From Burkholderiales bacterium (GTDB taxonomy: Bacteria > Pseudomonadota > Gammaproteobacteria > Burkholderiales > Burkholderiaceae_F): a DNA stretch of 38,062 nucleotides. Numbering within the stretch: position 1 is the stretch's first letter; every line of letters begins with the position of its first letter. The stretch covers positions 138,382 through 176,443 of the forward strand of contig OMSW01000112.1 of assembly GCA_900290295.1 (NCBI GenBank), given 5' to 3'. The position numbers were made by a program, and so were the translations under genes. Below, one piece after another: positions 1 to 38,062 of the stretch. The notes below the pieces were generated by a model. It saw nothing but the letters and a program-made list of their open reading frames with translations, was not told where the DNA came from and made no database searches.

Positions 1-291
1 GCCTGTCGCTACGACGCGGAAGGACAGCTCCTGAGCGGCAGCTACATGGACTACGCGATGCCACGCGCCGACGATTTGCCCAATGTGAAGGTCGAGACGC
101 TCGCCGGAACACCGTGTACGCACAACCCCTTGGGTGTCAAGGGCTGCGGCGAGGCCGGTGCCATCGGCAGTCCGCCGGCGGTCATGAACGCGATTACCGA
201 TGCCTTGGCGCCGCTGGGCGTGCGCGACGTGCCGATGCCGGCCTCGCCCTACGCGGTTTGGACGGCGATCCGGGCCGCGGCCCGGCATTGA
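1..291 (+). CDS. coxL: CO-dehydrogenase/xanthine dehydrogenase-type molybdenum large subunit, C-terminal end (partial)
   Basis: Reads in frame from base 1 to a TGA at 289-291, giving the last 96 residues of a molybdopterin hydroxylase large subunit. The stretch GCGEAGAIGSPPAVMNAITD matches the conserved C-terminal loop of the aerobic CO dehydrogenase / xanthine dehydrogenase family, in which the glutamate (GCGEAG) is the active-site base next to the Mo cofactor. In this family the subunit oxidises CO or an organic substrate and passes electrons to the FeS and FAD subunits. The FAD subunit follows after 11 bases and the MoxR and VWA maturation genes after that, so this is a cox-type cluster. 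The loop that separates true CO dehydrogenase (form I) from the broader form II group lies upstream of the window, so the substrate is not decidable; the GEAG-type loop favours form II. Confidence 0.85.
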   Translation, partial: ACRYDAEGQLLSGSYMDYAMPRADDLPNVKVETLAGTPCTHNPLGVKGCGEAGAIGSPPAVMNAITDALAPLGVRDVPMPASPYAVWTAIRAAARH

Positions 292-302
292 GGAGACACG
301 CC

Positions 303-1091
303 ATGGAAACCCAATATCATCGTCCTAGCTCGGTGGCCGAAGCGGCCAAACTGCTCGGCGGCGACGCGCGTTTGCTGGCAGGCGGGCAGTCCCTGGTCGC
401 CGCGATGAAACTAGGTCTTGCCTCGCCCTCCGCACTGGTGGATTTGCGTGGCATATCTGGGCTCGATGGCATTCGGACCGAAGCGGCGCGCGTGACGATC
501 GGCGCCATGGCGACTCATGCAAGCGTGGCCGCCTCGCGCGATGTTGCGCGTGCGATTCCGGCATTGGCGCAGCTTGCCGCCGGGATCGGCGATCGCCAGG
601 TTCGGAGCTGCGGCACGATCGGGGGTTCGCTCGCCAACAACGATCCGGCGGCCTGTTATCCGGCCGCCGTGCTCGGCCTGGGCGCGACCATCCAGACCGA
701 TAAGCGCCAGATCCCCGCGGACGATTTCTTTCTCGGTCTGTTTGAGACGGCGCTGCGCCCGGAGGAGATCATCACGGCGGTGCATTTCCCCATACCGGAA
801 CGCTCGGCGTATGAGAAGTTCCGCCAGCCGGCCTCGCGCTTTTCCATTGTCGGAGTGATGGTGGCCAAGACCGGTGCCAATGTTCGCGTTGCAGTGACCG
901 GCGCCGGGAGTTGCGTGTTTCGCAGCCGGGAGCTCGAAGCGGCGCTCACCCGCAAGTTTGCGCCAGAATCCTGCGACGGCGTGCAGGTCGACGCGAAGGG
1001 CTTGAATAGCGATCTGCACGGTTCGGCCGAGTATCGTGCGCACCTGATTCCGGTTTTGGCGAAAAGGGCGGTCGCGCGGGCGCTGGGTTGA
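303..1091 (+). CDS. coxM: FAD-binding medium subunit of a CO-dehydrogenase-type molybdenum hydroxylase
   Basis: 262 residues, somewhat shorter than the usual 280-290. It carries both FAD-contact motifs of the CoxM/XdhB family: AGGQSLVAAMK at residues 26-36 and TIGGSLANNDPAA at 105-117, followed by the C-terminal CO-dehydrogenase flavoprotein domain. It would accept electrons from the 2Fe-2S subunit and pass them to a quinone or other acceptor. The start at 303 is set by a GAGGAG ribosome site just upstream and 11 bases of spacing from the large-subunit stop. Its TGA overlaps the next gene's TTG start, so the cluster is translationally coupled. No 2Fe-2S subunit gene lies in the window; it is expected upstream. 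Confidence 0.88.
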   Translation: METQYHRPSSVAEAAKLLGGDARLLAGGQSLVAAMKLGLASPSALVDLRGISGLDGIRTEAARVTIGAMATHASVAASRDVARAIPALAQLAAGIGDRQVRSCGTIGGSLANNDPAACYPAAVLGLGATIQTDKRQIPADDFFLGLFETALRPEEIITAVHFPIPERSAYEKFRQPASRFSIVGVMVAKTGANVRVAVTGAGSCVFRSRELEAALTRKFAPESCDGVQVDAKGLNSDLHGSAEYRAHLIPVLAKRAVARALG

Positions 1092-2119
1092 CGCGCGTGC
1101 CGGTCGAGAATCCGCGGGAGCTTCCGCGGCAGACGCCAGGGTCGACAGCAACGGGCACCGCGGAGCGGCCGTCTGCGCGTTTGCATGCGCAGGCGGCGGA
1201 CTCGGTCGATGCGACACTAGAGCTGCTGGCGCGAGGCGACTACGTCGCCGATCGGGCGCTGGCCACCGCTGTCTTTCTGGCGCTGCGTCTTGAGCGCCCC
1301 TTGTTCGTCGAGGGCGAGCCGGGAACCGGAAAGACCGAAATTGCCAAGGTGCTGGCCAACGCGCTCGGGGCGGAGCTCATCCGCCTGCAGTGCTACGAGG
1401 GTCTTGATGTCCATGACGCGGCCTACGAATGGAATTACGCGCGCCAGATGCTCGAGATTCGCCTTGGCGAGCTGCGTTCGGCTGCACTGGCGGAACCGGC
1501 GGCCGGCAGCGAACGGCGCGAGGACATTGCCCGCGAGCTTTTTTCCGAGCGCTTCCTGATCGCCCGGCCGCTGCTGCGCGCCTTGCAGGCGCACGACGTC
1601 GCACCGGTATTGCTGATCGATGAACTCGATCGTGCGGACGAGCCTTTTGAAGCCTACCTGCTCGAGGTGCTGTCCGACTTCCAGATCACCATTCCCGAGT
1701 GGATCACGGTGAAGGCCCCGCAGCCACCGCTGGTGGTGATCACGTCGAACCGGACCCGCGAGATCCACGATGCCGTGAAGCGGCGCTGTATCTACCATTG
1801 GGTTGGCTACCCTGACGCTGCGCGCGAGTTCGACATCCTGCGCCGCAAGGCTCCCGGCTGTTCGGAGGCCTTGAGCCGGCAGGTCGTAGCGTTCGTGCAG
1901 GCCCTGCGCGAAGTGGAACTCTACAAGCTGCCCGGCGTTTCCGAGACCATCGAGTGGGCGCGTGCGCTGATGGCCCTGGATGCCGTGGCACTGGATCCCG
2001 ACGTCGTCGAAAACACGCTCGGGGTCCTGCTCAAGTACCAGGACGATATTGCCCGGATACAGGGTTCGGAGGCGGCGCGCCTGATCGAGCGCGTGCGCGT
2101 CGAGGCCGCCCGCACGTAG
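1088..2119 (+). CDS. coxD: MoxR-family AAA+ ATPase, CoxD-like maturation factor
   Basis: 343-residue AAA+ protein with Walker A GEPGTGKT at residues 76-83, Walker B VLLIDELD at 174-181 and a sensor-1 asparagine in VITSNRTRE near 221. The order L-M-D-E matches cox clusters, where CoxD is a MoxR chaperone-type ATPase that assembles the sulfur/copper-modified Mo active site together with CoxE. The start is either TTG 1088, which overlaps the previous TGA, or GTG 1097; both leave a roughly 35-residue variable N-terminus before the AAA fold. It probably acts in the cytoplasm on the apo-enzyme. Assignment to CoxD rather than a generic MoxR rests on the neighbours. Confidence 0.86.
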   Translation: MTRVPVENPRELPRQTPGSTATGTAERPSARLHAQAADSVDATLELLARGDYVADRALATAVFLALRLERPLFVEGEPGTGKTEIAKVLANALGAELIRLQCYEGLDVHDAAYEWNYARQMLEIRLGELRSAALAEPAAGSERREDIARELFSERFLIARPLLRALQAHDVAPVLLIDELDRADEPFEAYLLEVLSDFQITIPEWITVKAPQPPLVVITSNRTREIHDAVKRRCIYHWVGYPDAAREFDILRRKAPGCSEALSRQVVAFVQALREVELYKLPGVSETIEWARALMALDAVALDPDVVENTLGVLLKYQDDIARIQGSEAARLIERVRVEAART

Positions 2120-2134
2120 CGCGCAGGCGAGACT

Positions 2135-3358
2135 ATGGATCCACTGCGCTCGGAACGCCCGCCCCCGGGCCGCATCGCGGAAAACGTCGTGCATTTTGCC
2201 CGCGTATTGCGGGCTGCCGGACTACCGCTGGGCACGGATCGGGTCATGCTCGCTTTGCGCGCCGTGCACCTGGTCGGCATCGCCTCGCGCGAGGACTTTC
2301 ACGACGCCCTGCTGGCGTGCCTGACGGATCGCGCCGAACACCGGCTACTGTTCGACCAGGCCTTCGCGCTGTTCTGGCGGGACCCTGACCTGCTGGGACA
2401 GATGATGCGCATGCTGCTGCCGGAAGTCTCTGGCGGCCCCGGCCGCGGCGCCAAGGCGCAGAACCGGCGCCTGGCCGAGGCGCTGCGGCCGCCCAGGGTC
2501 GCCTCGCCACGGCCGCCGCCGGCCGAGCCACGGCCTACCGGGCTCACTGCGGTGGGGACCTGGTCCGACCGTGAGCAGCTGCGCAAGGCCGATTTCGAGA
2601 CGATGTCGGCGTTGGAGTGGAACTGTGCGCGGCGCATGATCGACGAGCTGCAGCCCTTTCTCGCAGCGCAAAGAACACGGCGTTATGCGCTGGCGCGGCG
2701 CGGTCGCCGGCTCGATCTGCCGGCTGCGCTGCGCGCGGCCGCCCGCCGCGGCGGTGAATTTGTCGACTTCCCCCTGCAGCGCAGGCGCACGCGCGTCGAA
2801 CCGCTGGTGGCCATCGTTGATATCTCGGGCTCTGTCAGCCGCTACTCGCGGGTATTCCTGCACTTTCTGCATGCCCTCACAAACAGCGATTGTCGCCTCG
2901 AATCCTTTGTCTTCGGGACGCGTCTGACGCGCATTACCCGCGTGTTGCGTGCGCTCGATCCGGATGTCGCGATTGCCAAGGTGGTGGCGGCGGTTGACGA
3001 CTGGTCCGGTGGAACCAGGATTTCCCGATGCCTGGAGGAATTCAATCGAAAGTGGGCCCGGCGTGTGCCCTCCGGCAATCGCACCGTGCTGCTGATGAGC
3101 GACGGCTTGGAAGTCGGTGACGCACGTGCGCTGGCGTGGCAGACGCAGCGGCTTGCAAAGTCGTGTCGCCGCCTCGTTTGGCTAAATCCCTTGCTGCGCT
3201 ACTCGGCCTTCGAGCCCAGGGCGCAGGGCATCCGCGCGATGTTGCCGCACGTCGACCAGTTCCTGCCGGCGCACAGCGTCGACAGTTTGTCCCAATTGTC
3301 GCGAGTGCTTGCCGATGCGGGGCCAAGGACGAGGCGTGGGGGCAACGCAAGGATCTGA
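2135..3358 (+). CDS. coxE: VWA-domain protein, CoxE-like partner of MoxR ATPase
   Basis: 407 residues with a von Willebrand factor A domain in the C-terminal half. The metal-binding MIDAS motif DISGS is at residues 229-233, with the later MIDAS residues in the WSGGTRI and LLMSDGLE segments. The N-terminal half is the basic, proline-rich region typical of CoxE/DUF58-type proteins. MoxR ATPases work with VWA partners; in cox clusters CoxD and CoxE mature the molybdenum enzyme. ATG 2135 is preceded by an AGGCGAGA sequence and lies 15 bases after the coxD stop. The gene ends the + strand cluster, 14 bases before the stop of a convergent gene. Confidence 0.86.
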   Translation: MDPLRSERPPPGRIAENVVHFARVLRAAGLPLGTDRVMLALRAVHLVGIASREDFHDALLACLTDRAEHRLLFDQAFALFWRDPDLLGQMMRMLLPEVSGGPGRGAKAQNRRLAEALRPPRVASPRPPPAEPRPTGLTAVGTWSDREQLRKADFETMSALEWNCARRMIDELQPFLAAQRTRRYALARRGRRLDLPAALRAAARRGGEFVDFPLQRRRTRVEPLVAIVDISGSVSRYSRVFLHFLHALTNSDCRLESFVFGTRLTRITRVLRALDPDVAIAKVVAAVDDWSGGTRISRCLEEFNRKWARRVPSGNRTVLLMSDGLEVGDARALAWQTQRLAKSCRRLVWLNPLLRYSAFEPRAQGIRAMLPHVDQFLPAHSVDSLSQLSRVLADAGPRTRRGGNARI

Positions 3359-3372
3359 CGCGGCGGCGCGGG

Positions 3373-4563
3373 CTAATACGCCCTGCCGCGCGCGTCGATC
3401 GGCCAGACCGCTTCGACGCGGCCCCGGCGCGTTGCGACTAGCCAGTCATGAAGGTTCACGGTGGGATCGCAGTGACCCGGGACGAGCAGGGCCTTGTCGC
3501 CCAGCTTGATCGGAGTCAGGTTGTCCGACCGCATCAACACGGTGTGTTCGTCTGAGACGTTGCGCACGCGCCAGCCTGGGAAAGCCGGGCGGGCCGGCCC
3601 GAGGTCGGTGGAGAAGGCCTTGATTCCGGCGTCGAGCGTGGCCCGGTCCTCTCGCAGGCTCATCACCGTCGCAAGCACGAACAAGGAGACTTCGAAGTTG
3701 GGCGCATGGATATCTTGTTCGTTCTTGGCGTAGTCGACATCCATGAAAAGATACGAGCCGGGTTGGACTTCCGTGAATACGCCGCTGCGCACATCGTACG
3801 GGAAGGTTCCGGTACCGCCTCCGGTAACGACCTCGCAGGGAAGTCCGGCGGCCAGAATGGCATCTCGCGCTTGCGCCGCACGCAATGCAGCCGCTTCGGC
3901 TGCGGCGCGCCGTTCGGGCACACCGCGCCGGTGCTGCGCAAGGCCGGAGTATGCGTGCAAGCCACGAAAATGAAATGCCGGCGAATTGGCGAGCCAGCGC
4001 GCAAGCTCGACTGCCGCCCGCGGTTCGGAGACCCCGCATCGGTTCTGACCGACATCGATCTCGACATAGATGTCCAGCACCGCCTGCTCGGCGCTGCAAA
4101 TTGCGGCCAGCTGGCGCGCGATGTCGACGCTGTCGACGCAAACGCCCACTCTGGCCGGCGCGTAGGTGCGCGCCACGCGGGCCATGCGCTGCATCTTGGA
4201 TTCGCCGACGATCTCGTTGGTGATCAGCACATCGTTGATATTGCCCGCCAGCATGGCCTCGGCCTCACCCAGCTTCTGGCAGCACACCCCTACGGCGCCT
4301 GCCGCAATCTGGCGCCGGGCAAGCTCCGCACATTTGTGTGTCTTGGCGTGGGGGCGAACCTGGACCTGAGTGCCAGCGACGGCGGCCATAAGCCTAGAGA
4401 GGTTTGCCTCGCATTTGTCCAGATCCAAGATCAAGGCCGGCGTATCGACGTCCTTCAACATATCGCCGCGCCGCGCGGGAACCCAATCGCCGGGATTCAT
4501 GCGCCGTGGGCGAAATTCCTTGAGCCCACTGCCTTGTTCTACGGTCGTCCAGTCCAATGCCAT
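3373..4563 (-). CDS. DSD1 family PLP-dependent enzyme (D-threonine aldolase / 3-hydroxy-D-aspartate aldolase-like)
   Basis: Alanine-racemase-type TIM barrel followed by the C-terminal metal-binding domain of the D-threonine aldolase family. The PLP lysine is in RPHAKTHK (K74 in this numbering), the DTPALILDLD motif that opens the barrel precedes it, and the C-terminal GHCDPTVNLHDW carries the His and Asp that bind the divalent metal. Family members cleave or dehydrate D-beta-hydroxy amino acids (D-threonine, D-serine, 3-hydroxy-D-aspartate); the exact substrate cannot be read here. The start is uncertain: ATG 4563 gives 396 residues, ATG 4500 gives 375 (closer to usual), and an upstream GTG at 4602 is also open; none has a convincing ribosome site. 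It stands alone, divergent from dcd. Confidence 0.85.
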   Translation of the reverse strand: MALDWTTVEQGSGLKEFRPRRMNPGDWVPARRGDMLKDVDTPALILDLDKCEANLSRLMAAVAGTQVQVRPHAKTHKCAELARRQIAAGAVGVCCQKLGEAEAMLAGNINDVLITNEIVGESKMQRMARVARTYAPARVGVCVDSVDIARQLAAICSAEQAVLDIYVEIDVGQNRCGVSEPRAAVELARWLANSPAFHFRGLHAYSGLAQHRRGVPERRAAAEAAALRAAQARDAILAAGLPCEVVTGGGTGTFPYDVRSGVFTEVQPGSYLFMDVDYAKNEQDIHAPNFEVSLFVLATVMSLREDRATLDAGIKAFSTDLGPARPAFPGWRVRNVSDEHTVLMRSDNLTPIKLGDKALLVPGHCDPTVNLHDWLVATRRGRVEAVWPIDARGRAY

Positions 4564-4719
4564 GTCGGTTACGGAATCGGCGAATACGGGGATTGCGCTC
4601 ACCTTGCGCCGGGTTTTTTATCCGACAATGGCGCCAAACGCAAGTCACGGCTTTGTACCCGGGAAAATCATCCTTCCGATCGGTTTCGCGGTGCTGGCCG
4701 GCAGCGGCGGCCACTGCCG

Positions 4720-4725
4720 TAGAAT
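4720..4725 (+). promoter_or_regulatory. Candidate -10 element for dcd
   Basis: TAGAAT, a 5/6 match to the sigma-70 -10 box, lies 24 bases before the dcd start and would give a leader of about 18 bases holding the strong GGGAGGAGG ribosome site. No convincing -35 box sits at the right spacing, so this is tentative. Confidence 0.35.
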
Positions 4726-4749
4726 CCGGCGCCTTGGGAGGAGGCAGCG

Positions 4750-5313
4750 ATGACGATCAAGAGCGACCGTTGGATCCGGCGCATGGCCGCACAGGGGATG
4801 ATCGAACCATTCGAGCCTGGCCAGGTGCGCAGCGTCAATGGCCAGCGCATCGTCTCCTACGGTACGTCCAGTTACGGGTACGACATCCGCTGCGCGGCCG
4901 AATTCAAGATTTTCACCAACATCAACAGCACCATCGTCGATCCCAAGGCATTCGATCCGGACTCGTTTGTCGATTTTCGCGGCAATGTCTGCATCATTCC
5001 ACCCAATTCCTTCGCCTTGGCCCGCACGGTCGAATTCTTTCGCATTCCGCGCAGCGTGCTCACCATCTGCCTCGGAAAGAGCACCTATGCGCGCTGCGGC
5101 ATCATCGTCAATGTGACTCCGCTGGAACCGGAATGGGAAGGACACGTGACCCTGGAGTTTTCCAATACGACGCCGCTACCGGCCAAGATCTACGCCAATG
5201 AGGGTTGTGCACAGGTGATCTTTATCGAATCCGACGAGGTTTGCGAGACCTCGTATCGCGATCGCGGTGGCAAGTACCAGGGGCAAACCGGCGTGACCTT
5301 GCCTCGCACCTGA
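4750..5313 (+). CDS. dcd: dCTP deaminase
   Basis: 187 residues, normal for bacterial Dcd. It deaminates dCTP to dUTP, which dUTPase turns into dUMP for thymidylate synthase (thyA lies in this window at 13711-14505). Visible family features are the nucleotide-binding GKSTYAR segment at 109-115 and [10 protein letters not shown] at 131-140, whose glutamate (E136) corresponds to the catalytic E138 of the E. coli enzyme. The C-terminal [12 protein letters not shown] tail closes over the substrate in homologues. The start at 4750 follows a strong GGGAGGAGG ribosome site. Single gene between a divergent DSD1 enzyme and the glycine riboswitch. Confidence 0.96.
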
Positions 5314-5354
5314 GGTCGAAGTACGCATTGGCGCGCCGCAAGCAGGGAATCGTG

Positions 5355-5360
5355 TATGCT
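5355..5360 (+). promoter_or_regulatory. Candidate -10 element for the riboswitch-gcvTHP transcript
   Basis: TATGCT lies about 24 bases upstream of the first glycine aptamer, which places transcription start just before the aptamer. A TTGGCG at 5328-5333 resembles a -35 box but the 21-base spacing is too long. The placement rests mainly on the position of the RNA. Confidence 0.35.
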
Positions 5361-5383
5361 CGCACCACGCTCGTGACCGCGAC

Positions 5384-5627
5384 GTGGGAGAGCGTCAGGA
5401 CGCAGGACGCGGGACGCCGCCAGGCTGCCCGCCCCCCGCGCCCCTGACCGCCGAAGGCGCAACGCCCGTAATCGCTCAGGTCAAGGAACCGCGCCGCGCG
5501 AGCGTCTCTGGAGAGACCGGACTTGGCGTCCGGCGCCGAAGGTGCAAGGGGCTGCAAGGTCTGCGCTCTCATTACGGGGGCCGATCGGGCCGCCCCGGAA
5601 CTCTCAGGCAAAAGGACAGAGGGGCGC
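5384..5627 (+). ncRNA. Tandem glycine riboswitch (two aptamers)
   Basis: Two consecutive copies of the glycine-aptamer signature. Aptamer 1 (about 5384-5497) has GTGGGAGAGC, CCGCCGAAGGCGCAA and AATCGCTCAGGTCAAGGA. Aptamer 2 (about 5503-5627) has TCTCTGGAGAGACCGG, CGCCGAAGGTGCAA and AACTCTCAGGCAAAAGGACAG. A short linker joins them, as in known tandem glycine riboswitches. It lies 43 bases upstream of gcvT, so it controls gcvT-gcvH-gcvP; in characterised cases glycine binding switches the cleavage operon on. I see no clear intrinsic terminator between aptamer 2 and the gcvT start, so control may act on translation initiation or through a less obvious structure. Confidence 0.95.
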
Positions 5628-5670
5628 GCATCGAAGCCTCGATGTGCCGCCTTTGCTCCGGAACCGCTCG

Positions 5671-6792
5671 ATGCTCAAGCGCACCCCACTGTTCGAAATG
5701 CACCGTGCTGCTGGCGCGAAGATGGTCGATTTCGGCGGCTGGGATATGCCGCTGCACTACGGATCGCAAATTGCCGAACACAATGCGGTGCGCGCCCACA
5801 GCGGTATGTTCGACGTTTCGCACATGCGGGCCATCGATCTGACAGGTTCCGGCAGCCTCGAATTTCTCCGCCTGCTTCTTGCCAACGATTCGGGCGGGCT
5901 GGAGCCGGGTAAGGCTTTGTACAGTTGCATGCTCCAGGCCGACGGCGGGGTGAGCGACGACCTAATCGTTTATCGCGAGGTCGACGCCACCGTGCCCTTT
6001 CGCTTGGTGGTCAACGCGGCGACGGCCGAACGCGATCTTGCCTGGATGCACCGGGTACGGACCGAGCGCAGCTTCGCGGTTGAGCTGCGTGCGCGCACCG
6101 ATCTCGCCCTGATTGCCGTACAGGGTCCGGCAGCGCGCGCACAGCTGGCGCGAGCGGTTCCGCGTCTGGGCCCAACCGTTGCCCAGTTGCCTGTGTTTAG
6201 CGCGGCCACCGTCGGGGATTGGTTCGTCTCGCGTACCGGCTATACCGGCGAGGACGGTTGCGAGATCGCCCTGCCGGCCGCGCAGGCGGCCGAGTTCTGG
6301 CGCGCCCTGACCGTTGCCGGCGTTGCGCCCTGCGGGCTCGGGGCGCGCGACACGCTGCGACTCGAAGCGGGCATGAACCTGTACGGCAGCGACATGGACG
6401 AGACGGTCTCGCCGCTGGAGTCGGGCTTGGCTTGGACGGTGGATTTGCGCGCGCCGCGCGAATTCATCGGCCGCACGGCGCTCGAGCGCCAGCGTGCCGA
6501 CCCGGGTTTGCGCCAATTGCTGGGCCTGATGCTCCTGGACCGGGGCGTATTGCGCTCGCACCAAGGTGTCGCCACCCGGCACGGCCCGGGCGAGATCACT
6601 AGCGGCACGTTCGCGCCGACCGTGGGCTGTTCGATCGCCTTGGCACGAGTGCCTGCGGGCGTGGTCCCGGGCGAGGAGGTTACTGTCGACCTGCGCGCGG
6701 GTCCTGCGGCCGCCATCGTGTGCCGCCCACCGTTCGTACGCAATGGCAAGGTGCTGACAGCGAAACAGCAGATGATAGGGAGCGAAAAATGA
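5671..6792 (+). CDS. gcvT: Glycine cleavage system T protein (aminomethyltransferase)
   Basis: 373 residues. Transfers the methylene group from aminomethyl-lipoyl GcvH to tetrahydrofolate, releasing ammonia. N-terminal LKRTPLFEMH and FGGWDMPLHY are classic T-protein motifs; GGVSDDLIVY at residues 92-101 carries the conserved aspartate that activates folate. The C-terminal barrel includes GRTALERQR and ITSGTFAPTVG. The reading frame is open further upstream into the riboswitch, but ATG 5671 is the start that gives the family N-terminus and clears the RNA. The stop overlaps the gcvH start (ATGA at 6789-6792), so T and H are coupled. Confidence 0.96.
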   Translation: MLKRTPLFEMHRAAGAKMVDFGGWDMPLHYGSQIAEHNAVRAHSGMFDVSHMRAIDLTGSGSLEFLRLLLANDSGGLEPGKALYSCMLQADGGVSDDLIVYREVDATVPFRLVVNAATAERDLAWMHRVRTERSFAVELRARTDLALIAVQGPAARAQLARAVPRLGPTVAQLPVFSAATVGDWFVSRTGYTGEDGCEIALPAAQAAEFWRALTVAGVAPCGLGARDTLRLEAGMNLYGSDMDETVSPLESGLAWTVDLRAPREFIGRTALERQRADPGLRQLLGLMLLDRGVLRSHQGVATRHGPGEITSGTFAPTVGCSIALARVPAGVVPGEEVTVDLRAGPAAAIVCRPPFVRNGKVLTAKQQMIGSEK

Positions 6793-7171
6793 GCATTCCG
6801 GCGGACCTGCGCTACACCGAATCGCACGAGTGGGTGCGCACCGAGCCGGACGGCAGCGTACTGGTCGGCATTACCGACTTTGCCCAGGACGCCCTCGGCG
6901 ACTTGGTCTATATCGAGCTTCCCACCGTTGGCAAGACCGTCACCGCCGGACAAGTGGTCGCGGTGGTGGAATCGGTCAAAGCCGCCTCGGACATATACGC
7001 CCCGGTTGCGGGAAGCGTGGCCGCGATCAACGAGGCATTGAAGGATGCTCCGGAAGAACTCAACCGTGACGCCTTTGGCGCGTGGCTCTTTCGGATGCGA
7101 CCGGAGAACGTGGCAGACGTCGGCCGACTGCTCGATGCCAAGGCCTACCAGGCGCAGATCGATTCGGAGAA

Positions 7172-7175
<4 letters not shown>
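6789..7175 (+). CDS. gcvH: Glycine cleavage system H protein (lipoyl carrier)
   Basis: 128 residues, standard length. Carries the aminomethyl intermediate on a lipoyl-lysine among the P, T and L proteins. The lipoylation site is K64 in [20 protein letters not shown] 6789 overlaps the gcvT TGA by four bases; the stop in turn overlaps the gcvP start. No lipoamide dehydrogenase (L protein) is in the cluster, as is common, because it is shared with other complexes. Confidence 0.97.
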
Positions 7176-10054
<2,879 letters not shown>

Positions 10055-10124
10055 GCAGGTGGCCAGCACCGAATCGCGGCGCGCCGTTTCGGTAAGCTAG
10101 GCGCCTTCCGTTCGAGGGCTTCCT

Positions 10125-11783
10125 ATGCAATATGTGTACACCATGCGGCGCGTGGGCAAGATCGTGCCGCCCAAGCGCCATATACTGAAAGATATTTCGC
10201 TCTCCTTTTTTCCGGGCGCCAAGATCGGGGTGCTGGGCTTGAACGGCTCGGGAAAATCGACTTTGCTGCGCATCATGGCCGGCGAGGACCGCAATTTCGA
10301 GGGCGAGGCGGTTCCCATGCCGAACATGAAGATCGGCTACCTGCCGCAGGAGCCGCAGCTCGATCCGGGGATGACCGTGCGCGAGGCGGTGGAACAGGGC
10401 TTGGGGGAGGTGATCGAGGCGCGCGCCAAGCTGGAGCAAATCTACGCCGCGTACGCCGAGGCCGATGCCGATTTCGACAAGCTGGCAGCGGATCAGGCGC
10501 GCTACGAGGCGATCATCGCGGCTAGCGGTACGGACGTGGAACATCAACTCGAGATTGCCGCCGACGCCTTGCGCCTGCCGCCCTGGGACGCGCGGATCGA
10601 GCGGCTCTCCGGTGGCGAGAAGCGTCGGGTGGCACTATGCCGGCTGTTGCTGGCCAAGCCGGACATGCTGCTGCTCGACGAGCCCACCAATCACCTCGAT
10701 GCCGAAAGCGTAGAGTGGCTCGAGCAATACCTGCAGCGCTTTCCGGGAACCGTGGTGGGAATCACCCACGACCGCTACTTCCTGGACAACGCTTGCGCCT
10801 GGATACTCGAACTCGATCGCGGCCAGGGTATTCCCTGGGAGGGGAACTACAGCTCCTGGCTAGCACAGAAGGAGCAGCGCCTGGCCGTCGAATCGCGCCA
10901 GGAAGCCGCGCGCATCAGGAGCATCAAGCAGGAGCTCGAGTGGGTACGCCAGAATCCGAAAGGGCGCCAGGCCAAGAGCAAGGCCCGGTTGGCGCGCTTC
11001 GAAGAGCTCAACTCCTACGAATACCAACAGCGCAATGAGACGCAGGAGATCTTCATTCCCGTGGCCGATCGCCTGGGTGCCGAGGTCATCGAATTCACGG
11101 AGGTCAGCAAGGGCTTCGGTGACCGGCTGCTGATCGACAAGCTGTCGTTTCGCGTGCCCGCGGGCGCCATCGTCGGCATCATCGGCCCGAACGGCGCCGG
11201 CAAGTCGACCCTGTTCCGGATGATCATGGGGCAGGAGCGCCCCGATAGCGGCCAGGTGGTGGTCGGCCCCACCGTGCGCCTGGCCTATGTCGATCAGTCC
11301 CGTGACGCCCTTGCTGGTTCCAAGACGGTCTGGGAGGAGGTCTCGGGCGGCAACGACATCCTCACCGTGGGCAAGTATCAAGTGCCGTCCCGCGCGTATC
11401 TCGGGCGCTTTAATTTTCGCGGTGCCGACCAGCAAAAGATTGTCGGCCAGCTCTCCGGCGGAGAGCGTGGCCGCCTTCATCTGGCCAAGACCCTGATTGC
11501 CGGCGGCAACGTCCTATTGCTCGATGAACCGTCCAACGACCTGGACGTGGAAACCCTGCGCGCCCTCGAAGATGCCTTGCTCGAGTTTGCCGGCAGCGTG
11601 CTCGTGATTTCGCACGATCGGTGGTTTCTCGATCGCATCGCCAGCCACATCCTCGCCTGTGAAGGCGATTCGCAGTGGACGTTCTTTGCGGGAAACTACC
11701 ACGAGTACGAAGAAGATAAGAAGCGCAGGCTTGGGGAGGAGGGGGCGCGCCCGCACCGCCTGCGGTACAAGCCGCTCAAGTAA
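10125..11783 (+). CDS. ettA: Energy-dependent translational throttle ABC-F protein
   Basis: 552 residues with two ABC cassettes and no membrane segments, the ABC-F layout. The N-terminus MQYVYTMRRVGKIVPPKR matches EttA closely. Cassette 1: GLNGSGKST, LSGGEKRR, LLLDEPTNHLD. Cassette 2: GPNGAGKST, LSGGERGR, LLLDEPSNDLD. The inter-cassette linker contains the basic NPKGRQAKSKARLARFEEL segment that contacts the ribosome. EttA binds the ribosomal E site and gates the first elongation step by ATP/ADP level. GAGGG before ATG 10125 is the likely ribosome site. Separated from gcvP by 70 bases and probably transcribed separately. Confidence 0.95.
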   Translation: MQYVYTMRRVGKIVPPKRHILKDISLSFFPGAKIGVLGLNGSGKSTLLRIMAGEDRNFEGEAVPMPNMKIGYLPQEPQLDPGMTVREAVEQGLGEVIEARAKLEQIYAAYAEADADFDKLAADQARYEAIIAASGTDVEHQLEIAADALRLPPWDARIERLSGGEKRRVALCRLLLAKPDMLLLDEPTNHLDAESVEWLEQYLQRFPGTVVGITHDRYFLDNACAWILELDRGQGIPWEGNYSSWLAQKEQRLAVESRQEAARIRSIKQELEWVRQNPKGRQAKSKARLARFEELNSYEYQQRNETQEIFIPVADRLGAEVIEFTEVSKGFGDRLLIDKLSFRVPAGAIVGIIGPNGAGKSTLFRMIMGQERPDSGQVVVGPTVRLAYVDQSRDALAGSKTVWEEVSGGNDILTVGKYQVPSRAYLGRFNFRGADQQKIVGQLSGGERGRLHLAKTLIAGGNVLLLDEPSNDLDVETLRALEDALLEFAGSVLVISHDRWFLDRIASHILACEGDSQWTFFAGNYHEYEEDKKRRLGEEGARPHRLRYKPLK

Positions 11784-11852
11784 GGCTTGCTTCCCGTACC
11801 GTAGCGAATCCCGTACATTCCCGATCCCGGACCACTTTTGGGAGAGACCGAT

Positions 11853-12416
11853 ATGCGAACCTTTGCCGTTCCCAGGACCCTTGCTTGCGCCTTTGCTTGC
11901 GCCGCGCTCGCTGTGGCAGCCGTTCCAGCGGCCTCGTTCGAGCTGCGCAGTGCCGATATCGCCGAAGGATCCACCCTGAGCAAGGCCCAGGTATTTTCCG
12001 GATTTGGCTGTACCGGTGACAACATCTCGCCGGCCTTGACCTGGTCCGGTGTGCCCGCCGGCACCAAGAGTTTCGCGCTCACGGTCTACGATCCCGACGC
12101 ACCGACCGGCAGTGGCTGGTGGCACTGGATCGTCTACGACTTGCCGGCCGGCACCACCGGTCTTGCACGCGGCATCGGCAAGGGCGCCTCCCTGCCGCAG
12201 GGCGCCAAGGAGGGCCACAATGATTTCGGCACCGGGGATTTCGGTGGCGCTTGCCCGCCCGTAGGCGATAAGCCGCACCGCTACATCTTTACGATCTACG
12301 CGCTCAAGGTGGACAAGCTCGACGTGCCAGCCGATGCCAGCGGCGCGCTGATCGGCTTCATGATCAATGCCAATCGCTTGGGGTCGGCAACTCTGAACGC
12401 TCGCTTTGGCCGCTGA
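11853..12416 (+). CDS. YbhB/YbcL family (PEBP, Raf kinase inhibitor-like) protein, secreted
   Basis: 187 residues with an N-terminal signal peptide (MRTFAVPRTLACAFACAALAV, cleavage likely after PAA near residue 27), so probably periplasmic. The mature part has the phosphatidylethanolamine-binding-protein fold markers: DPDAPTGSGWWHWIVYDLP with the ligand-pocket Asp and His, and GACPPVGDKPHRYIFTIYAL. The function of bacterial members is not established. An in-frame ATG at 11838 exists, but ATG 11853 is chosen because GGGAGA lies seven bases ahead of it and the signal peptide starts there. Follows ettA by 69 bases. Confidence 0.88.
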   Translation: MRTFAVPRTLACAFACAALAVAAVPAASFELRSADIAEGSTLSKAQVFSGFGCTGDNISPALTWSGVPAGTKSFALTVYDPDAPTGSGWWHWIVYDLPAGTTGLARGIGKGASLPQGAKEGHNDFGTGDFGGACPPVGDKPHRYIFTIYALKVDKLDVPADASGALIGFMINANRLGSATLNARFGR

Positions 12417-12426
12417 GCACCGTCAA

Positions 12427-12467
12427 GCTGCGGGCAGGCACGCGACCACGAACGCAAAGCCCGCAGC
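12427..12467. terminator. Possible bidirectional hairpin between convergent genes
   Basis: Perfect 9-bp inverted repeat GCTGCGGGC (12427-12435) / GCCCGCAGC (12459-12467) with a 23-base loop, between the convergent stops of the PEBP gene and the DUF4337 gene. No T-run follows on either strand, so it would be a weak or Rho-assisted terminator at best. Confidence 0.25.
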
Positions 12468-12562
12468 GGTACCCTGTTAGGGCCGTTCGGTCGGCGCGCG
12501 GTCTTGCGCGCATCGCCGGGCTTGCTTGCGTCAGGTTAATAGCGCAGGGCGGATTCGTCGCC

Positions 12563-13144
12563 TCAGAGTCCCGTAATCGCCAGGCCGCCACAGATCAGGC
12601 CGGCCCCTGCGACCAGGCCGACGCCGTAGAGCAGCCAGACGCGGCGTGACAGCAGGACAATGGCCGACAGCGCGATGCCGATCTGCATCGCGGTGGCGCC
12701 AAGAGCCCAGCGGTGATGCCGATGCATTTGCTCAGCGCTGCGCGTGTCCCACTCGGTGACCTCCTCTTCGAGCTTGTCGGCCTTGGTCTTGATCTCGGCC
12801 TGCTCCTTTCGGTAGCGCTCTGCCTCGGACTTGTAGGCCTCGATACGATCCGGGTGCGTCGATATCGCCGCGCCGAACTCGGCCAGATTGTGCTTGATGC
12901 CCTTGGCCTCGTAGTAGTTCCACTGGTCGTTGGCCTTGGTTTTCGTGATCGTCGCGGTGTTCTTGTACAGCTGGGCCCTGGCCTGGGTGTCGCCGCCGGC
13001 GAATGTCATCAGCGCACCCAAGGTGGCGAGCACGGCGGAAAGGACGGCGACGCGCCCCGAGAGGGAATCGCCGCCGCCGTGCTCTGCGGCATGTTCGAGT
13101 GCATGGTCGTGTACGCCGTGAACGTGAAACTCGTCACTGGACAT
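12563..13144 (-). CDS. DUF4337 family membrane protein
   Basis: 193 residues. One hydrophobic segment near residues 31-50 (VAVLSAVLATLGALMTFAGG), a charged helical middle (NDQWNYYEAKGIK, then a Glu/Lys-rich stretch likely to form a coiled coil around residues 105-135), and two further membrane segments near the C-terminus. This is the layout of DUF4337, whose role is unknown. ATG 13144 is chosen over upstream in-frame codons because GGAG sits six bases before it. It overlaps the 3' end of folA by 11 bases, so it is coupled to the thyA-folA transcript, although nothing in it suggests a folate role. Confidence 0.82.
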   Translation of the reverse strand: MSSDEFHVHGVHDHALEHAAEHGGGDSLSGRVAVLSAVLATLGALMTFAGGDTQARAQLYKNTATITKTKANDQWNYYEAKGIKHNLAEFGAAISTHPDRIEAYKSEAERYRKEQAEIKTKADKLEEEVTEWDTRSAEQMHRHHRWALGATAMQIGIALSAIVLLSRRVWLLYGVGLVAGAGLICGGLAITGL

Positions 13145-13706
13145 CTGGATCTCCGGAAGGCGGTTGCAGATTGTGCGCGGGAACGGCATCGTAACGGACG
13201 AAATCGAACCCAAAGCTGCGAGTGCTGTCGGGCTCGAAATGCTGCCGCGAGACCTCGCGCCAGCGCGCCCGATCGAGCCCCGGAAATATCGCGTCGCCCT
13301 CGAAATCGGCATCGATCTCGGTAAGAAAAACTGTATCGACATGCCGCTGCAAGGCCTGGGCGTACAGCTGCGCACCGCCGATGACAAATACCTCCTGCGC
13401 GCCGTCCTGGTTGCCGCCGCGCCCGGAATCTGCTCGCGCGGCACATTTGTTCAGGGCGTCCTCCAGGCTGTGCGCGGCTTCGGCACCCGGGGCGTGCCAC
13501 AGCCGACTGCGCGTGACGACGATGTTGCGGCGCCCCGGCAACGGGCGACCGATCGATTCCCAGGTCCGGCGTCCCATCACGACGCAATGGCCTAGCGTCA
13601 TGCGCTTGAAATGCGCCAGATCCTCCGGCAGATGCCAGGGCAGGGCGCCGTGGTTGCCGATGACGCCATTGCGCGCCCGCGCCACGATCAGCCGTACGCG
13701 CGTCAC
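13134..13706 (-). CDS. folA: Dihydrofolate reductase
   Basis: About 190 residues. Reduces dihydrofolate (made by ThyA) to tetrahydrofolate with NADPH. Family motifs: GVIGNHGALPWHLPEDLAHF with the catalytic acidic residue, VVMGRRTWESIGRPLPGRRN, and FVIGGAQLYAQAL. It has an Asn/Gly-rich insertion (ADSGRGGNQDGAQ) before the last strand and a longer C-terminal tail than E. coli FolA. No ATG fits the family N-terminus; GTG 13706 leaves six residues before the LIVARARNGVIG strand, while TTG 13721 overlaps the thyA stop. Either way translation is coupled to thyA. Confidence 0.94.
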   Translation of the reverse strand: MTRVRLIVARARNGVIGNHGALPWHLPEDLAHFKRMTLGHCVVMGRRTWESIGRPLPGRRNIVVTRSRLWHAPGAEAAHSLEDALNKCAARADSGRGGNQDGAQEVFVIGGAQLYAQALQRHVDTVFLTEIDADFEGDAIFPGLDRARWREVSRQHFEPDSTRSFGFDFVRYDAVPAHNLQPPSGDPDVQ

Positions 13707-13710
13707 GGTC

Positions 13711-14505
13711 TCATACCGCAACCGGCGCCTTTATGTGCGGGTGCGCCTGGTAATCGGTGATCTCGAAATCCTCATAACGATACGCAAAGATCGACGAGGG
13801 GCGGCGCCGGATCTGCAGCCGCGGATAGGGAAACGGCGCGCGCAGCAGCTGCTCGCGCACCTGGTCGAAGTGGTTGCGGTAGATGTGACAGTCGCCGCCG
13901 GTCCAGACGAAATCGCCCGGCGCCAGGTCGCATTGCTGCGCGACCATGTGGGTGAGCAGGGCGTAGCTGGCAATGTTGAACGGCACCCCGAGAAAGATAT
14001 CGCAGCTGCGCTGGTAGAGCTGGCAGCTCAGCCGGCCCTGGGCAACATAGAACTGGAACAGCAGATGGCAGGGCGGCAGACGCATGCGTGCGATGTCGGC
14101 CACGTTCCACGCCGATACGATGAGTCGGCGCGAATCCGGATTGGTCCGGATCTGCTCCAGCACCTGCGCGATCTGGTCGATGTGCGAGCCGTCCGGCGCC
14201 GGCCAGGAGCGCCACTGGACTCCGTAGACCGGTCCTAGCTCGCCGTCGGCGTCGGCCCATTCGTCCCAGATGCTAACGCCGTTCTGGCGCAGATAGGCAA
14301 TATTGCTCGAACCCTGCAGGAACCACAGCAATTCATGGATGATCGAGCGCAGGTGCAGCTTCTTGGTCGTCACCAGCGGGAAACCCTGGGCCAGGTCAAA
14401 GCGCATCTGGTGGCCAAAAACCGAGCGCGTCCCGGTGCCGGTGCGGTCGCTCTTGTCCACGCCATGTTCCATGACATGGCGCATGAAATCCTCGAACTGG
14501 TGCAT
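13711..14505 (-). CDS. thyA: Thymidylate synthase
   Basis: 264 residues, identical in length to E. coli ThyA. Converts dUMP to dTMP with methylene-tetrahydrofolate as carbon donor and reductant. The catalytic cysteine is C146 in [12 protein letters not shown], the same number as in E. coli. Other conserved blocks: RTGTGT at 21-26, WDEWAD near 80, [13 protein letters not shown]. The frame is open 53 codons further upstream, but ATG 14505 gives the exact family N-terminus. The methylene donor links it with the glycine cleavage operon earlier in the window, and its product with dcd. Confidence 0.97.
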
Positions 14506-14587
14506 ACGGAGTGCGTGGATGCTGCGCGCTGCATCGCGCGAAGTTCTGCCCTGGGAGCGTTCCCGGCATTGCCGACGGTACGCCGCA

Positions 14588-14593
14588 AGTATA
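14588..14593 (-). promoter_or_regulatory. Candidate -10 element for thyA
   Basis: On the minus strand this reads TATACT, a 5/6 match to the -10 consensus. It sits in the loop of a 7-bp perfect inverted repeat (14580-14586 / 14594-14600). It would give a leader of about 75 bases. No good -35 is visible. Confidence 0.35.
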
Positions 14594-14872
14594 GCGGCGT
14601 GCCGCAGGGGGCCCGGTCGAGCGCGATTCCAGCGCGCGGGGCTGCGGCTACGGCACCCCGTCACTGCCGAATTTCACGGCCCGGCTCTTTTGTTGCAGCG
14701 CCTCCCGAACGGTAATGCTGCAAGTCCGGTACCGGATGAGGTCCGTATTGCGCACGATTCTCGCTTCGCGGCGCGATCCGGTCCTTGCGCTTTGCCAGGT
14801 GCCAATTTTTTGCGGCTTGGATGCTCCGCGCATATCGAATATCGCAATCGTTCGTTCCCGCGCCGGCGCCGG

Positions 14873-14902
14873 CTGCCTACGCTAACGTCTGCTGTCTATA
14901 GC
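14873..14902 (+). promoter_or_regulatory. Candidate promoter of the sulfur nanocompartment operon
   Basis: CTGCCT (14873-14878) and TATAGC (14897-14902) are separated by 18 bases and would start transcription about 29 bases before the rhodanese ATG. The -35 match is weak (3/6), as expected for an activator-dependent promoter. Just upstream, 14833-14852 is an AT-rich patch with three ATCG tetramers in an otherwise GC-rich context, a plausible LysR/CysB-type activator position. This is inference from position only. Confidence 0.35.
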
Positions 14903-14936
14903 CATCAAATTTGCCACCAGACCCCCAGGATGCAAC

Positions 14937-15404
14937 ATGTCCACTGCACTTGCCGATACCGCCACTCAACCCGTCCTGGACCGTGTACGACAGGAAGCCA
15001 AATCCGCCGGCCTGCCGTTTGCCGGTAGCGTGCCGCCGCGGGAGGCCTGGGCGCTGCTGCAATCGGGCGGCGCGGTGCTGGTCGACGTGCGCTCGGCCGA
15101 GGAGCGCAAATTTGTCGGCCATGCGCCGGGCAGTCTTCATGTGGCATGGGCCACGGGCACCAGCCTGACGCGCAATCCGCGTTTCGTGCGCGAGCTCGAA
15201 GCCAAGGTGCGCAAGGACGAGGTCGTGCTGCTGCTGTGCCGCAGTGGCAAACGCTCTGCGCTGGCTGCCGAGGCCGCCACCAAGGCCGGATTCACGAGCG
15301 TGTTCAACGTTCTCGAGGGTTTTGAGGGAGAGCTCAACGAAGCCCAGCACCGCGGCACGGCCGACGGCTGGCGCTTCCGGGGCCTGCCGTGGGTGCAAGA
15401 TTGA
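14937..15404 (+). CDS. Rhodanese-like sulfurtransferase
   Basis: 155 residues, single rhodanese domain. The active-site loop CRSGKRS begins with C101, the cysteine that forms the persulfide; the upstream strand VLVDVRSAEERKFVGHAPGS is the typical rhodanese entry motif. It would accept sulfane sulfur and pass it to cyanide, thiols or a protein acceptor. AGGA at 14927-14930 lies six bases before ATG 14937. It is the first gene of an operon with a serine acetyltransferase, a regulator, an encapsulin shell and a cysteine desulfurase; rhodaneses and serine acetyltransferases are known companions of Family 2A encapsulins. Likely role: moving sulfur into or out of the compartment (inference). No signal peptide, so cytoplasmic. 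Confidence 0.92.
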   Translation: MSTALADTATQPVLDRVRQEAKSAGLPFAGSVPPREAWALLQSGGAVLVDVRSAEERKFVGHAPGSLHVAWATGTSLTRNPRFVRELEAKVRKDEVVLLLCRSGKRSALAAEAATKAGFTSVFNVLEGFEGELNEAQHRGTADGWRFRGLPWVQD

Positions 15405-15430
15405 GATTGGCGGCCCCCGGTGGTGCTTTC

Positions 15431-16426
15431 GTGACGGCTGCCTCGCAAATCCCCTCCGAGCAGAACAACGGCAACGGCAACGGCAACGGTCAAACCTTGG
15501 CCGATCACGTTTCGCTTGACCTGGCCAACATTGTTGCGCAACTGCGCGGCGTGCGGCAACTGTGGCGCGACGCACAGCAGCGACCACGCGACATCCGCGG
15601 GAGGGAGCTACCGTCACGCGAATCCTTGTCCGCGATCGTCGACGGTTTGCGTGGGGCCCTGTTCCCGATGCGGCTCGGCCCGCCCGACCTGCGTCAGGAG
15701 AGTGAGGACTACTACGTCGGCTACACGCTCGACATCGCGTTGAACCGCCTGCTTTGCGCGGTGTCGCTGGAACTGCGCTATCACGTGCGCCACGGCAGCC
15801 AGGCGCTGAGCGACGCCGATGCGCGCGCACTCGAGATCGTGCGCGATTTTGGCGCCACGTTGCCGCAAATCCGCTCGCTGCTCGACAGCGATGTGCTGGC
15901 CGCCTACCAGGGGGACCCGGCGGCGCACAGCGTCGACGAGGTGCTGCTTTCCTACCCGGGCATCCACGCGATGATCAATCATCGCATCGCCCACCGCCTG
16001 TACTTGCTGGGTGTGCCGCTGCTGGCGCGGCTCGTTGCCGAGATCGCACACGGCGAAACCGGAATCGATATTCATCCCGGCGCCAAGATCGGTCCGGGGT
16101 TCTTCATCGATCACGGCACCGGCGTCGTGATCGGCGAGACCGCGGAAATCGGCCGCAACGTGCGCCTGTACCAGGCGGTGACGCTGGGCGCCAAGCGCTT
16201 TGCAACGGACGGGCATGGCAATTTGAAAAAGGGCGAGCCAAGGCATCCCATCATCGAGGACGATGTCGTCATCTACGCTGGCGCCACCATTTTGGGCCGC
16301 ATCACCATCGGGCGTGGCGCGGCGATCGGCGGCAACGTTTGGCTAACGCGTAGCGTGGCCCCGGGAAGCCGGATCACGCAGGCGAGCACCCGTGATGAAA
16401 CGGTCGTCGACGGCGCGGGCATCTAG
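15431..16426 (+). CDS. epsC: Serine O-acetyltransferase (EpsC/CysE-type)
   Basis: About 331 residues. The N-terminal helical domain (residues ~25-200) is followed by a left-handed beta-helix of hexapeptide repeats: DIHPGAKIGPGFFIDHGTG, VVIGETAEIGRNVRLYQAVT, PIIEDDVVIYAGATILGRIT. The Asp-His pair in DIHPGA/FIDHGTG is the catalytic element. It makes O-acetylserine from serine and acetyl-CoA, the carbon skeleton for cysteine. GTG 15431 is chosen as start; earlier in-frame GTG/TTG codons overlap the rhodanese. The N-terminus holds an unusual NGNGNGNG run encoded by a six-base repeat. Its place before the desulfurase shell suggests dedicated cysteine supply, the desulfurase substrate. Confidence 0.93.
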   Translation: MTAASQIPSEQNNGNGNGNGQTLADHVSLDLANIVAQLRGVRQLWRDAQQRPRDIRGRELPSRESLSAIVDGLRGALFPMRLGPPDLRQESEDYYVGYTLDIALNRLLCAVSLELRYHVRHGSQALSDADARALEIVRDFGATLPQIRSLLDSDVLAAYQGDPAAHSVDEVLLSYPGIHAMINHRIAHRLYLLGVPLLARLVAEIAHGETGIDIHPGAKIGPGFFIDHGTGVVIGETAEIGRNVRLYQAVTLGAKRFATDGHGNLKKGEPRHPIIEDDVVIYAGATILGRITIGRGAAIGGNVWLTRSVAPGSRITQASTRDETVVDGAGI

Positions 16427-16427
16427 T

Positions 16428-16655
16428 GTGGTCAAGCTCAGTCAACGCTTCGGCGGCGTGGTCCGACAGCTGCGCGAGGCTCGCGGCTGGTCACAGGAGC
16501 GCCTGGCGGGCCGCGCGGAGCTGAACCGCTCTTACATGGGTGAGATCGAGCGGGCCACGGCGATGCCCTCCCTGGCCACGGCGGCCAAACTGGCGCAGGC
16601 ACTGGAGGGAGCCGGCGCCGCCGTGCTTTTCCCGGTATGGCCCTGCTGGTTATAG
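16428..16655 (+). CDS. Small XRE-family helix-turn-helix regulator
   Basis: 75 residues from GTG 16428, which directly follows the epsC TAG; an ATG at 16395 inside epsC would add 11 residues. The protein is little more than a Cro/C1-type HTH: VVRQLREARGWSQERLAGRA forms the first helices and ELNRSYMGEIERATAMPSL the recognition part (about residues 20-50). No effector domain; the C-terminus ends in a hydrophobic VLFPVWPCWL tail. Its position between epsC and the shell gene suggests it controls this operon, with a 93-bp AT-richer gap after it. Target and direction of control are unknown. Confidence 0.85.
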   Translation: MVKLSQRFGGVVRQLREARGWSQERLAGRAELNRSYMGEIERATAMPSLATAAKLAQALEGAGAAVLFPVWPCWL

Positions 16656-16748
16656 ACGGTTGATCCTGGCCGTGAAGAATCCGAAACTTGCTCTCCCATT
16701 TTTGTCATAAACAGAATCATTTTGCGCATATAGATACAGGAGTCCCAC

Positions 16749-17678
16749 ATGGCAGATAAAAAGCCCGTGCAACTGGCACTGGGCGATAACGCCGCCCGCC
16801 AACTAGCCAACACCACCAAGACTGCACCGACGCTGTCGACCATCAGCCCGCGTTGGCTCACTCACCTGTTGCAATGGGTGCCGGTCGAGGCCGGCATCTA
16901 TCGGTTGAACAAGGTCAAGAATCCGCTGGATGTGCAGGTGCTGTGTGCCAAGCGCGACGAAGCGGACCTGCCGACCACTTTCGCCGACTACGAGGATCAG
17001 CCGCGCGAGTACTTCCTGAATTCGGTCAGCACGGTGCTCGACGTTCACACCCGCGTGTCGGACCTGTACAGCAGTCCGCACGACCAGATCAAGGAACAGC
17101 TCCGACTGACGATCGAGACGATCAAGGAGAAGCAGGAGAGCGAGCTAATCAACAATCCGGAATACGGGATGCTCGCCAATGTCGCGCCCGATCAGATCAT
17201 CTACCCGTTGGCCGGTGCGCCGACGCCGGACGACCTCGATGAACTGCTGACCAAGGTGTGGAAGGAGCCGGCGTTTTTCCTCACGCATCCGAGTGCGATT
17301 GCTGCGTTCGGCCGCGAATGCACGCGCCGTGGCGTGCCGCCGCCGACCGTGAGCCTGTTCGGCTCGCAGTTCCTGACTTGGCGCGGCATTCCGCTGGTCC
17401 CGTCGGACAAGGTGGCGGTGGCCGACGGCAAGACCAAGATCTTGCTGCTGCGTGTGGGCGAGCGGCGCCAGGGCGTGGTTGGCTTGTTTCAGCCCGGACT
17501 GCCAGGCGAGCAAAGCCCGGGGCTCTCGGTACGCTTCATGGGTATCAGCCGCAATGCGATTGCCTCGTACCTGATTTCGCTGTACTGCTCGCTCGCAGTG
17601 CACACCGATGACGCGCTTGCCGTGCTGGAGGATGTGGAAATCGGCAAGTACCACGAGTATGGCCATACCTACAAGTGA
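16749..17678 (+). CDS. srpI: Family 2A encapsulin shell protein (SrpI-type)
   Basis: 309 residues, the length of Family 2A shells. Highly recognisable as SrpI: RQLANTTKT near the N-terminus, WLTHLLQWVPVEAGIYR, DYEDQPREYFLNSVSTVLDV, HTRVSDLYSSPHDQIKEQLR, LINNPEYGMLANVAP, GAPTPDDLDELLTKVWKEP and PGLSVRFMGISRNAIASYL. The HK97-like fold is complete and there is no cyclic-nucleotide-binding insertion, which separates 2A from 2B. Family 2A subunits self-assemble into an icosahedral shell around a cysteine desulfurase, and such shells have been shown to hold elemental sulfur. AGGAG lies six bases before ATG 16749. The cargo gene follows after 10 bases. The shell is cytoplasmic. Confidence 0.95.
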   Translation: MADKKPVQLALGDNAARQLANTTKTAPTLSTISPRWLTHLLQWVPVEAGIYRLNKVKNPLDVQVLCAKRDEADLPTTFADYEDQPREYFLNSVSTVLDVHTRVSDLYSSPHDQIKEQLRLTIETIKEKQESELINNPEYGMLANVAPDQIIYPLAGAPTPDDLDELLTKVWKEPAFFLTHPSAIAAFGRECTRRGVPPPTVSLFGSQFLTWRGIPLVPSDKVAVADGKTKILLLRVGERRQGVVGLFQPGLPGEQSPGLSVRFMGISRNAIASYLISLYCSLAVHTDDALAVLEDVEIGKYHEYGHTYK

Positions 17679-17688
17679 ACCCAGCGCT

Positions 17689-19896
17689 ATGGCGACTCCC
17701 GAGGCAGTGAGCCCGGGGCCGCCTGCGGGCCTGCCGGATCCGGCAAGCTTGGCGCGGCTGGCAAACGAGTTTTTTGCCGCGCTGTCGGGCGCCCCGGCTG
17801 CTGGCGCAGTTCCGGCGCCGACGAATCCGCAGCCGGCCGGGTTCTCCTTGCCGCCCGGCGCTGCTGGTCCGTCCGCGCAGGCGGCCGGTGCAGCACCGGT
17901 GCCGACGAATCCACAGCCGGCGGGGTTTTTCTTGCCGCCCAGCGTTGCTGGGCCGTCCACGCCGGCGGCCGGTGCAGCACCGGTGCCGACGAATCTACAG
18001 CCGGCGGGGTTTTTCTTGCCGCCCAGCGTTGCTGGGCCGTCCACGCCGGCCGCCGCTGGAGTGCCGGTGCCGATGAATCCGCAGCCGGCCGGGTTCTCTT
18101 TGCCGCCCGGCGCTGCGGGCCCGTCCACGCCCGCTGCCGTGCCGTTCGGCGCCCTGGCGCCGGGCGCGAACCTGCTGCCGAGTTCGCCGCAAGCGCCGGC
18201 CAATGCGGGCGCCTCGGCGCCTTCCTTGGTGCCGCACGCGCAGGCACCCAACGGCGTGCCTGACCATGCCATGAGCGCAGCGCCCGGATATGACGGGCGG
18301 GCCGGCAACTACGCTCTTGGCGTGCCGCAGGCCTACGCAGCTGCACTGCCACTGGCGACGATTTCAATGCCCGGTGGCGGCGCAACGGCGCCGTCCGAAC
18401 CGACGGCATACTATTTCCTTGGTGCCACCGGCGCCCCGGTGTCGGGCATACCGAGTGCCGGTGAATCTGCCCTGCCTAGCGACGATCTCGTCAGCGCACA
18501 ATCCTTCGGTCTACCCGGCAGCGAAGCTCTGCGCTCGCTGCTTGCTGATAGCGTGAAGGCGCCTTCGGCGCCCGCCCTGCCGGTAGCCGGCCCCGGCCGC
18601 TACTACTTCATCGATGCCGAGCAAGCCAGCGCCACGCCGAATGGTGCGATTCCCCAGGCCTCGGCATCTGCACACCCGCCGTTCGATGTCAACGCGCTCC
18701 GCCGCGACTTCCCGATCCTGCAGGAGCGGGTCAACGGCCGGCAGCTGGTGTGGTTTGACAATGCCGCAACGACGCAAAAGCCGCAGGCGGTGATTGATCG
18801 GCTCGCGCACTTCTACGCGCACGAAAACTCCAACATCCATCGTGCCGCGCATGAACTCGCGGCGCGCGCGACCGATGCCTACGAACAGGCGCGCGAGACC
18901 GTGCGCCGCTTCATCGGCGCAAGCTCGAGCGAGGAGATTGTCTTCGTGCGCGGCACCACGGAGGGCATCAATCTGGTGGCCAAGAGCTGGGGGGCCAAGC
19001 ATGTCGGGCCGGGCGACGAGATCATCGTCTCGCACCTCGAGCACCACGCCAATATCGTGCCGTGGCAGCAGCTCGCTGCCGAGAAGGGTGCGAAGATCCG
19101 CGTCATTCCGGTCGATGACTCCGGTCAGGTGCTGCTCGAGGAATACCAGCGCCTGCTGAATGATCGCACCAAGATCGTCTCGGTCACGCAAGTCTCGAAC
19201 GCCCTGGGCACCGTGGTGCCGGTGAAAAAGATCGTTGAGCTGGCCCACCGGGCAGGCGCGCGCGCGCTGATCGACGGCGCGCAGTCGGTGTCGCACATGC
19301 GCGTGGATATGCGCGCGCTCGATGCGGACTTCTTCGTCTTTTCGGGGCACAAGATCTACGGACCTACCGGCATCGGCGCGGTCTACGGCAAGCGCGAGGT
19401 ACTCGAAGACATGCCGCCGTGGCAAGGTGGCGGCAACATGATCCTCGATGTGACCTTCGAGCGTACGGTGTACGACGAGCCACCGACGCGCTTCGAGGCC
19501 GGCACCGGCAACATCGCCGACGCGGTCGGCCTTGGGACTGCGCTCGATTATGTGGAGCGGGTGGGTGTCGAGAACATCGCGCGCTACGAGCACACGCTGC
19601 TCGAGTACGCCACGCACCACATGAACCTGATTGATGGTGTGCACCTGATCGGCACCGCAATCGACAAGGCCAGCGTCCTTTCCTTCGTGGTCGACGGCAC
19701 CAGTACCGAAGAGGTGGGCAAGGCGCTGAACCAGGAGGGCATCGCGGTGCGAGCCGGACATCACTGCGCGCAGCCCATCCTGCGCCGTTTCGGGCTCGAA
19801 TCCACGGTGCGCTCGTCGTTGGCGTTCTACAACACCAGTGAGGAAGTGGACCGCATGGTGGCGGTTGTGCGTCGACTCGCGGGCATGCGGCGCTAG
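17689..19896 (+). CDS. cyd: Encapsulated cysteine desulfurase with long disordered cargo-loading N-terminus
   Basis: 735 residues. Residues ~332-735 are a type II (SufS-like) PLP cysteine desulfurase: DFPILQERVNGRQLVWFDNAATTQKP entry region, SGHKIYGPTG with the PLP lysine K555, and RAGHHCAQP with the persulfide cysteine C693. Residues 1-331 are Ala/Pro/Gly-rich and predicted disordered; Family 2A cargo enzymes carry such extensions to enter the shell. The extension starts with an amphipathic LARLANEFFAAL (21-32), contains four near-identical ~28-residue repeats (39-149), and has two YYF elements, YYFLGATG (241-248) and YYFIDAEQ (305-312). It releases sulfane sulfur from cysteine. ATG 17689 is chosen; ATG 17659 would overlap the shell gene by 20 bases. 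Confidence 0.95.
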   Translation: MATPEAVSPGPPAGLPDPASLARLANEFFAALSGAPAAGAVPAPTNPQPAGFSLPPGAAGPSAQAAGAAPVPTNPQPAGFFLPPSVAGPSTPAAGAAPVPTNLQPAGFFLPPSVAGPSTPAAAGVPVPMNPQPAGFSLPPGAAGPSTPAAVPFGALAPGANLLPSSPQAPANAGASAPSLVPHAQAPNGVPDHAMSAAPGYDGRAGNYALGVPQAYAAALPLATISMPGGGATAPSEPTAYYFLGATGAPVSGIPSAGESALPSDDLVSAQSFGLPGSEALRSLLADSVKAPSAPALPVAGPGRYYFIDAEQASATPNGAIPQASASAHPPFDVNALRRDFPILQERVNGRQLVWFDNAATTQKPQAVIDRLAHFYAHENSNIHRAAHELAARATDAYEQARETVRRFIGASSSEEIVFVRGTTEGINLVAKSWGAKHVGPGDEIIVSHLEHHANIVPWQQLAAEKGAKIRVIPVDDSGQVLLEEYQRLLNDRTKIVSVTQVSNALGTVVPVKKIVELAHRAGARALIDGAQSVSHMRVDMRALDADFFVFSGHKIYGPTGIGAVYGKREVLEDMPPWQGGGNMILDVTFERTVYDEPPTRFEAGTGNIADAVGLGTALDYVERVGVENIARYEHTLLEYATHHMNLIDGVHLIGTAIDKASVLSFVVDGTSTEEVGKALNQEGIAVRAGHHCAQPILRRFGLESTVRSSLAFYNTSEEVDRMVAVVRRLAGMRR
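17803..18138 (+). repeat. Four in-frame 84-bp tandem repeats in the desulfurase cargo domain
   Basis: Units start at 17803, 17887, 17971 and about 18058. Each encodes the pattern (A)PxPTNPQPAGF(S/F)LPP followed by xxAGPSxxAA. Units 2 and 3 are almost identical at the DNA level, pointing to recent duplication; units 1 and 4 have the FSLPPGAAG variant and units 2 and 3 FFLPPSVAG. A three-base insertion precedes unit 4 (27 residues). Confidence 0.93.
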
Positions 19897-19926
19897 TGCG
19901 CTGCGGTCCATCAGGAACTGCATCCG

Positions 19927-19942
19927 CCCCGCTACCGCGGGG
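19927..19942 (+). terminator. Short GC hairpin after the nanocompartment operon
   Basis: CCCCGC-TACC-GCGGGG, a perfect 6-bp stem with a 4-base loop, 30 bases after the desulfurase stop. No T-run follows, so termination is uncertain. Confidence 0.3.
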
Positions 19943-20143
19943 TAATGACGCGCCTCATGCGTGCCATTCGGGATTGCGCAGCGCGCTCAGCGACCGGCGG
20001 GCGAAGTCGCCCTGCATGCCGCGGGCGGCGAGGTCCGCACCGGGCAAATGCGCAGCGTGTATTAGGTGGCTCGCATTTCTTCGTTCACGTCGAGGCGATC
20101 GCGACCTACCATTGCCCCTATCCATCTACTGCATTGAAGGATC

Positions 20144-20743
20144 ATGGCCGGCACGCTCCCTCTTGCGTCGGCTCGGCTGCTGATCGTGCCGGGCCTGCGA
20201 AACAGCAGTCCGCTGCACTGGCAGAGCTGGCTGCAGTCGCTGCACTCCGGCTCCGTGCGCGTCAACCAAGCCGATTGGACCAAGCCCGACCTCGAGACTT
20301 GGGCGGCGAATATCACCGACACCCTCGCGGCCGCCGGCCGCGGGCCCTGGCTTGGGGTGGCGCACAGCTTTGGCTGCCTCGCGCTGGCCCGCCATCTCGC
20401 ATTGGAGGCGGACTCACCGCTGGCAGCCGCTTTGCTCGTGGCGCCGGCCGACCCGGACGCTTTCGGTTTGGCCGGGCTGTTGCCGCAAACCGAGCTGGCT
20501 ATCCCGACCACACTGGTTGCCAGCGACACCGATCCTTGGATGCGCGTGGCCACGGCACGTCTTTGGGCGCAGCGCTGGGGCAGCCATTGGGTCAATCTCG
20601 GGGATGCCGGACACATCAATGCCGAGGCGGGCTTCGGGCCCCTGCCGTACGCGCAGCGATGGCTTGACGCGATGCGCGAGCCCCCGGAACGTGCACACCA
20701 TTTCCATACGGCGTCGCTGGCCGAAGGGCCGTTCGCGGTGTGA
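20144..20743 (+). CDS. RBBP9/YdeN-family alpha/beta hydrolase
   Basis: 199 residues. LLIVPGLRNSSPLHWQSWL at the N-terminus is the family opening motif. The likely catalytic triad is S75 (VAHSFGCLA, a variant nucleophile elbow with H-S-F-G), an aspartate in ASDTDPW (128-130) and H157 in GDAGHINAEAGFG. Family members are small serine hydrolases of mostly unknown substrate. ATG 20144 is preceded by GAAGGA at a tight spacing of two bases. It lies 247 bases after the desulfurase, so whether it belongs to the sulfur operon is open; no membrane or signal segment is present. Confidence 0.87.
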   Translation: MAGTLPLASARLLIVPGLRNSSPLHWQSWLQSLHSGSVRVNQADWTKPDLETWAANITDTLAAAGRGPWLGVAHSFGCLALARHLALEADSPLAAALLVAPADPDAFGLAGLLPQTELAIPTTLVASDTDPWMRVATARLWAQRWGSHWVNLGDAGHINAEAGFGPLPYAQRWLDAMREPPERAHHFHTASLAEGPFAV

Positions 20744-20817
20744 CGCGGCGCGTTGGCGTCAACCGGCGCGACCAATCCGTCGGATTTTCACGGCCGGTGA
20801 TCTTGCGGACGTGCACG

Positions 20818-22662
20818 CTAGGCCGTGAACTGCAGCGCCGCCAGCCGGGCGTACAAGCCCGCTTGTCTCATCAGATCGGCGTGCTGGCCCTGCTCCACGA
20901 TGATGCCCCGATCCAAGACGAAGATGCGGTCGGCGCGCTGCACGGTAGCGAGCCGATGCGCGATGACGATGGTAGTGCGCCCTCGCATGGCCACCTCCAG
21001 CGCATCCTGGACCGCGCGTTCGCTTTCGGCATCCAGGCTGCTCGTGGCTTCGTCGAGCAGCAGCAGGGGCGCGTCCTTGAGTATCGCGCGCGCAATGGCG
21101 ATGCGCTGGCGCTGACCGCCGGACAGTCGCAGTCCGCGCTCCCCAACAGCGGTGGCGTAGCCCTCTGGCAGGCGCTGGATGAATTCGTCCACGTGCGCGG
21201 CTTCGGCTGCGGCCAGGGTCTCGGTTTCGGAAGCGGTGCTGCGGCCGTAGCGGATATTCTCGAGCACGCTTCCGGAAAATATTACCGGGTCCTGAGGTAC
21301 CACGGCGATGTGCGCGCGCAGATCCGCCAGACGCAGCTCGCGCACCGATACGCCACCGATCAGGAGTTGCCCCTCGTTGATATCGTAAAAGCGCTGCAAT
21401 AGCTGGAAGATCGTTGTCTTGCCCGCGCCCGAGGGGCCTACCAGCGCGACCGTCTGGCCAGCCTCGATTGACAGCGTCAAGCCCTGGAGCACCACGTGCG
21501 TTGGCCGCGAGGGGTAGCGAAACACTACGCCGGCCAGTTCCACTCGAATCGCACGCGCCCCCGTCTCTACGGCAAGGGTTCGCGCCTGCGGCGAATCGGC
21601 AATTGCCGATTCGACGGCAAGCAGCTCCATCAGGCGTTCGGTGGCGCCAGCCGCGCGCAACAGCTCGCCCCAGACCTCGGCCAGCACGGCAACGCTCGAC
21701 GCCACGAGCATGATGTACAAGGAGGTCTGACTGAGCTCTCCGGCACTAATTTGCCCGGCCAGCACAGCCTCCACCCCGCCGTGCAGGCCATAGAGCAGGG
21801 AGCCGAAAATCCCGACAATGAGAAAGGCCGTGAATGCCGCACGCGTGCGGGCGCGGCGGACCGAGGTGGTGAATGCAGTTTCGTTGGCAATTGAGAAACG
21901 GGTCGTTTCCGCGGTCTCCTGGGTGTAGCTTTGCACTACCGGCACCGCATTGAGCACCTCGCCGGCAATGGCGCTGGTATCGGCAATGCGATCCTGGCTG
22001 GCGCGCGAAAGCCTCCTGACCCGGCGTCCTATCCAAAGCGCCGGAAGCACTACCAGGGCGATGATCCCGACCACCGTTAGCATCAGGCGCGGACTGCTCG
22101 CGATTAGCAGGGCAATTGCGCCGATGCCCATTACGGCGCTGCGCAGACCCATCGAGATGCTCGAGCCGACCGCGCTTTGGATGACCGTCGTATCGGTGGT
22201 CAGTCGCGAGAGAATTTCGCCGGTCTTGAGCGACTCGAAGAACTGCGGACTCTGGCGCAGCACGTGCGCATACACGGCCCGGCGCAGGTCGGCGGTGACC
22301 CGCTCACCTATCCAACTCACCGTGTAGAAGCGGGCGGCGGTAAACACCGCGAGCACAACCGCCAGGGCGAACAGGTCAAGAAAGTAGCCGTGTACCGCCA
22401 TTATCCGGGTCCCCATGTCGATCGTCGCCGGCTGGGCCAATCCGCGATCGACCAGCAGGCGCACCGCGGCGGGCAAGGCCAGCGTTGCACCGGCCGCCAG
22501 TAACAGGAACAGCAATGCCAGCAGGACTTGGCGCCGATAGGGGCGAACGAAGGGAACCAGGGCCCGGAGCGGTCCGAGCTTCGGGCCCGCTTGCTTGGGG
22601 GCCGGGATCTTCAGCAGGGGCTTTCGCTGTCGCGCACGGGGCGCTTTCTTTCGGCCGATCAG
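20818..22662 (-). CDS. MsbA-type ABC exporter (fused membrane and ATPase domains)
   Basis: About 614 residues: six-helix exporter domain (residues ~35-340) and one ATPase domain with Walker A GPSGAGKTT, signature LSGGQRQR, Walker B LLLLDEATSSLD and switch His in IAHRLATVQ. Such half-transporters act as dimers and export lipids, drugs or peptides. The start is a problem: after the preceding MAPEG stop (22668-22670) there is no in-frame ATG, GTG or TTG until inside the first membrane helix. CTG 22662 is given because it yields the expected length; the nearest upstream canonical start would lie deep inside the MAPEG gene. Last gene of the fabI-exporter set. Confidence 0.85.
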   Translation of the reverse strand: MIGRKKAPRARQRKPLLKIPAPKQAGPKLGPLRALVPFVRPYRRQVLLALLFLLLAAGATLALPAAVRLLVDRGLAQPATIDMGTRIMAVHGYFLDLFALAVVLAVFTAARFYTVSWIGERVTADLRRAVYAHVLRQSPQFFESLKTGEILSRLTTDTTVIQSAVGSSISMGLRSAVMGIGAIALLIASSPRLMLTVVGIIALVVLPALWIGRRVRRLSRASQDRIADTSAIAGEVLNAVPVVQSYTQETAETTRFSIANETAFTTSVRRARTRAAFTAFLIVGIFGSLLYGLHGGVEAVLAGQISAGELSQTSLYIMLVASSVAVLAEVWGELLRAAGATERLMELLAVESAIADSPQARTLAVETGARAIRVELAGVVFRYPSRPTHVVLQGLTLSIEAGQTVALVGPSGAGKTTIFQLLQRFYDINEGQLLIGGVSVRELRLADLRAHIAVVPQDPVIFSGSVLENIRYGRSTASETETLAAAEAAHVDEFIQRLPEGYATAVGERGLRLSGGQRQRIAIARAILKDAPLLLLDEATSSLDAESERAVQDALEVAMRGRTTIVIAHRLATVQRADRIFVLDRGIIVEQGQHADLMRQAGLYARLAALQFTA

Positions 22663-22667
22663 GCTCG

Positions 22668-23066
22668 CTAGGACGCGAACAAGGAGCGCGCCACGCCGAA
22701 GGCCGCATAGCCGACCAGAACCGCGAGGGCGAGCAGGGAGACTCCAAAACTGGGCGCACGCTTGGCCGGATCCTTTGCGTACGCCAAGGCGTAGGCGACG
22801 CGTGCGCCGATCCAGACCAATCCTGCCACCGCAACGAGCATGGTTGCGCCGTACAGGGCCGCCAGCCATACGGCAGGCAGGAATACCGTGCTGTTTTCCA
22901 GCGTATTCATTTGTACGCGGACCGTGCGTTCGAAGCCCGGGTTGCCGGTGGTGGCAGAGGCCGAAATTGCGTACTTCGTACGGGCGCGCCCAACCAGTGC
23001 ACCGACCCACAGCAGCAACATGATATTGAGCAAGGTGTTGATTGCGGGCCACGTGGTGGAAACCAT
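22668..23066 (-). CDS. MAPEG family membrane protein
   Basis: 132 residues with four predicted membrane helices. TLLNIMLLLWVGALVGRARTKY and the GFERTVRVQMNTLENSTVF loop are the family signature (E-R-x-x-x-x-Q-x-N-x-x-E). Bacterial members are glutathione-dependent or of unknown function; the sequence does not settle the activity. ATG 23066 has GGAG seven bases upstream. It sits between two ABC exporters in the same direction, 75 bases after the C39 exporter, and its TAG is only a few bases before the next exporter's presumed start. Confidence 0.88.
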   Translation of the reverse strand: MVSTTWPAINTLLNIMLLLWVGALVGRARTKYAISASATTGNPGFERTVRVQMNTLENSTVFLPAVWLAALYGATMLVAVAGLVWIGARVAYALAYAKDPAKRAPSFGVSLLALAVLVGYAAFGVARSLFAS

Positions 23067-23141
23067 ATGATTCTCCAATGGGTTTTGGCGGCGAGTGCGC
23101 GGGCTCCGGTCGCGCTGCAAGTCATGGCAACAGGCGCGCAC

Positions 23142-25232
23142 TCATGAGCGGCCGCCCCCGTCGAACACCGGTTCGCCCAGGCGCACGATGCGATCCACGT
23201 TGCGAACGGTGTCGGGTCGGTGGCTGACGATGACGATCGCGATGCCGAGCTTTCTCAGGCGCTCGCTGATCTCCTGCTCCCGGGCCAGGTCAAGCTGGTC
23301 GAAGGCTTCGTCAAGAAAAAGCACCTGCGGTTTGCGGTAAAGCGCGCGCGCAAGCAAGACCCGCTGCTTCTGGCCCCCGGACAGGGCCACGCCCAGGCTG
23401 CCGACGATCGTGTTGTATTGCATCGGCATGGCCATGATGTCGGCGTCGATCCCGGCAACCGTTGCCGCCGCACGTACGCGGCTGGGTTGGTGCTGGGGAT
23501 CGAAAAAACTGATGTTGTCCTCGATTGAGCCGACAAACAGGGGATCCTCCTGCATTACCACCCCCAGTCGCGAGCGATATGCGCCCACGCCCCAATCGCG
23601 CAGGTCGCGGCCATTGGCTTCCAGCGATCCCTCCGTGCGATCGAGCAGGCCGATCAGTACCTTTACCATGGTTGTCTTGCCGGCGCCGGATGGGCCGACG
23701 ATGGCTACCACCTCGCCGGGCCGAACGGAAAAGTCGACATTGCGAAACGCAAATCCTTCGACCCCGTAGGCAAACCCCAGGCCGCGCGCCTCGATTGCCA
23801 GCGGCGCCTCGGGAGCCGGTGCACTCGGCGCACGCGCTTGCTCGATTTGCGCCAGGGCGATATCGGCGATCCGCTCCGCGTGCAGGTCGAGCATGCGAAA
23901 CTCGATCCACTTGTCCACCAGGTTGTTGACTCTGGTTAGGAAGAGCAGCTTGAAGGCCAGGAAGCCGAAAAGCATACCGACCGAAAAACTGCCGCCGACG
24001 ACCAGCTCCGCCGCCAGCCATACGACCGCAACGTTTTCCAAGCCGAAGATCAGGCCATTGGCCGCGCGGTTCAGGATCGTCAGGCGCTGGACCAGCACGC
24101 CGGCGTTGGTCTGGTCGATCACCAGGTTCTGGTAGGCGGAGCGGCGTTCGGGCTCGCGCAGATTGAGCTTGATCGCCATCATGCCGCGCAAGGTCTCGAT
24201 GAAGTGCGTGGCGGCCTTGCCTTCGTGTACCAGTTGCTCATCGAGCGCACGGCGCTGGGCACCGTAGAACAGCCAGCGGGTCGCGCCGTACGCCAGCGTG
24301 GCCGCCAGCACCACGGCCGCCAGGAGGACGCTGTACCAGAGCATCACGCCCAGCGTTAGGACCACCATCGCTCCGTCGACCAGCGTTTCCAGGAAAGTAA
24401 CGCTCAGCGTGCGCTGGATCGCATCGACGCTGCGAAAGCGCGAAACGATGTCGCCGATATGGCGCTTTTCGAACCAGGCCATGGGTAGGCGCAGCAGTTG
24501 TCCGAAAAGGGCGTCGAGCAGGCGCACGTTCAGCATCGTCGATAGGTACACGCCCAGCCAGCCCCGGACCGCGGTGACCGCCACTTGCATCACCGCAAGC
24601 AGCGCAAAGCCGATACCCAGGACCGTCAGCAGGTCCTCGTCGCGGCCGACCACGACCCGATCGACCACGATCTGCACGAAGAAAGGCGATGCGATGGCGA
24701 ACACTTCGAGCGCAATGGAAAGGATTAGAACCTGCGCAATGGCGCCGTGCAGACCCTGCGCCGAACCAAAGAGCTGCCGTAGCGACACCTTTTCGCGCTC
24801 GTCGCGCGCCGCAAATCCGGTCGCTGGTGTGAGTTCCGCGGCCACACCGGTGTAGTGGCGCGAGACATCGTCCAGGGCCAGCACGCGCTTGCCGCGGGCC
24901 GGATCCATAATCGTGATCTTGTTGCCGTCGGCGCGCGTGAGCACCACGAAGTGATTCATGTCCCAATGCAGGATCGCCGGCATGCGCAGCTTGCTCAGCG
25001 CCGACATCGGCGCCTGCACGCCCCGAAAGGACATCTTCAGCGTGTCGGCGATTGCTGCGATGTGCTGCAACGTCACGCCCTTCATCGACGGCGAGAGACG
25101 CAGGCGCATGGCCGACAGGTCCGTTCGCAATCCGTGGTAGCTGGCAATCATTGCGACGCAGGCGATGCCACACTCCGGCGCTTCGCTCTGCAGGATCATG
25201 GGCACCCGGCGCCCGAAAAGGCTGGAGAACAC
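23142..25232 (-). CDS. C39-peptidase ABC exporter (bacteriocin/RiPP processing and secretion type)
   Basis: 696 residues in three parts. The N-terminal C39 peptidase has an intact catalytic set: C21 in SEAPECGIACVAM, H94 in HWDMNHFVVL and D110 in IMDPARGKR. The six-helix exporter domain spans roughly residues 155-440. The ATPase has GPSGAGKTT, LSGGQKQR, FLDEAFDQLD and the switch His in VSHRPDTV. Such transporters cut a double-glycine leader and export the peptide through an HlyD adaptor, which is encoded just upstream with only three bases between. The Walker B extension DEAFDQLD departs from the usual DEATSxLD. No candidate leader peptide gene is seen nearby. Confidence 0.94.
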   Translation of the reverse strand: MFSSLFGRRVPMILQSEAPECGIACVAMIASYHGLRTDLSAMRLRLSPSMKGVTLQHIAAIADTLKMSFRGVQAPMSALSKLRMPAILHWDMNHFVVLTRADGNKITIMDPARGKRVLALDDVSRHYTGVAAELTPATGFAARDEREKVSLRQLFGSAQGLHGAIAQVLILSIALEVFAIASPFFVQIVVDRVVVGRDEDLLTVLGIGFALLAVMQVAVTAVRGWLGVYLSTMLNVRLLDALFGQLLRLPMAWFEKRHIGDIVSRFRSVDAIQRTLSVTFLETLVDGAMVVLTLGVMLWYSVLLAAVVLAATLAYGATRWLFYGAQRRALDEQLVHEGKAATHFIETLRGMMAIKLNLREPERRSAYQNLVIDQTNAGVLVQRLTILNRAANGLIFGLENVAVVWLAAELVVGGSFSVGMLFGFLAFKLLFLTRVNNLVDKWIEFRMLDLHAERIADIALAQIEQARAPSAPAPEAPLAIEARGLGFAYGVEGFAFRNVDFSVRPGEVVAIVGPSGAGKTTMVKVLIGLLDRTEGSLEANGRDLRDWGVGAYRSRLGVVMQEDPLFVGSIEDNISFFDPQHQPSRVRAAATVAGIDADIMAMPMQYNTIVGSLGVALSGGQKQRVLLARALYRKPQVLFLDEAFDQLDLAREQEISERLRKLGIAIVIVSHRPDTVRNVDRIVRLGEPVFDGGGRS

Positions 25233-25235
25233 GGC

Positions 25236-26503
25236 TCAGCGCAACCGCTCACGCAACGCCAGGACGGGCTCGAACACCCATTCGAAGACGGTGCGCTTTT
25301 CCAAGAGAATGTCGGCATTGACGAGCATTCCCGGTCGCAAGGGAATCTCCTGCGCTCCGGTGTGCACGGTCTGACGATCGAGGGCGACCTCGATGCGATA
25401 CACCGGTTCGCGCACCGACAGGGGACCGACCCGCTCGCCCGGGGACCACACCGTGCGCCCGACGCTCGTAACTTTGCCCTGGTACTGGCCGAAGTACTGA
25501 AAGGGGAAGGCGTCATAACGCAGTACCACCTGATTGCCCGCTTGTATGAATCCGATCGCACGGGTCGGCACGAGCAACTGGGCGTGAATGGCGCTGCCCT
25601 TGGGCATTATTGTTGCCAAGGTCGCGTTGGCAGCAACCGAATCACCACGCGCGGCCGCAATATTGGTAATGATGCCGGCGATCGGGGCGCGGATTTCCAG
25701 ATCGCTGCGCGCTTCCTCCTGCACCAGGCTCTGCTGCAGCTCGCTCCTGCGCTGCTCGATCTGCTGCTGCTGGGTGCGCGCTCGGATCTGAATCAGGGGC
25801 AATTCCTCCTGGGCGGCCCGCAATTCGCGTTCGATGGCGGCCTGGTTTCCCCTGAGGCTCTCGAGTTTGGTCGTCTGGTCGAGCAGATCGTTGCGCCGAT
25901 CGCGCACCATGGCTTCCGAGGCAAAACCTTCCTTCACGAGTTGGGCAAATCGCTGCGACTCCTGCTGCGCCGACGCCAGGCGCTGCTGTTGCGCGCGCAC
26001 CTCGGCACCGGCCTGGTCGAGTTCCTTTTTCAGGTCATCGACCCGTTTGCGCGCCTGTGCGGTTTGCTGCTCGCCCAGCATCTCCGCCTGCTTTTGCTCC
26101 GACGCGAGTGAACCCAGGCGCCCAATGAGTTCCTGTCGAACCAGCTCCGAAGCATTGACGCCGTTGGCGGTCGTGCGTTCCTGTGACAGTCGCGCAATCG
26201 GCTGCCCCGCGTCGATCTCGTCGCCCTCCTTGACCAGCAAAGCGGAAACGACGCTCACTTCCGGTGCGTTTACCCGCGCTGCGCCAATATCGAGTTCCAG
26301 GTAGCCGTCCACGCGTTCACGGCGGGGCGGGTGTAATGACCGACGAAGGCAAACGTAAGCAGCGCGCCCGCCAGTGTCGCGGCGAGCACCGTGAAAACCC
26401 ATACCGGCACCGGCCGCGCCTTTGACACCTCGCCCAGGAGCTTTTCGCGCTGGGCATCGATCGCCTCCTGGCGAAACAGCGAACGGATCGGTGGTGGGCT
26501 CAA
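25236..26503 (-). CDS. HlyD-family periplasmic adaptor of the C39 exporter, frameshifted near 26324-26327
   Basis: Two overlapping frames together make one normal adaptor. The N-terminal part (from TTG 26503) gives a cytoplasmic tail, a membrane helix (VWVFTVLAATLAGALLTFAF) and GHYTR. The rest, RERVDGYLELDIGAARVNAP onward, with a long Gln/Glu-rich coiled coil and the HlyD beta-barrel (RPGMLVNADILLEKRTV), continues in another frame to the stop at 25236. The junction is a GGGG run (+ strand 26324-26327); one extra base would restore YTRPRRERVDG. It is either a sequencing slip or a real frameshift. If restored, the protein has about 422 residues. Between fabI and the exporter, all in one direction. 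Confidence 0.85.
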
Positions 26504-26547
26504 CGTAGATCCGGGGTCTCGTCAAAGGCTTGTGCACCGGGAGCGGG

Positions 26548-27333
26548 CTACTCGCTCATTCCGGCAACGACACGGTTGAATCCGGCGTCAACGTACGTGA
26601 TCTCGCCGGTGACGCCGGCTGCGAGGTCGGAGAGCAGGAAGGCGGCCACGTTGCCGACGTCATCGATCGACACGTTGCGTCGCAGCGGGGCGTTGCGCTC
26701 GACCAGGTCAAGGATCTTGCCGAAGTCCTTGATGCCGGCCGAGGCCAGCGTGCGGATCGGACCTGCGGAGATAGCGTTGACGCGTATCGAACGGGGGCCC
26801 AGCGCGGCGGCCAGGTAGCGCACCGATGCCTCGAGCGAGGCCTTGGCCAAGCCCATCGTGTTGTAGTTGGGAACGACGCGCTCCGCGCCCAGGTAGGTCA
26901 GCGTGAGCAGTGCGCCCCGGCGGTCCTGCATCATCGGCACGGCCGCCTTGGCGAGAGCTGGGAAACTGTAGGCCGATATGTCGTGGGCAACGCGAAAGCC
27001 CTCCCGCGACATGCCGTCGAGAAAATCACCGGCGATTGCCTCGCGTGGCGCAAATCCGATGGCATGCACCAGTCCATCGAGCCCATCCCAGGATTTCGCC
27101 AGATCCGCAAACACCGCCGCAATCTGGGCGTCATCGCCAACGTCGCAGGGAAACACCAGCGTCGAACCAAATTCCTGGGCGACGTCGGTTACGCGCTCCT
27201 TGAATCGATCCCCGACGTAGGTGAATGCAAGGTCGGCGCCTTCTCGCCGACAGGCACGTGCGATGCCATAGGCGATGGATCGATTGGAAATGACGCCGGT
27301 GATGAGGATGCGCTTGCCGGTGAGAAATGCCAT
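26548..27333 (-). CDS. fabI: Enoyl-[acyl-carrier-protein] reductase (NADH)
   Basis: 261 residues. Catalyses the last reduction of fatty-acid elongation. FabI features: [15 protein letters not shown] dinucleotide-binding region, G93 in AIGFAP (the triclosan/diazaborine-site glycine in E. coli), and the catalytic Y147, Y157 and K164 ([20 protein letters not shown]). C-terminal [10 protein letters not shown] is typical. ATG 27333 begins the family N-terminus. The exporter set follows 44 bases downstream in the same direction, so fabI may drive its transcription. Confidence 0.97.
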
Positions 27334-27373
27334 GAAAGAGCCTGTTTTTTGTAAGGCGTGTCAGGAAACGCGG

Positions 27374-27399
27374 ATTATGACGTCGGCGGATCTCCGACG
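27374..27399 (-). promoter_or_regulatory. Candidate fabI -10 element with adjoining inverted repeat
   Basis: On the minus strand CATAAT (27379-27374) is a 5/6 -10 match that would start transcription about 34 bases before the fabI ATG. Directly upstream, where the spacer would be, lies an inverted repeat CGTCGG / CCGACG with a 7-base centre (27381-27399), an operator-like position. No -35 box is obvious. Confidence 0.3.
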
Positions 27400-27419
27400 G
27401 CTTGCGTGCGCAATTATGC

Positions 27420-27439
27420 CGTCCGGCGCAGGCCGGACG
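27420..27439 (-). terminator. Hairpin downstream of mltD
   Basis: Perfect 8-bp stem CGTCCGGC / GCCGGACG with a 4-base loop, 13 bases past the mltD stop on the minus strand. It is followed by an AT-richer GCATAATT but not by a true T-run. Confidence 0.4.
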
Positions 27440-27451
27440 CAGGCGGGGTAC

Positions 27452-29284
27452 CTACATGCGCGACGGTACGGCGGCGGCAGCGGTGTGAACTACCGTTGCG
27501 GCTCTCGTGCCAACGGCGGGCATAGCCTTCTTGGAGGTCTTGTGGATGCTTGCCGGCGAGGGCCGGCCCACAGTCAGCGAAAGCCTTTGTCCCGCAAAAA
27601 GCGTCATCGAATGCAGACTGTTCCAGGCAACGATGTCGTCGGCCGATACGTGCCAGCGGCGTGCCACGGACGATAGCGAGTCACCGCGGCGGACGCGGTA
27701 CGTCACCTGGCGCAGGTTTCCGCTCTCCGGGATCAGCGCAAACGAAGCCGAAACGAACCCGGGCGCAATGTCGTCGCTCGTGGTCTCATCCCTGGGCACC
27801 AGAATGGTTGAGCCTGCCGCGGGCCGGTAGCGCGGAGGAATCCTGTTGGCATCGCGCAGCTCGGCCTCCGTCAAGCCGACTCGTTCGGCGATCTTGGCCA
27901 GCACATCGCCCGGCTGCAAGGTGTAGGCTGTCCAGCTGGCCAGCGGCTGCCCGGTCGCCTGCCAAGCCGCCAGGTTGGCATCGAAGGCTTCCGCCCGATC
28001 GGCCGGAACCAGGATGGTCGGCGAAGATGCACCGACGATCACGGGACGATTGAACGCGGGATTGAGGGCGCGGAATTCGTCGACCGGCATGTCTGCCAGC
28101 CGCGCGGCGGTGGCAACGTCCATGTCGCGTGTCTTGCTCACGGCGATGAAATATGGCTCGTTGCGGATATCCGGCAATTCGATTCCAAAACGTTGCGGAT
28201 CGGAAATGATGTTCTTGATTGCCTGCAACTTCGGCACGTAGTACTGCGTCTCCATCGGCAGGCGTAGGTCCTTGTATGCCACGGAACGATGCGCGGCCCG
28301 GGCCCGGGCCAGCGCGCGCTCGACGCCCGCCTCGCCGCAGTTGTATGCGGCCAGGGCCAGCTGCCAGTCGCCGAATTCGGCATAGAGTTTTTGCAGGTAG
28401 TCGAGCGCGGCCCGGGTCGACTCGATCACCCCGAAGCGCTCATCCTTCCAAAGATTTTGTTCGAGCGAGTACAGCTTGCCGGTGGATGGTATGAACTGCC
28501 ATAGCCCGGCAGCCTTTGCAAACGAGACCGCATCGGGCTGCATTGCGCTTTCCACGAACGGCAGCAGCGCCAGCTCCGTCGGCATGCCGCGTTTTTCGAT
28601 CTCATCGACAATATGGAACAGGTACATGCTGGCGCGGTTGGTCATGCGCGCGATGTAATCCGGTTGTGCGGCATACCAGCGCGTGCTCGCCTGTGCGCGT
28701 TTGTTGTCCAGATCCGGCATCTTGAAGCCGCGACGGATCCGTCTCCACAAGTCGGGGTCTTCCGGCACGACCACCGTCTCAAAATGAGCGGCGCTGTCCA
28801 GAGCGTTCGGAGCGTTTGCGGCTGAACCACCGCTGTCGGTCGTTCCCGTACCAATGGCCTGATCCGCGGGCGACGCGGGTGTCGGACCGGCGTCGGGACC
28901 GCCCGTGGTCGCGGGCGGCGCATCGGCTGCGGGTAACCCGGCCGCGGTCGCGGTCGTCCGTCCTGGCGATGTATCGGCGCTGTTATTGGGCATTGGGCCC
29001 GCTGCCGGCGCGCTAGCCGCCGCCGGGGAAACGACCGCCGCATCCGCAATGGGAGCCGCCTGGTACCCCCCCTGGTACCCCATCCTCCTGCTGGTAATTC
29101 TGCTGCCCGCGTCTGCCGCGGTGGGCTTGGGCGCGCTGTCTGCCGTGCTCCCGTTGGCGGCCGCTGGCAGCGCTTGCTCGGGCGTGGTCACTGCCTCGGC
29201 GGCAGCCGCGGACGCACCTGCCAATGCCAGGCCGAGGATTGCCATGCACAGCGATAGCCGGGCTCGTATGGACGGACCGTTCAA
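27452..29284 (-). CDS. mltD: MltD-like membrane-associated lytic murein transglycosylase with LysM domains
   Basis: 610 residues. Cleaves the glycan strands of peptidoglycan. In order: signal peptide (RARLSLCMAILGLALAGAS), an Ala/Pro/Thr-rich low-complexity linker of about 130 residues, a goose-lysozyme-like SLT domain with catalytic E245 (LPFVESAMQPDA) and LAAYNCGEAG, then two LysM modules (YTLQPGDVLAKIAERVG and YRVRRGDSLSSVARRWHVS) that bind peptidoglycan. Unlike E. coli MltD there is no lipobox cysteine, so it may be soluble in the periplasm. TTG 29284 is chosen: GGGGA lies a few bases ahead and it begins the signal peptide. Next to gloB as in many proteobacteria. Confidence 0.93.
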   Translation of the reverse strand: MNGPSIRARLSLCMAILGLALAGASAAAAEAVTTPEQALPAAANGSTADSAPKPTAADAGSRITSRRMGYQGGYQAAPIADAAVVSPAAASAPAAGPMPNNSADTSPGRTTATAAGLPAADAPPATTGGPDAGPTPASPADQAIGTGTTDSGGSAANAPNALDSAAHFETVVVPEDPDLWRRIRRGFKMPDLDNKRAQASTRWYAAQPDYIARMTNRASMYLFHIVDEIEKRGMPTELALLPFVESAMQPDAVSFAKAAGLWQFIPSTGKLYSLEQNLWKDERFGVIESTRAALDYLQKLYAEFGDWQLALAAYNCGEAGVERALARARAAHRSVAYKDLRLPMETQYYVPKLQAIKNIISDPQRFGIELPDIRNEPYFIAVSKTRDMDVATAARLADMPVDEFRALNPAFNRPVIVGASSPTILVPADRAEAFDANLAAWQATGQPLASWTAYTLQPGDVLAKIAERVGLTEAELRDANRIPPRYRPAAGSTILVPRDETTSDDIAPGFVSASFALIPESGNLRQVTYRVRRGDSLSSVARRWHVSADDIVAWNSLHSMTLFAGQRLSLTVGRPSPASIHKTSKKAMPAVGTRAATVVHTAAAAVPSRM

Positions 29285-29428
29285 GGCATCCCCAACCAGA
29301 GTTGACGTACGGTTATGGCCAGTGTAGGTGCTCGCCCACGCCAGCGCAAGACTCTCCATCCGAAGGAAAGGGGGGAGAAAATCCTAGACCCGGCTCGATT
29401 TAGCCACCGTGGCTGGCAGAATCGAGCC

Positions 29429-30199
29429 TCAGAAGGCATCCTTCCAGGAACGCAATGCAGCGAAAACGGCAATCTCCTCCCGGCCCAGGCCGGGACTTCG
29501 CCGCTGCGCCGCAGCCTGCACCGTGGCTTCCGCGCAACGAAGGAATGGATTGCTCGCTTTTTCCAATTCGATGGTCGACGGGACGGTCGGCTGACCCCCC
29601 TGTCGCAATGCAGTGCATTCCTCGCGGCGGTGCAGCAAGTCCGGGTTGTCCGGCTCCACCGCAAGCGCGAAACGAATATTGGCGCTGGTGTACTCGTGCG
29701 CGCAGTACACCTTGGTCCGATCCGGAAGGCGGGCGATCTTGGACAGCGACAAGTACATCTGGGCCGCGGTGCCCTCGAAGAGTCGTCCGCAACCGCATGC
29801 AAACAAGGTATCGCCACAGAACAGCACATCGAGCGCCGGGCACCAATACGCAATGTGATCTAGCGTGTGGCCGGGCACTTCCAGAACCGAAAAATCCTGT
29901 CCCAAAACAGAAACGTGATCACCCTCGCGCAACGGCACATCGACGCGCGAAAACGGGGACTTCGCCGGACCGAAAACCCGGGCGCCGTGGGCCGCGACCA
30001 AGTCTGCAACTCCTCCGACGTGGTCGGCGTGGTGATGCGTGACTAAAATGGCCTCGAGTTTGCGCCTGCGCGCCTGAAGCAGGTGCAGAACAGGCGCGGC
30101 GTCGCCGGGGTCGACCACGACGGCGTTCTCTCCAAGTTCGATGAGCCAGATATAGTTGTCCTGAAATGCCGGAATTGGTGCAATGCGAAATCCGGCCAT
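29429..30199 (-). CDS. gloB: Hydroxyacylglutathione hydrolase (glyoxalase II)
   Basis: 256 residues. Hydrolyses S-lactoylglutathione to lactate and glutathione in methylglyoxal detoxification. The binuclear metal site motif THHHADH is at residues 54-60, followed by VPGHTLDHIAYW, FCGDTLFACGCGRLFEG and YCAHEYTSANIRFA, all typical. ATG 30199 begins the family N-terminus (FRIAPIPAFQDNYIWLI); the open frame upstream is not used. Divergent from the methyltransferase gene, as in E. coli gloB-yafS. Confidence 0.96.
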   Translation of the reverse strand: MAGFRIAPIPAFQDNYIWLIELGENAVVVDPGDAAPVLHLLQARRRKLEAILVTHHHADHVGGVADLVAAHGARVFGPAKSPFSRVDVPLREGDHVSVLGQDFSVLEVPGHTLDHIAYWCPALDVLFCGDTLFACGCGRLFEGTAAQMYLSLSKIARLPDRTKVYCAHEYTSANIRFALAVEPDNPDLLHRREECTALRQGGQPTVPSTIELEKASNPFLRCAEATVQAAAQRRSPGLGREEIAVFAALRSWKDAF

Positions 30200-30272
30200 C
30201 GGTTCGGATCCGGACAAATGCGCCGCGTCTGCTATACCTGATGACCGCAACATAATTGTAGGAATGCGTTCT

Positions 30273-31136
30273 ATGAGCGAGTCGCAGTTTATCGTGAACT
30301 TCTCCGATTTTCTGGACTCGGCGCCGGGCCGCTACGTGCTGGCATGGGAGCAACGCCTGCTGGACAGTGTCGTTGCCGATATCTTCGGCTACCACGCGAT
30401 GCAGTTGGGCATGCCGCAGATCGACACCCTTCGCGAGAACCGCATGCCCTTGCGATGCATTGCCTTGGATTGCAGCCCCGTCGGCCCCATCTGGATTGAG
30501 CACGACAATGGCGACCGGCGTGAGGCGGCCCTGGTTGCGCGATTCGATGAACTGCCCTTTGCCTCGCAGTCGATCGATCTGCTCGTACTGCCCCACGTGC
30601 TCGAGTTTGCGCAGGAGCCGCACCGCGTCCTGCGCGAAGTCGATCGCGTACTCGTACCGGAGGGACAGCTGGTCCTGACCGGGTTCAATCCGGCGAGCAT
30701 ATGGGGCGCACGCCATTGGATGAGACGCATCGGCGTGCGGCCGTTCCTGCCGCGCTCCAGTCAATTGATCGCTTTGCCGCGCTTAAAGGATTGGCTCAAG
30801 CTGCTCTCCTTCGAGGTCAATCGGGGGCGTTTTGGTTGCTACGTGCCTTGCGTACGCAGCGAGTCATGGCTTGCGCGCTGGTCCTTCCTCGAAAAGGCAG
30901 GAGACCGCTGGTGGCCGGTGTTGGGCAGCATCTATGCGCTTACCGCGATCAAGCGGGTCCATGGGATGCGGTTGGTCGGTCTGATCAAGAAGCGGCGCGA
31001 GGAGCTCCGCGCGGCGCTGGCACCTGCGGCGCCCGTGGCGCAGCGCACGCACCGAACCGAAGAGGCGGTATCGGTACAAATGCGGGTTTCCAGGGAAGCG
31101 GCCAATGACACGCTGACGAACGCGGCGCACGGATGA
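30273..31136 (+). CDS. Class I SAM-dependent methyltransferase (YafS-like)
   Basis: 287 residues. The methyltransferase-11 core is visible in [21 protein letters not shown] and [24 protein letters not shown]. The glycine-rich SAM-binding motif I expected near the N-terminus is not apparent (the corresponding region reads [15 protein letters not shown]), so SAM binding is degenerate or unusual. Position between gloB and rnhA matches E. coli yafS and is conserved in proteobacteria. ATG 30273 has AGGA nine bases upstream; ATG 30264 is also in frame but its ribosome site would touch it. The stop overlaps rnhA (ATGA at 31133). Substrate unknown. Confidence 0.87.
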
Positions 31137-31642
31137 GGCATGCGCGTTCGGTGGGACTGATTCCCGAGTCCACAGTTTCGGCGGCGGCGGCCGCGCCGGT
31201 GGATTCGATCGTAGAGATCTGGACCGATGGCGCATGCAGAGGAAATCCGGGCCCCGGCGGCTGGGGCGCGCTGCTGCGCAGCGGGTCAAACGAGCGCGAA
31301 CTCTTCGGAGGGGCGCCGAAAACGACCAACAATCGAATGGAATTGACCGCCGTGATCGAGGCCCTTGCGGCACTCAAGCGCCCCTGCAATGTCATCGTGC
31401 ACACGGACTCGCAGTACGTGAAGCTCGGCATGACCGAATGGCTGAAACAGTGGGAGCGGCGCGGCTGGAAGACCGCCGATCGCAAGCCGGTAAAGAATGT
31501 CGAACTGTGGCAACAACTGGATCAGCAGGTGCGCCGGCACAAGGTGCAGTGGCGTTGGGTGCGCGGTCATGCGGGCGATCCGGGCAACGAGCGGGCCGAC
31601 GCCCTGGCAAATCGCGGTGTCGACGAAGTCCAGGGAGCGTGA
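31133..31642 (+). CDS. rnhA: Ribonuclease HI
   Basis: 169 residues, about 15 more than E. coli owing to a longer, Ala-rich N-terminus; an internal start is possible. Cleaves the RNA strand of RNA-DNA hybrids. All four catalytic acids are present: D32 ([16 protein letters not shown]), E70 ([13 protein letters not shown]), D92 (HTDSQYV) and D156 ([10 protein letters not shown]). Its start overlaps the methyltransferase stop and dnaQ begins six bases after its TGA, a tight operon. Confidence 0.96.
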
Positions 31643-31647
31643 GGAAG

Positions 31648-32337
31648 ATGCGCCAGATCGTGCTGGACACCGAAACCACCGGGCTCGAGGCCAAGGATGG
31701 GCATCGCATCATCGAGATCGGCGCGATCGAATTAATCGGCCGGCAGCTCACCGACCGTCGCATGCACCGCTACCTCAACCCGCAGCGCGACAGCGACGAA
31801 GGCGCGCTCGCGGTCCATGGCCTGACGCGGGAGTTCCTCGGCGACAAACCGCTGTTCGCCGAGGTCGTCGATGAACTGGTGGATTTCGTGCACGGGGCCG
31901 AAGTGATCATCCACAACGCTTCCTTCGACCTTGCCTTCCTCGACGCGGAGTTCGCCCGTCTGGGTCGCCCGCCCTTCGCCGATCATTGTGAAAAGGTTAC
32001 CGACTCGCTGCGACTTGCGCGGGAACTGCATCCGGGCAAGCGCAATTCGCTCGACGCGCTTTGCGAGCGCTACGGCATTTCCAACCGGCACCGGACCTTG
32101 CACGGCGCCTTGCTCGACGCCGGTTTGCTCGGTGAGGCGTACCTGGCAATGACCCGCGGGCAGGACAGCCTGGTAATGGACTTGACGCCGGCGTCGCAAG
32201 CCGAAGACATCGCGCCGGTCGCGCCCGATCGCCTCATCGTGATCACGGCGAGCGCTGACGAGGCGTCGGCACACGAAGCCTTGCTCGATTCGATCGAGAA
32301 GGAGACCAGGGCCCCTGCTGTCTGGCGCAGCGCCTGA
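31648..32337 (+). CDS. dnaQ: DNA polymerase III epsilon subunit (3'-5' proofreading exonuclease)
   Basis: 229 residues. DEDDh exonuclease: ExoI D7/E9 (LDTETTGL), ExoII D94 (HNASFDLAF), ExoIII H152 and D157 (RTLHGALLDAGLL). A clamp-binding peptide QDSLVM at 172-177 follows, as in E. coli epsilon, then a divergent C-terminal tail that would contact the polymerase alpha subunit. GAGGAAG immediately precedes ATG 31648. An upstream extension of the frame inside rnhA is not used. Confidence 0.96.
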   Translation: MRQIVLDTETTGLEAKDGHRIIEIGAIELIGRQLTDRRMHRYLNPQRDSDEGALAVHGLTREFLGDKPLFAEVVDELVDFVHGAEVIIHNASFDLAFLDAEFARLGRPPFADHCEKVTDSLRLARELHPGKRNSLDALCERYGISNRHRTLHGALLDAGLLGEAYLAMTRGQDSLVMDLTPASQAEDIAPVAPDRLIVITASADEASAHEALLDSIEKETRAPAVWRSA

Positions 32338-32506
32338 GCCGTGCTGCCGTGGCGAGCGCGCCGACGGCGAAAATAGGAAATATTCTCGAATGTGGAGGGA
32401 TGGCAGCTGGGCCCTTGGGGGGTTCGGACGACAAGCCTTGGCGCACATGACGTTGCGGCGGGGCAAATACTCCCTGGCGCAGCGGGGCCGGAAATGCCGA
32501 CTGAGC

Positions 32507-32512
32507 TAGAAT
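32507..32512 (+). promoter_or_regulatory. Candidate -10 element for tRNA-Val
   Basis: TAGAAT (5/6 to consensus) 20 bases before the mature tRNA 5' end, a common tRNA promoter position. No clear -35 box. Confidence 0.4.
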
Positions 32513-32531
32513 TTACGGCCTCCACGCGACC

Positions 32532-32606
32532 GGGCGGTTAGCTCAGCGGTAGAGCACTGCCTTCACACGGCAGGGGTCACAGGTTCAAACCCTGTACCGC
32601 CCACCA
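32532..32606 (+). tRNA. tRNA-Val (anticodon CAC), CCA encoded
   Basis: 75 bases. Acceptor GGGCGGT pairs with ACCGCCC, followed by ACCA. The D-arm contains TAGCTCAGCGGTAGAGC, the anticodon stem CTGCC / GGCAG flanks loop TTCACAC (anticodon CAC, reads GUG), and the T-arm has CAGGTTCAAACCCTG. Located after dnaQ where E. coli carries aspV. The following stretch looks like a former integration site. Confidence 0.96.
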
Positions 32607-32687
32607 TAAAATCAATCAGCTACGACGGATTACTCTCTAGCTGCCGATTCGTACGGAAATTGTACGGAAAGGAACCCAAAAGCTGAA

Positions 32688-32708
32688 ACGGGGCAGGGCC
32701 CGTTTTTT
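32688..32708 (+). terminator. Rho-independent terminator after tRNA-Val
   Basis: ACGGG, a 6-base loop, then CCCGT merging into TTTTTT. Two A's before the stem can pair with the first T's. It would end the tRNA (and possibly dnaQ) transcript. Confidence 0.7.
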
Positions 32709-32995
32709 CGCGCATGCCGCGCGTCCACTTCACCCCGCACCAATTCACCTCACGTCCGATCGCTTGGCTGCTATACCTGCACCAACTTCCGGATTTCCCG
32801 ATTGTCTGTCTCGCACCTCCAACCGCATTCGGTTATTTGATCGCCGCCACCGGCCAAGCCGGTAATCTCAGCAGCGGCTTTGTGCACACGTGCGACAACC
32901 TCGGGAATCAAACTTCCGTCGCTGGCTCGGTATGGAACAACCAGCGGTGTTCCATGACCCGTTACTGAAACCCCAGACGTGCTGATGGATGCGGT

Positions 32996-33172
32996 CCGCA
33001 CCGGCTGTGGGCCGAGGATCCGCTGCACAGTTCCGGTGCCCATGCCCAGTTCTGGCGCGATCGACATGCCCTGGCCGGTGGCCCTGGCGGCATGTACCGC
33101 CTGTCGACGTCCGTGGAAACTCGCGGCCGTCCTAGCTGCTTTCATTGCGCCCTGAAAACCCGCGTCATGCAG
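32996..33172 (-). pseudogene. Remnant of a serine recombinase/resolvase C-terminal HTH
   Basis: The minus-strand frame reads GFQGAMKAARTAASFHGRR and then GQGMSIAPELGMGTGTVQRIL. This matches the end of the catalytic linker helix and the C-terminal HTH of the resolvase/invertase family (typical ending: I-A-R-E-L-G-x-G-T-G-T-V-Q-R-I). The catalytic domain with the serine is absent, and beyond the HTH the frame continues into unrelated sequence. A decayed fragment next to a tRNA gene. Confidence 0.6.
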
Positions 33173-33456
33173 ATGCCGGCAGGAGATCCATTCTGCCTTT
33201 GCTCAAAACGTGCCGATTGCAGCTTCGCCGCGGCTAACCGGATCCTTACGTCATTCTCAAGAACTTGTGGGCGACTTGGTGCTTGTCCGTATGCAGAACG
33301 TAGGCGATGGGAAAACAGCCGCAACCTATTGATTTCGGCTGTTGGTGTACCTGCGAGCCTTCCTTTCAGGGCAGGCAACCGCGATTTGCGTTACGCCAGG
33401 GCAATTTGGCAACACTTGGCAACCCCCCGCTTTCTCACCGCGAATTGCGAACATTC

Positions 33457-34401
33457 TCAAAAGCGATAGCGAGCCTGTATGCCGTATTCAATGGTCTGAT
33501 TATGTGGCTCATACCCACCATGATTTCCCAGGGCGGACCTATCGATATTCCAATAATTGAAAAATGGTCCCGCCGACCGATATGCTCTTTCATACATGAG
33601 GTTGCCGCGCACGCCATGGCCGCCGTGTTGGTCACTTTCCGTGTTGGGGAACCTCGAGGAGACGTCACTTAAATAGCTGGTCTGCCAACCAAGCAGCAGC
33701 TGGTCATATTCAAGATTGGAGCTGATGCGTGCATGGTCGGTGATGCGGAAGCGAAGCGTTCCACCGACCGGTAGATAGAAGTACTGACTGTCGCGTCGGT
33801 AACCCTGTGGGCCTTCGGCGCGAAGATCATTGAACAGATTACGGTAGCCAATTCCGACATACGGGGAAATACCGAGGCTCTGGTTGGAAGACAAGACGTT
33901 CTCGGCTAGAAAGTCCTTTCCGACCAGCAGACGAATATCCCAAAGATAATCTGGAATGTCGGGTTTTGTGCCGGTCTGCGGACTCCAATAGTCATTGCTG
34001 CTGTAGGCAAATCGGAAATCGCCTGCCACAAAGAAGCCGGAGCCGAAAAGTTTGGTGCCGGTGGCGGTAATGCCAAACTTTGCCCCGGTTTCATTCATGA
34101 AATCGGTACTAGCTACAACGTGCTCCTGATAACGGTAGTCGGATATTTCACCGCCGAATTCAAATCCGCTATCCGTGGCAAGGTTTTTGCCCTTCGGTAA
34201 GGGCTCCGCGTTTGGCGGCGTCTGGGAAACTTGTGCAGGTCCGGTATCTGCAGGCCCTGCGCCGTCATCGACTTGGCCGATCACCCGCGTTATGCAGGGT
34301 TGCAGCTGACGCGTCTGTGCAGCACCGATTGCAGGAGTCAGAGCTGGCACAATTGTCAATATGCATACCGCAACTCGCCTCCCGGGAACTACGCCGCTCA
34401 C
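33457..34401 (-). CDS. Outer-membrane beta-barrel protein, function unknown
   Basis: 314 residues. An N-terminal signal peptide (RRVAVCILTIVPALTPAIGAAQ) is followed by a Pro/Asn-rich linker, then a barrel region rich in alternating aromatic/polar strands (GFFVAGDFRFAYSS, ISPYVGIGYRNLFNDLR, FYLPVGGTLRFRITDHARI). It ends in YGIQARYRF with the terminal phenylalanine that the Bam machinery recognises. I cannot place it in a named porin family. The start is GTG 34401 with no strong ribosome site. Base composition is clearly more AT-rich than the neighbours, consistent with acquisition together with the adjoining decayed island. Confidence 0.75.
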   Translation of the reverse strand: MSGVVPGRRVAVCILTIVPALTPAIGAAQTRQLQPCITRVIGQVDDGAGPADTGPAQVSQTPPNAEPLPKGKNLATDSGFEFGGEISDYRYQEHVVASTDFMNETGAKFGITATGTKLFGSGFFVAGDFRFAYSSNDYWSPQTGTKPDIPDYLWDIRLLVGKDFLAENVLSSNQSLGISPYVGIGYRNLFNDLRAEGPQGYRRDSQYFYLPVGGTLRFRITDHARISSNLEYDQLLLGWQTSYLSDVSSRFPNTESDQHGGHGVRGNLMYERAYRSAGPFFNYWNIDRSALGNHGGYEPHNQTIEYGIQARYRF

Positions 34402-34466
34402 GAATAATTCATTCTAAGCTTGCCTCAAACAGGCGCAACGCCGACCGCGCCTTCTAATCACCGCCG

Positions 34467-35087
34467 ATGAACCAGCACAAATCACTTTTCGACACGCCTC
34501 AATCCGCTCCTCGCTTCCTGCTGCGCGCACTGTTCGCGACGGACGTCGACGGGCAACCTGCGGTGGATGTTGATGCCCCACGTGCCAGTAGGACGATAGC
34601 TGCTTTAGGGAGGGCCGAGGCGCTCGCGCGCAAACAAGGCTTAATCGTGCTTCAACTTGGTGCGCAGGAAGCGGCCGAGGCGCGTGAACTGGTCAGCGTG
34701 CATGCTGCAATCGCGCTCCAAGGTGTGCGCGACGGTCGCCCGGCAGCGCCGACCGTGATTCTTTCTGGCGGGCCCGTTCTTGTCGATGGAACGCGTGTCG
34801 GCCCGGCGCAGTATCTGCTTACGCTCGCACTGGCGCTCGACGGGCATTTTGCGATTCACGCCTATGCCAGCGGAGGGGAACCGGATTCCGTGCGGTCCGC
34901 GGGGTACGCCGTTTTTCTGGCGCCCGACACGCTCCTGCGCGCGCAGAAGCTGCGCATTAACCCTTCGGAGCGGCTGCTCGCCCAGGATGCGTCGTTGCTT
35001 TTTCAGGCACTGGACGATTGCGTCACCGCGCAGCCGTCCGGCTCTGATGGCGATGTGCTGCGGGCACTTCTTCTCGCGCAGGAATAA
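34467..35087 (+). CDS. Degenerate MOFRL-domain protein (shortened glycerate 2-kinase relative)
   Basis: 206 residues against about 420 for glycerate 2-kinase. Residues ~60-200 align by eye with the C-terminal MOFRL half (ARELVSVHAAIALQGVRDG, PTVILSGG, LLTLALALDG, FLAPDTLLRAQ), and residues 13-30 (APRFLLRALFATDVDG) resemble the very start of the kinase, so the middle seems deleted. Motifs expected in the active enzyme are changed: SGGET reads SGGPV, the GxGRGGRN loop reads GTRVGPAQ, DGIDG and the NDSY/TNVND positions are lost. Kinase activity is unlikely. It sits directly before pyruvate kinase, where glycerate kinase is often found. Divergent from the outer-membrane gene with 65 bases between. 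Confidence 0.7.
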   Translation: MNQHKSLFDTPQSAPRFLLRALFATDVDGQPAVDVDAPRASRTIAALGRAEALARKQGLIVLQLGAQEAAEARELVSVHAAIALQGVRDGRPAAPTVILSGGPVLVDGTRVGPAQYLLTLALALDGHFAIHAYASGGEPDSVRSAGYAVFLAPDTLLRAQKLRINPSERLLAQDASLLFQALDDCVTAQPSGSDGDVLRALLLAQE

Positions 35088-35139
35088 GTCCCATTCGCCG
35101 ATAGTCGGTGCCCGTCGGGCATGGTCGCCTGCGATTGCG

Positions 35140-35145
35140 TACAAT
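35140..35145 (+). promoter_or_regulatory. Candidate -10 element for pyk
   Basis: TACAAT, 5/6 to consensus, 120 bases before the pyk start. No good -35 is visible. It would give pyk its own promoter with a leader of about 115 bases. Confidence 0.3.
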
Positions 35146-35265
35146 CACAGTTTCGTCACAGCTTGCTTGGCACGCGGCTGAAGCCTGTGGCTCGCGCGGT
35201 CCCCGCATCCGCTCGGAGGCGACTCCTGCCCCTGATCGCGTAGCCCCTATCCAAACGGGAAACGT

Positions 35266-36720
35266 ATGCGCAGAAATCGAAACGCCAAGATTGTTGCAAC
35301 ACTTGGTCCCGCCAGTTCCACGCCTGAGCTCATCCGCGACTTGTTTGTCGCGGGCGTCGACATGTTTCGGTTGAATTTCAGTCATGGAACCCATGTCGAG
35401 CACAAGGAGCGCTTTGACACCGTCCGGCGCATCGGCCGAGAGCTCGGTCGACCGATTGGCATCTTGTGCGATCTACAGGGGCCAAAGCTGCGTGTCGGCA
35501 AGTTTTCCTATGGCGGTGTTACCTTGGAACCCGACGCGATTTTTCGGCTTGACCTCAATCCGGCGGACGGCGATGCGCGCCGGGTCAATCTCCCGCACCC
35601 GGAGATCTTTGCCGCCTTGGTGCGCGGTGCAGCATTGCTGCTTGACGACGGCAAGCTCGCGCTGCGCGTTGAGGACTTCGGTCCCGATTTCGCTACGACG
35701 CGCGTGGTGGTCGGCGGCCGCTTGACCGATCGCAAGGGTGTCAATGTTCCCGGCGTTGTGCTGCCGATATCTCCGCTTACGGAGAAGGACCGACGCGACC
35801 TTCAGTACGCCTTGGAGCTCGGAGTCGACTGGGTCGCGCTGTCCTTCGTACAGCGACCCGAAGACATCTTTGAGGCTCGGACCATAATCGGCGACAGGGC
35901 GCTGGTGATGACCAAGCTGGAGAAACCGGCCGCAATAGATCGCCTCGATGAAATCGTCCGTGCTTCCGATGCAGTCATGGTTGCGCGCGGGGATCTGGGG
36001 GTCGAGACGCCGCCTGAGCGCGTGCCGATCTTGCAACGCGCGATCGTCCGCGCGTGCCGACGCGAGGGTAAGCCCGTGGTCGTTGCGACGCAGATGCTCG
36101 AATCGATGACCGCCAGCCCAGTGCCTACGCGCGCCGAGGCATCCGATGTTGCCAGCGCCATCTTCCAAGGAGCCGATGCGGTGATGCTCTCGGCCGAATC
36201 GGCCGCGGGCAAATATCCGGTGGAGGCCGTGACCATGATGGACCGCATCATCGGCCAGGTGGAAGCCGATCCGTACTATCGCGCGTTGCTGGAAGCAAAT
36301 CACGAAGAAGCGCGATCGACGGTTGCCGATGCGGTCTGTGCCGCCCTGCGCCAGACCGCACATATCGTTTCGGCCAAGGCGACCATTACCTATACCTCCT
36401 CCGGTTCGTCCGCGCTTCGTGCTGCACGTGAGCGGCCGGAGGCTCCGATCCTGTCGCTTACCCCAAGCGCGCGGACCGCCTGCCGCTTGGCCGTCGTCTG
36501 GGGTGTTCATTCTCTGCAGACCACCGAAGCGCCCGACGTCAACACGATGACGGACTTGGCGTGCCGCGCGGCGCTGCAGGAGGGCTTCGCCGCGGCCGGT
36601 GATTTCGTCGTGATTGCCGCGGGCGTGCCGTTCGGCCATTCGGGGACAACGAATCTGTTGCGCATTGCCAAGGTTGGCGCGCATGGCGCCGACGACGGTG
36701 TTCCACTGCGTAGCAAGTAA
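35266..36720 (+). CDS. pyk: Pyruvate kinase
   Basis: 484 residues, type II-like. Converts phosphoenolpyruvate and ADP to pyruvate and ATP. The N-terminal RNAKIVATLGPAS and RLNFSHG, the active-site MTKLEKPAAIDRLDEI with its lysine, MVARGDLGVE, and VVATQMLESMTASPVPTRAEASDVA are all intact, followed by the C-terminal regulatory domain. GGGA lies five bases before ATG 35266. The upstream MOFRL gene points to an ancestral glycerate-to-pyruvate pair. Confidence 0.96.
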   Translation: MRRNRNAKIVATLGPASSTPELIRDLFVAGVDMFRLNFSHGTHVEHKERFDTVRRIGRELGRPIGILCDLQGPKLRVGKFSYGGVTLEPDAIFRLDLNPADGDARRVNLPHPEIFAALVRGAALLLDDGKLALRVEDFGPDFATTRVVVGGRLTDRKGVNVPGVVLPISPLTEKDRRDLQYALELGVDWVALSFVQRPEDIFEARTIIGDRALVMTKLEKPAAIDRLDEIVRASDAVMVARGDLGVETPPERVPILQRAIVRACRREGKPVVVATQMLESMTASPVPTRAEASDVASAIFQGADAVMLSAESAAGKYPVEAVTMMDRIIGQVEADPYYRALLEANHEEARSTVADAVCAALRQTAHIVSAKATITYTSSGSSALRAARERPEAPILSLTPSARTACRLAVVWGVHSLQTTEAPDVNTMTDLACRAALQEGFAAAGDFVVIAAGVPFGHSGTTNLLRIAKVGAHGADDGVPLRSK

Positions 36721-36792
36721 GCCTTCTTCCAAGCGCATGCCGGCAAGTGCGGCGCGCGTGTTGCCGCACGCCGCTCTTTGTCGTAACCGGCA

Positions 36793-38062
36793 ATGAATAC
36801 CCCCGTCCGCACGCGTGTTGCACCGAGTCCTACCGGGATGCTGCACCTTGGCACCGCACGCACGGCCCTTTTTTGTTGGGCTTTTGCGCGCCACCACGGG
36901 GGAACGTTCATCCTGCGGATCGAGGACACCGATCGCGAGCGTTCGACGGAAGAGGCGGTCCGGATCATCTTCGATAGCATGGCTTGGTTGAACCTGGACT
37001 ATGACGAAGGACCCGTTCGCCAGACCGAGCGACTGGCGCGCTACCAGGAGCTTATCGAGCGTTTGCTCGATGAGGGCAAGGCCTATCGCTGTTACGCCAC
37101 GCGCGAAGAACTCGATGCTTTGCGTGCCCAGCAGACCGCGCGTGGCGAAAAGCCGCGCTATGACGGCCGCTGGCGCCCAGAGCGCGCCTCCGGCAGGAAC
37201 CCGCCGCCGGGCGTGACTCCGGTGATCCGTTTCCGCAATCCCGATGCGGGCGAGGTTTGGTGGCATGACCTCGTCAAGGGTCCAATCAGTGTCGACAATT
37301 CCGAGCTCGATGACCTGGTAATTGCACGTGCCGACGGCGTCCCGACCTATAACTTCGCTGTCGTGGTCGATGATATCGACATGCGGATCACGCACGTGCT
37401 GCGCGGCGATGATCATGTCAACAACACGCCGCGCCAGATCAACATCTATCGCGCGCTGTTGGGCGAGGGCGGTCAACTGCCTTATTTCGCTCATCTGCCC
37501 ATGATTCTCGGGCCTGATGGGCAGAAACTCTCCAAGCGGCACGGCGCGGTCAGCGTTCTGCAGTATGAGCAGGACGGCTTCCTGCCAGAGGCTTTGTTCA
37601 ATTACCTGGCGCGGCTTGGCTGGAGCCATGGGGACGCGGAAAAATTCTCGCGCGAGCAGTTGGTGCAATGGTTTGATTTGGAGCATGTCAATCGTGCACC
37701 GGCGCAATATGACATCGACAAGCTTCTCTGGCTCAACGGCGAGTACATAAAGCAGAGCGACGATGCCCGGCTCGCTGCTCTTGTCGAACCGCGGATGCGG
37801 GCACGGGGCATGCTACCCGGTGGCCCGGCGCTGGCCGCGGTCGTAGCCTTGTACAAGGATCGTGTCAAGACGCTCAACCTGCTCGCCGATGAGGCCATGT
37901 TGTTTTATTTCGATCCGCAGGTGCACGCGGATCTGCTGCACGAGCATGTTCACGGAAAAGCGCGCGAAGCCATAGTGGCATTCATCGCGTTGACCGAGGC
38001 GACAAACGACTGGCAACGGACATCTATCAACGCCCTGATCAAACAGGTGCTGGGCGAATTCG
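36793..38062 (+). CDS. gltX: Glutamyl-tRNA synthetase (partial, runs off the window)
   Basis: 423 residues are present with no stop before the window end; the family is about 465. Charges tRNA-Glu. The class I HIGH motif appears as [13 protein letters not shown], and the KMSKS loop as [11 protein letters not shown]. Between them lie [33 protein letters not shown] and LPMILGPDG, all characteristic of GltX. The anticodon-binding helical part begins before the cut. ATG 36793 gives the family N-terminus ([13 protein letters not shown]); 72 bases separate it from pyk. Confidence 0.96.

Follow-up and report, generated by a model that had tools for sequence, protein, structure and literature searches.

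The N-terminal extension of a cargo cysteine desulfurase (CyD) was found to contain an 84-bp unit repeated four times in tandem, within a window that here means the whole analysed stretch of 38,062 nucleotides. We consider it somewhat probable that this array is a tandemly lengthened, disordered tether in which one consensus core was kept, the history of the expansion being part of that explanation. The lineage-specific history taken alone is held with near certainty. The full core was not found by a profile in the CyD of S. elongatus and in 64 others of 95 cargo desulfurases; thus, the core is not apparently a family-wide requirement, and for this reason tether lengthening with one consensus core was favoured.

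Operon and architecture of the cargo desulfurase

The desulfurase gene belongs to a plus-strand operon with the order rhodanese–epsC–HTH–shell–cargo, which is the same on an annotated Variovorax plasmid (L137). The rhodanese-domain protein (14937–15404; PF00581, 4e-15) is followed by an EpsC/CysE-like serine O-acetyltransferase (15389–16426), which passed NF041874 (163 bits, cut-off 150), matched PF00132, and scored 170 bits with TIGR01172, below the cut-off of that model (210.65); its start codon is uncertain. A small ORF of 87 aa (16392–16655), also with an uncertain start, probably encodes a helix-turn-helix regulator and was named by its position and by the annotated HTH gene of the plasmid. 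The shell protein (16749–17678, 309 aa) is an SrpI-like family 2A encapsulin (PF19307, 5.8e-102; NF041162, 532.5 bits, cut-off 380), which also passed the 2B model NF041163 narrowly (417.6 against a cut-off of 400), mainly over profile positions 211–449. Residues F262 and Y273 of SrpI are proposed, in the available text of PMC8049743 (section 10), to lie close to the cargo density seen at the threefold axis; the matching residues of the shell here, F263 and Y274 in an alignment offset by one, are both kept.

The CyD (17689–19896, plus strand, 735 aa; PF00266, 3e-148) was assigned to the family 2A cargo proteins because it passed NF041166 (924.3 bits, cut-off 800) and the neighbouring gene encodes a family 2A shell, both cut-offs being exceeded. 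CyD would accordingly be enclosed in a shell here, and the array lies in what the earlier note had presumed to be the cargo-loading region. The start at 17689, an ATG about 10 nt past the shell stop, was chosen by homology to unit-bearing relatives; because the listed ORF begins at 17608 and overlaps the shell gene, this start is one that we infer. With it, the extension before the catalytic domain counts 332 residues, against 331 in the earlier note.

Two motifs of the extension were already published (PMC8049743, available text), and both of them, LARLANEFFS and AASPYYFLDG, occur here as the close variants LARLANEFFA (17749–17778, within a predicted helix at residues 18–32) and TAYYFLG, the YYFL core of which lies at 18409–18420. 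A second copy of the aromatic motif, YYFI, was located at 18601–18612. All three were placed on the consensus of 80 N-terminal regions, which begins with GLPDxAxLARLANEFFAALPG, a Pro/Gly-rich core, PGxNLxP...NGVPD, and GVPEA, and continues with SPYYFLG, FGLPGxDxLRxLL, FYFLD, and PPF up to the catalytic domain. The 84-bp unit corresponds to the Pro/Gly-rich core of this layout. The SufS-like catalytic domain (18685–19893) scored 562 bits with TIGR01979 (cut-off 475.1), and its K555 and C693, which we take to be the catalytic Lys and Cys, are invariant in 32 of the 32 aligned rows.

The AlphaFold2 model (32 CyDs) was of modest overall confidence, with a mean pLDDT of 60.9 and a pTM of 0.54. In each ten-residue block from residue 31 to residue 330 the mean pLDDT was below 50, and in the repeat region (residues 41–150) it was about 35–42, without secondary structure. 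Only two short helices were predicted before the catalytic domain, at residues 18–32 (the LARLANEFF motif) and 278–288. The extension thus looks disordered in the model, as the earlier note had held, low pLDDT being a proxy for disorder and no more. When the N-terminal region was compared with the PDB, 0 matches were obtained up to E 1.

The layout resembles that of the CyD of S. elongatus PCC 7942, encoded on pANL (PMC8049743, available text). The shared features are an upstream shell gene, a long disordered N-terminal region, a SufS-like domain, a YYF-type motif (FYFID in S. elongatus), and EpsC and rhodanese genes nearby. By contrast, the S. elongatus extension has 225 residues rather than 332, contains a motif-1-like stretch twice, shows no tandem DNA array with TRF, and has a 13-residue fragment in place of a full 28-residue core.

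The 84-bp array and its history

The interval 17803–18138 is exactly 4 × 84 bp in the desulfurase frame, as claimed in the earlier note, and TRF reported a period of 84 with 4.1 copies, 86% matches, 0% indels, and a score of 461 at 17794–18139. All units lie on the plus strand: unit 1 (17803–17886, GAVPAPTNPQPAGFSLPPGAAGPSAQAA) carries T25A and P26Q, unit 2 (17887–17970, GAAPVPTNPQPAGFFLPPSVAGPSTPAA) S15F and G19S, and unit 3 (17971–18054, GAAPVPTNLQPAGFFLPPSVAGPSTPAA) P9L, S15F, and G19S, and unit 4 (18055–18138, AGVPVPMNPQPAGFSLPPGAAGPSTPAA) is the one that comes nearest to the consensus of the relatives. Units 2 and 3, described beforehand as almost identical in DNA, differ at 2 of 84 bases (97.6% identity), and the remaining pairs share 80–85%. 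The 84-mers flanking the array on each side were 31–39% identical to the units. The core NPQPAGF(S/F)LPP, which was said to recur in every unit, is exact in three of the four and reads NLQPAGFFLPP in unit 3.

The array was the strongest in the 176,443-base contig (14 TRF rows overall; the next distinct place scored 260) and the strongest among 96 desulfurase N-terminal regions from 102 loci examined (next score 166). The protein self-match scored 374, and 20 shuffles reached at most 76. Unrelated short arrays were also seen in the same region of two other cargo desulfurases, namely 24 bp × 3.8 in L035 and 36 bp × 2.6 in L040.

A mis-assembled array with a different true copy number is highly improbable, and the concern about an assembly artefact raised in the earlier note turned out to be small. 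The longest exact repeats within the array are 54 bp and then 32 bp; since even the longest is shorter than usual reads, an assembly error is unlikely, and every unit has differences of its own. The window is free of N. On the other side, the source assembly is a draft in 316 contigs with 88% completeness, and a further identical copy would be merged in it without trace; in that case, four would be the minimum copy number.

Residues A2 and T7 are common to units 1–3, and F15, S19, and V20 to units 2 and 3. These residues suggest the duplication order ((U2,U3),U1),U4. Unit 4, joined to the conserved downstream linker, is the copy at the ancestral position. The dS values were 0.04 between units 2 and 3, 0.29 between units 1 and 2, 0.32 between units 1 and 4, and 0.50 between units 2 and 4, as compared with 0.81–1.47 between array units and the units of two relatives, the sister MAG SbB1 from peat soil (G004, locus L028) and a member of the same genus (G006). 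Between the window and the sister, the shell genes had a dS of 0.68 and the catalytic domains one of 0.51, and the N-terminal region, array excluded, reached 1.01. The simplest history is one of three in-frame duplications on the window's own branch, after its split from the nearest sampled relatives. The U1–U2 and U1–U4 distances are so similar that a single event could account for both older steps. The expansion had been called recent in the earlier note; this holds for units 2 and 3 (dS 0.04) and less so for the older steps (dS 0.29–0.50). Of the duplications, only the last is a very recent one; the apparent ages of the others could have been lowered by gene conversion.

In the shell tree, the locus of the sister was the nearest to the window; the pair had 96% SH-aLRT in the 29-row tree and was not among the starred sets of the 85-row tree. 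The two share a shell–cargo pair, with shells 92% identical, and an intact N-terminal unit. Unlike the window, the sister has one intact unit and a separate 95-residue insertion, the pieces of which are 71–78% identical in DNA to their source; this insertion repeats a second, degenerate unit and adds a third YYFL motif. Counted from the anchor, the region measures 312 residues in this species and 325 in the sister, against a median of 198.5 over 76 rows, the 4 of 80 without an anchor (L035 among them) being left out. Independent lengthening to similar lengths in the two species could reflect selection for length. L035 and L138 are also long in this region, with 308 residues each.

The unit in related desulfurases and its constraint

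The shell-alignment search named at least 80 loci, the nearest including Burkholderiales MAGs, Albitalea, Rubrivivax, and Derxia; 85 loci (window included) were taken, and 80 of these gave a CyD N-terminal region. A profile of the core and linker, built without the window, matched 30 of 95 other CyDs and 0 of 950 shuffles. As this count includes 9 loci selected for matching the unit, the proportion among the shell-search entries is 20 of 75. The first run used anchor-cut regions, 15 of 96 of which, that of S. elongatus included, were shortened by more than 45 residues; with open regions of up to 450 residues the count of 30 of 95 was reproduced, 0 of 960 shuffles matched, and the TRF ranking did not change. 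Two simple descriptions of the unit were thereby rejected, namely that it is unique to this gene, as it is a conserved and mostly single-copy element in relatives, and that every member of the family has it. The core was clustered on the 85-row shell tree, since 6 changes were required against a shuffle mean of 19.7, of which starred branches force only one.

In 65 of the 95 other cargo desulfurases, including the S. elongatus CyD, the N-terminal domain of which does load (PMC8049743, available text), the core was not detected by the profile. The S. elongatus protein does contain 13 residues that resemble part of the core, LPVPSQPTPAGLQ (9.4 bits; i-E 0.007 for the domain and E about 100 for the whole sequence); the match is too weak to count but hints at a possibly wider distribution of part of the core.

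The copy number was compared across relatives, as the earlier note had proposed. Among the 30 core-bearing CyDs, 29 have one copy, and the sister has two, which are not in tandem, the degenerate second copy lying 130 residues downstream. Tandem expansion of the unit was seen in the window only. At the genome level, a 28-residue profile (E up to 0.001) found four copies in the window genome, all inside the array. Two others among 399 genomes of the same order had one match each (one of these, L112, outside the desulfurase frame), as did 4 of 74 genomes of another family. Of the 399 genomes searched in the Albitalea family, 17 gave one match each; 14 of these matches lay in desulfurases, with a single unit in all 14. 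Both 399-genome searches scored the best 20 candidates per genome, from which a weak extra copy could escape, and the retrieved loci were rescanned. Ten genomes behind named loci were searched whole, and 9 had one unit, while the sister (there listed as G516) had two. Some genomes recur between these searches. In the window's own genus the shell was present in 3 of 7 genomes, and the other two carry one unit at the N-terminal position, G006 among the genus having a single unit. The repeat number thus differs between species, four against one.

For the constraint on the units, 22 distinct units of relatives served as the reference. These have eight invariant positions. Of the 22, the first 14 had been gathered with a pattern that fixed P18 and P23 and restricted positions 10, 11, 13, 16, 17, 19, 22, and 24, and 8 were added through profile searches. 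Excluded from the reference were the units of the window itself, the second copy of the sister, the indel variants L049 and L132, the diverged forms L041, L042, L045, L068, L072, and L073, the non-desulfurase matches L112, L133, L134, and L135, and ORFs on the opposite strand in L069 and L084. Because the six diverged forms are without PPG, the eight-position invariance holds for the closer form only.

Unit 4 scored above 16 of the 22 relatives' units and has one residue unseen in relatives. Units 1, 2, and 3 scored above 4, 3, and 0 of the 22, with 3, 4, and 5 unseen residues, respectively, and the sister's second copy above 0 of 22, with 5. In units 2 and 3 the invariant G19 is lost and the small residue at position 15 is replaced by F, which is unseen in relatives; in unit 1, T25 and P26 are lost, which are present in 21 and 20 of the 22 relatives. 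The leave-one-out scores of the relatives were 65.1–97.8, with up to 4 unseen residues each. Unit 1 (74.0) and unit 2 (70.3) fall inside this range, and unit 3 (64.3) alone falls below it. The sequence therefore only leans against four equal docking sites.

Each of units 1–3 has kept all, or all but one, of the 8 invariant positions. The dN/dS values between array units were 0.25–0.44 in five pairs; the uncorrected Fisher p was 0.015 for units 2 and 4, 0.035 for units 3 and 4, and 0.10, 0.13, and 0.19 for the other three pairs. As the invariant positions are largely kept and dN/dS is below 1, some constraint may remain on units 1–3. Unit 4 had a dN/dS of about 0.13 and 0.27 against its counterparts in the sister and G006, respectively, and the between-species values were 0.21–0.29 for the rest of the N-terminal region and 0.09–0.11 for the catalytic domain. 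On these small numbers, there is no sign that the array is more constrained than its surroundings.

Spacing, docking, or drift

According to the favoured explanation, a single conserved Pro/Gly-rich 28-residue element was expanded in tandem within the disordered, presumed cargo-loading region, which places 84 more residues between the LARLANEFF anchor and the YYF motifs with the enzyme. Loading would depend on the anchor together with the remaining conserved motifs, unit 4 being the only consensus copy of the core. Units 1–3 would mainly lengthen the flexible tether, as a tolerated or mildly useful spacer with at most weak shell contacts, and the extra units would have a small effect on loading. 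For the S. elongatus protein, loading was best with the 225-residue domain and weaker with its first 100 residues, and a fragment with YYFLDG alone was not loaded (PMC8049743, available text).

The earlier note had proposed that, if the core contacts the shell interior, repeat number would set cargo avidity or packing density. Four equivalent cores in contact with the shell were not supported, given that unit 4 alone fits the motif fully, the sister's second copy is degenerate, and 65 of 95 other cargo desulfurases are without a profile match. Multivalent docking in a broader sense, in which each unit is a shell-binding sticker and four copies raise avidity or packing in the manner of CsoS2, is rather unlikely. 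It would fit a unit that is a conserved element of the clade's N-terminal region (30 of 95 others, none of the shuffles), that sits early in the extension, a part sufficient for some loading of the S. elongatus protein (PMC8049743, available text), and that has a weak core-like match there, LPVPSQPTPAGLQ; an aromatic residue was gained in units 2 and 3, where S15F is possibly an added sticker, and the scores of units 1 and 2 fall within the range of the relatives. The analogy draws on CsoS2 of alpha-carboxysomes, likewise a disordered protein in which repeated motifs connect cargo to shell and whose M-repeat number sets the shell size according to the available text of PMC11481516 (section 7) and PMC11365436. 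However, CsoS2 is a separate scaffold in which the M-repeat number was tested, whereas the repeats here belong to the enzyme and have degenerated in part. Conservation of the repeats across the family, which would be expected of a CsoS2-like scaffold, was not seen, the repeats being confined to one sampled lineage, and the key residues appear not to be kept in every repeat, as G19 is lost in units 2 and 3 and T25 and P26 in unit 1. Docking by every unit is further opposed by the deviation of units 1–3 and the sister's second copy at conserved positions, by the sufficiency of one copy in 29 of 30 other core-bearing CyDs, and by the PDB search, which returned no match. In addition, the available text of PMC8049743, PMC8346489, and PMC12407261 describes no contact between this motif and the shell and mentions neither a repeat array nor the core in cargo desulfurases; nor did any other title or abstract opening concern repeats in cargo desulfurases among the matches listed, with preprints and most subscription papers outside the scope. 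It is quite doubtful that the element is a third loading motif of Burkholderiales family 2A systems, present here as a sticker array in which S15F mimics YYF and the repeat number tunes the enzyme count or tightness per T=1 shell.

Purely mutational drift, that is, functionally neutral tandem duplication in a GC-rich disordered linker, is also unlikely. Disordered regions tolerate length change, unrelated short arrays occur in the same region of L035 and L040, and the sister has a different duplication of 95 residues, all of which count in its favour. Against it, dN/dS among the units is below 1 with 7 or 8 of 8 invariant positions retained, an array of this strength is found in 1 of 96 N-terminal regions, and the contig is sparse in arrays (14 TRF rows per 176 kb). 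Between these alternatives, lengthening of the tether with one consensus core kept remains the explanation that we favour.

In 2021, family 2A cargo desulfurases were still described as lacking an identified targeting peptide (PMC8346489, available text), and the cargo density was too faint for modelling (PMC8049743, section 10, available text). The locus supplies a conserved element that is not named in the available text of the three papers on this family cited above. Moreover, natural one-copy and four-copy versions exist in related species, so that docking and spacing can be distinguished with few constructs. The array is therefore a natural test case for the loading of family 2A encapsulins through a long disordered extension.

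Core element in the sister species and in more distant relatives

The CyD of the sister species, peat-soil MAG SbB1 (locus L028, 6112-8355), carried a 95-residue insertion that duplicates two elements of the extension: the core unit, here in degenerate form, and the YYFL motif, of which this is the third copy. Among the 96 CyD N-terminal regions compared, three YYF-like motifs were present only in this one. A diverged form of the core, GGLNVPANPLP(A/P)G(V/L), was detected in three loci from Roseateles and Pelomonas (L068, L072, and L073), which suggests that the family of the core element is wider than the 22 close units.

Genomes with two encapsulin loci and a further array on the contig

One relative within the genus of the window (G006) possessed two family 2A encapsulin shells (L003/L009 and L006/L062), with 90% and 83% identity to the window's shell. 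At the second locus (L062), the profile search returned no copy of the unit, and the cargo gene there was truncated by the contig end. Two family 2A encapsulin loci, each with a cargo CyD, were also found in Azotobacter vinelandii CA (L081 and L082).

The second strongest array of the window's contig consisted of AAGAAG-type repeats (contig 32851-33015; 12851-13015 of locus L144). It may encode the Lys/Ala-rich tail of a histone-like or AlgP-like protein.

Anchor repeats and length of the disordered CyD region

In the CyD gene of Synechococcus elongatus PCC 7942 (L136, 5156-7036), the N-terminal extension contained two similar stretches resembling motif 1, the LARLANEFF anchor, namely, ERSLEQLTQTVLQDLQ and ERSLAQLAQAVLQDPQ. 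The anchor element thus appears to be repeated internally in a cargo that has been studied by experiment.

A very long CyD N-terminal region of 308 residues was encoded on the Methylosinus trichosporium OB3b plasmid (L138, 5035-7239), in which neither the core (profile search) nor a tandem array (TRF) was detected. Short tandem arrays were present in the CyD disordered regions of Derxia gummosa (L035; 24 bp × 3.8, LPGAAGAS) and of locus L040 (36 bp × 2.6). Both arrays were unrelated to that of the window, and all three lay in the same disordered CyD region. Changes in the length of this region have thus arisen independently.
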